From contig WLHL01000008.1 of NCBI GenBank assembly GCA_009702755.1, forward strand, positions 1-53,279: DNA of 53,279 bases. Direction: 5' to 3'. Shown piece after piece: positions 1-53,279 of the stretch; position 1 is the stretch's first letter; the number at the start of each line of letters is the position of its first letter. Under the pieces are notes generated by a model. It had not been told where the DNA came from. It saw nothing but the letters and a program-made list of their open reading frames with translations, and searched no databases. The position numbers and the translations under genes are program-made. Source of the stretch: Actinomycetota bacterium. GTDB lineage: Bacteria; Actinomycetota; Acidimicrobiia; Acidimicrobiales; Ilumatobacteraceae.

Positions 1-68
1 ACACATACACGGTTACCGCCGTGCGTCAAAAGTTTCCGTTCCTTCAAGACCGCCGTAATCTCATCTAG
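1..68 (+). CDS. C-terminal end of an unidentified protein (partial)
   Basis: An open frame beginning at base 3 runs 21 codons to a TAG at 66-68. The visible tail ends in QDRRNLI. The TAG overlaps the GTG start of the next gene by one base (TAGTG), the usual sign of translational coupling, so this is probably the last codons of the preceding gene in the polysaccharide operon. Too little is visible to assign a family. It could also be a chance open frame. Confidence 0.5.
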   Translation, partial: TYTVTAVRQKFPFLQDRRNLI

Positions 69-994
69 TGAGCAATAGCAACCGCCGCCCTCTTCTTGCG
101 AAACTTGCATCGATCGCCGGAGTGATCATTGGGTTGGCAGGCGTCGCATTTGTGGTCAGAACACTTCTCACGAAGCGAGATGAAGTTGGTGATGCCTTCT
201 CACAACTAAACGGTGTCACTCTGATTGCCAGCTTGTTACTGGGTCTCTGCGCGATGACATTGATCGGATTCCTGTGGACACGAATGTTGGTGACTCGCGG
301 ACATGATGCACCACCGCGTTCGGCGTTGTCGTGGTATTTCGCGGGTCAATTGGGCAAGTATGTCCCTGGCGGTATCTGGCCGATTGTCGGGCGTGCAGAG
401 CTGGCAGTCAGAGGTGGCGTGCCTCGGCCAGACGCATATGCGGCCACAGGACTTTCCATGGTCACCACGTATCTCGCAGCGGCGCTCACTATCTGCCTTG
501 GTTCATTGCTGTCGTGGACGTACCCATTGGTGGGCATCCTCGGCTTCGCCGCATTCGCACTGGGCTTCCTTGCCTTCAGCAATGCCACACTGCGTACCAA
601 GGTGCTGACCGTGCTGAATCGGGTGAGCCCTCGCGCATCAGCATTGACCGAACCTCGTCGACTTCTGATTCTCACGGTCACCCACCTTCCCGCTTGGATT
701 CTGATGTCATTGTCCACCTCGGTGACCGCATCAGCCTTCGGTGCCGACATCGGCATCATGCACATGTTCTTCATTACATCCGCGTCTTGGCTCGCTGGGT
801 TTGTCGTCGTCGGAGTGCCTGGCGGCATCGGTGTTCGTGAATCTGCATTTACAGCACTTGCGGGAGAAGCGCTCACACCCGGTGTGGCAGTGTCATTGGC
901 TCTCGCGAGCAGAGTTGTGTTTATCGCTGTTGATCTTCTGGGCGCACTAGTCGCCCATCTGATTGCTCGAACAGCTCCATCAACTAAAACCTGA
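68..994 (+). CDS. AglD/UPF0104-family integral membrane protein (flippase-like)
   Basis: A 308-aa polytopic membrane protein of the lysylphosphatidylglycerol-synthase transmembrane-region family (UPF0104, AglD-like). Several hydrophobic segments cover most of the chain. The SWYFAGQLGKYVPGGIWPI stretch (about residues 97-115) and the GVPGGIGVRESA stretch (about 251-262) match the two conserved glycine-rich signatures of this family. Members act in the cytoplasmic membrane on lipid-linked intermediates and often sit in glycosylation or exopolysaccharide loci, as here next to glycosyltransferases. The start is GTG, overlapping the TAG of the upstream frame. The 3' end overlaps the convergent FrhB-like gene by 15 bp. 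Substrate unknown. Confidence 0.8.
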   Translation: MSNSNRRPLLAKLASIAGVIIGLAGVAFVVRTLLTKRDEVGDAFSQLNGVTLIASLLLGLCAMTLIGFLWTRMLVTRGHDAPPRSALSWYFAGQLGKYVPGGIWPIVGRAELAVRGGVPRPDAYAATGLSMVTTYLAAALTICLGSLLSWTYPLVGILGFAAFALGFLAFSNATLRTKVLTVLNRVSPRASALTEPRRLLILTVTHLPAWILMSLSTSVTASAFGADIGIMHMFFITSASWLAGFVVVGVPGGIGVRESAFTALAGEALTPGVAVSLALASRVVFIAVDLLGALVAHLIARTAPSTKT

Positions 995-2335
995 GAAACG
1001 ATCCCGCGAGATTTCTTTTCGCTGACCGCTCAAGCTCTTCACGCGAAGTATTCGCACCATGAACCACCGCACGTAGCGCATGATGTAGCCGCGCAACTCC
1101 AAGGTCGCTTTGCGAAGTTTCATGTACTTGTAGCGACGAGCCGCCATCAAAGACTGCTTGCGGACAAGCTCTCGATGGAACTTTGTGACTTGTCGACGTG
1201 GCTTCAGTGTGCCGAAGCCCTCATTGGGGCCGTGCAACTCAGGCGTATGCAGACCAATTTCACGAAGATACGCGGCGTATGCGTAGGCGAACTCTCCGAA
1301 GACAACACGATCAGTCTGAGATTCACGAATCTCGTCTTCACCCACCTGAATAGAGACGCAGCTTCCGCTATCAACCAGGGACTGCAGTGCAGTTTCAGCA
1401 AGCGCAGTACGACAGACCACAAGACTGATACCCGTCTTGGTAAACACGGTGCTCGGCAGCCAAGCGTCGCCAACAACAAGATCTGCCAAGAAATTCGAAT
1501 GGTTGATACAAACATGGCATCGCGAGGTATTGAAGTGACGATCAAATGCCACCTGATACCCAAAGTCAACGCGACGGCTCGCTGTAAACACCTTTTCATC
1601 GCGTGTCGTAACAGTGAGTTTTCCTACCGGACCGCCGCCACGGTACGAAATGTCTGCAATCTCTTCAGGGTTGTACCCGAGATACTCACCCATCGCATTA
1701 ATGCTGTGATGCGAGTACTGCCATCCGCACAACAAACCAATCGTGATGGTGATCTTTTCGCGCAGCTCGGGAGCCATTTGCTTCACCCAGGCATACAGAC
1801 CTTCTAGCTGACACGGAATAGCAACAACGGCAAGACGGCCCGGTGTGTCTCGAAGCAATTGAAGCGCAGGCGTCTGTTTGAGGTTGTGATAAATCGAGCC
1901 TGGCAATGTGTCGACATCATCAGCGCTCGAGACCAACCGTGCAGCAAATTCAATACCGTCTACATGATCAAGAGCAATCACGCCATCGATCTGATTACTG
2001 GACAACAGGTGACGTAACAGTTCCTTGATGAGCCCACCAGAGCTGGCCTTCATGTTGCGACCATTGTTTGTGCTTTGAGACAGATGAACCGACCGCACAA
2101 CTCCGAACGGTCCAATCTCGGCCCCAGGGAACAAATAGTTCTGCAGGCCCTCGTAATCAACCGCTACAGCAGGGCACACACTGGCAGCTGCTGCTGACCC
2201 CGCCGATTCAGGTTCATAGATCAGACGGTTGGGACTGAGAGACACCTTGACGGAGGAATCAGCCATCTCACACGCACCGCAACCGATACACATGCCAGAT
2301 GAGATCACCCCAGAGAGATCGGATGTCACGTTCAT
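980..2335 (-). CDS. FrhB-like (coenzyme F420 hydrogenase/dehydrogenase beta subunit family) Fe-S protein
   Basis: A 451-aa cytoplasmic protein of the FrhB family. Near the N-terminus lies a cysteine cluster, CIGCGAC, followed about 35 residues later by the SVCPAVA cysteine, as expected for a 4Fe-4S site. The middle holds the family segment with ASSGGL (about residue 98) and the IPCQLEGL motif, and a further HVCIN cysteine near residue 276. True FrhB binds F420, flavin and Fe-S. Members in polysaccharide loci are less well understood and commonly pair with a polysaccharide pyruvyl transferase, exactly the arrangement here: its ATG overlaps the stop of the upstream pyruvyl transferase (ATGA, 2332-2335). 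A redox role on a sugar or polysaccharide precursor is inference. Confidence 0.8.
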   Translation of the reverse strand: MNVTSDLSGVISSGMCIGCGACEMADSSVKVSLSPNRLIYEPESAGSAAAASVCPAVAVDYEGLQNYLFPGAEIGPFGVVRSVHLSQSTNNGRNMKASSGGLIKELLRHLLSSNQIDGVIALDHVDGIEFAARLVSSADDVDTLPGSIYHNLKQTPALQLLRDTPGRLAVVAIPCQLEGLYAWVKQMAPELREKITITIGLLCGWQYSHHSINAMGEYLGYNPEEIADISYRGGGPVGKLTVTTRDEKVFTASRRVDFGYQVAFDRHFNTSRCHVCINHSNFLADLVVGDAWLPSTVFTKTGISLVVCRTALAETALQSLVDSGSCVSIQVGEDEIRESQTDRVVFGEFAYAYAAYLREIGLHTPELHGPNEGFGTLKPRRQVTKFHRELVRKQSLMAARRYKYMKLRKATLELRGYIMRYVRWFMVRILRVKSLSGQRKEISRDRFSGFS

Positions 2336-3570
2336 GGTTTTGCTACTCCTGCGATGATGCTGAAGTTCAGGGCTGAACGTTCTTTTACAGCGGGCAATGC
2401 TTCTCGAATCTGTGCCTCGATCTTCACCTTGTTGTCGATGCAGCGTTGCACCTGCTCAACAATCTCCTCAGGATGCGACAATGCGGTTGAGTCCATTCCG
2501 AACTCTGTCAATCCAAAGTCATCTAACACTTCTCGGTATTTGTGACTCCACCCCACAACAACAGTCGGCGTACAAGTGGAGAGTCCAGAAATCATTGCGT
2601 GAAAACGTGATGTCACCAACACCTCACCCATTCCGATGAGACGGCGAAGTTCTCCCGCCGATAAGTCCTCATCGATGCCAACAACCATGGAATCACCAGA
2701 TAGTGCGGCAGCTACTTGCTGACAGACCGGGCCGTCATTCATACGACCTTCAGGATGACCCACACGGTACGAATGTGGCGCAATAACGACCGCAAGTCCT
2801 GTCGTTGCCCTGATTGAGCGGATCAACTCTGCAACAGCGGAGACATAATCGGCCCCTGTTGACTCGTAGAGGCCTCTCACAACCGAACTCGGCATCACGA
2901 CAACGAACTTGTCTCCTGTCGCAGCAAGTGATGCCTTGAGCGCGTTCGGAAGATTCTCTGATTCATCTAATGAGAAGGCCAAGTCCGCAACATTCGTGAC
3001 GTTAGAAAGCTGCAATGTGTCGAGATGCTCCCTGGTCCGGGAACCACGAGCACACACAGCAGCTAGGCGAGGCAATACCAATTTGGCAAGAAGACGATTT
3101 GGCTGGGTCTGAAAGGGTCCAAGAGCTTGTGCTGCTTTCACAGTGGGCGCACCCAGCAAAAGTGGAAGCCCCGTCATCAACGTGTTGTACACCGTGATAG
3201 GGATGCCACGTCCATCAACAAACGAGATGCCTGCGACATCGACAACAACTGATGAATCAAGAATGGAACGACATGCGCGGGCACGCACCCACCCAAGTGG
3301 CAATCGCAGTTTTCGTGCGATCAGGGCAAGACATGCAACAGGAATCTCTATCAGTGCCAATCGCAGTGGCTGTAGACCAACGACGCGTGCCGGTGCACCC
3401 ACAGGAATCTTTGGAGCGTCAGCTTCTGGATACGTCGTCAGGATGTCAAAAGAACAAGCCCCCATCGTGGACGGAAGTGTGGCAATAACTGTCTCCAGCA
3501 TTGCCGCTGCACCTTTATTGGCAGACAGCGCCGCGCCGACTATTGAAACTTTGCGTTGCGTTGCACTCAC
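2332..3570 (-). CDS. Polysaccharide pyruvyl transferase family protein
   Basis: A 412-aa protein of the polysaccharide pyruvyl transferase family (CsaB/WcaK type), which adds ketal-linked pyruvate from PEP to sugars of cell-surface polymers. Family features visible: N-terminal KVSIVGAALSANKGAAAMLE, where a glycine-rich loop follows the first strand; the central VDVAGISFVDG stretch; and the C-terminal VTSRFHAMISGLSTCTPTVVVGWSHKY block, the most conserved part of the family, with the SRFH histidine. The start is GTG at 3570, six bases after the GT2 stop, without an obvious ribosome-binding site, so translation is probably coupled. It overlaps the FrhB-like gene by four bases. Confidence 0.85.
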   Translation of the reverse strand: MSATQRKVSIVGAALSANKGAAAMLETVIATLPSTMGACSFDILTTYPEADAPKIPVGAPARVVGLQPLRLALIEIPVACLALIARKLRLPLGWVRARACRSILDSSVVVDVAGISFVDGRGIPITVYNTLMTGLPLLLGAPTVKAAQALGPFQTQPNRLLAKLVLPRLAAVCARGSRTREHLDTLQLSNVTNVADLAFSLDESENLPNALKASLAATGDKFVVVMPSSVVRGLYESTGADYVSAVAELIRSIRATTGLAVVIAPHSYRVGHPEGRMNDGPVCQQVAAALSGDSMVVGIDEDLSAGELRRLIGMGEVLVTSRFHAMISGLSTCTPTVVVGWSHKYREVLDDFGLTEFGMDSTALSHPEEIVEQVQRCIDNKVKIEAQIREALPAVKERSALNFSIIAGVAKP

Positions 3571-3576
3571 GGGAAA

Positions 3577-4482
3577 TCAGGCGGGCGGCACCGAGACAGG
3601 AGACTTTGTTGCTCGTACGACAAGGTCAGCCAACAGTCCGACAGTAATAACTTGAAGAGCAGCGAAGAACACAAGCAACGTGTTCGCTGCAAGACGGAAA
3701 TCTCGACCAGCCCAGTCGAAACCCAACTTCACAAAGCCAGCGCCCAAGAGCAAGAGACCGATAGGCAAAAAGACTTTCAGTGGGTTGTACGACAGAGTCA
3801 TACGAATCACTTGGAGGATGTATCGGCGAGTGTCTTTCAGCCAGTGAAACTTTGAGCGGCCAGCTCGTGGGAAATACTCAATAGGAAAAAAGCCGATGGA
3901 GTATCCATTACCCAAGAAAGACATAGTCAACGTCGTCACGCATGAGAAGCCCTTGGGCAACTCATGGACATACTGCATGGCCACATCGCGACGGAATGCA
4001 CGAAGACCAGAGTTCAGGTCCTTGATGTCGGTCTCGGACAAATAACTTGCCAGCTTTCGGATGATCCACTTAGCTGGAGTGCGCAACAACTTGTGTGTGC
4101 CTTCTTCTGTCTGACGCCAACCAACAACATGGTCAACACCTTCCATCGAATCAACAAGTTCAGGTATCAGATTGTTCGGATACGTCATATCGACATCGGT
4201 CCACACCACAACGCGACCTCGCGCCGCCGTGGTTCCTGTACGACGAGCAGCGCCACTGCCAGAGTTGCGACGATGCGTGATCAACGTGATACCCGGAATG
4301 TTCGCAAGTTCTGCTTCCGAACCGTCATTGCTTCCATCGTCAACCACGATGAGTTCAAACGAGTACTTTGATGCTTCCAAAGCTTCCCGGATCCGCTCAA
4401 TCTCCGTTCGAAGGTGACCCTTTTCGTTGTAGATAGGAAGAACCACGCTCACATCGCACTGGTCGGGGGTGTACTCGGTCAT
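3577..4482 (-). CDS. GT2 family glycosyltransferase with C-terminal membrane anchor
   Basis: A 301-aa GT-A fold glycosyltransferase of the dolichyl-phosphate mannose synthase/DPM1-like type. It has the N-terminal VVLPIYNEKGHL motif, the nucleotide-binding VVDDGSNDGS (about residues 47-56) and a WTDVDMTYP metal-binding region (about 95-103). The C-terminal third has two hydrophobic segments (about 236-255 and 267-290), indicating membrane attachment. Such enzymes transfer a sugar from a nucleotide donor to polyprenyl phosphate, supplying donors for GT-C enzymes; a GT-C-like gene lies immediately upstream at 4504-6249 on the same strand. An AGGA sequence precedes the ATG. Sugar specificity cannot be read. 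Confidence 0.85.
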   Translation of the reverse strand: MTEYTPDQCDVSVVLPIYNEKGHLRTEIERIREALEASKYSFELIVVDDGSNDGSEAELANIPGITLITHRRNSGSGAARRTGTTAARGRVVVWTDVDMTYPNNLIPELVDSMEGVDHVVGWRQTEEGTHKLLRTPAKWIIRKLASYLSETDIKDLNSGLRAFRRDVAMQYVHELPKGFSCVTTLTMSFLGNGYSIGFFPIEYFPRAGRSKFHWLKDTRRYILQVIRMTLSYNPLKVFLPIGLLLLGAGFVKLGFDWAGRDFRLAANTLLVFFAALQVITVGLLADLVVRATKSPVSVPPA

Positions 4483-4503
4483 ATCTATTCCTGGCTTCTT
4501 CGA

Positions 4504-6249
4504 TCAGCAACGGGCAGTATTTGCCCGTTGCCACAGTACTCTTTCGACTGCCTTCTCTGTGGCGACGATGGTCCATTCCCCATCAGACGGCGGCTTAGAA
4601 GCCACTCCGTAGATGCACGAGAAGATCTTTGGAATCTTGGCATTACTGCCTGAGGTGTTGAATCGAACAACCCGAATCGGGTGCAATTTGTACCTCATGT
4701 AGTAGTAAGAGCGATCGTTGCGGATCTCAATATCGAACCCCACACGCTCGGCTCCCGAATCCTTCACCATCTGGACAGTCTGATTTGTAGCTTCCAGCCG
4801 CGCAGTTCTTGTCAGGATGCTGTTCTGGCCTGAGTATGTCGAACTGACAGAGAACAACGCGACTAGCACCAAGACTGCGAGGGCGCCCTTTCGGCGGGCA
4901 AGTGTCCACAAGGCCAAAGCCACTGCAGCAAAGAACAGCCCAAACGTGATGAGACCAGGACGAATGATGTAACGAGCAATGTCCATTCCGACGATGTTTG
5001 GATACACAATGCTGTCTCTGTAATGACTGCCCTTCACGCCATCACCAAAGTCGATGAAGACATAGAACGCTGCAACTCCGAAGATTGCGAGTCCAGTGAC
5101 AAGCCAAGCTCGTTGCGCCAAAAGTGAAGACCGTTCAAGCGCCACACAAGAAATCACCAACAGAGCAGGAACCATCATCTCGACATAGCGCCCGTAAATG
5201 AGATGGTCTCCGCGGTTGCCGTATAGCAATTGCAAACCACCGGTGAAGATGATCGCGAACGCCGCCGTAAAGACAACAAGTAGCGTCACTCGTTCAGCAT
5301 CGGGCCCCAGCGTTTTTCTTCCACCGCTACCGACGACGCGAGACACAATGAAAAAGATTGCGATACCGATGAGTCCGCAGGAACTTGCAATCAGATACCA
5401 GCTCTGCCCCACCATTGTTCGCAGCAAAGCAGGCCACACACCCGGATTCACCAACCGTTCGAGAAGTCTGTTCTCTTGGTCGTATGACGTTGTGTAGACC
5501 GCGGTCTTGACGAACTTATTCAAGAGATATGTGGAGAAGTACGCGACTGTTGTGACAGCAACAGCGCTTGTCGCCGTGACGAAGGTGATCTCTTTTCTGC
5601 GCCACCACCATGCAAATAGCAAACACACAATGGGCAACAACAGGATAAAGCGCCCGTGAAGAGCCGGCATCAGACCAGTGAAGAGGCCGAGTCCGAGAAC
5701 AAGCCCCCGGGAACGCGCTTGTGCGGCGCGCATAACAAACCCGACGAAAACCAGGAACGCCAATCGTGAGGCTGTCTCGGCCCAACTAAACATTGCCGAC
5801 ACAATGGTTCCGGGCACAACAAAGACAAGAGCGCTAATCAATAACGCCATGTTGCGTGATGCACCGAAGCCACGCTGTGCCAATCGACCTGCGTACCAAG
5901 CGGTCGCAACGGCCAAGAGCACGTTTGTCAACAATGCAAAACGGTACGCACCACTAATCGATCCACTGAGAAGAGCTCCGAGTCCAGTGACAATTCCGTA
6001 TCCAGCAGGATAGAAACTGCCCGTCGGGATGGCGGCTTCATCGTGCCCAATGAGGGCTTGACCATTCGTGAGAAATCCAAACTCGTCGGGGTGAACAGTG
6101 GGTCCGTACTGGCGGATCGCCACGGTCAGCATGAAGAGACCACACAATCCGGCCAAGACAAGAGCTAACCGAGACTGAGTCTGCGACGGTTCGAAAGATC
6201 TCTCAGAATGAAGCCGAGTATCGAGACGGCGCAGTCGATTGAAATCCAC
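4504..6249 (-). CDS. GT-C/GT39-like integral membrane glycosyltransferase
   Basis: A 581-aa protein with a short cytoplasmic N-terminus followed by many hydrophobic helices and a soluble C-terminal domain of about 110 residues. The first extracytoplasmic loop carries GPTVHPDEFGFL (about residues 49-60); an acidic pair at this position is the hallmark of GT-C enzymes that use polyprenyl-phosphate sugars. It probably transfers a sugar outside the membrane to a polysaccharide or protein, using a donor made by the adjacent GT2 enzyme (inference). The start is GTG. The sequence TAGGGT lies exactly six bases before it, suggesting a leaderless transcript. Family-level assignment only. Confidence 0.7.
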   Translation of the reverse strand: MDFNRLRRLDTRLHSERSFEPSQTQSRLALVLAGLCGLFMLTVAIRQYGPTVHPDEFGFLTNGQALIGHDEAAIPTGSFYPAGYGIVTGLGALLSGSISGAYRFALLTNVLLAVATAWYAGRLAQRGFGASRNMALLISALVFVVPGTIVSAMFSWAETASRLAFLVFVGFVMRAAQARSRGLVLGLGLFTGLMPALHGRFILLLPIVCLLFAWWWRRKEITFVTATSAVAVTTVAYFSTYLLNKFVKTAVYTTSYDQENRLLERLVNPGVWPALLRTMVGQSWYLIASSCGLIGIAIFFIVSRVVGSGGRKTLGPDAERVTLLVVFTAAFAIIFTGGLQLLYGNRGDHLIYGRYVEMMVPALLVISCVALERSSLLAQRAWLVTGLAIFGVAAFYVFIDFGDGVKGSHYRDSIVYPNIVGMDIARYIIRPGLITFGLFFAAVALALWTLARRKGALAVLVLVALFSVSSTYSGQNSILTRTARLEATNQTVQMVKDSGAERVGFDIEIRNDRSYYYMRYKLHPIRVVRFNTSGSNAKIPKIFSCIYGVASKPPSDGEWTIVATEKAVERVLWQRANTARC

Positions 6250-6261
6250 GGATAGACCCTA
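6250..6261 (-). promoter_or_regulatory. Candidate leaderless -10 element of the GT-C gene
   Basis: On the minus strand TAGGGT (TANNNT, 6256-6261) is followed by six bases and then the GTG start at 6249. There is no Shine-Dalgarno sequence in the gap. The same geometry precedes murJ and dgt in this window, consistent with transcription starting at the first base of the start codon. No convincing -35 box was seen. Confidence 0.45.
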
Positions 6262-6294
6262 GTTTCACCCCTCCCCTCAAACGGGTAGCCCCGA

Positions 6295-7785
6295 TTAGGG
6301 CCATTCGCGGTGCACGGCCTCCACATAATCGGACCATTCGTTGTCAAGGACATCAAGGAAAGTGCGTGTCCAAGTCTCATAGAGAGGCCATTCATCGCCC
6401 ACCCATTGATGAGCTTCAGCATGAGTCTTCCCCTCGCGCAACATGTACCAAGCCTTCAATACAAAGGTGGTTCGGCTGCGTCCGCCATGACAGTGCACCA
6501 CGACTTGGCGACCCTCCTGCAGGAAGGCATCAATTGCTTCCACCGCCTCACGCAGTACAAAGAAGAGTTCCGGATTGCGATCCCCTTCGCTGTCACGCAT
6601 GTACACACCACGACGGTACGGATGATGAATAAAGCGATCGTCAGTAATGCAGAGAGACACAACACCAAAATCATTTGGCACTAATCGCGCACCATCCAAG
6701 TTTGATGCCCATACACCTAACTCGTGTACCTTCCCGGGCTGCACTGGAGGTTCTACCCAACTACGCGGCGCATTCCCTAAAGCCAACAAGCGTCGAGCCG
6801 TGTCGACAAGATCTTGACAGCGGTATTGCACTTTGCGACCGTCTGGCATCACAACATGACCGTGCACATACGTTGTCCAACGAATGGGGATTCCCTGCAA
6901 TCCGTAGAAGGCACCCGCCATTGAGCCGGCAATAGCTGCCACCGTGTCGGTGTCTCCACCAAGCTCAATGGCAGCGACTACCGCATCATGAAAACACGAT
7001 GTTGAACGCACAGCCCAGATTGCTTGCGCAACTGCGGTCCAGATCGTGCCATTTGGCGGACCAGCATGTGTCAGCGGATCAAAACTATGAGAGCAGATCT
7101 CGACAAATTGTTCCAGCACGACTGAGGCCAATGATGTGCCTGCCAAGTACTCAAATGTTGCCGTCACAGCTGTTTCAAAATCCCCCGTCACGATTGTCTG
7201 TCGGATGATCTCTGCAACGATGGCGGCTCCAGCACTTGCTGCAGGATCAAAGTGCGTGATCGATGCCTGAGCAACTGCAATCTCGTATGTCATTTCTCGT
7301 CCAGCAAGGACTCCCACGATTCCGACTGGCGCGATGCGCATGGCAGCACCGTTGCTTGCCGTGCGACCGCCCAACATCTGGTGAGCCTTCTCTGCCGCAC
7401 CAACATGAGAATCAAAACGAAGAGACGTGCCGATTGTGATTCCAACGTCAACAGCAGAATCTGCCCACGCACGGAAGTGCGCCCACACAACAGCTGGGTC
7501 AAAACCTTCTCCCGCTTCCAATGCCTCAGCAAGTGCCAGTGCCATCTGAGTGTCATCTGTGAACTCGCCTGGAGCCCAACCGAAAGAGCCACCACCAATC
7601 ATTTCCCCGATACCACCCAAGACTTCTGTTGGGAAGGTTTCTCCGTACAGGCCTGCACGCTTGAATTCGAACGGCGCTCCGACTGCGTCAGCTACCGCGC
7701 AACCGACCAGCGCTCCATACGCCCGCACTTGCTGTGGATGCGTGAGATCTCGGGGTGAAATTGGTGTGTTGTGGTCTCTTGTCAT
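6295..7785 (-). CDS. ADP-ribosylglycohydrolase fused to a dual-specificity phosphatase domain
   Basis: A 496-aa fusion. Residues about 20-335 are an ADP-ribosylglycohydrolase (DraG family): GCAVADAVGAPFEF (28-41), the metal-binding TDDTQ (76-80) and GGDTDT (276-281) are the classic dinuclear-metal motifs. DraG enzymes remove ADP-ribose from modified proteins or small molecules. Residues about 355-490 form a cysteine phosphatase with the P-loop HCHGGRSRT: nucleophile Cys432, X5, Arg438, i.e. CX5R of dual-specificity/tyrosine phosphatases; an Asp in MRDSEGD near 397 could be the general acid. AAGGAG lies six bases before the ATG. It is divergent from an NrtR-type regulator, supporting a link to ADP-ribose/NAD metabolism. 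Substrates unknown. Confidence 0.88.
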   Translation of the reverse strand: MTRDHNTPISPRDLTHPQQVRAYGALVGCAVADAVGAPFEFKRAGLYGETFPTEVLGGIGEMIGGGSFGWAPGEFTDDTQMALALAEALEAGEGFDPAVVWAHFRAWADSAVDVGITIGTSLRFDSHVGAAEKAHQMLGGRTASNGAAMRIAPVGIVGVLAGREMTYEIAVAQASITHFDPAASAGAAIVAEIIRQTIVTGDFETAVTATFEYLAGTSLASVVLEQFVEICSHSFDPLTHAGPPNGTIWTAVAQAIWAVRSTSCFHDAVVAAIELGGDTDTVAAIAGSMAGAFYGLQGIPIRWTTYVHGHVVMPDGRKVQYRCQDLVDTARRLLALGNAPRSWVEPPVQPGKVHELGVWASNLDGARLVPNDFGVVSLCITDDRFIHHPYRRGVYMRDSEGDRNPELFFVLREAVEAIDAFLQEGRQVVVHCHGGRSRTTFVLKAWYMLREGKTHAEAHQWVGDEWPLYETWTRTFLDVLDNEWSDYVEAVHREWP

Positions 7786-7798
7786 GTGGTCTCCTTCT

Positions 7799-7812
7799 AC
7801 AGCTTGCGCTGT
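7799..7812. promoter_or_regulatory. Small inverted repeat in the 5' leader of the DraG-phosphatase gene
   Basis: ACAGC-TTGC-GCTGT is a perfect five-base-pair hairpin with a four-base loop, immediately upstream of the AAGGAG ribosome-binding site of the DraG-phosphatase gene. It could affect initiation or be an operator half-site. It is short enough to occur by chance. Confidence 0.3.
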
Positions 7813-7828
7813 TGGTTTACAGTAGATT

Positions 7829-7862
7829 TGTCCCTAATATAACACATGGGGTGTGCCACCCC
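7829..7862. promoter_or_regulatory. Intergenic repeat motifs between the DraG-phosphatase and nrtR genes
   Basis: The 9-mer TGTCCCTAA (7829-7837) recurs in opposite orientation at 8702-8710, upstream of the VWA gene. Next to it GGGGTG-TGC-CACCCC (7848-7862) is a perfect six-base-pair inverted repeat. In a regulatory region shared by two divergent genes these are candidate protein-binding elements. The functional assignment is inference. Confidence 0.4.
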
Positions 7863-7879
7863 TGCATTAAGGGTCATGT

Positions 7880-7900
7880 CCACAACAAATGTGGCAAACT
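7880..7900 (+). promoter_or_regulatory. Candidate NrtR autoregulatory operator with adjoining -10-like box
   Basis: CCACA-ACAAA-TGTGG (7880-7894) is a perfect 5-5-5 palindrome. It is followed directly by CAAACT (7895-7900), a -10-like hexamer six bases before the ATG at 7907. A repressor bound here would cover the core promoter. A second 5-5-5 palindrome with the shared core ACAAAT lies before the VWA gene at 8715-8729. Known NrtR operators are palindromic, but their consensus varies by lineage, so identity with an NrtR box is not claimed. Confidence 0.45.
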
Positions 7901-7906
7901 ATCCAT

Positions 7907-8659
7907 ATGAGTGTCATGAAACGAACTAAACAAATGAACTTCTTTGTCTATGTCGACACAGTGATCTTCACCATCAATCCCGACCGTTCTGTTGATGCTC
8001 GAGACAGGCTTGAAGTGCTCGTCATGCAAAGACCAGAGAGACCTGACAAATCAAAGTGGGCCCTCCCTGGTGGTCTCGTGGGAGAAGACGAGCGTCTCGA
8101 AGAGACATCTATCCGCAAGGTGAGAGAAGAGACGGGAATTCAGCTCAAGCCAAAAGAACTCCACCAAGTCGCCGCCTTTGGCAATCCAGAACGTGACAAC
8201 AGATATCGAGCTATCGCTATTGCGTATGTGGCCCTTGTCCCCCACCCTGGGGCGACCAAGGCCATTTCACACTCTGACAAGGCCGAATTCATTCCCTACC
8301 GACTTTTACGCGACAAGAGAATGCTGGAATTCGACCACACCGACATCATCTACTCTGCCCGCAAGGCTGCGCGAAAGATGCTGGAAGACACCAGCGTTGC
8401 ATTGAACTTCTGCGGACCAAAGTTCACCATCAGTGAACTACGGGGCGTGTACGAGGCCTTTCTCCAGTACGAAGTTGATCCGGCAAACTTTCGCCGGAAG
8501 GTCGATGCAGTCAAAGACTTCGTCATCCCTCTCGATGAGTACGCAGACTTCGGTTCGTCTCCCGGCCGTCCAGCCCTGATGTACAAGCCAGGTCGCCTGA
8601 CTTCACTGCCCACACCTATCCGTTTCCGCCGACCCGATGGAAAGTACGTAGAAAAGTAA
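7907..8659 (+). CDS. nrtR: NrtR-type Nudix transcriptional regulator
   Basis: A 250-aa protein from the ATG at 7907; an upstream in-frame ATG at 7889 lies inside the palindrome 7880-7894 and is less likely, while 7916 and 7934 are alternatives. Residues about 10-145 are a Nudix domain. The Nudix box (56-78) reads GLVGEDE...RKVREETGI, so the first Glu of the canonical REUXEE is Lys71: the catalytic metal site is incomplete. Residues about 150-235 (KFTISELRGVYEAFL... NFRRKVDAV) match the winged-helix DNA-binding domain of NrtR. NrtR proteins sense ADP-ribose-type metabolites and repress NAD-related genes. The divergent DraG fusion and downstream VWA gene are the likely local targets (inference). 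Confidence 0.8.
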   Translation: MSVMKRTKQMNFFVYVDTVIFTINPDRSVDARDRLEVLVMQRPERPDKSKWALPGGLVGEDERLEETSIRKVREETGIQLKPKELHQVAAFGNPERDNRYRAIAIAYVALVPHPGATKAISHSDKAEFIPYRLLRDKRMLEFDHTDIIYSARKAARKMLEDTSVALNFCGPKFTISELRGVYEAFLQYEVDPANFRRKVDAVKDFVIPLDEYADFGSSPGRPALMYKPGRLTSLPTPIRFRRPDGKYVEK

Positions 8660-8671
8660 TTTCTACCTTAA

Positions 8672-8731
8672 TTGCAACTCTGACAGACCCCTGCCGTACA
8701 TTTAGGGACATAACGACACAAATAGTGTCCC
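8672..8731 (+). promoter_or_regulatory. Candidate promoter and operator of the VWA gene
   Basis: TTGCAA (8672-8677) and TACATT (8697-8702), separated by 19 bases, are a plausible but weak promoter. Around the predicted transcription start sits GACAC-AAATA-GTGTC (8715-8729), a perfect 5-5-5 palindrome, nested in a wider inverted repeat GGGACA (8705-8710) / TGTCCC (8726-8731). Such placement fits repressor blocking of initiation. The shared spacing with 7880-7894 and the shared TGTCCCTAA motif suggest one regulator for both sites. Confidence 0.5.
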
Positions 8732-8747
8732 GTACGAAAGGTAGACA

Positions 8748-9419
8748 ATGTCCACACACTCACTCAAGCCCACTCACGTGGCACTCCTCCTCGACCGTTC
8801 CGGTTCGATGGCTCCCCTCGTCGCCGATGTCATCGGTGGCGTGAATCAGTTCCTCACAGAACAACGCGCTCAGGGCAACGACGTTCGCGTCAGCATTGTG
8901 CAGTTTGATTCCAATGATCCCCAAGAGGTCAAGGTCTGGGGCGCACCTATCTCCGATGTCGGCAGTCTGACCACTGCAGACTTTCAACCTCGCGGTGGAA
9001 CACCTCTACTCGATGCAACCGGTCTTCTCATCGGCCGCGTGAAGGTTGATGCACAAGCACGCGTTGCAGCAGGTCTTGCTGAAGAAGACGTTGTGTTTGT
9101 CACCGTTACCGACGGCGAAGAGAACCAATCACGCGAGTTCACCCTTGATCAAATCAAGGCACTTGTCGATGCACAAACCGCTGCTGGCTGGACATTCGTG
9201 TTCTTGTCAGCTGGTCTGAACGCATATGCAGATGCTGCGGCAATGGGCTACAGCGCCGCTAACTCACAATCGTGGGAACGTCGCGGAGACAACACCCGCA
9301 TGGCTTTCAACAGCGTGTCCAAGGGCATGACCAACATGCGCGAAAAGAAGCGTCGCGGGATTTCGACAGAGAATGCGGAGTTCTTCGAGACCGGCAAGGA
9401 CGCCGAAGAAAACATCTAA
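8748..9419 (+). CDS. Stand-alone von Willebrand factor A (VWA) domain protein
   Basis: A 223-aa soluble protein that is almost entirely one VWA domain. The metal-ion-dependent adhesion site is complete: DRSGS (Asp16, Ser18, Ser20), Thr85 in RGGTPLLDA and Asp122 in VTDGEEN. No signal peptide or membrane segment is visible, so it acts in the cytoplasm, probably as a metal-dependent protein-binding module. The short C-terminal tail (about 195-223) is charged. GAAAGG precedes the ATG. It follows nrtR in the same direction across an 88-bp gap with its own palindrome, so it is probably a separate unit under the same control. Partner and function unknown. Confidence 0.85.
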   Translation: MSTHSLKPTHVALLLDRSGSMAPLVADVIGGVNQFLTEQRAQGNDVRVSIVQFDSNDPQEVKVWGAPISDVGSLTTADFQPRGGTPLLDATGLLIGRVKVDAQARVAAGLAEEDVVFVTVTDGEENQSREFTLDQIKALVDAQTAAGWTFVFLSAGLNAYADAAAMGYSAANSQSWERRGDNTRMAFNSVSKGMTNMREKKRRGISTENAEFFETGKDAEENI

Positions 9420-9425
9420 GTCCGG

Positions 9426-10646
9426 CTACGGACGAGGCTTGCTGGGATCGGGCTCCTTCGGGAGCCCGAGAACACGCTCGCCCACAATGTTGCGTTGCAC
9501 TTGCGCGGTTCCGCCCCAGATGGTGGAGGAACGGTGCTGGAAGAACATTGAGGTCCAACGATCGGCCACATACTTGCCGTCCTTGTCATCAAGAATCAAC
9601 ATAGCTTCAGCACCGCGAGCATTCATCATGCGCTCAGTGAACTTCTGCGCATATTCCGACCAGAACATCTTGTTGATCGAAGCAGCAGGACCAGGCTCTT
9701 TGCGTGCCATCACCTCGGAGAGAAGCTTGAGGCCCTGGAAGCGCATGATTTCCACGTGGCTAAATGCCCACGCAAGCTGCTGGCGAGTAATCGGGTCCGA
9801 AGTCTTTCCCGACTTCTTCAACATGTCAACTGCTTCCCAGAACTGCTTGGTGTATTCAACGTGTTGTGTCGTTGCATGTCCACCGCGTTCATTGCCAAGC
9901 GTTGTCATGGTGACTCGCCAGCCGTTATTCATGCCACCGATGATGTTGGCGACCGGAGCACGTGACTCTGTCATGAATGTTTCAGTGAAGTGCGATGATC
10001 CATGTGGCTGCATGATGGGGCGCAACTCGACGCCATTTGACTCGCCACCGTCTTTAAACATCGGGAGCAACACATACGAGATACCCGCATGCTTTGGCGC
10101 ATCCTGATCCGTGCGACACAAGCAGAACATCATGTTGGCTTCTGTCGCGCCAGATGTCCAGACTTTTTGTCCGCTGATGACGACCTCTTCACCGTCAATG
10201 ACACCACGTGTCTTCAACGCAGCAAGGTCAGAACCAGCATCGGGCTCAGAGAAGCCTTGGCAATAACGATCTGTGCCATCAATGATGCGAGGAAGAAAAC
10301 GCTTCTTCTGTTCGTCGGTACCCCACACGATGATGGAAGGACCAACCAACCACTCACCCATGCCTCGAGTAACACGAGGAACATTGGCGCGAGCAAACTC
10401 TTCATTCAACACAGCAACTTCAATGCCAGTGAGGCCGCGACCGCCGTATTCCTTTGGCCACGAGACACACATGTAACCGGCTGCAGAGAGAGTGTCAGCC
10501 CATTCACGAGCACCTTTCACCTGTCCGCGCTGCAATGCATCAGCAGAAACACCGATGAGCTCCTTCGGAGCATTCGCTGCGAGCCATGTACGGACTTCTT
10601 CGCGGAATGCCTGTGCGGCTGGTCCGAGATCTAGTTCTAACGGCAT
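9426..10646 (-). CDS. Acyl-CoA dehydrogenase
   Basis: A 406-aa flavoprotein with the three acyl-CoA dehydrogenase domains in order: N-terminal helical, central beta (QGFSEPDAGSDLAALKTRG, about residues 154-172, the FAD/substrate signature) and C-terminal helical ending in the STIWGGTAQVQRNIVGERVLG block that contacts FAD. It oxidises an acyl-CoA to a 2,3-enoyl-CoA and passes electrons to ETF. Length is normal. Long-chain, branched or steroid-side-chain specificity cannot be told. It lies convergent to the VWA gene with a six-base gap, and its last codons contain a strong hairpin at 9448-9469. Confidence 0.9.
   Translation of the reverse strand: MPLELDLGPAAQAFREEVRTWLAANAPKELIGVSADALQRGQVKGAREWADTLSAAGYMCVSWPKEYGGRGLTGIEVAVLNEEFARANVPRVTRGMGEWLVGPSIIVWGTDEQKKRFLPRIIDGTDRYCQGFSEPDAGSDLAALKTRGVIDGEEVVISGQKVWTSGATEANMMFCLCRTDQDAPKHAGISYVLLPMFKDGGESNGVELRPIMQPHGSSHFTETFMTESRAPVANIIGGMNNGWRVTMTTLGNERGGHATTQHVEYTKQFWEAVDMLKKSGKTSDPITRQQLAWAFSHVEIMRFQGLKLLSEVMARKEPGPAASINKMFWSEYAQKFTERMMNARGAEAMLILDDKDGKYVADRWTSMFFQHRSSTIWGGTAQVQRNIVGERVLGLPKEPDPSKPRP
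9448..9469 (+). terminator. UUCG-loop hairpin downstream of the VWA gene
   Basis: TCGGGCTCC-TTCG-GGAGCCCGA is a perfect nine-base-pair stem closed by the very stable C(UUCG)G tetraloop when read on the plus strand, 28 bases after the VWA stop. It lies inside the 3' coding end of the convergent acyl-CoA dehydrogenase. No U-tract follows, so it may be an mRNA 3'-end stabiliser or a weak terminator. Confidence 0.5.
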
Positions 10647-10682
10647 GAGTCCCCCTCAATCGTGTTGTACCAAGTATTTCAG

Positions 10683-11459
10683 TTAGCTCAGCGAAGACAA
10701 GAACTGAAGGATGGCCTTATTGACGGGCTCAGCATGTGTCATGTTGGCGGCGTGAGGACCGCCTTCAATTGCCACAAGGGTCGCAGGACCTCCGAGACCA
10801 TCGCGAAGAATTTCAGCCTTGTCCATCGGAATCGAAGCATCAGCAGTTCCGTGAACAATCAGCGCAGGACATGTGATTTCTCCCAGGCGTGGTGTCACAT
10901 CGTCGCGATGCATGAGGCAGTGGAATGCGCTCGTGAACTGTTCGGGCTGCATGGCGCCCCACTTGTTAAACCACTCGGTCCAGTCGCCAGGTCCGAGGAT
11001 GAGGCTGGCAACAATGTCTTGCACTGCGACTGCTCCATGTTCCACCCATGCTGCGTGCAAACCGTTGTACGGCTCGACTGTCTCTGGTGCTTCAGTTCCG
11101 GCTTGTGTGTCAAGAAGGATCAGAGCTTGCACTCTCTCTGGTGCTGTCAGTGCAACACGCAGACTAAGGAAACCACCTTGTGACATTCCGCCGATGATTG
11201 CTTTGTCAATACCGAGATGGTCCATCAAGGCCAAGACATCATTTGCTGAATCCCAATATGTGAATTCGCCAACCGATGCAGTACCACCAAAGCCGCGCTC
11301 GTCCCATGTGATGACTCGATATTTGTTCTTCAATGCCGCAACTTGTGCGTCGAACATTGAATGATCCATCAGGAACCCGTGACTGAGAATGACAACAGGG
11401 CCGCTGCCGCCATTGTCTTCAAAAGCGAGTGTGATGCCGTTTACCTGAGCTGTTTGCAT
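10683..11459 (-). CDS. Alpha/beta hydrolase
   Basis: A 258-aa alpha/beta-hydrolase fold protein. It has the oxyanion-hole HGF (SHGFLMDHSMFD, about residues 26-37), the WDERGFG strand, the nucleophile elbow GGMSQGG (Ser near 95), an acid in VHGTADASIPMD and a C-terminal His in EGGPHAANMTH, so the catalytic triad is complete. Closest in look to non-haem haloperoxidase/esterase-type members. It is downstream of the LLM oxidoreductase and upstream of the acyl-CoA dehydrogenase on the same strand, with gaps of 36-50 bases, so the three may form an operon for breakdown of an organic acid or ester (inference). Substrate unknown. Confidence 0.88.
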   Translation of the reverse strand: MQTAQVNGITLAFEDNGGSGPVVILSHGFLMDHSMFDAQVAALKNKYRVITWDERGFGGTASVGEFTYWDSANDVLALMDHLGIDKAIIGGMSQGGFLSLRVALTAPERVQALILLDTQAGTEAPETVEPYNGLHAAWVEHGAVAVQDIVASLILGPGDWTEWFNKWGAMQPEQFTSAFHCLMHRDDVTPRLGEITCPALIVHGTADASIPMDKAEILRDGLGGPATLVAIEGGPHAANMTHAEPVNKAILQFLSSLS

Positions 11460-11509
11460 ATCAGCACCATAGTGCTGTCACCCTGAAGGGCTGAACGTGG
11501 AGACGAGAG

Positions 11510-12448
11510 TCAGCCCCATTCCTTGCGCATCTGAGGAATCACGGTCTCCACATACTCGGCAAGTAACTCCTGGTCCCACGGTGGACGGATGGCAATGTTC
11601 ACCATCTGAGCTCCGGCCTCAATAAACGGAGCAATTTGCTCCATGGCATCTTGTGGCCGCCCAAGAAGCGAACCAGAAATGATTCGCCCCGAAGCAGCAC
11701 CCCATTGTTCTTCCAATTGCTTCTTCACAACAGAAACATCATCTCGACTGAATGCATACGACAAGTTGATGCTGCGTTCCACCGCTGAAGGTTCTCGACC
11801 TGCTTTCACGCACCAGTCATCAAGGATTCCGTTCAGTTCTTTGAATTGGCTAGGACTCGCATATGCCGCATTCCAGCCATCTGCATATGCCCCAGCCATA
11901 CGTAAGGTTTGCTTTGGCCCGAGACCACCAATCCATAAAGGCATCTTTCCTCGAGGGCCCGGAATCATCGAGGCATCCTTTAATTCCACACTGGGTGACG
12001 ACTGCGTCACTCGCTCACCGTTACGCCATTTATTCACGGCTTGCATCTGTCCTTTGAGAACTTTGAAACGGTCGCCTTGCGAGGGAAAGTCGAAACCAAA
12101 AGCTTCTGCTTCTTGCTCGTGCCAGCCACTGCCCATGCCCAATTCAAAACGTCCACCGCTGAGATGATCGACAGAGACCGCACCCTTCATCAATAATCCG
12201 ATGTTTCTGTATTGCGAACAAAAGACAAGACACCCAAGACGAGCGTGACAAGTGTCGACCGCTAGCGCCCCCAACATGCTGAATGCTTCGAAGTGAGGCT
12301 GAGTGCCACCTGCCGGCGGCGCTTCATACAAATGGTCCCAGAGAGAAATCCAATCGATACCAGAAGCATCAAGCCACTTCCACAATGTTCGAAGTTCTTC
12401 GACCGTGGCGTTCTGGGCACCAACATGAGCACCGAATTGAACTGACAT
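11510..12448 (-). CDS. LLM-class (luciferase-like, probably F420-dependent) oxidoreductase
   Basis: A 312-aa TIM-barrel oxidoreductase of the luciferase-like monooxygenase family; Actinobacteria use many F420-dependent members. Visible blocks: N-terminal FGAHVGAQNA, SLWDHLYE (strand 2), GCLVFCSQYRN, the GGRFELGMGSGWHEQEAEAFG core, and PLWIGGLGPKQTLRMAGAYADGWN near the C-terminal phosphate-binding end. The frame is open for 66 more codons upstream, but those would overlap the divergent regulator. The ATG at 12448 has GGGGGAG ten bases upstream and begins the conserved part, so it is chosen. Substrate and cofactor (F420 or FMN) are not certain. Confidence 0.88.
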   Translation of the reverse strand: MSVQFGAHVGAQNATVEELRTLWKWLDASGIDWISLWDHLYEAPPAGGTQPHFEAFSMLGALAVDTCHARLGCLVFCSQYRNIGLLMKGAVSVDHLSGGRFELGMGSGWHEQEAEAFGFDFPSQGDRFKVLKGQMQAVNKWRNGERVTQSSPSVELKDASMIPGPRGKMPLWIGGLGPKQTLRMAGAYADGWNAAYASPSQFKELNGILDDWCVKAGREPSAVERSINLSYAFSRDDVSVVKKQLEEQWGAASGRIISGSLLGRPQDAMEQIAPFIEAGAQMVNIAIRPPWDQELLAEYVETVIPQMRKEWG

Positions 12449-12557
12449 ACCTAATGAACTCCCCCACTGAAAAGTGATGATTGCATCCATTAAATAGAGA
12501 CAACCTTGTGACAAAGTAGCAAAAGGCATTGGGTTTCCGTGTCTAAAGGAGTCCGTC

Positions 12558-13193
12558 ATGAATGTCCTCATCTGCAACGACCGTGCAGAACCACTCGATT
12601 CGCTAATTGGAATTCTCGAAAACAATCGCGATGTCACTTCAGTCAAGGTCGCGACAAACGGACGACACGCAATTGATGCCCTTCATTCGTCCCCGATTGA
12701 CATTTCCATCTCATCAGGCACTGGTCTTGATTTCAATCGCATGCTGCAGCGTCACATTGCACCCACTGTTGCTGCGTCTCTCACCCGCGTTGTCGCCACA
12801 CAATCTCCCACGGTGCCTCTATTCGTGAAGGCACATCAATTTGGATTCAACAATGTTCTGCCACTTACAACACCTGAAGAGAAAATTGTTCCCAGCCTTC
12901 AGCGAACTTTGTCTGGTGAAGAATCCATCAAGGATCACCCATCAGTCAAGGCTCTTCACTTGACCCCCGGCGCTCTTACCCATTCGATCTCTTTTGAGGA
13001 CACCAACGACCAACACATTGTTGAACTGGTCGGCGTCGGGCTCTCTGATCATGAAATCGCAGAAGCATTGAATCTTTCCATCCAGAATGTTCGTAACCGG
13101 GTAGCTCACAGCATTCGTATCAACCAGTTGACAAACAGAACCCAATTGGCACTACTCCAGAACACCAACTGGCAAATTCCCGATTTCGCTTGA
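12558..13193 (+). CDS. Orphan LuxR-type regulator with degenerate receiver domain
   Basis: A 211-aa protein with a receiver-like N-terminal domain (about 1-125) and a LuxR/NarL-type helix-turn-helix (about 145-200, with GLSDHEIAEALNLSIQNVRNR). The receiver keeps only traces of the active site: ND at 7-8 for the acidic pair, but Ser53 in ISISSGTG where the phospho-acceptor Asp should be, and no clear conserved Lys. It should therefore not be phosphorylated in the usual way and is a pseudo-receiver regulator. No histidine kinase is nearby. AAAGGAG precedes the ATG. It is divergent from the LLM oxidoreductase with a 109-bp shared upstream region, a possible target. Confidence 0.8.
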   Translation: MNVLICNDRAEPLDSLIGILENNRDVTSVKVATNGRHAIDALHSSPIDISISSGTGLDFNRMLQRHIAPTVAASLTRVVATQSPTVPLFVKAHQFGFNNVLPLTTPEEKIVPSLQRTLSGEESIKDHPSVKALHLTPGALTHSISFEDTNDQHIVELVGVGLSDHEIAEALNLSIQNVRNRVAHSIRINQLTNRTQLALLQNTNWQIPDFA

Positions 13194-13203
13194 TACCAAC
13201 ATC

Positions 13204-13488
13204 ATGAGCACTCCCCGCTACGTCTTGCTTTCCGAGGCGACGACCATCTCCGACTATGTCGACAACCCAGTCTTCACCGACGTCACAAATGATGGTGAGA
13301 CGTACACGACCTACCGCATTGTTCGGATTACCCATGAGATCTTCGAGCACCCAGACGATTGGACCCACCTCGCCAACGTCTCTTTAGAGTTCAATATCGG
13401 CATCGGAGTTGCCCACCTTCTCCTGAAAAACAAGATCGTGGAGGCTTCGCGCATCAAGCCCACACCACCGTCTGAGATCGCCACCTAA
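13204..13488 (+). CDS. Small conserved-looking protein of unknown function
   Basis: A 94-aa open frame ten bases after the regulator gene on the same strand. No family is recognised. It is acidic in the first two thirds, has an aromatic-rich centre (TYTTYRIVRI), a mixed hydrophobic stretch (VSLEFNIGIGVAHLLL) and a proline-rich tail. No signal peptide or convincing membrane helix. Codon use resembles the neighbours, and the close spacing suggests co-transcription with the orphan regulator. The last codons are part of a 15-bp tandem duplication (13478-13511). Confidence 0.6.
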   Translation: MSTPRYVLLSEATTISDYVDNPVFTDVTNDGETYTTYRIVRITHEIFEHPDDWTHLANVSLEFNIGIGVAHLLLKNKIVEASRIKPTPPSEIAT

Positions 13489-13511
13489 CAAGAACCTCGC
13501 CACCTAACAAG
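13478..13511. repeat. 15-bp direct repeat at the end of the small orphan gene
   Basis: TCGCCACCTAACAAG occurs at 13478-13492 and again at 13497-13511, a 19-base period. The first copy contains the TAA stop of the 94-aa gene, and the second supplies an identical TAA after it. It looks like a recent small tandem duplication. Confidence 0.8.
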
Positions 13512-13535
13512 GTCAAAGATCCGGGCCGGGAACAG

Positions 13536-13562
13536 AAAAAGGCGCCCCGAAGGGCGCCCTTT
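13536..13562 (-). terminator. Rho-independent terminator downstream of tRNA-Gly
   Basis: The perfect seven-base-pair stem GGCGCCC (13541-13547) / GGGCGCC (13552-13558), with a four-base loop, is followed on the minus strand by a run of five U (AAAAA at 13536-13540 on the plus strand). It lies just downstream of the minus-strand tRNA-Gly and is a textbook intrinsic terminator. It may also slow plus-strand transcripts from the orphan regulator operon. Confidence 0.85.
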
Positions 13563-13637
13563 GGAGCGGATGACGAGATTCGAACTCGCGACCCTCACCT
13601 TGGCAAGGTGATGCTCTACCAACTGAGCCACATCCGC
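13562..13637 (-). tRNA. tRNA-Gly (GCC anticodon)
   Basis: Minus-strand cloverleaf of 73 nt plus an encoded CCA. The acceptor GCGGATG pairs with CATCCGC, followed by discriminator T and CCA. The D-arm contains GTTGGTAGAGC, the anticodon loop reads TTGCCAA (anticodon GCC) and the T-loop is GTTCGAATC. An intrinsic terminator follows immediately. Confidence 0.97.
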
Positions 13638-13684
13638 ATGTGTGCCCCTCATCCTAGCGAGATGGGCGTTGACTGCAACGGGGT

Positions 13685-14611
13685 CTAGACCTCGTGCCCT
13701 AGTGAAGCCTCACCTGGTGTGCGCTGCTCCTGCACGAGATACGCCAAGGAAATCAAGACCACGGCTGCCCCTACGGACTGCCACAAGGTCAAATTCTGGT
13801 CCAAGATAATCCATGCCAGTCCTGTTGAAATCACGGGGCTCAAGAGGCCCAGCAGCGATGCAAGCGTGACATCGACATGACTCTGCGCCCACGTCATGAG
13901 CCCGTGCCCGACGATTCCTGGCCCGATTGCCATCGCAACAATGCGTCCCCAGTCGCCATCCGTCATGTTGCCAAGATCACTGCTAAAGATCATTCCGTAT
14001 GGCAAGACAACAATCGCGCTCCACATGAAGACAGCTGCCAAATACGACCACGAGTGAACACCCGCGAGTCTGCGTTTCTTGGACAACACAAAGTACCCAG
14101 TCCAAATGCAGACGTTCGCGACAGAGAGCAAGTCGCCACTGAGATGAGCGCCGCTTGTGGATGCCGCTGCCAGGACAACAAGCAAAACACCGACTAGCGC
14201 ACACGCCGAATACAACAACTGACGTGGACGAAGCTTCTCGCCAAACATCTTCGGAGCAATGAGGAGAATCAGGACTGGCTGCAACGTAGTAATCAATGTG
14301 GCATTCGCAATTGATGTCATCATGACCGATGCGAAGCCAGTAATCATCGAAAGTGCGAACAAGATTCCAGGCAATGCAGTGCGCTTCATCAACGCTATTG
14401 ATACGTGACCGCCTGTCATCATCGCCATTGCGAACATCAACGGTGCACCAACCAGGATGCGATAAAAGACAATTGCTGAAGCGTCAACACTCATCGTCTT
14501 GTTGAAGATGGGGCCAATACCCCAGGCAAAAACTGCAGTCAGTGCTGCGATGACATGAATGTCATCGCGTTGACGGAAGTTCTGCTTCGCCGAGGCGAAC
14601 GACGATGTCAC
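13685..14611 (-). CDS. EamA/DMT-superfamily transporter
   Basis: A 308-aa membrane protein with about ten hydrophobic helices in two EamA repeats (about residues 20-145 and 160-295); FAWGIGPIFNK starts repeat one and NVCIWTGYFVLSKK repeat two. EamA proteins include exporters of threonine, homoserine, cysteine derivatives and other metabolites. Its ATG overlaps the stop of the 73-aa gene by four bases, and the chain of tight junctions leads back to metX under a SAM-type riboswitch. A role in moving methionine, homoserine or a related compound is therefore a reasonable inference, not shown by the sequence itself. Confidence 0.88.
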   Translation of the reverse strand: MTSSFASAKQNFRQRDDIHVIAALTAVFAWGIGPIFNKTMSVDASAIVFYRILVGAPLMFAMAMMTGGHVSIALMKRTALPGILFALSMITGFASVMMTSIANATLITTLQPVLILLIAPKMFGEKLRPRQLLYSACALVGVLLVVLAAASTSGAHLSGDLLSVANVCIWTGYFVLSKKRRLAGVHSWSYLAAVFMWSAIVVLPYGMIFSSDLGNMTDGDWGRIVAMAIGPGIVGHGLMTWAQSHVDVTLASLLGLLSPVISTGLAWIILDQNLTLWQSVGAAVVLISLAYLVQEQRTPGEASLGHEV

Positions 14612-14829
14612 TGAGCAGGAGGGTTGAGATCAATCCGCAATGTCAAAATGCCGTCTTCAATGGAAGCGACAGCATCGCTGATAATTGCGAAGTCACGAAA
14701 ATCTGTTTCAGCATTAGCGATAAACAACTGACGCTCTTCACCTGCAACCGGTGGCAAAGGGCGCTTACGCACTGCAGCAGCACGATCTTTGAATCGAGCA
14801 ATCATTTCATTTGGGTCAAAGGCAGCCAT
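14608..14829 (-). CDS. Small protein of unknown function in the metX operon
   Basis: A 73-aa soluble protein, not recognised. The N-terminus is basic and helical (DPNEMIARFKDRAAAVRKR); the rest is mixed (ERQLFIANAETDFRDFAIISDAV) and ends DLNPPAQ. It overlaps both neighbours: its start shares one base with the preceding stop (TAATG) and its stop overlaps the EamA start by four. This coupling argues that it is a real gene whose product is made with the transporter and the membrane protein upstream. Confidence 0.7.
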   Translation of the reverse strand: MAAFDPNEMIARFKDRAAAVRKRPLPPVAGEERQLFIANAETDFRDFAIISDAVASIEDGILTLRIDLNPPAQ

Positions 14830-15236
14830 TAGTACTTCTCCTGGTTGATGTTGAGTAGCGGGTCAATGATGACAGCGGTGTTCTCTACGACATCGACTGA
14901 GTCATCAGCATGGTTGAAAGGATCACGGTATGGGCGCTTTGGCTCACTGATGGGCTCACGCGCCAGCATTGCTGGCGAGACATGATGGACAACAGGGTCT
15001 GCACCCTCAGGGCGCACACTGTTGAGCAGTGCAAGTCGATGTGTGTCGTCTGCGCGTGCGAATCGACGGTCAGCCATCACTTCCAATGGCGCCAGTACCT
15101 CAGGGTCTTCCACTGCTGCCTTCCAGAAGGAAAGAGTGACACCCAAGAGAATGATGCCAACAAGGATGAGACCGCCGCCAATGAGGTTGATGCCCACACT
15201 GGAGGAAAGGACGGTCACGACGTTCATTGTTCCCAT
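14829..15236 (-). CDS. Small single-span membrane protein of unknown function
   Basis: A 135-aa protein with one strong hydrophobic helix near the N-terminus (about residues 17-38, GINLIGGGLILVGIILLGVT) and a hydrophilic tail of about 95 residues, rich in Asp, Pro and Arg. Two ATGs are possible: 15236 and, three codons later, 15227. No family is recognised. It lies 29 bases after metX and shares one base with the 73-aa gene, so it is in the riboswitch-controlled unit. It may be an accessory or scaffold of the EamA transporter, but this is only inference from position. Confidence 0.7.
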   Translation of the reverse strand: MGTMNVVTVLSSSVGINLIGGGLILVGIILLGVTLSFWKAAVEDPEVLAPLEVMADRRFARADDTHRLALLNSVRPEGADPVVHHVSPAMLAREPISEPKRPYRDPFNHADDSVDVVENTAVIIDPLLNINQEKY

Positions 15237-15265
15237 TCTTCCACGCCACAGACCCCACGCGGGGG

Positions 15266-16450
15266 CTAGTCGGTCTCTGCAAGGAACTGGGCGATATGAA
15301 AACCCACCGCAACAGTTTCCATGAGGAAACCGTCATGGCCTTCAATGCTGCTCACGGTCTCATGTCGATTCCGTGGGTCAGCGTTCTTTAACAACTGCTG
15401 AATGATTTCTTGCTGATAGGCCGGATACAAGATGTCCGAATCAATACTCATCGTCAAGGTCGGCGCCTTAATGCGAGCCATTGCCAACTCGGTTGACCCA
15501 CGTCCACGACCAACGTCATGCAAGTCCATCGCTTTGCCGATGTACAGATAGCTATTGGCATCAAATCGACGAACTAAGCGGTCGCCATGATGACCGAGGT
15601 ACCCCTCAACGTCAAAACGAGAAAAAAGATCAATGCCATCAGAGTGAAAGTTCTTGTTCACTAACTTGCGGCCGAATTTTTCGTTGAAGCGCGTGTCGGT
15701 TCGGAAAGTGACCTGTGCAATCATGCGCGCAACCGAGAGCCCATTCCATGGCCCGCCATCTGGTTCTGCGTCGTAGTAATCGCCATTGTTATAAGCGGGG
15801 TCCATCAACAGCGCACGTCGACCGATCGAACCCCACGCAATTTGTTGCGCACTTGCTTCAATGCTTGTTGCAATAGCAACCAACGCTCGAACTCGATCAG
15901 GAAAAAGAATCGCCCATTCAAGAGCTTGCATTCCACCCATTGAGCCGCCAATCACGGCACGCCAACTCTTCACGCCCAGCGCATCAGAGAGATGCCCCTG
16001 CGCACGCACCATGTCGCGAATGGTGACAACAGGGAAACGAAGTCCATACGGCTTTCCATCATCTGGATGCGGAGACGACGGACCGGTGGAACCCTGACAG
16101 CCGCCTAAAACATTGGAACAAACAACAAAGAACTTGTCGGTATCAATTGCATGGCCAGGACCAATTAATCCATCCCACCATCCATTGTCAGAATGACCCT
16201 TGCCGCTGCGTCCTGCTGCATGGCTATCCCCTGTCCACGCGTGACAAACAAGAATTGCATTCGAGGCATCTTCGTTCAGTGTGCCCCACGTTTCATATGC
16301 GATCGTGACGTTTCGCAATGAACCGCCGCCTTCCAACGAGAAAGGGCGATCTGTAGCAAACGTATGAAACTTGCGATCACCAACAGGCTGATCAGGAGTC
16401 CACGCGCCCGAAGCGGGATAGGGCTTATCGCTATGACGATCTGTACTCAC
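15266..16450 (-). CDS. metX: Homoserine O-acetyltransferase (MetX family)
   Basis: A 394-aa alpha/beta-hydrolase-fold acyltransferase that acylates homoserine in methionine biosynthesis. Visible: AYETWGTLN, VCHAWTGDSHAAG, the nucleophile motif GGSMGGMQALEWA (Ser near 170), the acid in SIDSDILYP and the C-terminal catalytic His in EGHDGFL. Length and order fit MetX. Acetyl- versus succinyl-CoA preference cannot be decided by eye. The start is GTG with GAAAGGAG (16456-16463) five bases upstream. That site can pair with a leader segment, and a SAM-type aptamer lies upstream, so methionine status should control it. No metY or other methionine gene is in the window. Confidence 0.93.
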   Translation of the reverse strand: MSTDRHSDKPYPASGAWTPDQPVGDRKFHTFATDRPFSLEGGGSLRNVTIAYETWGTLNEDASNAILVCHAWTGDSHAAGRSGKGHSDNGWWDGLIGPGHAIDTDKFFVVCSNVLGGCQGSTGPSSPHPDDGKPYGLRFPVVTIRDMVRAQGHLSDALGVKSWRAVIGGSMGGMQALEWAILFPDRVRALVAIATSIEASAQQIAWGSIGRRALLMDPAYNNGDYYDAEPDGGPWNGLSVARMIAQVTFRTDTRFNEKFGRKLVNKNFHSDGIDLFSRFDVEGYLGHHGDRLVRRFDANSYLYIGKAMDLHDVGRGRGSTELAMARIKAPTLTMSIDSDILYPAYQQEIIQQLLKNADPRNRHETVSSIEGHDGFLMETVAVGFHIAQFLAETD

Positions 16451-16455
16451 GGGAA

Positions 16456-16519
16456 CTCCTTTCGACTCTCAATGCATGTCGCAGTAGGAAAGGAGAAGCC
16501 TGTTGCCCCACAATGTGGG
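16456..16519 (-). promoter_or_regulatory. Predicted translational expression platform of the metX riboswitch
   Basis: The metX Shine-Dalgarno GAAAGGAG (16456-16463, minus strand) is perfectly complementary over eight bases to CTCCTTTC (16488-16495, minus strand) in the same leader, so it can be sequestered in a hairpin. Between this and the aptamer lies a second hairpin CCCAC-ATT-GTGGG (16507-16519). No U-tract is present, so control of translation rather than termination is inferred. Confidence 0.65.
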
Positions 16520-16524
16520 ACCAC

Positions 16525-16600
16525 ATCCCTCACCTTTCGATGAGGAGGCACCGTGCGGTATTACCCCGGTTGCCGGACCATCTGGTCACTCCTAATGCTT
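16525..16600 (-). promoter_or_regulatory. SAM-I/IV-clan riboswitch aptamer upstream of metX
   Basis: On the minus strand the leader carries the core of the SAM-I/SAM-IV aptamer clan: AGATGG, then CCGGCAACCGG (GGCAACC core at 16568-16574) and CACGGTGCC (GGTGCC at 16547-16552). A six-base-pair hairpin CTCATC-GAAA-GGTGAG follows (16529-16544), placed like P4 of SAM-I. AGGAG at the 5' side can pair with CTCCT after the GGTGCC core. The compact size and missing long P2 resemble the SAM-I/IV variants of aquatic Actinobacteria. The gene downstream, metX, is a classic target. The exact subclass needs a covariance-model search. Confidence 0.8.
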
Positions 16601-16639
16601 TTCAAAAGGATAGCGGTCGAAACCAGTCACACAAGGGAA

Positions 16640-18262
16640 TTATTCAGCCACTCCCAAGGTGTCCATCGCATGCTTCTTGAGGCGCTTGTAGTCAACCTTG
16701 CCATTGGGGGCTCGCCCGATGGTGGAGACCACCACAACATTGCGCGGAGCCTTATAAGCAGCGAGCCTGCTCTTCACATGATCGCTGAGAACAGCAAGTT
16801 CTGGTTCATGACCTGGCTCTGCCTCGACGACAGCACAGATGGTCTCACCAAATCGCTTATCGGGAATGCCCACCGCCACGGCATCGCGAACCGATACGTG
16901 CGTCTTCACACACTCTTCAACTTCTTCCGGGAAGACTTTCTCTCCACCCGTATTGATACAGACAGAGCCTCGGCCCAAAAGGTGCAGAGTTCCATCAGAG
17001 TTGACCTCTGCCCAGTCTCCTGGCACAGTCCACCGACGTCCTTCAAAGATGCGGAATGTCTGAGCCGATTTCACTTCGTCCTTGTAATACCCCATTGGGA
17101 TAGCGCCACCCACTGCAACAAGACCACGCTCGCCACTGCCAGGGACAACACGAGTGCCTTCTTCGGTGAACACAACACAATTCGGTCCCAGCGCAAACTG
17201 GGCTGTTTTTGCAGGAACACCCTTTGCAGCAACTGATGCACCCATGCCCACTGCTTCGGATGAACCGAAACTGTCAGTGATGAACATTTGTGGGATGTGC
17301 TCGAGAAGTCCTTCCTTGTTCTCTTGACTCCACATCACGCCAGAAGAACCCATCTGCACGACCGATGAGAGATTCCATTTTCCGGGATTCGCATCAAGAG
17401 ATTCAAGAAGTGGACCAGCAAATGCTTGACCGACAATCACGATGGAGTTGACGGAATCTTTCTCCACGGTCTCCCATAATTTTGCAGGATCAAAGTTTCT
17501 GTTCGGCATCGTGAGGATGCAACCACCCATGGCCAATGTGATGAAGGCGGAGAACTGACCCGTGCCATGCATCAGTGGACACGCAATCAACGCGATGGTG
17601 CCCTGTCCGCCTGGTGTGATTCGTGCAATCAGTTCATCAACTGATTCTCCTGGTGGCACTTGCAAGACAGCATTGCCGCCGCGTCCAAGAACACTCAACA
17701 AATCTTCTTGTCTCCACATCACTCCCTTAGGCATTCCTGTGGTACCACCGGTGTAGAGGAACAACATGTCGTCGCCAGAAAGCGGAGTCGAAGGCACAAC
17801 ATCAGCACATGCCTTTGTCACCACAGATTCATAATCAACTGCCCAAGATGGAAGTGCATTGCCAGACTCATCGGCAACCATGTACCACCGCTTCACCAGT
17901 GGTAGTCGATCTCGAACCTGCTCAATCAAATCGGTGAAGACAGCGTGGAAGACAACAGCCTCAGCATCAGAGTTGTCAAACAGATACAAGATCTCTTCGG
18001 GGCCGTAGCGATAGTTGGTATTCACTGGCACAAAGCCACCGAGCCATGAACCAAACGTGCCCTCGAGATACGCAGGACAGTTGTAGAGATAGAGCGCAAC
18101 CTTTGATTGGTGCGAGAGCCCCGACGCCACCATGTCGGCAGCTAGTGCATTCGAACGCTGATGAAATTCACCCCATGAATACGTGAGATCACCAAAAATC
18201 TGAGCTGGCCTCTTTGGGTCCGCTTTAGCGATTCCGGTCCACAGTTGTGCGTAGTTCCACAT
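16640..18262 (-). CDS. Acyl-CoA synthetase (AMP-forming)
   Basis: A 540-aa member of the ANL superfamily that activates a carboxylic acid as acyl-AMP and then acyl-CoA. The P-loop LYTGGTTGMPKGVMW (about residues 169-183), the TDSFGSSEAVGMG block (about 329-341), PGDWAEVNSDGTLHLLGRGS with its ATP-binding Asp (about 415-434) and the C-terminal APNGKVDYKRLK with the catalytic Lys are all present. It is like the long-chain or cholesterol-type FadD enzymes of Actinobacteria. It lies 78 bases downstream of an APH-like kinase on the same strand, a pairing known from hydroxyacid catabolism. The leader of metX begins shortly after its stop. Confidence 0.92.
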   Translation of the reverse strand: MWNYAQLWTGIAKADPKRPAQIFGDLTYSWGEFHQRSNALAADMVASGLSHQSKVALYLYNCPAYLEGTFGSWLGGFVPVNTNYRYGPEEILYLFDNSDAEAVVFHAVFTDLIEQVRDRLPLVKRWYMVADESGNALPSWAVDYESVVTKACADVVPSTPLSGDDMLFLYTGGTTGMPKGVMWRQEDLLSVLGRGGNAVLQVPPGESVDELIARITPGGQGTIALIACPLMHGTGQFSAFITLAMGGCILTMPNRNFDPAKLWETVEKDSVNSIVIVGQAFAGPLLESLDANPGKWNLSSVVQMGSSGVMWSQENKEGLLEHIPQMFITDSFGSSEAVGMGASVAAKGVPAKTAQFALGPNCVVFTEEGTRVVPGSGERGLVAVGGAIPMGYYKDEVKSAQTFRIFEGRRWTVPGDWAEVNSDGTLHLLGRGSVCINTGGEKVFPEEVEECVKTHVSVRDAVAVGIPDKRFGETICAVVEAEPGHEPELAVLSDHVKSRLAAYKAPRNVVVVSTIGRAPNGKVDYKRLKKHAMDTLGVAE

Positions 18263-18340
18263 GATTCTCTACCCCCTCGGCATTGCCCCCAATGCCTCTA
18301 CGGAACCGTAGCAATAAAGAGAGTTCGAATACACACCGAA

Positions 18341-19420
18341 CTAGAACGTGGACAGAGCCCCATTCTCAATTCCCTGCAGAAGATGGCGTGTCGCCATGAC
18401 TTCGAACATCTTGTCGCCGCGCTCGGTCCGACCAACGATTTGTGACGCAACGATTGCCATGATGACTCCGGAAATAGCTTCACGTCGATAGTGATTCTTC
18501 ACCCACTCATGGTCAATCGTGTGCCCATAGGACTCGAGGCCGGCAATGTACTGGTCCACTAATTGCCACTCGTACTGGCGACGCGCCTCTGGCAACAACC
18601 CAGCACCAATGAAATACGCCAAGTCAGAGACTCCATTTCCATGGCCCGGTGTTTGCCAGTCGACAACTGCACACGGCACCCCATCAGGCGTTGTAGAAAA
18701 CAGAAGATTGTCAAGGCGGTAGTCGCCATGCGTCACCGTGAAGGGCGCATCCTTGGCAGCAATATACGAAGGAATTTTCTGCGCCAATGTCGTGATGAAA
18801 TCAAGGCCTTGTTGACCAACATCTCTCAGGATTGCATCGGTATAGGTCGCCAAGAAACCTGGCAAGACCATTCCAATGAGTCCCGCCAATCTTTCAGCAT
18901 CAGCGGCATCTCGACGCTGCAGCCAATCGACATCAGAGAGTGAATCATCACCCCATCGCGGGCCCTGCATTCTCACGAGTTGCTCAACAGCAAGAGTTGC
19001 GTGGTCAATTCCGCAGGCGTCAATCTGATCACCTTGTTCGGACGGCGCCATATCTTCAAGGACGATTGCAATGTCACCATTGGCTTCGTGCCAGTCAGCA
19101 AACCAACAACGCGGTGACCTCACATCTAATGTGCCCACGATTTCGTTGTAGAACTTCACTTCGCGTTCGTAGTTGCGCAAACTGATTCCTGTGGCACGAC
19201 TCGTCGGGTCAGGTGATGCCATCTTGACAACCACTGAAGATGGCACCGATGAGTCATCGCTCAGCAATGCGAACCGAAGGTTCATGCCCACCTGGCCTTC
19301 GCCAATTCTCTTGGGCGGCCCAGCAGTGACTTCCGCTCCAAAAACTTCGCGCCAGAAGGCTGGATCAATATTCTGTTCGGTGTATTCCCTGTGCCCCACG
19401 ACACCAACGGTAGCCCCCAC
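18341..19420 (-). CDS. APH-family (aminoglycoside phosphotransferase-like) kinase
   Basis: A 359-aa protein-kinase-fold phosphotransferase of the APH/choline-kinase family. The catalytic Brenner motif THGDYRLDNLLFS (about residues 230-242) and the metal-binding VVDWQTPGHGN (about 251-261) are intact. The N-lobe contains SVVVKM (ATP-binding Lys) and IVLEDMAPSEQGDQ. Chromosomal members next to acyl-CoA enzymes are usually not resistance genes: related domains in LvaA and in ACAD10/11 phosphorylate hydroxyacyl-CoA substrates. Its neighbour is an acyl-CoA synthetase, so a role in hydroxyacid breakdown is favoured (inference). The start is GTG, preceded by GGAG. It is head-to-head with SURF1, only 26 bases apart. 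Confidence 0.85.
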   Translation of the reverse strand: MGATVGVVGHREYTEQNIDPAFWREVFGAEVTAGPPKRIGEGQVGMNLRFALLSDDSSVPSSVVVKMASPDPTSRATGISLRNYEREVKFYNEIVGTLDVRSPRCWFADWHEANGDIAIVLEDMAPSEQGDQIDACGIDHATLAVEQLVRMQGPRWGDDSLSDVDWLQRRDAADAERLAGLIGMVLPGFLATYTDAILRDVGQQGLDFITTLAQKIPSYIAAKDAPFTVTHGDYRLDNLLFSTTPDGVPCAVVDWQTPGHGNGVSDLAYFIGAGLLPEARRQYEWQLVDQYIAGLESYGHTIDHEWVKNHYRREAISGVIMAIVASQIVGRTERGDKMFEVMATRHLLQGIENGALSTF

Positions 19421-19446
19421 GTCTTCTCCGATAGCGTTCAGGAGTA

Positions 19447-20196
19447 ATGCGTCGTCTCTTCGCCCCTCGATGGATTCTTGTGCACGTTTCCGTTGCGCTC
19501 CTTATCTTCCTCATGATCAATCTCGGGTTCTGGCAGTTGAATCGTCTCGATGCAAAAAAGACACGGAATGCATCCATCAGCGCACAGATACAGCGCCCTC
19601 CTGTCGATCTGTCCACTACACCCACGTTTGATGCACTCGGACCAGAGTGGTCAAAGGTTGTCCTGAAGGGTGAATACTCTTCCAAGGATGCCATCACCAT
19701 CATCAACAGATCATTAGACGGTGCCGCTGGATACAACTCAGCTCTTCCCTTCATCACGACAAATGGCCAAGTAGTCCTCGTCAACAGAGGTTTCGTGCCG
19801 CTCGCCATGTCGAACCCATTGGCACCACCCGGGACTCTTCAGATACTTGGCTATGTGCGTCAGACACAGAAACGCAGCGCAGTGGGTGCTATCGATTCGT
19901 CATCGCCCGATAGCACTGAATTTCAACGCTTTGATTTGTCAGTCATCGCGAATGCAACCGATGCCAAACTCCTCACCAATAACTACGTGCAACTCATCGC
20001 AGAGAATCCTGCATCACAAGAGTCCTGGCCGGCACCTGTTGCTCTCCCAACTCTTGATGAAGGTTCCCATTTGTCGTACGCGTTTCAGTGGTTCTTCTTT
20101 ACAGCGACTGCATTGACAGGCTGGATATACGTCGTGCGCAAAAAACTGCGCGAACCAATTAATGACCCGGCTGCTCCAGAGCAAACATCCGCCTGA
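19447..20196 (+). CDS. SURF1-family protein (cytochrome oxidase biogenesis)
   Basis: A 249-aa protein with the SURF1 plan: a transmembrane helix near the N-terminus (about residues 9-27) ending in the family motif LGFWQLNRLDAKK, a large extracytoplasmic domain (LNRS...VLVNRGFVP, about 96-121) and a second transmembrane helix near the C-terminus (SYAFQWFFFTATALTGWIYVV, about 214-234). SURF1 proteins assist haem a insertion or assembly of the aa3-type cytochrome c oxidase. AGGAG lies only two bases before the ATG. Its 3' end overlaps the convergent MBL-fold gene by 38 bp. No cytochrome oxidase gene is in the window. Confidence 0.92.
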   Translation: MRRLFAPRWILVHVSVALLIFLMINLGFWQLNRLDAKKTRNASISAQIQRPPVDLSTTPTFDALGPEWSKVVLKGEYSSKDAITIINRSLDGAAGYNSALPFITTNGQVVLVNRGFVPLAMSNPLAPPGTLQILGYVRQTQKRSAVGAIDSSSPDSTEFQRFDLSVIANATDAKLLTNNYVQLIAENPASQESWPAPVALPTLDEGSHLSYAFQWFFFTATALTGWIYVVRKKLREPINDPAAPEQTSA

Positions 20197-21091
20197 ACTG
20201 CTCCACCACATCAGGACTTTTATGAGTGGGATCCATTGTTCGGTACACAGTGTCAACGTTGACAGCTAGTCGACCAAACTCTCCCCACTTTTCAAATCCA
20301 TTCAGAGCAATATCTCGAGCTGCGTCCCACGCATCCATGCCCCCGTTGAATCGTTCGGCAGCTTCACTCTGTACGTACACCAAGTAATCACGAATAGCCG
20401 TCACGCCGGCTTTGTCTGTGAGAGGGCCGTGTCCGGGAACAATGTGATCAACATCGGATGAACAAATGAGATCGCATGCCGCAATCCAATTATCGAGTGG
20501 CCCGACCCACACAACAGGAGTCCCGCCAATAAACAAGATGTCACCGGTGTACACAGTCTTTGCATCCGGAACAAACACCAGGGTGTCACCTTGGGTGTGT
20601 GCGGGGCCAACTTCTACTAACTCAATTGTGCGACCGCCTATTTCGAAAGAATGGCGCCCCGTAAAGGTTTGTGTAGGGAGAACCGGTTCAATGCCATCAA
20701 ATTCGAATTCGCCAAAGAAGTGACGGAAGAGGTCGCCCACTTCTCCTGGGGCTTTGTTCAGTGCCGCGAGCATTGCAGGAGGCACTTCGCTCATCTCGTG
20801 CGCAGTAGCGGCAGAAGCGATGATCTGTGAACCCTTGAGCAACTGATTGCCATAGCAGTGGTCGCCATTGGCGTGAGTGTTCACGACGGTGTTGATTCCT
20901 GCATCGCGAGTCGCGTTGGCCATTACGTCCAACATGCGCTGGGTGATCTTCAGGTCGAACAAAGTGTCCACAAGCAAAGACTCGCCATCGCCGACGACGA
21001 GACCAGCGTTCGACCACCCCCAACCACCATCGGGCTGAAGATACGCATGAGTGCCTTCAGCGACTTCATGTAAACCCAGTGTGTAACTCAT
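20159..21091 (-). CDS. Metallo-beta-lactamase-fold hydrolase with Asn in the HxHxDH motif
   Basis: A 310-aa MBL-fold protein. The metal motif reads THANGDHCYGN (about residues 72-82): the second His of canonical HxHxDH is Asn, while Asp and the last His remain. Further ligands lie in GPAHTQGDTLVF (His), VYTGDILF (Asp) and VPGHGPL (His). Members with HANGDH are known among MBL-fold hydrolases, so the site may still bind metal. The reaction is unknown. Its ATG overlaps the GMC stop by four bases (ATGA, 21088-21091), making it the last gene of a five-gene operon starting with the MoxR ATPase. It overlaps SURF1 by 38 bp at the 3' end. Confidence 0.88.
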   Translation of the reverse strand: MSYTLGLHEVAEGTHAYLQPDGGWGWSNAGLVVGDGESLLVDTLFDLKITQRMLDVMANATRDAGINTVVNTHANGDHCYGNQLLKGSQIIASAATAHEMSEVPPAMLAALNKAPGEVGDLFRHFFGEFEFDGIEPVLPTQTFTGRHSFEIGGRTIELVEVGPAHTQGDTLVFVPDAKTVYTGDILFIGGTPVVWVGPLDNWIAACDLICSSDVDHIVPGHGPLTDKAGVTAIRDYLVYVQSEAAERFNGGMDAWDAARDIALNGFEKWGEFGRLAVNVDTVYRTMDPTHKSPDVVEQFRRMFALEQPGH

Positions 21092-22296
21092 GACAATGTC
21101 TCCCCAATATTGCGAGCGATACGCAGTGCTTCCATTGTGACAGGTGCAGCAGGTGTCTCCGTCGGAACCCGGGGCAACACCGAAGCATCAGCAACCCAAC
21201 AATTCTCGACACCCACCAACTGACCGAGGGGATTCACAGCTTGCGCGCAGGACGAGGTTGCATGGGATACCCCTTTCACCGATTGCTGCAGCCAAGACCC
21301 CAGTTCAACATCGTCCCAGTTCATCAAGTCGGCAAGTGCCCGACCTTCCACAGAGATACTCGTTGGGTCACTTGTGAAGTTCCCTGAGCGAAGCAGTGTG
21401 AGCAGGTCACGAACACCTTCGACCAAATTGACGAGATCCTCAAGAACTTCCAAGTAGCGAAAATCAGGCTTTGGCACACCATCTGCAGATAGCTCAACAC
21501 GACCCCTACTCGCAGGATTCATCAGCGACACTGACAGTGCGCCGATGTCTGAGTGATTCTTCGCAACCCGTTCGTAGGCCACGTTCAGCATGAGCCCACC
21601 GCTCTTTGTCGACCATTCACGAACAACAGCGGTATCAAACCGACCGAGCTGTTCTGCACTCACGGCGAATTGTGCGGTCACTGTGGGATGGTTTTGTAGA
21701 CCTTCTCCAATAGTGGGATTGAAATCATGCAGACCCGACCCAAGCAGTAATCCGGGAGAAGTAATTGCTCCGGCACAAAGAACAACGGCTTTCGCGTTGA
21801 TGTGTTCTCCATTGCACGAAACCCCAGTCACCACACCGTTGTCATGCCCGATCTTTGTCACCGGTGTGGACAAAACAGAGACACGACGTTCCTCAATTAG
21901 GTGATGCACCGCACGAGCCGGATTCCAACGCCCGCCATTCCACCACAGCCTGCTCAGCCTCCCCCCGTGGGCGAGAAGCTCGTGACCAACAGTTCCGACG
22001 TCTGCCGTGCGCGCCATTCGCGTGAGACTGTGAAGGTGTTCTGGCTCATCCCCAGTCAACAACATGCCGTTGACTGCGCTTCCACCACCCATCGCTCGCG
22101 CCTGAACGTATCCGTCTTGCGTTGTAACCAGAAGTTCCGAGTCGGAGAAGTTCAAGAAATGCGGATCATCATCATTGCCGTACCCACCAGGTTCAAGCAC
22201 GAGAATCGGATGACCAGTGTTGTTTGCAAGATGGGAAACAACTGTGCACCCAGCAGTTCCCGCGCCCACCACAATGATCGGCAGTTGGGCTGACAT
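21088..22296 (-). CDS. Short GMC-family FAD oxidoreductase
   Basis: A 402-aa GMC (glucose-methanol-choline) oxidoreductase, clearly shorter than the usual 500-600. It has the FAD-binding VVGAGTAGCTVVSHL at the N-terminus, the ARAMGGGSAVNGML signature and VLCAGAITSPGLLLGSGL. The C-terminal substrate domain keeps a His (GVSHATSSCAQAV) and LVGVENCWVADASVLPRVPTETPAAP. The conserved second catalytic His/Asn of the PxxxxxNP region is not obvious, since TETPAAP stands there. It should oxidise an alcohol, but activity is uncertain. The ATG at 22296 is used because it begins the Rossmann motif and lies two bases after the phosphatase stop; the longer frame would overlap that gene. Confidence 0.85.
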   Translation of the reverse strand: MSAQLPIIVVGAGTAGCTVVSHLANNTGHPILVLEPGGYGNDDDPHFLNFSDSELLVTTQDGYVQARAMGGGSAVNGMLLTGDEPEHLHSLTRMARTADVGTVGHELLAHGGRLSRLWWNGGRWNPARAVHHLIEERRVSVLSTPVTKIGHDNGVVTGVSCNGEHINAKAVVLCAGAITSPGLLLGSGLHDFNPTIGEGLQNHPTVTAQFAVSAEQLGRFDTAVVREWSTKSGGLMLNVAYERVAKNHSDIGALSVSLMNPASRGRVELSADGVPKPDFRYLEVLEDLVNLVEGVRDLLTLLRSGNFTSDPTSISVEGRALADLMNWDDVELGSWLQQSVKGVSHATSSCAQAVNPLGQLVGVENCWVADASVLPRVPTETPAAPVTMEALRIARNIGETLS

Positions 22297-22298
22297 AG

Positions 22299-22931
22299 TT
22301 ACAGCCCGTTGAGATGCGATGAATCGTTGTAGCGAACCAAGCGCCACTTACTGCCCTGCACATGAAGTAGTTCAGTCAGTGAGGTGTTTTGAGTATGCAA
22401 CTCAAACTTTCCTGTCTGATGCATATGCAGTGTGTTTCGCATCACAGCGTCAATGACTCCTGCATGGCAAGCAATCACAATCGTGCCGCCCTCATGTTGA
22501 CGCACAGTTCGTCGCAGAGCCTCCATCACGCGATCATGGAACTGAGAGATCGTCTCTCCACCGGGGTACACCACGTCATGAGGGTCGCCGTCCCACCGAG
22601 GAACACCAAATCTTTCAATGAATTCGTCATAGGTCATGCCATCACAATCCGGACCCGGATCATGTTCGCCCCACCCCGAATCAACCGAGACAGACAATGC
22701 ACCAATCGACGGCGCAATAATGTTTGCGGTCTCTAATGCTCTTGGAAAATTACTCGCAAAGAGAGCCGTTGCTTCCACGTCATGACCGGCACTGAGGCGA
22801 TTACGCAGAGCCTCAGCTTGCAGACGACCATGATCTGTCAATCCTGTACAGCTGCGAGGACCGCCGACGAATCGCTCAACAGTTGCCCGTGATTCTCCAT
22901 GGCGAACAAGGACGAGCCGAGTAGACGACAC
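22299..22931 (-). CDS. Histidine phosphatase (phosphoglycerate-mutase-like) family protein
   Basis: A 210-aa histidine phosphatase. The catalytic LVRHGESRAT (residues 8-17, nucleophile His11) and the second His in IACHAGVIDAV (about 155) are present, as is LTDHGRLQAEALRNRL, which follows the RHG motif in these enzymes, and the proton-donor region GWGEHDPG. The family covers cofactor-dependent mutases and phosphatases of sugar phosphates, cobalamin and other small molecules, so no substrate can be given. The start is GTG, six bases after the VWA stop; the stop is two bases before the GMC start, so it sits inside the MoxR operon. Confidence 0.9.
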   Translation of the reverse strand: MSSTRLVLVRHGESRATVERFVGGPRSCTGLTDHGRLQAEALRNRLSAGHDVEATALFASNFPRALETANIIAPSIGALSVSVDSGWGEHDPGPDCDGMTYDEFIERFGVPRWDGDPHDVVYPGGETISQFHDRVMEALRRTVRQHEGGTIVIACHAGVIDAVMRNTLHMHQTGKFELHTQNTSLTELLHVQGSKWRLVRYNDSSHLNGL

Positions 22932-22937
22932 TCTCGA

Positions 22938-24377
22938 TCAAGCCAGCTTCTCGACGAAGGCCTCAAGCTGTCGCAAGTTGCGACACTCAAAGACTCCATC
23001 AGTATGAACTCCGTACTCACCAACAATTGAGTCCCCGGTGTTCCAATACGAGCGGGGTTCAGGGTTTAGCCAATAGACCTTGCGAGCCTTCTGCTTCATT
23101 TCCTTGATGACCCATGCCTGAGATGCGTGATAGTTATTCCTCGCATCACCGAGAAGGATGACGCTGGACTTGGGATTGATTTCCTTGCCCCACTTCTCCC
23201 AGAACACTTCGAACGCATGGCCGTAGTCACTATGGCCATCAACCCAAATCACATCAGCTTCAGTGTTGATGCGTTGAATTGCTTCAGACACATCTTCTGT
23301 CTTCTTGAAATAATCGGTCACCTCATCGATGCCGTCAATGAAGACAAATGCCCGAACCTTCGAGAATTGGTTGGACAATGCATAGACAAGCATCAGCGTG
23401 AAACGAGCGAAGGCTGCAACTGAGCCCGAGATGTCTGCCACCACAATAAGTTCAGGCTTTGCGGGGCGCGGATACTTGAACTTGGGCTCTGCAGGAACAC
23501 CGCCATACGCAAGGCTGTGGCGCACCGTATTGCGGAAGTCAAGTGGACCCTTGCGACCATGACGACGCTTACGAGCCAATTTGGCAGCAAGCTTGCGCGT
23601 TAAAGGCTGCAACGCTTTCTTCAAGTTCTGCATCTCATCACGACTTGCGTGCATGAATTCAACATCTTCAGGAAGAGGCTTGCGCAACGTCTTTGCCATT
23701 GCTTCAGCACCGCGGTCAGCAACTAAACGACGACGGATTTCAGCTTCCACCTCTTGCTTGAACTGTTCAATGCGATGGTTGTATTCATCGCGCTCAAGAC
23801 GCTCTTCAAGTTTGGTGAGTTCTCCACCTACTTGCTGACGGCTTGCTTCCATCAGCTTCTCGGACATGCCGTCTAAATCAAGATTGCGCAGTGTGCGGTA
23901 CAAGTAATAGGTACCACCGACAGGGCGGCCAGGTTCCATACCGGCGAAACGCTGAACTGCCTGACGAGCGAGTGCACGCATCATTGCCTGATCACCGTTC
24001 ATGAGTGCATTCATCAGAATGTTCATGAGTTCTTCGGGCGTGAGCTGGTCCATGCCCCCAGCGCCACCGTTACCTTCGCCCTTCATTTGGGCGTCTTGCA
24101 TTTGACGCAAGAAGTCGTCAACGCTGCCTTCACCATCTCCGTCAGTGATGCTGTACTCGGGACCACGAAGGCTGAAGTACACCTCAAAGACGGTTTCGAA
24201 GGAACGCCAGTGCGCGTGATTCTTTACGAGAGTCGCACCGAGTGCGTATTTGAATGCTTCGCGGTCCTCTAGTGGAATATGCGAAATAGCAGTCATTGCA
24301 TCGAGGTTCTCGGTGAGACTCACGGGCAGACCCGCGTTCCTCAACTCAACAATGAACCCAGATAAAAGATCAAGCAT
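22938..24377 (-). CDS. CoxE-like VWA protein paired with MoxR
   Basis: A 479-aa protein of the CoxE/VWA-containing family. The N-terminal half is helical and charged (LPVSLTENLDAM at the start; LEERLERDEYNHRIEQFKQEVE region suggests a coiled coil near residues 195-220). The C-terminal VWA domain begins at LIVVADISGSV (about 314), with a complete DxSxS, and continues with VIWVDGHSDYGH and VILLGDARNN. CoxE and its relatives work with MoxR AAA+ ATPases in cofactor insertion or protein remodelling, e.g. of CO dehydrogenase. The MoxR gene lies 18 bases upstream, matching this pairing. The client here may be the downstream oxidoreductase, but that is inference. Confidence 0.9.
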   Translation of the reverse strand: MLDLLSGFIVELRNAGLPVSLTENLDAMTAISHIPLEDREAFKYALGATLVKNHAHWRSFETVFEVYFSLRGPEYSITDGDGEGSVDDFLRQMQDAQMKGEGNGGAGGMDQLTPEELMNILMNALMNGDQAMMRALARQAVQRFAGMEPGRPVGGTYYLYRTLRNLDLDGMSEKLMEASRQQVGGELTKLEERLERDEYNHRIEQFKQEVEAEIRRRLVADRGAEAMAKTLRKPLPEDVEFMHASRDEMQNLKKALQPLTRKLAAKLARKRRHGRKGPLDFRNTVRHSLAYGGVPAEPKFKYPRPAKPELIVVADISGSVAAFARFTLMLVYALSNQFSKVRAFVFIDGIDEVTDYFKKTEDVSEAIQRINTEADVIWVDGHSDYGHAFEVFWEKWGKEINPKSSVILLGDARNNYHASQAWVIKEMKQKARKVYWLNPEPRSYWNTGDSIVGEYGVHTDGVFECRNLRQLEAFVEKLA

Positions 24378-24395
24378 GACGACTATGCAACCGAA

Positions 24396-25259
24396 CTAGT
24401 CGATGGAGAGTTCTTTGGCTGCCTTCGCGATGTCTGTCTGATACTTCAGAAGAACATGCAAGGTTTCCTTGGCCTGTTCAGCATCAATTGTCTCAAGACC
24501 CAACAAGACCAAGGTGCGAGCCCAGTCGAGAGTTTCTGACACAGAAGGAGCCTTCTTGAGGTCGAGTTGACGAATGCTGCGAACGATACGTGCAATCTGG
24601 TCGGCCAACATCTCAGTGATGCCTTCCACCTTGGTGAGCACGATTTCCTTCTCACGATCCATCTGCGGATAATCAACATGCAAGAACAAGCAACGACGCT
24701 TCAGAGCTTCCGACAATTCACGGGTGTTGTTTGATGTGAGGAACACCATCGGAATCTGCTTCGCAGTGATAGTGCCCAACTCCGGAATTGACACTTGGTA
24801 CTCAGAGAGAATTTCGAGAAGTAGAGCTTCTGTCTCCACTTCAACACGGTCCACTTCGTCAATCAGGAGGACGACTGGCTCTTCGGCCGTGATGGCCTCA
24901 AGCAAGGGGCGTGTCAGAAGGAACTCATCACCAAAGATGTCGTCATGCACATCTGACCAAGAATCGGAGTTCTTGTCTGCCTGGATACGAAGCAACTGCT
25001 TTTTGTAGTTCCATTCGTAGAGCGCCTTGGACTCGTCGAGACCTTCGTAGCACTGCAAACGAATCAGACGAGCACCTGTCATTTCGGCGATGCTCTTTGC
25101 CAGCTGGGTCTTTCCTGTACCGGCGGGACCTTCGACCAAGATGGGCTTGCCAAGACGATCAGCGAGGAACGCAACGCCCGCAATGCCATCGTCGGCCAGA
25201 TAATTAACAGCCTTGAGGCCGTCACGAACTTGTTGAACTGAATCGAAGCGAGGTGCCAT
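24396..25259 (-). CDS. MoxR-family AAA+ ATPase
   Basis: A 287-aa AAA+ ATPase of the MoxR/CoxD type. Walker A is GPAGTGKTQLAKS (about residues 40-52), Walker B is VVLLIDEVDRVE (about 129-140), sensor 1 is VFLTSNNTRELSEALKRR with an arginine pair, and the C-terminal lid contains KKAPSVSETLDWARTL (sensor 2 region). MoxR ATPases are chaperones that, with VWA partners, mature metalloenzymes or complexes. It is the first gene of a run of five closely spaced genes on the minus strand ending at 20159. Its start lies 98 bases from the divergent murJ, the likely promoter region for both. Confidence 0.93.
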   Translation of the reverse strand: MAPRFDSVQQVRDGLKAVNYLADDGIAGVAFLADRLGKPILVEGPAGTGKTQLAKSIAEMTGARLIRLQCYEGLDESKALYEWNYKKQLLRIQADKNSDSWSDVHDDIFGDEFLLTRPLLEAITAEEPVVLLIDEVDRVEVETEALLLEILSEYQVSIPELGTITAKQIPMVFLTSNNTRELSEALKRRCLFLHVDYPQMDREKEIVLTKVEGITEMLADQIARIVRSIRQLDLKKAPSVSETLDWARTLVLLGLETIDAEQAKETLHVLLKYQTDIAKAAKELSID

Positions 25260-25345
25260 AAGACTTCAAACCTAGTGGGGCACTGGCTCAGCGGGGGCAT
25301 TGGGACACAAAACAGCCCTACACCTGCCCCAAGACTTCTAGCCCC

Positions 25346-25357
25346 TAATCTCTCACC
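25346..25357 (+). promoter_or_regulatory. Candidate leaderless -10 element of murJ
   Basis: TAATCT (25346-25351), a good TANNNT -10 box, is followed by six bases and the murJ ATG at 25358. There is no Shine-Dalgarno sequence. The spacing matches that at dgt and at the GT-C gene. A clear -35 box is not seen. Confidence 0.55.
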
Positions 25358-26941
25358 ATGTTCAAAGACACGCTCGTGGTGGCCCTAGGGACCGCCATGT
25401 CCCGCCTCACGGGACTTCTGCGAGTCGTTGTCATCGGAGTCATCATCGGGCAAACGGCCTTGGCCGACGCCTTTGACGGGGCAAACAATTCGCCGAACTC
25501 AATCTATGAGCTTCTGGTAGGCGGCCTTCTTGCTGCAAGTTTGGTGCCACTCTTTACTCGTTTCGCAGAGGACGATGACGAAGAAGCAACCCAAGCCGTC
25601 GTGTCAACTTCCATTGTTGTACTCGCACTCGCAACTCTGATTGCAATTGCATGCGCACCGTTAATCTTCCGAGTGTTCTCGCTGTATCCAAGCGCCAAAG
25701 TCGACGTTGATCAGTTCCGTCGTGCTGGAACTGCAATGACTCGTATCTTCCTCGTACAAATCTTTTTCTACGGACTCTCCGCAATCGGGTCGGCTCTTTT
25801 GAACTCACGACGTCGATTTGCAGCGGCAGCTTGGTCGCCCGTTCTTTCAAATATCGTCACGATCACATTGCTTGTCCTCATTCCATTCACGAGAGACGGA
25901 CGACCTGAACTCACTGATGTCATGAACGATCACACGTTCTTTTGGCTCTTCACAATGTCCGCAACAGGCGGCGTCATCGCCATGGCCCTCTTCCTTGCAC
26001 CTGCATTGAGAAACACGGACATCACATTTCGTTTCACACCCAATTTTCGCCATCCTGCGGTCCGCACAATGGTCAAATTGTCGTCGTGGACATTTGGTTA
26101 CGTGGTCACTAACCAGATTGCACTCATCATCATCAAGAACTTGGCATCACCAGGAAGCGGCGACCAAGACGCTTACTCGAAGGCATTCACCTTCTTTATG
26201 CTTCCCCACGGGCTACTCGCGATTTCAATTGCCACTACTTTCGTTCCCGAACTAGTTCGCCGCGTCCGTGCCGGAGACCTTTTTGGTTTTGCCACATGGA
26301 CAACATCAGGCATTCGCTGGATCAGCATTCTCACAATCCCAGCATCCATTGCAATGGTGATTCTCGCCCATCCCATCATTAGTTCTCTTCTCGAGCACGG
26401 CAACTTCAATGGAGCAGCTGCAAGTAATACAGCACGCGCACTCGCCGGATTCTCGGTGGGGCTCACCGGCTTTTCTCTGTACATCTTCTGTCTTCGCGGC
26501 TTCTACGCACATGAAGACACAAAGACACCGTTCTATGTGAACGTCTTTGAGAATGTTCTCAATGTGATCTTTGCCCTCATCTTGGTGGATCACTACGGCG
26601 TCTTCGGACTCGGCTTTAGTTTCGGAATGGCGTACATGATTGCCTCCTTGGTTCTCTTGTGGCTCCTTCACACCAAGTATCAAGCAATCGATTGGGGCAG
26701 CCTGTTCGACATGTCGTGGCGAGTTCTCGGTGCAAGCACCATCATGGGCGTCGTTGTCTGGAGCCTCGAAAAACTTTTAGATCCGAAATCAGGAATGTCA
26801 CAGATGGCAGAACTCTTTATCTGTGTCACCGCGGGCTTTGTTGTGTACGCCATCGCTCTGTACGCCTTCCGAGTGAAGGACATGCAGAACCTGTCGACAC
26901 TTCTGCCGAAGAGAACGACCGACGTTCAAACGACCCTGTAG
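25358..26941 (+). CDS. murJ: MurJ/MviN lipid II flippase
   Basis: A 527-aa MOP-superfamily membrane protein with about 14 hydrophobic helices, the usual size of a MurJ core. N-terminal TAMSRLTGLLRVVVIGVIIG and DAFDGANNSPNSIYELLVGGLLAASLVPLF are characteristic, including the arginine in the first helix region and the family motif NSPNSIYELLVGG. MurJ flips lipid II across the membrane for peptidoglycan synthesis. The mycobacterial-type cytoplasmic pseudokinase extension is absent. The start is probably leaderless (TAATCT six bases before the ATG). The gene ends two bases before the convergent proB stop. It is divergent from the MoxR operon. Confidence 0.93.
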   Translation: MFKDTLVVALGTAMSRLTGLLRVVVIGVIIGQTALADAFDGANNSPNSIYELLVGGLLAASLVPLFTRFAEDDDEEATQAVVSTSIVVLALATLIAIACAPLIFRVFSLYPSAKVDVDQFRRAGTAMTRIFLVQIFFYGLSAIGSALLNSRRRFAAAAWSPVLSNIVTITLLVLIPFTRDGRPELTDVMNDHTFFWLFTMSATGGVIAMALFLAPALRNTDITFRFTPNFRHPAVRTMVKLSSWTFGYVVTNQIALIIIKNLASPGSGDQDAYSKAFTFFMLPHGLLAISIATTFVPELVRRVRAGDLFGFATWTTSGIRWISILTIPASIAMVILAHPIISSLLEHGNFNGAAASNTARALAGFSVGLTGFSLYIFCLRGFYAHEDTKTPFYVNVFENVLNVIFALILVDHYGVFGLGFSFGMAYMIASLVLLWLLHTKYQAIDWGSLFDMSWRVLGASTIMGVVVWSLEKLLDPKSGMSQMAELFICVTAGFVVYAIALYAFRVKDMQNLSTLLPKRTTDVQTTL

Positions 26942-26943
26942 GT

Positions 26944-28029
26944 CTATGCAAGCACGACGAGGTCGTCGCGATGCATGACTTCAACGACAGACATGTCCGC
27001 AAGATCAGCTGTGCGCTTCCCCATGCATGAGAGCGCCTGCGAAGATGACATCGCCGACATTCCTCGAGCAATCACAACACCACCAGAATCGACCACTTCA
27101 AGAGTCGCTCCAACATCGAACGATCCATGAACGGCGGTCACGCCTGCGGGAAGCAATGAAGTACCACGGGACACAATTGCATCGCGTGCACCATCATCGA
27201 GAACAACAGTTCCCTCTACTTCGGCCGCAAAAGCAATCCACAGTTTTCGAGCAGACAGATTGCGATCATGTGGCAAGAAGCGAGTGCCTACTTCTTTTCC
27301 GTTAATCGCGTTAATAACAGCATCCTCTGCTGATGCCGCGGCAATCACTGCCGTCACCCCTGACCACGATGCGATTCGTGCTGCAGCAAGTTTTGAAGCC
27401 ATGCCGCCACTGCCTCGCTCTGTTCCGGCACCCGATGTGGAGACAGCGAGCAATGGGTCATCAGAGGACACCAGAGAAATAACAGTGGCATCAGGATTCG
27501 TCCGTGGATCAGCTGTATACAAACCTGCAGTATCAGTAAGAAGCACGAGCATGTCGGCACTGACTAAGTGCGACAGCAACGATGCAAGATGATCGTTGTC
27601 GCCGTATCGAATCTCATTGTTCGCAATCGCATCATTCTCATTCACGACAGGAATGCAACCCAGTTCCAAGAGACGGCCAATAGTGTTGCGCGCATGAAGG
27701 TATTGCTGCCTGTCAACAAAGTCGTGAGGAACAAGCAACACCTGTGCGGCCACCAATGAGTATTCAGCGAGAGCTTGGTTATACGCAGCCATCAACTGAG
27801 GCTGACCAACAGCAGAAAGGGCTTGAAGAGACAAAACGTCTTGAGGGCGTTCCGAAAGACCAAGTCCAGCAACTCCGGATGCAACAGCACCCGACGTCAC
27901 AAGCAAGACCTCATGGCCGGCAGAACGTGCTGCGGCCAACTGGCGAGCAACAGATGTAATGACGTCAAGACGAATACGGCCTTCCACATCAGTCAGTGAT
28001 GAGGTTCCGACTTTGACGACTACACGCAT
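26944..28029 (-). CDS. proB: Glutamate 5-kinase
   Basis: A 361-aa glutamate 5-kinase, the first step of proline synthesis. The N-terminal amino-acid kinase domain begins MRVVVKVGTSSLTD and contains VTSGAVASGVAGLGL, VNENDAIANNEIRYGDNDHLASLLS and LTDTAGLYTADPR (ATP/substrate sites), GSGGMASKLAAA and a C-terminal PUA domain (about 270-361). The frame stays open 41 codons further upstream, but that would run into obgE; the ATG at 28029 begins the conserved sequence, ten bases after the obgE stop. obgE-proB adjacency is common in Actinobacteria and suggests one transcript. Confidence 0.95.
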   Translation of the reverse strand: MRVVVKVGTSSLTDVEGRIRLDVITSVARQLAAARSAGHEVLLVTSGAVASGVAGLGLSERPQDVLSLQALSAVGQPQLMAAYNQALAEYSLVAAQVLLVPHDFVDRQQYLHARNTIGRLLELGCIPVVNENDAIANNEIRYGDNDHLASLLSHLVSADMLVLLTDTAGLYTADPRTNPDATVISLVSSDDPLLAVSTSGAGTERGSGGMASKLAAARIASWSGVTAVIAAASAEDAVINAINGKEVGTRFLPHDRNLSARKLWIAFAAEVEGTVVLDDGARDAIVSRGTSLLPAGVTAVHGSFDVGATLEVVDSGGVVIARGMSAMSSSQALSCMGKRTADLADMSVVEVMHRDDLVVLA

Positions 28030-28039
28030 GGGTACAGAC

Positions 28040-29290
28040 TTACATTTCTGGCACAAATTCAAAACTGAATTGTGCAATCCACACGACATCGCCTTCCACA
28101 ACCCCAGCGCGAGTGAGCAACTTAGGAACACCCAGCTTGGCAAGGCGTTCATCGATGTAGTTCAAGGCCTCAGGGGTCGTGACATCATTGAGCGCAACAA
28201 CGCGCTCGGCATTGCGTCCGTGCACCCGGTACTCGTTCTCGCCCAACTGCTCGACCCACGAATGCTCTGGCTCAGGGCGCATGATGATCGTGGCTTCTTC
28301 CACTGGTTCAGACTGACGAGCTTCGCCAACATTCTGCGCCAACATATTGACGACATTGCGCACGTTCTCTGATGTGATGGAAGACATCTTGATGTGCTTC
28401 CAATCGGCGACATCGGTGGGGTTTGCACTGTCGGACTTCGTACCGACAATCAGAGACGGACGAGTGAGAAGTTCGGGGCGATAGTTGCCCACCTCATGTT
28501 GCAAGATGCGTAACTGCTCTTCTGGCTCAATGCCGTCCATTGCAACAAGGTCGATGAGATAACACAACACGCGCGCACGTTCGATATGGCGAAGGAACTG
28601 ATGCCCAAGACCCTTGCCTTCACTCGCACCCTCAATGAGCCCAGGAATGTCAGCCATGACGAACTCAGTGGTGTCGTCGATACGCACAACACCGAGGTGT
28701 GGCTCAAGAGTGGTGAACGGATAGTTCGCAATCTTTGGCTTTGCTGCAGACACTGTGCTGATGAAGGTGCTCTTGCCCGCATTAGGGAAACCCACCAATG
28801 CAACGTCGGCCATCAGCTTCAATTCGAGCTTGAGCCACCGTTCGTGACCTTCTTCGCCTTGCTCTGCAAAGATTGGTGCACGACGCAAGTTGCTCATGAA
28901 CTTGTGATTGCCGCGACCACCGCGACCACCAGCGGCTGCCAGCCACTTGTCGCCATGGTTCACCAAATCGGCGAGAACTTCACCCGAGTACATGTCTTTG
29001 GCCACAGTGCCTTCGGGAACAGCGATGTAAAGATCTTCACCACGGCGACCATGAAGGTCTTTACCCTTCCCGTGCACACCGTTGCTAGCGCGACGGTGTG
29101 GGTGATCACGAAAAGCCAAAAGCGACGCCGCATTGCGGTCAGCAACCAACCAGACATCGCCACCTTTGCCGCCGTCTCCACCATTGGGTCCACCAAAGGC
29201 CACGGGACCTTCACGTCGGAAGCTGACACAGCCTGCGCCGCCGTCTCCACCGCGGACATTTAGTTGGGCTTCGTCGACGAACACACTCAT
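28040..29290 (-). CDS. obgE: GTPase Obg/CgtA
   Basis: A 416-aa Obg GTPase. It has the glycine-rich Obg domain (FVDEAQLNVRGGDGGAGCVSFRRE through about residue 158), the GTPase domain with G1 GFPNAGKST (about 166-174), switch I NYPFTTLEPHLG, G3 DIPGLIEGA and G4 GTKSD, and a C-terminal OCT domain (about 345-416). Obg acts in late 50S ribosome assembly and stress response. In most bacteria it follows rpmA; here dgt on the opposite strand separates the two. proB follows ten bases after its stop. Confidence 0.96.
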   Translation of the reverse strand: MSVFVDEAQLNVRGGDGGAGCVSFRREGPVAFGGPNGGDGGKGGDVWLVADRNAASLLAFRDHPHRRASNGVHGKGKDLHGRRGEDLYIAVPEGTVAKDMYSGEVLADLVNHGDKWLAAAGGRGGRGNHKFMSNLRRAPIFAEQGEEGHERWLKLELKLMADVALVGFPNAGKSTFISTVSAAKPKIANYPFTTLEPHLGVVRIDDTTEFVMADIPGLIEGASEGKGLGHQFLRHIERARVLCYLIDLVAMDGIEPEEQLRILQHEVGNYRPELLTRPSLIVGTKSDSANPTDVADWKHIKMSSITSENVRNVVNMLAQNVGEARQSEPVEEATIIMRPEPEHSWVEQLGENEYRVHGRNAERVVALNDVTTPEALNYIDERLAKLGVPKLLTRAGVVEGDVVWIAQFSFEFVPEM

Positions 29291-29347
29291 AGGGCTTCTT
29301 CAGGCTACTTGCCACGGATACACCGCACTTGCGACACACCACTCACC

Positions 29348-29359
29348 TACTCTGAATAC
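29348..29359 (+). promoter_or_regulatory. Candidate leaderless -10 element of dgt
   Basis: TACTCT (29348-29353) followed by six bases and the ATG at 29360. This is the same TANNNT-N6-start geometry as at murJ and supports choosing the ATG at 29360 over the longer frame that starts inside obgE. Confidence 0.5.
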
Positions 29360-30505
29360 ATGGAAGAAATGCCACAGAGCGAACGAAATGACACATGGGT
29401 CTCCACCATGTCGGGCAATTCCGCCTCTTCTGGCATCACGCTTGCCCATGCCGATTCGTGGGCTGGCATTGGTACCACCGATATCGCTGATCGCCTTGCA
29501 CGTGAATCCACCGAGGACTCCACGATGGCACCACTTGCTACGCGTGCGGCCGGCCCCGGTAATCGAGCGATACCTGAAGAGGAAGACCCGTATCGCACCT
29601 GCTTCGAACGCGACCGAGATCGCATTCTGCATGCATCATCATTTCGCCGTCTTGCCGGCAAGACCCAAGTCTTTGTTTTCCCTGATGATCACCAACGCAC
29701 ACGTCTGACTCATGCGCTCGAGGTTGCTCAGGTTGCCGTGTCGATTGCTCGTGTTCTGCGACTCAACATTGCACTCACCGAGGCCATTGCGCTCGGTCAC
29801 GACTGTGGTCATGGCCCTGGTGGTCACGCCAGTGAAGATGCGTTGTCTCCCTACATCGAAAATGGATACGACCATGCCGTATGGGGCGCCGACGTTGTGT
29901 TGCAGCCATTGAATCTATGCAATGAAACTATTGACGGCATTCGTAACCACAGCTGGTCACGACCCGCTCCTGCTACTCCCGAAGCAGAAGTAGTCAGTTG
30001 GGCAGATCGCATTGCATATGTGTGTCACGACTTTGAAGATGCAGTGAGCGCCGGAGTCGTCACACATGCTGACTTGCCCGATCTCGTTCGCAATCGCTGT
30101 GGCGTTACGCGCCGTGAACAGCTCAGCGCATTCATTACAGGGATGATTCAAGCCACTGCACACACTGGCCGTATCGGAATGACTCCCGATGCAGCAGAAG
30201 CACTCGCACTGTTCCGTCGCTTCAACTACGACGCCATTTATCATCGCGCCGCTTCACGCGCACAGGCTCAAAGCGTTATCGACATGTTGCGTCCGCTTGT
30301 CGAGCACTACATCGCATTCCCGCAACTGCTACCCGCTTTCGAGGTCAACCCATTTGACGCTCACAGCACAACGGCAGCTCACGAGGCAGTCACGTATGTC
30401 GGCGGCATGACCGATCGATTCGCTTGCAAACAAGCCGTACAACTTCTCGACTTCCCCACCTACAAGTTGCCTCAGGGCATCGACACGCTGCTTGCTGCCG
30501 AGTAA
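29360..30505 (+). CDS. dgt: Deoxyguanosinetriphosphate triphosphohydrolase-like HD protein
   Basis: A 381-aa HD-domain dNTP triphosphohydrolase. After an N-terminal extension of about 60 residues with low similarity, SSFRRLAGKTQVF begins the conserved core; H of RLTHALEVAQ, HD of LGHDCGHGPGGH and D of SWADRIAYVCHD complete the HD metal site. Dgt-type enzymes cut dNTPs to nucleoside and triphosphate, controlling dNTP pools. The longer frame from 29264 overlaps obgE by 27 bases; the ATG at 29360 has a leaderless-type -10 box and is preferred. It is unusual that this gene sits between rpmA and obgE. Confidence 0.9.
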   Translation: MEEMPQSERNDTWVSTMSGNSASSGITLAHADSWAGIGTTDIADRLARESTEDSTMAPLATRAAGPGNRAIPEEEDPYRTCFERDRDRILHASSFRRLAGKTQVFVFPDDHQRTRLTHALEVAQVAVSIARVLRLNIALTEAIALGHDCGHGPGGHASEDALSPYIENGYDHAVWGADVVLQPLNLCNETIDGIRNHSWSRPAPATPEAEVVSWADRIAYVCHDFEDAVSAGVVTHADLPDLVRNRCGVTRREQLSAFITGMIQATAHTGRIGMTPDAAEALALFRRFNYDAIYHRAASRAQAQSVIDMLRPLVEHYIAFPQLLPAFEVNPFDAHSTTAAHEAVTYVGGMTDRFACKQAVQLLDFPTYKLPQGIDTLLAAE

Positions 30506-30537
30506 CAGGCGCATCGACAGATAGTTCTAGTGAATGC

Positions 30538-30565
30538 AGAAGGCGCACCTTGCGGTGCGCCTTCT
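30538..30565. terminator. 12-bp perfect hairpin between dgt and rpmA
   Basis: AGAAGGCGCACC-TTGC-GGTGCGCCTTCT, a perfect twelve-base-pair stem with a tetraloop, lies between the convergent dgt and rpmA stops, 32 bases after the dgt stop. No long U-tract flanks it on either strand, so efficient intrinsic termination is uncertain, but position and strength suggest a shared bidirectional 3'-end element. Confidence 0.65.
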
Positions 30566-30589
30566 AAAGAATTTCAGTTGTTGCGAGAG

Positions 30590-30844
30590 TTACTCGGCAG
30601 GAACAACGTCAACGATCTTGCGACCCTTGCGCTCACCGAACTTCACGCTGCCATCGGTAAGGGCGAACAATGTGTCGTCCTTGCCAATGCCCACGTTCTT
30701 GCCTGGGTGAGTACGGGTTCCGCGCTGGCGGATGATGATGGTTCCGGCGCTGATGACAGTTCCGTCAAACACCTTCACACCAAGTCGTTGTGCATTTGAG
30801 TCGCGGCCGTTTCTTGTTGAGCCGCCGCCCTTTGTCTTTGACAT
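30590..30844 (-). CDS. rpmA: 50S ribosomal protein L27
   Basis: An 84-aa L27. The start [20 protein letters not shown] and the [15 protein letters not shown] and [13 protein letters not shown] blocks are diagnostic. The N-terminus reaches into the peptidyl-transferase centre; there is no cleavable Firmicute-type extension. It follows rplU by six bases, so both are co-transcribed. Confidence 0.98.
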
Positions 30845-30850
30845 ATTGGA

Positions 30851-31162
30851 TCAGCCTTTCGCGATGGATGTGATCTCGACGAGCGAGTACTTCTGACGAT
30901 GTCCGAAGCGACGACGCTGGTTGGTGCGGCGCTTGTAAGTGAAGCCGTCAATCTTGACGCCCTTCTCGGTGCCGATGACGCGACCCTTAACGGATGCGCC
31001 CTTCAACTGGTCTGGTGTGGAGAGGATGGTGGTTCCGTCAACGACGAGGATTGGCGTGAGAGAAACCTCAGCGCCATCTTCGACATGGAGAAGCTCGAGC
31101 TGGACCTTCTGGCCCTGCGCAACCTTCTCTTGCTTTCCACCTGATGCGATCACTGCGTACAT
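30851..31162 (-). CDS. rplU: 50S ribosomal protein L21
   Basis: A 103-aa L21 with MYAVIASGGKQEKVAQGQ at the start and the C-terminal KRRTNQRRRFGHRQKY rRNA-binding block. The length is normal. It lies between rne and rpmA. The 81-base leader after rne holds two hairpins (31192-31211 and 31221-31239), possible processing or control elements. No Shine-Dalgarno sequence is obvious before the ATG. Confidence 0.98.
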   Translation of the reverse strand: MYAVIASGGKQEKVAQGQKVQLELLHVEDGAEVSLTPILVVDGTTILSTPDQLKGASVKGRVIGTEKGVKIDGFTYKRRTNQRRRFGHRQKYSLVEITSIAKG

Positions 31163-31191
31163 AGCGGGATAACCCTATCTGCGTTTTTCGG

Positions 31192-31239
31192 GGTCCGACA
31201 ATGTTCGGACCGTTTGTTTTCAGGGATTTTCGGCCCCTG
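31192..31239 (-). promoter_or_regulatory. Two stem-loops between rne and rplU
   Basis: On the minus strand, downstream of the rne stop, CAGGG/CCCTG (31221-31239) and then GGTCCGA/TCGGACC (31192-31211, seven base pairs, six-base loop) can form consecutive hairpins. No U-tract follows, so they are not typical terminators on this strand. They may be an rplU leader, an RNase processing site, or protect the rne 3' end. Confidence 0.5.
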
Positions 31240-31243
31240 AGAC

Positions 31244-32938
31244 CTAGTCGAGAAGGGTGAAGTCAACCTTCATGCCGCGCCCAGAGCATTCTGGGCACTC
31301 CCCTGCGAATGCCGTAATGAGACCTTCACCGATGCGCTTACGGGTCATTTCAACGAGCCCGAGCTCTGAAATGTCGAAAACCTGGGTGCGGGTCTTATCC
31401 CGAGACAAAGCCTGACGGAAGGACTCAACGACCTTCTTGCGGTTGTCCTTGATCTCCATATCAATGAAGTCGATAACGATGATGCCACCGATGTCGCGCA
31501 GACGAAGCTGATGAGCCACTTCTTGCGCTGCTTCAAGATTGTTTTGGAACACTGTCTGCTCGAGGTTTGATGTACCGACGTTCTTGCCGGTGTTCACGTC
31601 AATCACTGTGAGCGCTTCGGTGTGCTCGATAATCAATGAACCGCCCGATGGCAGCCACACTTTGCGATCAAGAGCCTTGTGCAGCTGTTCATGCACATGC
31701 TGGGTCTCGAAGAGAGACAAAGGCTCGGCATCGCGATCGAAGTACTCAACACGGTCGGCCAATTCAGGGTTAAAGGCCTGCACATAACTGTGCACTTCTT
31801 CGAAAAGGCGACGATCGTCAATCATGACACCGCGATATTCCGCATTGAATTCTTCACGAATAGTGCGTACTGCAAGTTCAGGCTCGCGATACAGGAGAGA
31901 CGGACCTTGAGCACTCTTCGATGCAGCTTCGATCTGTTCCCACTCTTGCAACAAGCGCGTCATGTCGGCTGTGAGTTCATGCTCAGTGGCATGTTCTGCA
32001 GCTGTGCGAACAATCACGCCATGATGAGCGGGCTTTACGCGGTCAAGAATGGTGCGCAGACGACGGCGCTCTGAGTCATCAAGACGCTTCGAGATGCCAT
32101 ATGTCTTCGAGTTCGGGATGAGAACAACGAAACGACCCGGAATTGATACTTCCTGTGTGAGACGAGCACCCTTGGCTCCGATGGGGTTCTTTGTGACTTG
32201 GCACAAAATCATCTGGCGAGAGCGAAGAATCTGCTCAATTCGAGCATTGTCCTTTGTCTCGACATCGTCTGACTCAAACTCAACGTCACTGCGATACAGA
32301 ACAGCGTTCTTCGGAGTCGAGATGTCAACGAATGCTGCTTCCATGCCGGGCAGAACGTTCTGAACACGACCGAGATAGATGTTTCCGTGGATTTGACCAA
32401 CATCGTCTGCAGGACGACTGACATAGTGCTCAATAAGGCTTCGGCCTTCCATAACCGCAACCTGCGTCACGCCATCACGGACCTGCACACACATGAGATA
32501 GCGACCAACGGGGCGACCATTGCGCTCACGACCCTTACGACGCTCGATGATCTCGGCATCAATCTCGGCTGAATCACGAACCGGGCCACTTCCTGACCGA
32601 GAGCGACCGCGTCCACCACGACGACGCTTCTTCTTGTTGCCGTCACCTTGGCCCTGACCTTGCTTCTGCTCAGAAGACTTTGCAGCTGGCGCTGGAGCGG
32701 CAGGTCGAGTGTCGCCAATCTGAGGCTTGCGTGCAGGCGCTGCAGTCGAGACACGCGCCTCAGACGAAGAATCAGCAGACCCTTCACCTTCGCCAGGCTT
32801 GCGACGATTCTTCCCGCCGCGGGATCCGCGACGACGCTTCTTTGGACCGTCTTGTCCTTCGGGGCGATTTTGACGCTCTGCGCTTGCGGGACGGTTGTTG
32901 TCGGCTGCGGATGAACCGCTGGAACCGTTGGTATCCAT
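31244..32938 (-). CDS. rne: Ribonuclease E/G
   Basis: A 564-aa RNase E/G. Residues 1-135 are a low-complexity basic extension (KKRRRGSRGGKNRRK and similar), as in actinobacterial RNase E. The S1-like/5'-sensor part starts near KGRERNGRPVGRYLM; NIYLGRVQNVLPGMEAAFVDI is the S1 domain. Catalytic aspartates lie in LTVIDVNTGK and IIVIDFIDM. The Zn-link CPECSGRGM is near the C-terminus (about residues 551-559). It degrades mRNA and processes rRNA/tRNA precursors. GAGAGGA precedes the ATG. The gene ends 81 bases upstream of rplU, and a 109-base gap separates it from rodA. Confidence 0.95.
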   Translation of the reverse strand: MDTNGSSGSSAADNNRPASAERQNRPEGQDGPKKRRRGSRGGKNRRKPGEGEGSADSSSEARVSTAAPARKPQIGDTRPAAPAPAAKSSEQKQGQGQGDGNKKKRRRGGRGRSRSGSGPVRDSAEIDAEIIERRKGRERNGRPVGRYLMCVQVRDGVTQVAVMEGRSLIEHYVSRPADDVGQIHGNIYLGRVQNVLPGMEAAFVDISTPKNAVLYRSDVEFESDDVETKDNARIEQILRSRQMILCQVTKNPIGAKGARLTQEVSIPGRFVVLIPNSKTYGISKRLDDSERRRLRTILDRVKPAHHGVIVRTAAEHATEHELTADMTRLLQEWEQIEAASKSAQGPSLLYREPELAVRTIREEFNAEYRGVMIDDRRLFEEVHSYVQAFNPELADRVEYFDRDAEPLSLFETQHVHEQLHKALDRKVWLPSGGSLIIEHTEALTVIDVNTGKNVGTSNLEQTVFQNNLEAAQEVAHQLRLRDIGGIIVIDFIDMEIKDNRKKVVESFRQALSRDKTRTQVFDISELGLVEMTRKRIGEGLITAFAGECPECSGRGMKVDFTLLD

Positions 32939-33047
32939 GAATTTCCTCTCTCACGTCGCGCACGAGGCGCGCCATGTGGGCCCTGCTGCAGCCACAGACT
33001 GGCGCAGCCGACCCTTTCGGCCTAGACCGACAGGATACCTGTAGGGG

Positions 33048-34235
33048 CTACCGGAAACGGCGCATATGGACGCTCTGGACCAGACCAATCATCATCGCGA
33101 AGGCCACCGTATGGGACCCTCCGTAGGAGACAAAGGGCAACGGAACCCCCGAAACTGGGGTAATTCCCATCGTCATGCCGATGTTTTGGAAGGTCTGCCA
33201 CAAAATCATGGTGAAAACGCCCGCACAGATGAGGACGCCAAGGCGATCCTGGGCGATGCGAGCGATGCGATAGATACGCCACAGCACGACCCCAAAGAGG
33301 CCCAGGACAGTCATGCCGCCCAACATGCCGAACTGCTCACCAATTGCCGAAAACACAAAGTCGGTCGACTGAACAGGGATAAAGGCTCCGTTTGTCAATG
33401 GGCCCTGCAAGTACCCCTTGCCGAAGAACCCGCCGGTGGCAACTGCACGCTTGGCGAACCTCACTTGTGTTGTGAGGTTCTGCAAAGTCTCTGAGTCGGA
33501 GTTCTGATTCAAGAAGCCAGTGATACGTCGGAGCTGATAATCCTTCACGACCCCAGACACCACACCAGCGAATGCAGAGATGATCGCCAGCGAAGTAATC
33601 AGGGAGATGTATTTGAGTTGGGCTCCCGCCACCAGCAGCACACCCATGGCACATGCGACGAGCACCGAAGCAGAGCCGAGGTCAGGCTCAATAGCGATAA
33701 GGAACACCGGCACACCAACAATGAAGAGCGATTGAATAAATCGCTCGTACGCGACAGTCTCTGTGTCGTCATCGGCCAGGAACCCAGCGAGCAACAAAAG
33801 AGTGGCCACCTTTGATAACTCTGACGGCTGAACCGAAATTGGACCAAGGTCGAATGACAGTCTTGCTCCACCCGTCACCGCGCCTGTCACCATCACCAAG
33901 ATCAACAACACAATGGTCACGGCATAAAGCAGTTCAGCACTGCCCTTCAACTGCACATAGTCAATCCACATGACTACAGCCATCACGATGATTGCAAGGA
34001 TCACAAAAATGATTTGTCGTTGTACAAACTGAAACGGGTCAGCGCCTCGGTTCAATAGGCGCGGACGAGTGGCTGAGTAAATTATGAAACTGCTGATGAT
34101 GGTGAGTGCCCCCACCGCCGCCATCAGAATCCAATCGATGTTGCGTGTTGGATCAGCGAAGCCACGACGAATGTTTCCGAGACCAGAGTTCGGACGTCGG
34201 CTGAAATTTGGACGACTAATTACTGATAACCGCAT
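33048..34235 (-). CDS. rodA: RodA (SEDS peptidoglycan glycosyltransferase)
   Basis: A 395-aa polytopic SEDS protein. WILMAAVGALTIISSFIIYSA is the first helix; LSFDLGPISVQPSELSK is the diagnostic SEDS loop and KGYLQGPLTNGAFIPVQSTDFVFSAIGEQFG the large loop with the conserved Asp. The end SGVPLPFVSYGGSHTVAFAM is typical. It polymerises lipid II with its class B PBP partner. Its start overlaps the mrdA stop by one base, confirming the RodA-PBP2 pair. It is the last gene of the mreB-mreC-mreD-mrdA-rodA run. Confidence 0.95.
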   Translation of the reverse strand: MRLSVISRPNFSRRPNSGLGNIRRGFADPTRNIDWILMAAVGALTIISSFIIYSATRPRLLNRGADPFQFVQRQIIFVILAIIVMAVVMWIDYVQLKGSAELLYAVTIVLLILVMVTGAVTGGARLSFDLGPISVQPSELSKVATLLLLAGFLADDDTETVAYERFIQSLFIVGVPVFLIAIEPDLGSASVLVACAMGVLLVAGAQLKYISLITSLAIISAFAGVVSGVVKDYQLRRITGFLNQNSDSETLQNLTTQVRFAKRAVATGGFFGKGYLQGPLTNGAFIPVQSTDFVFSAIGEQFGMLGGMTVLGLFGVVLWRIYRIARIAQDRLGVLICAGVFTMILWQTFQNIGMTMGITPVSGVPLPFVSYGGSHTVAFAMMIGLVQSVHMRRFR

Positions 34236-36403
34236 TAGTCACGCACCGATGAACCAGTACCAACGAGACACAACGGATTGGGCAGAGACTGTGGAGGAGC
34301 AACTTCAAAACTGCTGATGTCAAGTGGATCAGCAGGCAGGGCAGGTGCAACCTGAATCTTTCCGGCTAGCGCGGTGAAAATACATTTCACGACAGGTGCG
34401 GCGGCGCGTGATCCGTAACCACTCTTTTCAAGGTACGCAGAAGCGGTGTACGGAAATTTGTCCGTGAGGCTGAATGCAGCAAAAGCCGACGAGTCATTCC
34501 ATGGCAAGTTCATTGCGCCCTGAGCAGTTCCTGTTTTTCCTGCAATAGGCAATGAGCGCTTTGGATATGAACGGAAAAGCTTCTCGCCAGTTGTTGCGTG
34601 ATAGAAGTCCGAGGTCACACCGGGGCCGGTAATCACCCGAGCAAGGCCACGCACAAGCGGATCACGAACCTCAGGACGAAGTCCGACATCGCGCACAACC
34701 ACAGGTGCACTGAAATCTTTGATGATGACTCCAGCATCGAGGTCTACTCGTCCCGACTTTCCATTAGGAGTGCCCGGGGCCCAAATAGCTCGAATGACAC
34801 GTGGCTTCATCACTTTGCCGCCGTTGCCAATTGCCCCGTAGCCAACTGCCAACTGCAATGGCGTGGCGGAGAGAAGTCCCTGGCCAATCGAAAACTGAAT
34901 GTTGTCTCCAACGTAGTAGCCCTTTCCTTCTTCTTTCGCAATTGCACCACTCGCAGCAAGACGTTGCTTCAACGATCTACTAGGGAGAGTGCCAATGAAT
35001 TCGTATGGCAAGTCGATTTCTGTAGGAGAACCGAATCCGAAAAGACGAACCTGCTCTTCGAGAACTGGTCGATTGCCACGCTCAGTGAAAATCTCTTCGC
35101 CAATCTTGTAGAAGAAAACGTCTGACGACACAGCAAGTGCGGTCACAACATTGATGCGTCCGTACTTACACGGAGCACCATTACCGCACAACGCGTTCTT
35201 GAACACACACTTCACGTTCAATTGACAACGTTCCTCTGGAATACTCACCAACTTGTAGGTACCGCGATCCACCAGTGTGTAGTCAAGTCCGCCTGCTAAC
35301 TGGCCAGTATTGAGAGCCGCGAAGGCAACAAACGGCTTGAAGGTGGAGCCCAGGTTATAGCGCCCAGAAATCGCACGGTTGACCAAAATTGATTGGTCGG
35401 GGTCATCGGTCGTCGGAAAGAGTTGACCGAACTTCTCTGAAGAGATTCCAGCGTTGAACCACCGATTATCAAAGTTCGGATAACTCGCCATGGCAGCAAT
35501 CTCACCTGTTTGATGATTCATGACGACGGTGGATCCAGCAGGTGCTTTGTAATAGTTGATTTCCGGATACGCCGGGTCTGGCTCTCCGAATTGCATCACC
35601 TGTGGCGCTTCGGTTCGTCGGCGAAGCAACAACTCATTTTGCAATGCCTGTTCAGCAAACTGCTGAAGATCAAGATCAATCGTTAACTGAAGGTCGTTGC
35701 CGGGAACCGGCTCTCGACGTTCTAACTGACGAAGGAATCGACCGCGTGAATCAACCTCGTACTTCACATATCCAGGAGTTCCACGAAGGACAGCTTCGTA
35801 GGTTTGCTCAACTCCGAATTGCCCAACGCGAGCATCGGGGTCATACCCGAGATTCTTGTAGTACTCCTGCTCACTTCCCTTTTTGATAGCACCAAGGAAA
35901 CCAATGACATGACTTGCCATCGGTGCATAGGGATACTCGCGTCGCCACTCTTCTCGAACATCAAGACCCGGATAGTCCTCACTTCGTTCACGCAAGTAAA
36001 TACCGAGGTCTTCAGCAACGTCTTCCTTCAAGGGCAACGGCTGTAACTGGTCATATCGCTTCGATTGATATCGGTCTTCCAATTCCGCCACCGTCATGTT
36101 GAGCGCACCAGAAAGGCGCGCCCACATCTGAGAACGAGCGAGTGGCCGAGCAATCACAGCGCGCTCGATTGTGATTGTCAGAATTCTTTCGTTGCTCGCA
36201 ACAACGCGACCTTCGAGATCGAAAATGCGACCACGCTCTGGGGTGAGTTTGATTGTGCGCGTACGAACTTCGCGCACTTTCTCTTCTAGACCAGGAGCAT
36301 CAACTGCCTGCAGAAACCACAAACGAACAGTGAGTAGCCCCAACAACAATGAGGCCACAGTTACCAGAACACCGATACGCGAGATAGAACGATCGCCGAC
36401 CAT
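34235..36403 (-). CDS. mrdA: Penicillin-binding protein 2 (class B transpeptidase)
   Basis: A 722-aa class B PBP, the transpeptidase of the elongation complex. There is one N-terminal transmembrane helix (about 11-33), a pedestal domain (about 45-230) and a C-terminal transpeptidase domain. Active-site motifs: STFK (353-356, nucleophile Ser353), SSD (426-428, in place of the usual SxN) and KTGT (623-626). Between the first two lies a four-cysteine segment, Cys393, Cys399, Cys406 and Cys412, in an extracytoplasmic region where free cysteines are rare; disulfides or metal binding are possible. It is one base from mreD and rodA on either side. Confidence 0.95.
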   Translation of the reverse strand: MVGDRSISRIGVLVTVASLLLGLLTVRLWFLQAVDAPGLEEKVREVRTRTIKLTPERGRIFDLEGRVVASNERILTITIERAVIARPLARSQMWARLSGALNMTVAELEDRYQSKRYDQLQPLPLKEDVAEDLGIYLRERSEDYPGLDVREEWRREYPYAPMASHVIGFLGAIKKGSEQEYYKNLGYDPDARVGQFGVEQTYEAVLRGTPGYVKYEVDSRGRFLRQLERREPVPGNDLQLTIDLDLQQFAEQALQNELLLRRRTEAPQVMQFGEPDPAYPEINYYKAPAGSTVVMNHQTGEIAAMASYPNFDNRWFNAGISSEKFGQLFPTTDDPDQSILVNRAISGRYNLGSTFKPFVAFAALNTGQLAGGLDYTLVDRGTYKLVSIPEERCQLNVKCVFKNALCGNGAPCKYGRINVVTALAVSSDVFFYKIGEEIFTERGNRPVLEEQVRLFGFGSPTEIDLPYEFIGTLPSRSLKQRLAASGAIAKEEGKGYYVGDNIQFSIGQGLLSATPLQLAVGYGAIGNGGKVMKPRVIRAIWAPGTPNGKSGRVDLDAGVIIKDFSAPVVVRDVGLRPEVRDPLVRGLARVITGPGVTSDFYHATTGEKLFRSYPKRSLPIAGKTGTAQGAMNLPWNDSSAFAAFSLTDKFPYTASAYLEKSGYGSRAAAPVVKCIFTALAGKIQVAPALPADPLDISSFEVAPPQSLPNPLCLVGTGSSVRD

Positions 36404-36924
36404 CAGCGAGCCAACGCTTCATCCTGAATGGCCCAGTTGCACAACCATTCAGCAGGAAGGCTGAGAGCTGCGTTAAACACTGCAACCACAAATGCAACAA
36501 GGAATACTTCCGTTGTCAAAACACCTTCAGCACCAGTAATTGTGAAAGCGATAGGCAACATGAACATGCCGATAACACTGACGCCCAATGACGCAAGCAT
36601 GCGCGACCACCAGGTGGACTCATGCACGAATGTATGAACAAAGCCAGCTAAGTATCCCACCACTGCAAATACTGCTGCACACAGACCCATCGGTGTCGTC
36701 AGCACCATGTCGTAGAGAAGCCCAACAATGAAACCGGCCACTGCACCCGTTTGTGACCCTTTTGCAAGCCCACATGAACCCGCAAGCAAGAGCATTACTT
36801 GCAGACTCACACCGAAGGGACGCATCTCATTAAAGATTGTTGTCTGCAAGGACAAAAACAGCAATCCGACGAGGATCAATCGCGTATACCGAGCCTCGGC
36901 GAGGAGCACCAAACGTTCAATCAT
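36403..36924 (-). CDS. mreD: Rod-shape protein MreD
   Basis: A 173-aa membrane protein with about five to six hydrophobic helices. Weak sequence similarity is normal for MreD; the assignment rests on size, topology and position between mreC and mrdA. The FIVGLLYDMVLTTPMGLCA stretch matches the family's conserved centre. Its start overlaps mreC by four bases and its stop shares one base with mrdA. Confidence 0.88.
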   Translation of the reverse strand: MIERLVLLAEARYTRLILVGLLFLSLQTTIFNEMRPFGVSLQVMLLLAGSCGLAKGSQTGAVAGFIVGLLYDMVLTTPMGLCAAVFAVVGYLAGFVHTFVHESTWWSRMLASLGVSVIGMFMLPIAFTITGAEGVLTTEVFLVAFVVAVFNAALSLPAEWLCNWAIQDEALAR

Positions 36925-38039
36925 GGTGCCGCTGGTCGCTCCGTGATTGGTTGATACAACAGCACGCGCACAAAGTTGAGGTTGTCAAAGTTCGCAGACA
37001 ACTTGACTTCAAGAAGAGGGCCAAGAGTGCCGGTGCGCTTTACAACTCGACTGACTGTTCCAATCACAATGTCTGGTGGAGCAAGAGAAGTCGCGCCGCC
37101 AGATGAAATCACTGGCGATCCAACTGCAACTGAACCGAATCGTGGCTGGTTCTCAATGAAACGAATAATCGGATTCTTTGTGAGACCGCGACCTTCCAAA
37201 GCACCAGTCTCACGTAGTGGAAGATCAGCGCCTGCCGGAACAGTGATCGGAGAATTTGTGTTCTTTCCTGGTTGATTAGGTCCAACAGTTCCCGTCGGAG
37301 TTGTCTCCCCAGGAACTAAGGGTTGAGTCGTTGTGGGCGCTGCAGTTCCACCAGGGGTGAAACCTTTAATCGTGGTCGTCGTAGTACGCGGAATCGTGGT
37401 CGTCGTAGTGGTTGTCGTCGTCGTTGATGTCGTCGATGCAGCCACTTGACCAGGAACCGTGGTGGTCGTCGTAGTGGGCGGCGTATTCACCACTTTCACA
37501 GACAATGAATAACCAGGGTCCGTAATCAACATGACGACAGATCGCTTGCTATAGACATCAGTGACTTTGCCAATCATGCCCGCCGCATTGAGAACTGGCA
37601 TTCCGACTTTGATGCCGCATTCAGAGCCGCGATTGAGTTCCACTGTCTGGGTGAAATTAGAAGGCGACTGCCCCACTACCTGAGCAGTACATGATGAGAT
37701 ACCTGCCAAGGTCGGCAAGCCGTTCAATGCCAACAGCTCTTGCGCTTCTCGCACCGATGCAATTGCTGCAACGGTCGCACCTTCGTCGTATGCAACGAGG
37801 TCACGAAGACGACGATTCTCTGCCAGAACGTCGTTGTAGTTCGTAATCCCATTCCAGGTGTTCTGAATCGGACGAGTGACAACACGAGTCGCACTTTCGA
37901 TCGGTCGGAAGATTGCACCAAAAGCTGAACGAGTCATGTTCACAGCAGAACTGCCACGCAGGTCAAGCGTGATGAGAAGAACTGACGTCAACGAGAGCAA
38001 CAAGATCGCTCGACGCCGTGTGAAGGAATAGCCCGCCAC
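36921..38039 (-). CDS. mreC: Rod-shape protein MreC with a Thr-rich insertion
   Basis: A 372-aa MreC. It has one transmembrane helix (about 10-26), a coiled-coil-like region (NDVLAENRRLRDLV) and the beta-sandwich domain (about 118-365). Within the second half, residues about 187-270 form an insertion with runs of Thr (TTTTTT, and nine Thr in a row) and Pro/Gly, between VKVVN and ADLPLRETGALEGRG; typical MreC lacks it. The insertion is extracytoplasmic and could be a flexible or O-glycosylated linker. MreC links MreB to the PBP2/RodA complex. The DNA is a GTC/GTG-type triplet repeat at about 37365-37484. Confidence 0.92.
   Translation of the reverse strand: MAGYSFTRRRAILLLSLTSVLLITLDLRGSSAVNMTRSAFGAIFRPIESATRVVTRPIQNTWNGITNYNDVLAENRRLRDLVAYDEGATVAAIASVREAQELLALNGLPTLAGISSCTAQVVGQSPSNFTQTVELNRGSECGIKVGMPVLNAAGMIGKVTDVYSKRSVVMLITDPGYSLSVKVVNTPPTTTTTTVPGQVAASTTSTTTTTTTTTTIPRTTTTTIKGFTPGGTAAPTTTQPLVPGETTPTGTVGPNQPGKNTNSPITVPAGADLPLRETGALEGRGLTKNPIIRFIENQPRFGSVAVGSPVISSGGATSLAPPDIVIGTVSRVVKRTGTLGPLLEVKLSANFDNLNFVRVLLYQPITERPAAP
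37365..37484 (-). repeat. Triplet-repeat tract coding for poly-Thr in mreC
   Basis: Imperfect runs of ACN codons (seen as GTC, GTG and GTT triplets on the plus strand) encode two clusters of Thr in MreC. Mixed codons rather than one repeated triplet suggest selection for threonine and not recent slippage alone. Confidence 0.75.
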
Positions 38040-38049
38040 GGAGGATGAT

Positions 38050-39090
38050 CTACTGCTGATCGAGTCCTGGAGAGGACATCATTCCGCGCATCGCTTCGAT
38101 GTTCTCGAGTGCACGACCCGAACCGATAGCGACCGCATACAACGGGTCTGGAGCGACATAACACGGCATTCCAGTTTCATGGTTGATGCGTGTGGTGATT
38201 CCGGCGAGCAATGCCCCACCACCTGACAAATAGATACCGCGATCCATGATGTCGGCGGCCAATTCAGGAGGCGTGCGGTCAAGAGTGGACTTCACAGCGT
38301 CAATAATTGCAGCAACTGGCTCAGCAATGGCTTCACGAACATTCTCTGTCGTGAGTTCAACAGTGCGAGGTAGACCAGTGACCGTGTCACGGCCACCAAC
38401 ATCGCCGGTTAGTTCTTGAGCTAACGGCCACGCCGATGCCATCTGAATCTTGATTTCTTCAGCGGTGTTGATGCCGATGTCAAGGCCGTACTCGGTGCGT
38501 ACGAACGAAACAATTGCTTCATCAAGTTCGTCACCAGCAACGCGAACGCTTTGAGCAACAACAATGCCACCCAAAGAAATCACCGCAACTTCAGTTGTTC
38601 CACCACCAATGTCAACAATCATGTTTCCACTTGGTTCATGCACCGGAAGATCGGCGCCAATCGCAGCAGCCATCGGTTCTTCGATGATGTGAACAGGTCG
38701 ACGTGCACCCGCGTACTCAGCAGCATCCTGCACAGCACGTTGTTCCACACCAGTAATTCCTGAAGGAACACAAATCACCATTCGAGGCTTACTCCAACGA
38801 CTTGTTGTGATGCGTTGAATGAAATATCGGAGCATCTTTTCGCACACATCGAAGTCGGCAATAACTCCATCTTTCAAAGGACGAATTGCTTCAATATGTT
38901 TCGGAGTGCGACCGAGCATTCGCTTGGCTTCCCAACCAACTGCAACGGGACGACCATCTCGCATATCAATTGCGACAACAGATGGTTCGTTGAGAACAAT
39001 GCCTTGGCCGCGAACGTACACAAGAGTGTTAGCGGTACCAAGGTCAATCGCGATATCTCGACCAATTGCCAAAGGATTATTACGGGCCAT
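38050..39090 (-). CDS. mreB: Rod-shape-determining protein MreB
   Basis: A 346-aa bacterial actin. Nucleotide-binding motifs: IAIDLGTANTLVYVRGQGIVLNEPSV at the N-terminus (phosphate 1), VDIGGGTTEVAVIS (phosphate 2, about 166-179) and YLSGGGALLAGI (adenosine, about 288-299). IIEEPMAAAIGADLPV is also typical. MreB filaments under the membrane guide the elongation machinery coded downstream. It is first in the mreB-mreC-mreD-mrdA-rodA run, ten bases from mreC. Confidence 0.97.
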   Translation of the reverse strand: MARNNPLAIGRDIAIDLGTANTLVYVRGQGIVLNEPSVVAIDMRDGRPVAVGWEAKRMLGRTPKHIEAIRPLKDGVIADFDVCEKMLRYFIQRITTSRWSKPRMVICVPSGITGVEQRAVQDAAEYAGARRPVHIIEEPMAAAIGADLPVHEPSGNMIVDIGGGTTEVAVISLGGIVVAQSVRVAGDELDEAIVSFVRTEYGLDIGINTAEEIKIQMASAWPLAQELTGDVGGRDTVTGLPRTVELTTENVREAIAEPVAAIIDAVKSTLDRTPPELAADIMDRGIYLSGGGALLAGITTRINHETGMPCYVAPDPLYAVAIGSGRALENIEAMRGMMSSPGLDQQ

Positions 39091-39148
39091 ACATGCTCTC
39101 CCCCAGCAGACCGCGAAGGTCGCCTACGGGATGATAACTATCCGCGCC

Positions 39149-39559
39149 TTAGAGGGCGGGGAAGAAGATTCCTAATTCGCGAGCGGCTGACTCTGCTGAG
39201 TCACTGCCATGGACAAGGTTCTCGGTAAACAAGGTGCCGAAATCTCCACGGATGGTTCCTGGTGCCGACTTTGCTGGGTTGGTTGCGCCCATCATGGTGC
39301 GAACGATTTCCCACGTGTCTTCAGGGCCTTCAATGGCCATTGCAACGACTGGACCGCGAGACATGAACTCAACAAGCTCGCCGTAGAAGCCTTTACCGAC
39401 ATGCTCTTCATAATGACGCTCAAGAATTGCCTTATTGAGGGTCCGAAGCTCCATGCCCACCAGGCGAAGGCCCTTGTTTTCGAAACGAGAGGTAATGGCG
39501 CCGACAAGGCCACGTTCTACGGCATCTGGCTTGAGGAGGACGAGGGTGCGATTTGACAT
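39149..39559 (-). CDS. ndk: Nucleoside diphosphate kinase
   Basis: A 136-aa NDK. RTLVLLKPDAVERGLVGAITSRFE is the N-terminal signature, and the catalytic His is in NLVHGSDSAESAARE near the C-terminus. It balances NTP pools by phosphate transfer through phosphohistidine. The length is typical. It lies between folC and mreB on the same strand; folC-ndk adjacency is common in Actinobacteria. Confidence 0.97.
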   Translation of the reverse strand: MSNRTLVLLKPDAVERGLVGAITSRFENKGLRLVGMELRTLNKAILERHYEEHVGKGFYGELVEFMSRGPVVAMAIEGPEDTWEIVRTMMGATNPAKSAPGTIRGDFGTLFTENLVHGSDSAESAARELGIFFPAL

Positions 39560-39614
39560 CCCTTCAGGCTAGGGGCTGGCCCGTGCCTTACCCCTGCAAA
39601 CCCGAGCAAACCCT

Positions 39615-40910
39615 TTATGGAAGCACCTTTCGCAGATGCGTGCGTGCAGAACCGACTACGTAAAGGGACCCTGCGACCAAGATTGCATCATCACTCGAGG
39701 CATCCGACAGCGCAAGATCACAGGCTCGCTCCACTGTGTCGACCGTCAAGATGTCGGAACACCCCATCTCTTCTGCCACCGAGGCAATTTCAGAGGCAGG
39801 CCGCGCTCGCGGGGACGGCGCGGTGCAGCAAATCACGCGCTCAAACTCATCGACTTTCAGAGCGGACAAGGTGTCGGCAATGTCTCGACCTCCGAGGACA
39901 CCGACGACAAGGATGCGCCGACCATGTGGGTCGAAGTCATCAAAGAACACGCTGGCACACACTTCAGCACCGGCTGGATTATGAGCACCATCCAAAATCA
40001 CCAACGGTTGATGCCCGACAACTTCAAAGCGCCCTGGCATCGCCACGGCTGCAAGACCTTCTTGCACTGTCTCCTGATCAAGTGCAGCTCCAAAGAAAGA
40101 CTCCACGGCCATGATCGCCACTGCCGTGTTATCGCCTTGGTGCCACCCATGCAGTGGAACGAACAAATCGATGTAGTCAGCACGTGGCGTCCGCACATGA
40201 AGTGACCTTCCACCAAGTGCAAGATGATTATCAACAACGTCAAACTGTTCACCGCGGAAAAGAATCTCGTCGTGAGGTTCCGCCGCAAAGATGGAATGTA
40301 AGTCCTCGTTCAATTCACCGATGACTGCGACACCTCCCTGCTTGATAATTCCAGCCTTTTCTTTCGCGATGTGCGCAAGCGTTGGTCCAGCAAACTCCAT
40401 GTGATCGAGTGCAATGTTGGTAATCACGGAAACATCTGGCTGCACAACATTTGTTGCATCCCAGCGCCCCAACATGCCAACTTCTATCACTGCAACATCA
40501 ATAGCATCATCCGAGAACCAACGAAATGCTGCGGCCGTCATGATTTCGAAATACGAAGGACGAACGCCTGACATGCCTTCGGCATTAGCGACTGCAGCGA
40601 CAGCTTCAGCAAAATCAAATTCGGCAACAGCTTCACCATTGACTTGAATGCGCTCGCGAATGCTCTCAAGATGTGGGCTTGAGTACGTGCCCACCTTGAG
40701 GCCATGCGCCATCAACAGTTTGGTGATGATTTGTGATGTTGAACCCTTGCCGTTGGTGCCTGTTACGTGAATGACTCGATAGTCATTGTGTGGATCACCA
40801 AGAACCGCTAGCAGTGCTTCAATGTTTGCCGTCGATGGCGAATCAACACGGCCTGTCTTGTCATAGGAGGCGTGCTCGTCTAAATAAACAAGGGCTTCGG
40901 AAAAATTCAC
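39615..40910 (-). CDS. folC: Folylpolyglutamate/dihydrofolate synthase
   Basis: A 431-aa Mur-ligase-fold enzyme. The ATP loop HVTGTNGKGSTSQIITKLL is near residue 50, with YSSPHLESIRERIQVNG, ALDHMEFAGPTLAHIAKEKAGIIKQGG and VILDGAHNPAGAEV, all FolC signatures. It adds glutamate to dihydropteroate or folate. The start is GTG, five bases after the clpX stop, so translation is probably coupled. valS, which lies upstream of folC in many relatives, is absent here. Confidence 0.95.
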   Translation of the reverse strand: MNFSEALVYLDEHASYDKTGRVDSPSTANIEALLAVLGDPHNDYRVIHVTGTNGKGSTSQIITKLLMAHGLKVGTYSSPHLESIRERIQVNGEAVAEFDFAEAVAAVANAEGMSGVRPSYFEIMTAAAFRWFSDDAIDVAVIEVGMLGRWDATNVVQPDVSVITNIALDHMEFAGPTLAHIAKEKAGIIKQGGVAVIGELNEDLHSIFAAEPHDEILFRGEQFDVVDNHLALGGRSLHVRTPRADYIDLFVPLHGWHQGDNTAVAIMAVESFFGAALDQETVQEGLAAVAMPGRFEVVGHQPLVILDGAHNPAGAEVCASVFFDDFDPHGRRILVVGVLGGRDIADTLSALKVDEFERVICCTAPSPRARPASEIASVAEEMGCSDILTVDTVERACDLALSDASSDDAILVAGSLYVVGSARTHLRKVLP

Positions 40911-40915
40911 GAGAA

Positions 40916-42199
40916 CTAAGAAGCAGCACGACGCTGACGTGGAGCACGCGCAGCTGTCTTTGTAACGATTTCTGGCGACACTTTGTTGTTCACGCTCTCA
41001 GCGGTGACAACAACTTTCGCGACATCCGTACGACCAGGAACTTCATACATCACATCAAGCAATGTCTCTTCAAGCAGTGCGCGAAGTCCACGTGCGCCTG
41101 TTCCTCGAGTGAGAGCAAGATCAGCAATGGCCTCAAGCGCTTCAGGAGTGATGTCGAGTTCAACATCGTCAAACTCAAAGATCTTTCCGTACTGCTTGAC
41201 CAAGGCATTCTTTGGTTCCGTGAGAATCTGCATCAACGCTGGCTTATCAAGAGCGTGCACTGCGCCTACCATTGGCAAGCGGCCAATGAATTCTGGAATC
41301 ATGCCGAACTTCAACAAGTCCTCTGGAAGAACTTGTGCGAATAGTTCGCCAGGATTCTTCTCTGACTTTGACGTCACTGTGGCATGGAAGCCCATTCCCT
41401 TGTGACCCACTCGTTGTTCGATGATTTGTTCCAAGCCGGCGAATGCTCCGCCACAGATGAACAACACGTTTGTTGTGTCGATCTGAATGAACTCCTGGTG
41501 AGGGTGCTTGCGTCCACCTTGTGGTGGCACGGATGCAACGGTGCCTTCAAGAATCTTCAACAATGCTTGCTGGACACCTTCACCAGACACATCACGAGTG
41601 ATGCTCGGGTTTTCGGCCTTACGAGCAACCTTGTCGATCTCGTCGATGTACACAATGCCCTGTTCGGCACGCTTCACATCAAAGTCTGCAGCTTGCAAGA
41701 GTTTGAGGAGAATGTTCTCAACGTCTTCGCCGACGTATCCCGCTTCGGTTAACGCCGTGGCATCTGCAACTGCGAACGGCACGTTCAACATGCGAGCCAA
41801 TGTTTGAGCGAGGTGAGTCTTGCCGCAACCAGTGGGCCCAAGAAGAAGAATGTTCGACTTCTGCAGTTCTACTTCGTCGCGACGAATGCCCACGTTCTGC
41901 GCCATGTACTGCAGGCGTCGATAGTGATGAAAGACAGCAACAGAAAGAACCTTTTTGGCTCGCTCTTGGCCGACGACATACTCGTCGAGGAATGCACGAG
42001 TCTCGACAGGAGTTGGGAGCGACTCGAACTCAACGCCAGAGCGCTCGCCTACTTCTTCTTCGATGATTTCGTTGCACAGCTCGATGCACTCATCGCAGAT
42101 GTACACACCGGGGCCGGCGATCAGTTTCTTGACCTGTTTCTGGGACTTGCCGCAGAACGAGCACTTCAATAGCTCGCCAGTGTCTCCAAATTTGGCCAC
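40916..42199 (-). CDS. clpX: ATP-dependent Clp protease ATP-binding subunit ClpX
   Basis: A 427-aa ClpX. The N-terminal zinc domain has CSFCGKSQ and CDECIELC; Walker A is [12 protein letters not shown], the pore-loop region [11 protein letters not shown], Walker [13 protein letters not shown], and the IGF-equivalent loop [13 protein letters not shown] feeds ClpP docking. The end [17 protein letters not shown] is typical. It unfolds substrates for ClpP. The start is GTG with GGGAGGG upstream. It is 25 bases downstream of clpP and followed by folC. Confidence 0.97.
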
Positions 42200-42224
42200 G
42201 AAGGCCCTCCCTCGATGATGTGAA

Positions 42225-42851
42225 TCAGCGAATTGGACCGGTGCGGTCCGTTAGCTGACGTGATGAAATCACATCATCGATAATGCCATACTCCAGGGCC
42301 TCTTGAGCTTCTAATACGAAGTCGCGGTCGGTATCTGTATGGATTCTTTCCATGCTCTGGCCGGTGTGATTGGCCAAAATTTCCTCAAGAAGGTCACGCA
42401 TCCGCAAGATTTCCTTCGCGGCGATCTCCAAGTCGGTGACTTGGCCATAGCCCACCTGGCCATATGGCTGGTGGAGAAGAACACGGCTGTGTGGAAGTGC
42501 GAGGCGCTTGCCCTTGGTGCCAGCTGCGAGCAACACGGCTGCAGCAGAAGCTGCTTGTCCGAGACAAATTGTTGCGATGTCGTTCTTGATGAACTGCATG
42601 GTGTCGTAGATAGCGAACAGCGAGTTGATGTCTCCACCGGGGCTGTTGATGTAGATGTTGATGTCACGATCAGGGTTTTCACTCTCAAGGTGAATCAACT
42701 GAGCACAGATGAGATTCGCAATGGTGTCATCAATCGGAGTGCCGAGGAAGATGATGTTTTCCTTCAACAAACGTGAGTACAAGTCGTACACACGCTCGCC
42801 ACGGCTCGTTGTCTCGGTGACATTCGGAACGTAGTAGTTCTGGAAATTCAT
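42225..42851 (-). CDS. clpP: ATP-dependent Clp protease proteolytic subunit ClpP
   Basis: A 208-aa ClpP. The catalytic Ser is in [21 protein letters not shown] (about 103), His in [11 protein letters not shown] (about 128) and Asp in the [20 protein letters not shown] region (about 177). The sequence resembles the ClpP2 type of Actinobacteria. Many Actinobacteria have tandem clpP1-clpP2 genes here; only one is present between tig and clpX, so a second copy must lie elsewhere or the enzyme is a homo-oligomer. GTG-free ATG start. Confidence 0.96.
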
Positions 42852-42896
42852 TGCTGTGTCCCTTAATTCGTGGTGATGAAGTGAGTCGTGGTCTGG

Positions 42897-44255
42897 TTAG
42901 TCGTGATCGTGGTCATCATGGTCATGATCGTGGTCGTGATCATGATCACCAAGAACGGTGTTCGTATCGAGCACTGCACCATTCTGGTCTACATAACTGA
43001 TGTTGTGCAGGAGCCATTCGAGCGCCTGTGACTTTGTCATCTGTGCGATGAGGTCAGTCACGGCGTCATTCTGCTCGTAGGCCTTACGTACCTTGGCAGT
43101 CTTCTCGCCCACGCGAACGCCGATTGATTCGTACTCTGCTTCGAGATCTTCATCTGTGACAGTGATTCCCTGCGCCACAGCGACAGCGCGCAATGCGAGG
43201 TCGATCTTGACGGCCTTTTCAGACTGGGTCTTCATGCTGGCGATGAACGAGTCGGCGTCTTGGCCGGTGGCGGAAAGCCACTGATCAAGAGCAATGCCCT
43301 GTGACTGGAACTGCTGCAAGGTGTTTTGTACTCGTGCCTGAAGATCATTGTTGACCATTGACTCTGGAGCTTCAATCTCAACAAGCTTCTCAAGTTCGTC
43401 AGTCACACGATCCACAACAGTGCGGCGCATTTGATTCGCACGCATTTCCTCGTAACGAGCACGAAGAGCTGCCTTCCATTCATCAATGGTGTCGGCGTCT
43501 GCGATGTTCTCAGCAACCCATGCATCAGAAAGTTCTGGAATCTCGAGCGTTTGCACGCGGTTCACGGTGACAACAAAATCGGCTTCTTCTTCTGTGCCAT
43601 TCGGGACAGCAGTGAACTTCAATGTGTCGCCCTTCTTGGCACCAGTGAGCTGGTCATCAAAACCAGGAGCAACCCAGCCGCGACCCACTTCATATGTCCA
43701 TTCATCAACGTTGAGTCCTGGCACTGGCTCGCCACCGCGAAGACCTTCAAGGTCAATCACGACATTGTCACCAACAGCTGCCGCACGATCAACGTCGGCA
43801 AGTGTTCCGAAACGACGACGCTCAGTGGTGATTGCTTCTTCCAACTCTTCGTCGGTGAGCGCAGGGTTCACCAACTCAACGCGCAAGCCTGCATAACCAG
43901 GTACTTGCACGACGGGGCGAACTTCGCATGTTGCTTCGAACTTCACAACGCCGGACTCTTGTCCTTCAAGCAGATTCACATCTGGTTGAGCGACAATGTC
44001 GACCTTGTGTTCGATGACGGCTTTGCTGAGGTATTCAGGGATCGCGTCTTGCAATGCCTGTCCACGAGCAGCATCCATTCCGATGCGTGCCTCAAGTACT
44101 CGACGCGGTGCCTTGCCTGGACGGAATCCAGGAAGACGCACTTCATGTGCGATCTTGCGGAACGCGGCGTCGATGTTCTTGTCGAATTCTGACTCTTCCA
44201 CCTCAATGGAGAGCTTGACCTGGTTGCCTTCGAGGGCTTCAAGAGTGCTTTTCAC
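42897..44255 (-). CDS. tig: Trigger factor with His/Asp-rich C-terminal tail
   Basis: A 452-aa trigger factor. The ribosome-binding domain includes FRKIAHEVRLPGFRPGKAPRRVLEARIG (signature GFRxGKxP), followed by a PPIase domain (about 155-240, with DNVVIDLEGLRGGEPVPG) and the C-terminal chaperone arms. The last 16 residues are alternating His and Asp with seven His, which is unusual for trigger factor and likely to bind Ni, Zn or Cu. The open frame extends to 44699 but that crosses the tRNA-Pro gene and a divergent gene; the GTG at 44255 begins the conserved sequence and is chosen. It heads the tig-clpP-clpX-folC run. Confidence 0.93.
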   Translation of the reverse strand: MKSTLEALEGNQVKLSIEVEESEFDKNIDAAFRKIAHEVRLPGFRPGKAPRRVLEARIGMDAARGQALQDAIPEYLSKAVIEHKVDIVAQPDVNLLEGQESGVVKFEATCEVRPVVQVPGYAGLRVELVNPALTDEELEEAITTERRRFGTLADVDRAAAVGDNVVIDLEGLRGGEPVPGLNVDEWTYEVGRGWVAPGFDDQLTGAKKGDTLKFTAVPNGTEEEADFVVTVNRVQTLEIPELSDAWVAENIADADTIDEWKAALRARYEEMRANQMRRTVVDRVTDELEKLVEIEAPESMVNNDLQARVQNTLQQFQSQGIALDQWLSATGQDADSFIASMKTQSEKAVKIDLALRAVAVAQGITVTDEDLEAEYESIGVRVGEKTAKVRKAYEQNDAVTDLIAQMTKSQALEWLLHNISYVDQNGAVLDTNTVLGDHDHDHDHDHDDHDHD

Positions 44256-44264
44256 AGGCTTCGG

Positions 44265-44270
44265 AGTGTA
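44265..44270 (-). promoter_or_regulatory. Candidate -10 box of tig
   Basis: TACACT on the minus strand lies nine bases before the GTG chosen as tig start. No Shine-Dalgarno sequence is seen, so a nearly leaderless transcript is possible. Weak evidence from one hexamer. Confidence 0.35.
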
Positions 44271-44312
44271 TCGGTTCGCATTCAATGCTCCCTTTCCAGC
44301 AATAATGGAGAC

Positions 44313-44582
44313 ATGACGCTTTGGAAGCCCCACGCACTCGCCGCCCCCCATGAAGGCCAGATCAACCTGCGCAATGGGGACAAGGTGCGTACCACCGTCG
44401 ATGTTGATGGCGCCCCTGCAGGCACCGAAGGCAAGGTCATCTTGTCCAATGGCTTCAATTGGCTGCGCTATCGCGTTCTGTTTGTGAACGGCAATGAAAT
44501 CGGGGACCTCGACCACCGCAACATCGAGCCCATCGGTCGTTCCGCAAAGCGACTTGCACGTCAAGCAAAGCGAGCCCGATAG
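44313..44582 (+). CDS. Small basic protein of unknown function
   Basis: An 89-aa protein divergent from tig. The middle (INLRNGDKVRTTVDVDGAPAG, then TEGKVILSNGFNWLRYRVLF) looks like a small SH3/KOW-type beta barrel, with Gly turns and alternating hydrophobic residues; the C-terminus is basic (RSAKRLARQAKRAR), as in nucleic-acid-binding proteins. ATGGAG precedes the ATG. The family is not recognised with certainty. It ends 40 bases before tRNA-Pro. Confidence 0.7.
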   Translation: MTLWKPHALAAPHEGQINLRNGDKVRTTVDVDGAPAGTEGKVILSNGFNWLRYRVLFVNGNEIGDLDHRNIEPIGRSAKRLARQAKRAR

Positions 44583-44622
44583 GGGTTTTCGTTCTGTCTG
44601 ATATCCTCGGACACTCACACCA

Positions 44623-44698
44623 CGGGGTGTGGCGCAGTTGGTAGCGTGCCTGGTTTGGGACCAGGAGGCCGGGAGTTCGAGTCTCCCCACCCCGACCA
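44623..44698 (+). tRNA. tRNA-Pro (TGG anticodon)
   Basis: A plus-strand cloverleaf of 73 nt plus an encoded CCA. The acceptor CGGGGTG pairs with CACCCCG, discriminator A, then CCA at 44696-44698. The D-arm has GTTGGTAGCGTG, the anticodon arm CCTGG-TTTGGGA-CCAGG (anticodon TGG), and the T-loop GTTCGAGTC. Confidence 0.97.
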
Positions 44699-44722
44699 AT
44701 TGATTGACTCAAGGAGAGCCCC

Positions 44723-45115
44723 ATGCCGGCAGACCTCGACACAGCAAAGTACGTCTCTTTCGTGACCTACAAGAAAGATGGCACCCCCGTTGCCACTCCT
44801 GTATGGGTAGTCCCGTTTGAAGGTGGATATGCATTCACCACGGATCCCGATGCATACAAGGTGAAGCGACTTCGCAATGACGCACGAGCAACTTTGACTG
44901 TCTGCGACATGCGCGGAAAGATTGCACCCGGCGCCATCGTGTACAGCGGTGCAGCTCTCGTGCTCGACGAAGCCGACACGCAACGGGTTGATGCACTCAT
45001 TCGAAAGAAGTACAGCATCGGTTATCGAATGATTGGCGTGATGAGCGTTCTGAAGAAGATCGCAGGCAAAGGAAGCACCGCTGGAGACGCTGCCATTAAG
45101 GTCACAGTCTCTTAA
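44723..45115 (+). CDS. PPOX-class (F420- or FMN-binding split-barrel) protein
   Basis: A 130-aa protein of the pyridoxamine-5'-phosphate-oxidase-like split-barrel fold. KYVSFVTYKKDGTPVATPVWVVPFEGG (first two strands), VKRLRNDARATLTVCDMRGK and YSGAALVLDE match the small actinobacterial F420-dependent PPOX-class enzymes. These reduce varied small molecules. AAGGAG precedes the ATG. Substrate and cofactor are not known; F420 is suggested by lineage. A probable terminator follows. Confidence 0.85.
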   Translation: MPADLDTAKYVSFVTYKKDGTPVATPVWVVPFEGGYAFTTDPDAYKVKRLRNDARATLTVCDMRGKIAPGAIVYSGAALVLDEADTQRVDALIRKKYSIGYRMIGVMSVLKKIAGKGSTAGDAAIKVTVS

Positions 45116-45134
45116 TCCACAAGGGTCACAGTCA

Positions 45135-45169
45135 GATTTCCTAGAATTTTCAAGGAATCCCTAGTTTTT
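45135..45169 (+). terminator. Probable intrinsic terminator after the PPOX gene
   Basis: GATTTCCT (45135-45142) can pair with AGGAATC (45153-45159) with one bulge, followed shortly by TTTTT (45165-45169). It is 20 bases after the PPOX stop. The stem is imperfect and AT-rich, so confidence is moderate. The rest of the 141-bp gap to the helicase is its leader. Confidence 0.45.
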
Positions 45170-45256
45170 CCACAGGCCACGCTGTACGGTATGGGCTCAT
45201 TCATTTGTCCATGGGTACAAACCGGTATCTATGGCCCTTACAAGGGAGATACCCCC

Positions 45257-47071
45257 ATGGACATCAGTCCTGTTACTTTTGCTGACCTCGGACTGCCCTC
45301 CGTCTTAGTTGACGAGTTGGCTTCACAAGGAATTTTGGCTCCGTTCCCCATCCAGCAGGCAACAATTGCCGACGCTCTTTCGGGTCGTGACACCCTCGGC
45401 CGTGGCCGTACCGGATCGGGCAAGACCCTCGCGTTTTGTCTTCCGATGCTCACTCGCCTTCACAAGAGCAACAAGCCTCGCGACCGTTTCCGTCCACGTG
45501 CCGTCATCTTGGTACCAACACGTGAACTTGCAAACCAGGTGCGTGACGTACTCGTTCCCCTCGCTGATGCACTCGGTATGCGTACCGCCACTGTGTACGG
45601 CGGCGTGAGCTACACCGGCCAGATCAACGCAATGCGCAATGGCGTCGACATCGTTGTTGCTTGCCCAGGCCGCTTCATTGACCTCATGGAGTCCGGACAG
45701 ATTGAACTCGACGCAGTGGAGTGCACCATCTTGGATGAAGCCGACCACATGGCCGAGCTTGGATTCCTTGAGCACGTGACTCGCATTCTTGAAAAGACAC
45801 CACGCGAAGGACAGCGCTTGCTGTTCTCGGCAACTCTTGACCGTGGAATCGACAAGCTCGTTCGCAAGTTCCTCCAGAACCCAGTGACCCACGAAGTGGA
45901 GTCGACGGAAGAGAACGAAGCGCAGATGACGCACTACTTCTTCCAAGTCACTCAGGGCAACCGTTTCGACATCATTGCTGACTTGTGTGCAGCACCTGGT
46001 CGTGCACTTGTCTTTACTCGCACCAAGCACGGTGCTCGCAAGCTTGCTGCTGCACTTGTTGAAAACGGTGTTCCTGCAGTTGAACTACACGGCGATCTTT
46101 CACAAGCAGTTCGTGCACGCAACCTCGCAGCATTGTCTGCAGGCAAAGTCGACACTCTTGTTGCAACAGACATCGCAGCACGCGGTATTCACGTTGACGA
46201 CATCGCACTTGTTATTCACGCTGATCCACCAGAAGAGCACAAAGCATTCCTTCACCGCTCTGGCCGTACCGCACGTGCCGGCGCAGAAGGAACTGTCATC
46301 ACGATGGTGACTGAGAACATGCGTCGTCACACCAAGCGTCTTGCGAAAGATGCAGGCATTGACCCGATCATGAAGACTGTTGTGAAGGGTGACCCCATCC
46401 TCACCGAGATCGCACCAGGTGAACGCGAACTCAAAGAAATGCCAAACCTCGAAGAGCGTCGCCCACAGCGCGGCGGCGGTGGCGGCGGTCGCAGTGGCGG
46501 CCCACGTCGTGGTGGCAGCAAGTTTGGTGGTGGCGGACAGCGCCGTGACCGTGACGACCGTGGTCCACGCGGTGGCGATCGTGATTCACGTCCATCATTC
46601 CGTGACCGTGATGATCGTGGTCCACGTGGCGACCGTGACTCACGCCCATCATTTGGCGACCGTGATTCACGCCCATCATTCCGTGATCGGGACGACCGTC
46701 CAGCACGTACCGGTGGCGGAGACTTCCGCGGCCGTGACGACCGCGCACCACGCGGCGATCGTGACTCACGCCCATCATTCCGTGACCGCGACGACCGTCC
46801 AGCACGTACCGGTGGCGGAGACTTCCGCGGCCGTGACGACCGCGCACCACGCGGTGACCGTGATTCACGCCCATCATTCCGTGACCGCGACGACCGTCCA
46901 GCACGTGGACCTCGCACAGGCGGCGGAGACTTCCGCGGCCGTGACGACCGTGGCCCACGCGGTGCAGGCGATGATCGTCCACGTGGACCGCGCCCTGATT
47001 CTCGCGGAGGCCGCCCAGCTGGCCCTCGTGGCGCATCAGCCGGTCGCAAAAAACCAGCACGTAGTTACTAG
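45257..47071 (+). CDS. DEAD-box RNA helicase with repeat-built RD/RGG tail
   Basis: A 604-aa DEAD-box helicase. Q motif FADLGLP...PFPIQQATI, motif I GRTGSGKT, Ia PTRELANQV, II DEAD (LDEADHMAELGF), III SAT, IV/V VFTRTKHGARKLA and VATDIAARGIHV, VI HRSGRTARAG. From about residue 405 the chain is a basic, Arg/Asp/Gly-rich tail of repeated units (GDRDSRPSFRDRDDRPAR), likely an RNA-binding, disordered region. It acts in RNA remodelling or cold adaptation. The ATG at 45257 has AGGGAG upstream; an in-frame ATG at 45191 lacks one. Confidence 0.95.
   Translation: MDISPVTFADLGLPSVLVDELASQGILAPFPIQQATIADALSGRDTLGRGRTGSGKTLAFCLPMLTRLHKSNKPRDRFRPRAVILVPTRELANQVRDVLVPLADALGMRTATVYGGVSYTGQINAMRNGVDIVVACPGRFIDLMESGQIELDAVECTILDEADHMAELGFLEHVTRILEKTPREGQRLLFSATLDRGIDKLVRKFLQNPVTHEVESTEENEAQMTHYFFQVTQGNRFDIIADLCAAPGRALVFTRTKHGARKLAAALVENGVPAVELHGDLSQAVRARNLAALSAGKVDTLVATDIAARGIHVDDIALVIHADPPEEHKAFLHRSGRTARAGAEGTVITMVTENMRRHTKRLAKDAGIDPIMKTVVKGDPILTEIAPGERELKEMPNLEERRPQRGGGGGGRSGGPRRGGSKFGGGGQRRDRDDRGPRGGDRDSRPSFRDRDDRGPRGDRDSRPSFGDRDSRPSFRDRDDRPARTGGGDFRGRDDRAPRGDRDSRPSFRDRDDRPARTGGGDFRGRDDRAPRGDRDSRPSFRDRDDRPARGPRTGGGDFRGRDDRGPRGAGDDRPRGPRPDSRGGRPAGPRGASAGRKKPARSY
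46658..46963 (+). repeat. Three tandem copies of a 99-bp coding repeat
   Basis: Copies start at 46658, 46757 and 46856, exactly 99 bp apart, each encoding 33 residues beginning DRDSRPSF and ending RAPRG or RGPRG. The third copy carries an extra nine bases (GPR) and differs at the end. Third-position changes between copies are few, indicating recent duplication. Shorter related units lie at about 46546-46657. Confidence 0.9.
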
Positions 47072-47073
47072 TC

Positions 47074-47104
47074 CATTGGTTCAGTCGGTAAGACTGAACC
47101 AATG
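47074..47104 (+). promoter_or_regulatory. 13-bp perfect hairpin containing the amidohydrolase start codon
   Basis: CATTGGTTCAGTC (47074-47086), a five-base loop (GGTAA) and GACTGAACCAATG (47092-47104) form a perfect 13-base-pair inverted repeat. It starts three bases after the helicase stop, and its last three bases are the ATG of the next gene. No U-tract follows and no Shine-Dalgarno sequence is free. It could be a repressor operator, a terminator, or a start-blocking RNA hairpin. Confidence 0.8.
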
Positions 47105-48772
47105 ACCAGCACCCAACCCCCACACGCTGGGGACGTGATTTATACGGCGCGACTCATTCGCACTGCCAACCCTTCGCAACCCACCGCCACTGCTATCGCT
47201 GTTCGCGACGGCAAGGTGTTGTCTGTTGGCACTCTCGAGGATTGTCAGCAGTGGGGTATCACCACGATTGACCGACAGTTTGAGGACAAAGTTCTCACTG
47301 CTGGATTCGTTGAGGCTCACTCTCACATCATGACGGGCATGTACTCGAACATCCCCTATGTCGGCTGGTTCGGTCGTCATATGCCCGATGGTTCATGGGT
47401 CGATGGGGTGAAGTCCACTGATGAACTTGTGCAACGGCTTGCATCCATCGCTGCGACAACAGAACCAGGTCAGCCCATCGTGGTATCCGGTTTTGATCCG
47501 ATTTATCTCGACACAGAACGCCTGTCTTGTCATCATCTCGATGAAGCGACGACACAACATCCCGTGTTTGTCTTTCATGCAAGTGGACACCTTGCAACTG
47601 TCAACTCATTCATATTGCAGAAGTACAGCATTGAGGCAGGACACCCTGCACCAGGAGTGGGGTTTGATAAGAATGGCCAACCCAACGGAGAATTGCGGGA
47701 ACCTGCTGCGATGGCGTTGGCCCGTGATGAGTTTCGCCTCATCGGACAAGTTGTTTTCTCTCTCGAAACAATCGGACATTTCGCTAATGCCATGCGTAAC
47801 GCAGGCATCACGACAGCGGCAGACCTCGGAAACAACTTTCACGCGAAAGACGAGTCACTGGAAGAGGTGTTGAACGCCACTCGGATTGACTCATTCCATG
47901 TACGAGTTGCTTCCGTTCCACGAATTATTGGCGGTCCACCTGCCATGCACGAGTTTGTCGAAAAAGTGCAGGAAGCACGCACGAAGACACACGACAAGAT
48001 GCACATCCCCGTCGTGAAGATGGTGCTGGATGGATCCATCCAAGGATTCACTGCCGTTGTTAACTGGCCTGGATATTTCACTGGTGAAGATCATGGACTC
48101 TTTCTTCTACCTCCCGAACAAGTTGTCGATTATCTACGTCCGTTCCATCAAGCAGGAATCGGTATTCATTGTCACTGCAATGGCAGTACAACATCAGGCG
48201 TATTCATTGATGCAATTGAAGTACTGCTCCGCGAGCATGCGTGGCTTGATCATCGCCACACCATCACCCACGCTCAGCTCATCACTCAAGCGCAGATGCG
48301 CAAGGCCAAGAACTTGGGCATGTCAGCGAATTTCTTTGTGAACCACATGTGGTTCTGGGGTGAACAACATCGCGACATCACCATCGGACCCGATAGAGCT
48401 GCAGCAATGAACCCGTGTGGGACTGCGGATCGCATTGGTTTGCAGTACGCCTTCCATTCAGACTCCCCTGTCACACCGGCAAATCAATTGCACACAATGT
48501 GGGCTGCCGTTAATCGCGCCACTCCACACGGCGATGTTGTGGGGCCTGCGGAACGAATTGATGTTAACCGCGCATTTCATGCGGCCACCATCGACGGCGC
48601 ATACCAACTACACATGGATCACCTTGTCGGATCACTCGAGGTGGGCAAATACGCCGACATGACAGTGCTCGAACAAGACCCATACGAAGTCGATGCGATG
48701 GCCATTCGAGATGTTCAGGTGTGGGGAACAATTCTGGGCGGAGTTCCCAGCAAGAGCACTGCGCAACGATGA
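47102..48772 (+). CDS. YtcJ-like amidohydrolase
   Basis: A 556-aa amidohydrolase of the COG1574/YtcJ type. The N-terminal strand domain is followed by AGFVEAHSHIMTG (HxH metal site, about residues 62-74), a central TIM barrel with GIHCHCNGS (His, about 356) and HRHTITHAQLI (His, about 382-392), and the C-terminal FHSDSPVTP (Asp, about 459) and GSLEVGKYADMTVLEQDP block. It probably hydrolyses an amide, N-acyl or cyclic imide bond; the substrate is unknown. The start codon lies inside a perfect hairpin. Its stop overlaps the COG0523 GTPase start (ATGA). Confidence 0.9.
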   Translation: MTSTQPPHAGDVIYTARLIRTANPSQPTATAIAVRDGKVLSVGTLEDCQQWGITTIDRQFEDKVLTAGFVEAHSHIMTGMYSNIPYVGWFGRHMPDGSWVDGVKSTDELVQRLASIAATTEPGQPIVVSGFDPIYLDTERLSCHHLDEATTQHPVFVFHASGHLATVNSFILQKYSIEAGHPAPGVGFDKNGQPNGELREPAAMALARDEFRLIGQVVFSLETIGHFANAMRNAGITTAADLGNNFHAKDESLEEVLNATRIDSFHVRVASVPRIIGGPPAMHEFVEKVQEARTKTHDKMHIPVVKMVLDGSIQGFTAVVNWPGYFTGEDHGLFLLPPEQVVDYLRPFHQAGIGIHCHCNGSTTSGVFIDAIEVLLREHAWLDHRHTITHAQLITQAQMRKAKNLGMSANFFVNHMWFWGEQHRDITIGPDRAAAMNPCGTADRIGLQYAFHSDSPVTPANQLHTMWAAVNRATPHGDVVGPAERIDVNRAFHAATIDGAYQLHMDHLVGSLEVGKYADMTVLEQDPYEVDAMAIRDVQVWGTILGGVPSKSTAQR

Positions 48773-49608
48773 CTCAAGCGCCCCGCATCCCCGTACTCGT
48801 CATCGGTGGCTATCTCGGCGCTGGCAAGACAACCCTGATTAACAATGTCCTCAGTAGTGCCACCCAACGCATTGCCGTTGTTGTGAATGACTTTGGATCC
48901 GTCAATATTGATGCGTCGCTCATTAAAGAGAAACACAACGACACCATTGAGTTGACGAACGGATGTATCTGTTGCGCTGTTGGTGAATCACTTGCTGATG
49001 TGCTCTTCAGCATCTTGGATCGAACCGAATTGCCAGAGGTAGTCGTCATTGAAGCCAGTGGCGTGGCTAATCCCGCAGCCGTTGCAGCATTTGCACACAT
49101 CGAGGGGTTCCATCACCTCGGCAACGTGGTGCTTGTTGATGCCACTCAAGCGCTTGAGACCTCGAAAGACCCACTTGTAGGCCGAACATTTGCCCTACAA
49201 GTGCAAGCAGCTCATCTCCTCGCCATTACCAAGAGCGATGAAGCCACAGACTCTGTGATCTCAGAAGTGAGATCCATCGTCTCTTCGCTTGCGCCATCAA
49301 CGCCACTGGTTCTCACAACAAGCGCCACGTTGTCATCACTGATGATGAATCTGGCTCCTCATGCAGACAGTGCCGTCGCTGAAACCCACACTGAGTTCAG
49401 CACCACAACCCTGAGCCACGTGAGTGCACAAGATGAACAACAACTTTTCGCATTCCTTCAGAACTTTCCGTCGTCAGTTGTCCGTGCCAAAGGAATAGTT
49501 GAACTGGCAAACGGCAATCGTCGACTCGTTCAAAAGGTCGGCAGCACGATCTCAATCTCGCAAACAGAGCTACCGACGACAGGACTTGTGCTGATTTCGT
49601 TGAAGTAA
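48769..49608 (+). CDS. COG0523 (CobW/Zng-like) metallochaperone GTPase
   Basis: A 279-aa G3E GTPase. Walker A is VIGGYLGAGKTTLINNVL (residues about 10-27), the family's metal-binding CxCC is in NGCICCAVGESL (about 65-76), and EASGVANP and the G4-like TKSDEA follow. The C-terminal domain is short. COG0523 proteins deliver Zn, Co or other metals to client enzymes. The ATG at 48769 overlaps the stop of the amidohydrolase (a metal enzyme) by four bases, so that enzyme is the natural candidate client (inference). The longer frame from 48721 is rejected because it would run inside the amidohydrolase. Confidence 0.92.
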   Translation: MTQAPRIPVLVIGGYLGAGKTTLINNVLSSATQRIAVVVNDFGSVNIDASLIKEKHNDTIELTNGCICCAVGESLADVLFSILDRTELPEVVVIEASGVANPAAVAAFAHIEGFHHLGNVVLVDATQALETSKDPLVGRTFALQVQAAHLLAITKSDEATDSVISEVRSIVSSLAPSTPLVLTTSATLSSLMMNLAPHADSAVAETHTEFSTTTLSHVSAQDEQQLFAFLQNFPSSVVRAKGIVELANGNRRLVQKVGSTISISQTELPTTGLVLISLK

Positions 49609-49638
49609 GGTTTGATGCTGAACCACAGAGGGGGCGAC

Positions 49639-51231
49639 GTGGAACGTTCAGTTGATATTGCGGTCGTGGGCGCTGGTTTTGCCGGAATGTACACAGTTGT
49701 CAAAGCACGCGAGATGAACATGTCTGTTCAAGTGTTTGAAGCAGGCACTGATGTTGGCGGTACGTGGTACTGGAACAGATACCCAGGTGCCCGTTGTGAC
49801 ATTGAGAGTGTTGAGTACTCGTACAGTTTTGACAACACGCTTCAACAAGAGTGGGAATGGACAGAGCGATATGCGCCCCAACCCGAAATATTGAAGTACG
49901 CACAGCATGTGGCAGACCGTTTTGACCTTCGCACAGACATTCAGTTCTCCACTCGTGTTGTGTCTGCTCATTTCTCAGAAGACAACAACACATGGACCGT
50001 CACCACAGACAAGGGCGATGTCGTCACAGCTCGCTTTGTTGTCTTCGCCACAGGATGCTTGTCATCTGCCAACCGCCCACAATTCCCTGGTGCTGAATCT
50101 TTCACCGGCGAGGTGTATCACACGGGCGAATGGCCCCACGATGGTGTCGACTTCTCTGGAAAAAGCGTTGGCCTTATTGGCACGGGGTCTTCTGCTATTC
50201 AAAGCATCCCCATCATCGCCCAGGATTCGGCGCACCTCACCGTTTTCCAACGCACTGCTTCGTTTTCCATTCCTGCGCGCAACGAATCAATTGACCGCGA
50301 CTACGTCGCCAAGGTGAAATCTGCGTATCCAGAGTTCAGAGATGCAAACCGTCGACAAACGGGAGCATTCGGTTCAAACATTCGCCGCGGAGAGACTTCT
50401 GCTTTGGAATCAACCGATGAGGAACGCTGGGCTGAGTTTGAGCGTCGCTGGGACGAAGGCGGGTTTGGATTCTTGTCGTCGTATAACGATTTCCTTCTTC
50501 ACGCAGACGCGAACGACTTAGTGGCGGAGTTTGTGCGGCAGAAGATTCGCTTCATCGTGAAGGATCCCGCTACGGCAGATTTGCTGATGCCCACCCAAGT
50601 CATTGGCTGTAAACGACTGTGCTTAGACACCGGCTACTACGAGACGTTTAATCGTGACAACGTGACACTCGTAGGCGTTGACAACCACCCCATTGAGAGG
50701 ATCACTGAGCACGGTCTTGTGGTTGATGGAGTTGAACACACTTTCGATGTCTTGGTATATGCCACAGGTTTTGACGCTATGACCGGATCACTTCTCAAGA
50801 TCGACATTCGTGGTCGCAATAGCCAATCACTCGCCGATGCATGGAACGGCGGACCCGTTACATACTTGGGGCTCAATACTGCAGGTTTTCCCAACATGTT
50901 TATGGTGTCGGGACCAGGAAGCCCGTCCGTACTGACCAACATGATCATGTCCATTGAGCAACATGTGGACTGGATTGCAGACTGCATTGCCCACATGTCA
51001 CACAACAATCTCGCAGTAATTGAGACCACGGAGCAATCACAATCTGACTGGGTGGCATTTGTGAACGCGGTTGCAGACAAGACGTTGTACCCATCCTGCA
51101 ATAGCTGGTACTTGGGAGCCAACGTTCCTGGGAAACCACGTGTCTTCATGCCACTTATTGGCTTTCCTACTTATGTTGACAAATGCAACGAAGTGGCGCG
51201 AAATGGCTACGAAGGGTTCGTGCTGGCCTAA
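49639..51231 (+). CDS. Type I Baeyer-Villiger FAD monooxygenase
   Basis: A 530-aa flavin monooxygenase. The first Rossmann motif is VVGAGFAGMYTV and GTWYWNRYPGARCD is typical; FTGEVYHTGEWP fits the type I Baeyer-Villiger fingerprint FxGxxxHxxxWP, followed by the NADPH Rossmann motif GLIGTGSSAIQ. It inserts oxygen next to a ketone with NADPH and O2, giving esters or lactones. The frame opens at a TTG (49612) and ATG (49615), but the GTG at 49639 has AGAGGGGG four bases upstream and begins the conserved sequence. Cyclohexanone-, steroid- or other ketone specificity is unknown. It lies 30 bases after the COG0523 gene. Confidence 0.92.
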   Translation: MERSVDIAVVGAGFAGMYTVVKAREMNMSVQVFEAGTDVGGTWYWNRYPGARCDIESVEYSYSFDNTLQQEWEWTERYAPQPEILKYAQHVADRFDLRTDIQFSTRVVSAHFSEDNNTWTVTTDKGDVVTARFVVFATGCLSSANRPQFPGAESFTGEVYHTGEWPHDGVDFSGKSVGLIGTGSSAIQSIPIIAQDSAHLTVFQRTASFSIPARNESIDRDYVAKVKSAYPEFRDANRRQTGAFGSNIRRGETSALESTDEERWAEFERRWDEGGFGFLSSYNDFLLHADANDLVAEFVRQKIRFIVKDPATADLLMPTQVIGCKRLCLDTGYYETFNRDNVTLVGVDNHPIERITEHGLVVDGVEHTFDVLVYATGFDAMTGSLLKIDIRGRNSQSLADAWNGGPVTYLGLNTAGFPNMFMVSGPGSPSVLTNMIMSIEQHVDWIADCIAHMSHNNLAVIETTEQSQSDWVAFVNAVADKTLYPSCNSWYLGANVPGKPRVFMPLIGFPTYVDKCNEVARNGYEGFVLA

Positions 51232-51251
51232 ACCTGCATCACCATCTCGTG

Positions 51252-51701
51252 CTATTCAACAATGAATGCTGCATGCATTCCGTTTGCGTAGTGACCCGCG
51301 ATATTGCATAGCAACTGATAGTTGCCCGCTTCCAAATTCACAGTCAATACCTCAGATGTATTGATAGGAAATTCCTTAATCTCATCGATCGCTTCGACAC
51401 CTTCGCCTTCTTCATCGAAACGATTGTTGGCTCCCAGAGGAATCTGACCGACCTCATAATCAGTTTTCACCACAATGAATTCATGAGCGATACTTCCAAA
51501 GTTGGCAATTGCAAAAGTCACCTCACCCGCGGTGGCCTTCTGCGCACTGAGGTCAATACCCCACTCATGCACGTTGCCAGTGACTTTGTTTGAAACGGTG
51601 TCCGCCGGCAAGGTTCCAAAGTTCGTTGGGTCTGCACCACACGAGGCCAGCGCAAAACTTGCCGTCAGCAACAGCACACCGATTAACCGAAAATTCTTCA
51701 T
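51252..51701 (-). CDS. Cupredoxin-fold lipoprotein (probable blue copper protein)
   Basis: A 149-aa exported lipoprotein. The signal peptide ends in the lipobox LASC (about residues 17-20), so it should be anchored to the outer face of the membrane. The mature part has a plastocyanin-like fold: VTFAIANFGSIAHEFIVV supplies the first His, and LLCNIAGHYANGM supplies Cys, His and Met of a type 1 copper site. It probably transfers electrons or binds copper. AAGGGG precedes the ATG at 51701. The longer frame from 51860 crosses the divergent promoter region and overlaps the aldehyde dehydrogenase, so it is rejected. It is convergent with the monooxygenase. Confidence 0.85.
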   Translation of the reverse strand: MKNFRLIGVLLLTASFALASCGADPTNFGTLPADTVSNKVTGNVHEWGIDLSAQKATAGEVTFAIANFGSIAHEFIVVKTDYEVGQIPLGANNRFDEEGEGVEAIDEIKEFPINTSEVLTVNLEAGNYQLLCNIAGHYANGMHAAFIVE

Positions 51702-51852
51702 GTGACCCCTTTGCCCGCACCACAGAGGCTTGGCTCCATCAGTTTCACCGAATACTTCATACGTATGGACCCCAGAACGGGACATTGGGACATTCATTCG
51801 CCTAGCGTCTAAGGAGCACCCACCTCGGGGTGCCTGATCACGGAGAGTTCTC

Positions 51853-53279
51853 ATGACCACCTACGACAAGATCTATATCAATGGCCAGTGGGTCGCCTCT
51901 GAAGGCACCAAGACCATTTCAGTGTTTGACTCCATCACCGAGCAGGTCATGGCAACTATTCCCGAAGGAACAGCAGGCGATGTCAACAAAGCCGCTGCCG
52001 CTGCAAAGGCTGCGTTCCCTGCATGGAGCGCTCTTCCGAAGGCTGACCGTGCAAAGTTCATGAATGCCATTGCTGGCGCACTTGGTGCACGCATGGATGA
52101 AATTGCATCAGCAATTTCCCGCGAGACCGGAATGTCGAAGCCATTGTCGAACATGATTCAGGTGGGTATCCCCATGAACTCGTTCGCACAAGCAGCGATT
52201 CTTGCAGAGTCCTTTGATTTCGAGAAGGAAGTCGGGACATCACTTGTCGTTCGCGAACCAATCGGTGTTGTCGGCTGCATCACTCCATGGAACTACCCAT
52301 TGCATCAGATTGCAGCCAAGGTTGCATTTGCAATGGCTGCAGGTTGCACCGTTGTTTTGAAGCCAAGCGAAGTCGCACCAATCGACGCATTCATGCTCGC
52401 TGAAATCATTCACGAGGCAGGCCTGCCTGCTGGTGTGTTCAACCTTGTCACAGGTACAGGCCCAGTCGTCGGCGAAGCAATCTCTGCTAGCCCCGACATT
52501 GACATGGTGTCTTTCACCGGTTCAACACGCGCCGGCAAGATGGTCATGCAGACAAGTGCAGACACCATCAAGAAGGTTGCACTTGAACTTGGCGGCAAGA
52601 GTGCCAACATCATCTGTGAAGACCTTGATGCGGAAACCTTCGCAAAGGCAGTCATGGGTGGAACAGGTCAGGCTTTCTTGAACAGTGGCCAGACATGTTC
52701 ACTTCTCAGCCGCATGCTCGTTCCTCGTTCACGCCTTGCAGAAGCAGAAGGACTCGCGGCAGCAGTTGCCAACGGCATCAAGGTGGGCGATCCCTTCGCA
52801 GAAGGTACCAACGTGGGCCCTCTTGCATCAGCAGCACAGCGCGACCGCGTTCAGGGATACATCAACAAAGGCATTGAAGAAGGCGCCAAGTTGATTGCTG
52901 GTGGTCCTGGAGCACCTGAAGGTCTCGAAACGGGCTACTACGTAAAGCCAACCGTGTTCTCCGAGGTGTCAAACTCCATGACCATTGCGCAGGAAGAAAT
53001 CTTCGGACCAGTTCTTTCCATCATTCCGTACGACGGCATTGACAACGCAGTGGATATCGCTAACGACTCTCCATACGGTCTCGCTGGTGCAGTGTTCGCA
53101 GCCGACAAGGAGACAGGCGTCGCGATTGCACGTCGCATCCGCACAGGCCAAGTCACTGTTAACGGTGGAGCATTCAACCCGAATGCTCCATTCGGTGGAT
53201 ACAAGCAATCCGGTGTTGGCCGTGAATTGGGCGTCTACGGCTTCGAAGAGTTTCTTGAAATCAAGAGCCTTCAGTTGTA
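51853..53279 (+). CDS. Aldehyde dehydrogenase (stop codon cut by window end)
   Basis: 475 codons from the ATG at 51853 to the window end, where two bases (TA) of what is probably the stop remain, so the protein is complete or nearly so. NAD(P)-binding [27 protein letters not shown], the general base in LELGGKSAN (Glu near 250) and the catalytic Cys in [11 protein letters not shown] (about 284) are all present, as is [10 protein letters not shown]. It oxidises an aldehyde to an acid. GGAGAG precedes the ATG. The frame is divergent from the cupredoxin gene with a 151-bp shared region that shows no clear motif to me. Confidence 0.95.

What the first reader, a model, noticed from the sequence alone, without database searches (positions are those of the whole stretch)
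6295..9419. NrtR-centred ADP-ribosylation island: DraG-phosphatase fusion, Nudix regulator and stand-alone VWA protein
Seen: a DraG domain fused to a CX5R phosphatase, divergent from an NrtR-like regulator, and a cytoplasmic VWA protein behind it; 5-5-5 palindromes before nrtR (7880-7894) and the VWA gene (8715-8729), and a shared inverted TGTCCCTAA motif. Known: NrtR senses ADP-ribose-type ligands; DraG removes ADP-ribose. Inference: a small NAD/ADP-ribose response module in which one enzyme removes both ADP-ribose and phosphate and the VWA protein tethers the target. No matching ADP-ribosyltransferase is in the window.
Basis: partly seen in the sequence, partly recalled or inferred. Interest (0 to 1): 0.75.

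Follow-up and report, generated by a model that had tools for sequence, protein, structure and literature searches.

The report
ADP-ribose removal module with DNA-damage promoters
Three neighbouring genes in an actinobacterium form a predicted kit for stripping ADP-ribose off modified molecules, already described in outline by others; the new point is that two of them carry the same kind of promoter element as the DNA-repair gene recA, so the kit may belong to the cell's DNA-damage response.

Summary
The genes are as described: a DraG-type ADP-ribosyl hydrolase fused to a CX5R phosphatase (6295-7785, minus), an NrtR-type Nudix regulator (start more likely 7907) and a stand-alone vWA protein (8748-9419). 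Active-site motifs of fusion and vWA are intact; the regulator's Nudix box is degenerate (E to K), so it is probably a sensor only. The families co-occur in the genus (NrtR and fusion: 17 both, 12 neither, 3 one only, of 32 genomes). This fits the ARG-phosphatase-Nudix-vWA system predicted by Iyer et al. 2022, so the module itself is not new. New here: a promoter model trained only on recA promoters finds the same element before the fusion (14 of 15), the vWA gene (15 of 20) and an unlinked HD-phosphohydrolase gene (5 of 11), against 2 of 258 control genes (a recA and a ruvC) and 2 of 19 nrtR genes, both borderline. The element also precedes recC- and SbcD-type genes, and the genome has a PafB/PafC-like pair. 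I infer a lineage-specific rewiring into a PafBC-type DNA-damage regulon, with NrtR as a second gate. Fusion loci of other lineages lack the element (0 of 65). The palindromes are weak evidence alone. Nothing has been measured.

The parts
6295..7785 (-). draG-ptp: 496-aa fusion of ADP-ribosyl hydrolase and dual-specificity-type phosphatase
   Evidence: Pfam PF03747 res 24-300 E 1.9e-56, PF00782 res 409-462 E 8e-9; nearest solved sequence DraG 2woc E 1e-25
6886..7716 (-). DraG (ARG) domain with metal motifs FTDDT and GGDTDT and the TH motif (T177 H178)
   Evidence: domain match; F75-T79, T177, H178, D278, D280, T281 invariant in 27 aligned fusions
6400..6561 (-). phosphatase domain, signature HCHGGRSRT (C432, R438); candidate general acid D398 lies just N-terminal of this span
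   Evidence: PF00782; D398, H431, C432, G435, S437, R438, T439 invariant in 27 aligned fusions; role of D398 is inference
7907..8659 (+). nrtR: Nudix sensor plus NrtR winged helix, likely start 7907 (ORF list start 7889); Nudix box RKVREETG has lost the E of REUxEExGU
8748..9419 (+). vwa: stand-alone vWA protein with intact MIDAS
8681..8702 (+). recA-type (P1/PafBC-like) promoter element of vwa, TGACAGACCCCTGCCGTACATT, 45 nt before the start codon
   Evidence: score 16.4 with a model trained on recA promoters only; 99th percentile of 258 controls 6.3
7836..7858 (-). recA-type promoter element of draG-ptp, TGGCACACCC-catgtgt-TATATT, spacer one base longer than in recA
   Evidence: two-block score 12.3 against a 99th percentile of 7.1, but only 0.6 with the recA spacer; similar sites in L003-L007 and L009
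8700..8729 (+). candidate NrtR operator of vwa: ATTTAGGGACATAACGACACAAATAGTGTC, after the -10 box; holds palindrome 8715-8729
   Evidence: palindrome identical in L003-L005; draG-vwa match in L004 p 0.005, the lowest value 200 shuffles can give; operator role is inference
7822..7839 (-). candidate NrtR operator of draG-ptp: TATTAGGGACAAATCTAC, just after the -10 box
   Evidence: 18-nt match to vwa: window p 0.139, L004 0.005, L005 0.045; weak, inference
7866..7894 (+). candidate NrtR operator of nrtR itself: ATTAAGGGTCATGTCCACAACAAATGTGG
   Evidence: 26-nt match to vwa: window p 0.010, L004 0.164, L005 0.498; palindrome not kept in L004, L005; inference
7799..7812 (-). hairpin with GCAA loop in the 5' leader of draG-ptp
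   Evidence: -7.0 kcal/mol, z -2.6; hairpins at the same place in L004 (z -3.7), L005 (z -2.7) and, with a different stem, L007 (z -1.6)

Best explanation
This is an inducible module for removing ADP-ribose from macromolecules that, in this lineage (probably Ilumatobacteraceae, Acidimicrobiia), has been drawn into a PafBC-type DNA-damage regulon. Proposed working: NrtR, a Nudix sensor that has lost a catalytic residue, sits on operators at the starts of draG-ptp, vwa and nrtR and represses them; free ADP-ribose releases it (inferred from other NrtR proteins). Independently, single-stranded DNA activates PafBC, which recruits the housekeeping RNA polymerase to the -26/-10 element before draG-ptp, vwa and an unlinked HD-phosphohydrolase gene, as before recA. 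Both signals together give full expression. The DraG domain then hydrolyses the ADP-ribose bond on a protein or DNA, the fused phosphatase and the HD enzyme process phosphorylated products, and the vWA protein binds modified polypeptides or a repair complex. Shown here: genes, intact active sites, Nudix degeneracy, co-occurrence, shared promoter element, presence of a PafB/PafC-like pair. Inferred: all binding, induction, substrates and the vWA role.
For: A model trained on 30 recA promoters scores all 30 at 17.8 or more. With a spacer of 5-7 allowed, scores above the 99th percentile of 258 control genes: draG 14 of 15, vwa 15 of 20, HD 5 of 11 (own HD gene 11.3), nrtR 2 of 19 (7.9 and 7.4, threshold 7.1); rank-sum p 6e-10, 1.5e-12, 6e-7, 0.16. 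The 2 controls above it are a recA that escaped my filter and a ruvC of another family. Strict recA-derived pattern: 58 hits in 61 genomes against 4 for its reversal; 24 of the 58 are recA, as the pattern was built to find, which leaves 34 against 4. Among the 34: metallophosphoesterases read as SbcD (2), PD-(D/E)XK nuclease genes, a DEAD helicase, DUF222-like genes, the vwa of another family. Looser pattern: 43 against 11 in 32 genus genomes, including recC-type, vwa, draG and HD genes. Own genome: two WYL matches, adjacent; one best matches chain 9fnd_X (E 6e-19; PafBC 6sj9 3e-16), the other PafC (E 3e-27). HD in 11 of 20 genomes with the system and 0 of 12 without, p 0.0016. Precedent: S. 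coelicolor ADP-ribosyl hydrolase SCO6735 is under a RecA-NDp promoter, UV-induced, and removes ADP-ribose from DNA (passages).
Against: The element is clade-specific: 0 of 23 other freshwater/planctomycete and 0 of 42 Kineococcus/Geodermatophilaceae fusion loci have it, and 0 of 73 loci scanned has the mycobacterial form. A simple form, TGnCACACC-N7-TAnnnT, fits only 5 of 30 recA promoters; the trained model was needed. ruvC lacks the element (1 of 28 above 5.8). In the window's draG the spacer is one base longer and the recA-spacer score is 0.6; the variable spacer was allowed after seeing this. With the recA spacer the counts fall to draG 7 of 15, vwa 11 of 20, HD 4 of 11, nrtR 0 of 19. In the own genome the bare one-mismatch pattern is no more frequent than its reversal (21 and 21). 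Of the 34 non-recA hits many have no known repair role. Operator similarity is modest: draG-vwa p 0.005-0.14, nrtR-vwa 0.01-0.50, none in L009. SCO6735 deletion gave no significant damage-sensitive phenotype. No expression data were available.
Confidence: 0.55

Rival explanations
1. Counter-measure against ADP-ribosylation by phage enzymes, as Iyer et al. proposed: kept off by NrtR, induced by ADP-ribose released during infection; the recA-type element only adds a general stress input.
For: Same gene set as the published system. DarT family not found in 61 of 61 genomes, so the modifier may be extrinsic (other transferase families not searched). Patchy presence: 20 of 32 genus genomes. Relatives of vWA in 222 and of the ARG domain in 33 phage records.
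Against: PADLOC gives no defence family for the three proteins and the HD protein beyond a weak Nudix match. Twelve flanking ORFs scanned show polysaccharide, acyl-CoA dehydrogenase, hydrolase, luciferase-like and transporter families, no defence island. Does not predict the recA-type promoters, though compatible with them.
Confidence: 0.25
2. NAD or free ADP-ribose housekeeping module: NrtR senses ADP-ribose, the enzymes clear ADP-ribose derivatives.
For: NrtR controls NAD synthesis in M. smegmatis (passages). The domain chemistry fits.
Against: No NAD synthesis or salvage family among the 12 flanking ORFs scanned in the window (relatives not scanned for this); the recurring NrtR partners are the fusion and vWA.
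Confidence: 0.1
3. The shared element is just a common promoter type of this lineage and says nothing about DNA damage.
For: It also precedes genes with no known repair role (HxlR-like regulators, a 68-aa zinc-ribbon gene, unknown families); ruvC lacks it.
Against: 2 of 258 control genes exceed the threshold, and these are a recA and a ruvC, while all 30 recA loci score high and repair-type genes recur; the geometry is close to the P1 consensus tTGTCRgtg-8 nt-TannnT.
Confidence: 0.1

Closest known systems
ARG-centred conflict systems with Nudix/WYL regulator, rhodanese-phosphatase superfamily phosphatase and vWA or other chaperone (Iyer et al. 2022, PMC9503650; section 3.8 read, other passages seen)
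   Same: ARG fused to a phosphatase, Nudix-HTH regulator, vWA gene, HD phosphatase as an optional part, no linked transferase seen, actinobacteria
   Different: Parts are spread over loci here, and draG-ptp, vwa and HD have recA-type promoter elements; section 3.8 speaks of repressors and does not mention DNA damage. The Nudix box is degenerate, against its suggested co-processing role
SCO6735, Streptomyces macrodomain ADP-ribosyl hydrolase under RecA-NDp (PMC5087735, PMC9411070; passages)
   Same: ADP-ribosyl hydrolase under a PafBC-type DNA-damage promoter
   Different: Macrodomain, not DraG fold; no Nudix regulator, phosphatase or vWA mentioned in the passages seen
NrtR regulators (M. smegmatis NrtR, PMC6800001, passages; AraR 5bs6; 3gz5, which I recall as Shewanella NrtR)
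   Same: Nudix domain plus NrtR winged helix, degenerate Nudix motif as in M. smegmatis, ADP-ribose as expected ligand
   Different: Proposed targets are ADP-ribose-removing genes, not NAD or arabinose genes; stretches here differ from GTTTTCGA-N7-TCGAAAAC
DraG / Tri1 / ARH3 hydrolases
   Same: Both metal motifs kept; solved matches DraG 2woc, 6dre (which I recall as Tri1) and ARH3
   Different: C-terminal phosphatase fusion; far below NCBIfam equivalog cut-offs for DraG and Tri1

Membership tests
ARG-centred system of Iyer et al. 2022 | ARG domain without a linked ADP-ribosyltransferase | tested here: met
   PF03747 E 1.9e-56; no transferase family in 12 flanking ORFs between 68 and 16450; DarT family 0 of 61 genomes; other transferase families not searched in the genomes
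ARG-centred system of Iyer et al. 2022 | Phosphatase fused or adjacent | tested here: met
   DSPc E 8e-9, CX5R invariant in 27 aligned fusions
ARG-centred system of Iyer et al. 2022 | Nudix (or WYL) one-component regulator | tested here: met
   NUDIX + NrtR_WHD; co-occurrence p 5e-6
ARG-centred system of Iyer et al. 2022 | vWA or other predicted peptide-binding chaperone | tested here: met
   MIDAS intact; co-occurrence with NrtR p 3e-5; chaperone role not tested
ARG-centred system of Iyer et al. 2022 | Acts against virus-made ADP-ribosylation | not testable with these tools
   needs phage assays
NrtR family | Nudix plus NrtR winged helix | tested here: met
   below the NCBIfam equivalog cut-off
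NrtR family | binds a palindrome before its own and target genes, released by ADP-ribose | tested here: inconclusive
   shared stretch p 0.005-0.14 (draG-vwa), 0.01-0.50 (nrtR-vwa); palindrome conserved at vwa, not at nrtR; binding not testable
active Nudix hydrolase | Nudix box GX5EX7REUXEEXGU | tested here: not met
   GLVGEDERLEETSIRKVREETGI, E replaced by K; RKV in near relatives, RIV in some, RE kept in several distant ones
DraG/ADP-ribosyl hydrolase | binuclear metal motifs | tested here: met
   FTDDT in 81 of 81 fusion rows; D278, D280, T281 invariant in 27
PafBC (RecA-NDp/P1) regulon | recA-type element with TAnnnT -10 before the gene | tested here: met
   vwa 16.4 with recA spacer; draG only with spacer +1 (two-block 12.3, recA spacer 0.6)
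PafBC (RecA-NDp/P1) regulon | PafB and PafC in the genome | tested here: met
   adjacent WYL pair matching PafBC structures
PafBC (RecA-NDp/P1) regulon | induction by DNA damage, dependent on PafBC | not testable with these tools
   needs expression data

The most novel reading that the evidence does not exclude
A two-signal repair circuit: ADP-ribosylated DNA (or a repair protein) stalls replication, single-stranded DNA turns on the PafBC promoters of draG-ptp, vwa, HD and recA, while ADP-ribose freed by DraG lifts NrtR; the fusion and the HD enzyme strip the adduct and clean the phosphate, making this a DraG-type counterpart of the DarG/SCO6735 macrodomain route of direct DNA repair.
Probability: 0.25. 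Interest if true: 0.75.

Novelty: new variant of a known kind. Interest (0 to 1): 0.55.

Why it matters
The section that predicted the ARG systems gives them an antiviral role and does not mention DNA damage. A shared recA-type promoter would give a concrete, testable input signal, point to DNA or repair proteins as possible substrates, and add a DraG-fold case to the damage-induced ADP-ribosyl hydrolases already reported (SCO6735; the same paper also cites PARG of D. radiodurans). The promoter model also yields a candidate PafBC regulon for Acidimicrobiia.

Tried and rejected
Bare pattern GACACACCN7TAnnnT with one mismatch in the own genome: 21 hits, 21 for the reversed control, so rejected as evidence by itself. 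Mycobacterial P1 form before the fusion gene: 0 of 73 loci. ruvC as a positive control failed: 1 of 28 scored loci above 5.8, two of 30 not scored. A common palindrome across NrtR clades, looked for by eye: arms and spacers differ, no consensus claimed. Palindromes as stand-alone evidence: 82 in the window. DarT as matching transferase: 0 of 61. Defence-island reading: no support. Second DraG gene of the own genome (C1:62872): upstream score 3.4, below threshold.

The first test used 73 control genes, the second 258 and a variable spacer. One control is recA of L274, which escaped my filter, one is a ruvC; both were left in. Dropped before the counts: draG L135 (duplicate), L149 (N-terminus missing), L150 (no start region); vwa L114 and nrtR L084 (duplicates); nrtR L103 (too short). 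The vwa set includes L130 and L131 from other families and L133, a broken copy. For co-occurrence I took matches of E below 1e-20 as present; weaker NrtR matches in G016 and G017 were not counted. The split of the 80 fusion loci into near (15), other (23) and Kineococcus/Geodermatophilaceae (42) was made by me after seeing the sites. The names SbcD, Lhr, RmuC, AddB, ComEC, ComF, 13E12, XseA, RadA, HxlR, integrase and methyltransferase for genes behind the element are my reading; Pfam gave Metallophos (2), PDDEXK_1, DEAD, a DUF222 match below its cut-off, Exonuc_V_gamma, UvrD-helicase, and OB-fold and ATPase domains for the tested pieces, and nothing for the AddB, ComEC and one HNH-type piece.


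Full report
Observation. The three genes are present as described. The fusion is 496 aa: ADP-ribosylglycohydrolase (res 24-300) and dual-specificity-type phosphatase (409-462). Its closest solved relatives by sequence are DraG (2woc, E 1e-25), 6dre (which I recall as Tri1) and, lower, ARH3; for the phosphatase a weak match, ShufPTP. In 27 aligned fusions F75-M81 (FTDDTQM), T177-H178, D278/D280/T281, D398 and H431-C432, G435, S437-T439 are invariant. The regulator has NUDIX and NrtR winged-helix domains and matches AraR (5bs6) and 3gz5 over most of its length. Its Nudix box lost the first E of REUxEExGU (RKVREET); near relatives share RKV, some have RIV, several distant ones keep RE. The vWA protein is weak in Pfam but has an intact MIDAS.

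Where it is. The window lies in a 1.84-Mb, 94-contig genome, 85% complete. The nearest fusion locus (98%) is in an Ilumatobacteraceae MAG (L003); the host's own name is not given, so the family is inference. Twelve flanking ORFs between 68 and 16450 gave polysaccharide, acyl-CoA dehydrogenase, hydrolase, luciferase-like, transporter and response-regulator-like matches or nothing, and no transferase or NAD family.

Conservation. Of 177 relatives found in the genome collection the best 80 were kept, mostly actinobacterial by title, and in all 80 the phosphatase part was found too. In the 32 genomes of the genus (own one included) NrtR was found in 19, the fusion (or its pieces at contig ends) in 18, vWA in 17; NrtR and fusion together in 17, neither in 12 (Fisher p 5e-6); NrtR and vWA 16 and 12 (p 3e-5); fusion and vWA 15 and 12 (p 2e-4). 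Genomes are related and incomplete, so these p values are optimistic; with the 21 genomes of at least 80% completeness the first is 1e-4. In G001, G009, G021, G025, G027 and G031 vWA or the fusion sits apart from nrtR and is still present. In G031 the vWA copy beside nrtR is broken while another copy elsewhere is whole.

Prior art. Section 3.8 of Iyer et al. 2022 (PMC9503650, that section read in full) describes ARG-centred systems with a Nudix or WYL regulator, a fused or adjacent phosphatase, a vWA or other predicted chaperone, sometimes an HD phosphatase, in actinobacteria and others, and proposes that they undo viral ADP-ribosylation. The window's module fits the gene-content features I could test. 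The module is therefore known in outline.

The shared promoter element. Upstream stretches of draG and vwa in many genomes, linked or not, showed a directional ACACCC...TAnnnT block. I then took recA promoters of 30 loci. A simple form fitted 5 of 30; a 22-nt model trained on the 30 alone, from a seed typed after I had seen both sets, scores all 30 at 17.8 or more. On 170 nt before each start, with the recA spacer, 99th percentile of 258 control genes 6.3: draG 7 of 15, vwa 11 of 20, HD 4 of 11, nrtR 0 of 19 above it. With a spacer of 5-7 (allowed after seeing the window's draG), 99th percentile 7.1: draG 14 of 15, vwa 15 of 20, HD 5 of 11, nrtR 2 of 19. The two nrtR cases are the window's clade at 7.9 and 7.4; the two controls above are a recA and a ruvC. 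In the window vwa scores 16.4 (recA spacer) and draG 12.3 (variable) but 0.6 with the recA spacer.

What the element is. A strict recA-derived pattern hit 58 places in 61 genomes against 4 for the same pattern reversed. By my count are recA, as built in; of the other 34 some are metallophosphoesterases read as SbcD (2), PD-(D/E)XK nuclease genes (2, one tested), a DEAD helicase, DUF222-like genes (3, one tested, below cut-off) and the vwa of another family; small zinc-ribbon genes (7) and others have no known link. A looser pattern gave 43 against 11 in the genus, with recC-type, vwa, draG and HD genes behind it, and a RadA-like gene in another family. With one mismatch UvrD-type and XseA-type genes of the own genome appear, but there hits equal the control. 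The geometry is close to the published P1 consensus tTGTCRgtg-8 nt-TannnT (PMC5656591, passage); PafBC acts through RecA-NDp and a -26 motif (PMC6789036, PMC11804915, passages). The own genome has two WYL matches in adjacent genes that match PafBC structures. I conclude that draG-ptp and vwa probably belong to a PafBC-type regulon. That ruvC lacks the element speaks against a simple rule that repair genes have it.

Unlinked member. One such element lies 59 nt before an HD-domain phosphohydrolase gene on another contig (C1:107925-108605; two-block score 11.3). Homologues (E below 1e-30) were found in 11 genus genomes, all among the 20 with the system, none among the 12 without (p 0.0016); a more distant HD match lies next to nrtR in G020, G021 and G027. 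In G003, where no such HD gene was found, the element stands before the homologue of the small zinc-ribbon gene that follows HD in the own genome.

Limits of the element. It is restricted: 14 of 15 fusion loci in or near the genus, 0 of 23 and 0 of 42 elsewhere (grouping made after the fact). It looks like a lineage-specific rewiring, not a trait of the system.

NrtR control. Shuffle tests in window, L004 and L005 give p 0.139, 0.005 and 0.045 for draG-vwa (18 nt) and 0.010, 0.164 and 0.498 for nrtR-vwa (26 nt), and no signal in L009; many comparisons were made. Palindrome 8715-8729 is conserved, 7880-7894 is not. Autorepression and ADP-ribose release are inferred from M. smegmatis NrtR (PMC6800001, passages).

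Function. SCO6735 of S. coelicolor, a macrodomain ADP-ribosyl hydrolase, has a RecA-NDp promoter, is UV-induced fivefold and removes ADP-ribose from thymidine in DNA; its deletion gave no significant damage sensitivity (PMC5087735, PMC9411070, passages). It makes a DNA or repair-protein substrate plausible here. DarT was not found in 61 genomes, so a modifier, if any, is another family or extrinsic. Novelty searches: in an open-licence library only, listings seen. One search found no paper with all of ADP-ribosylglycohydrolase, DNA damage and PafBC (64 papers with two of three, 12 shown).

Verdict. Real module, known in outline; the recA-type promoters on its genes are the new part. No claim of measured regulation or activity is made.

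Noticed in passing
window 7799-7812 (minus): Hairpin ACAGC-GCAA-GCTGT in the draG-ptp leader; L004 has loop GAGA, L005 GAAT, and L007 a different stem CCCCAG-GTAC-CTGGGG at the same place.
   Followed up: partly
L336, L340, L344, L369, L370, L371 (six genus genomes): A 68- to 82-aa acidic zinc-ribbon protein (MSDIEFCPECEAP...) has the strict recA-type element in six genomes; function unknown.
   Followed up: no
L218, L230, L232, L233, L238, L257: A 144-aa family (MLN/MFxAS...DVPRP/DIPRP) without a Pfam match for the one member tested has the looser element in many genus genomes.
   Followed up: no
phage records, e.g. NC_073368.1 gp59 (L388): Relatives of the vWA protein occur in 222 phage records, 153 of them Streptomyces or Microbacterium phages; in phage Megan two genes before the ssDNA-binding protein.
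   Followed up: partly
L216 (G028), L224 (G015): Stand-alone phosphatase-like genes with CX5R signatures have the looser element; the one in G028 lies downstream of the HD gene (weak DSPc match for L216).
   Followed up: no
L001 (G000:C1:62872-63693): A second DraG gene in the own genome without a phosphatase hit, behind a small ORF; promoter score below threshold.
   Followed up: partly
recA promoters of the genus within L264-L293: A LexA-like box CGAACAGGTGTTCG stands just upstream of the P1-like element, so both damage inputs seem stacked at recA (the box name is recalled).
   Followed up: no
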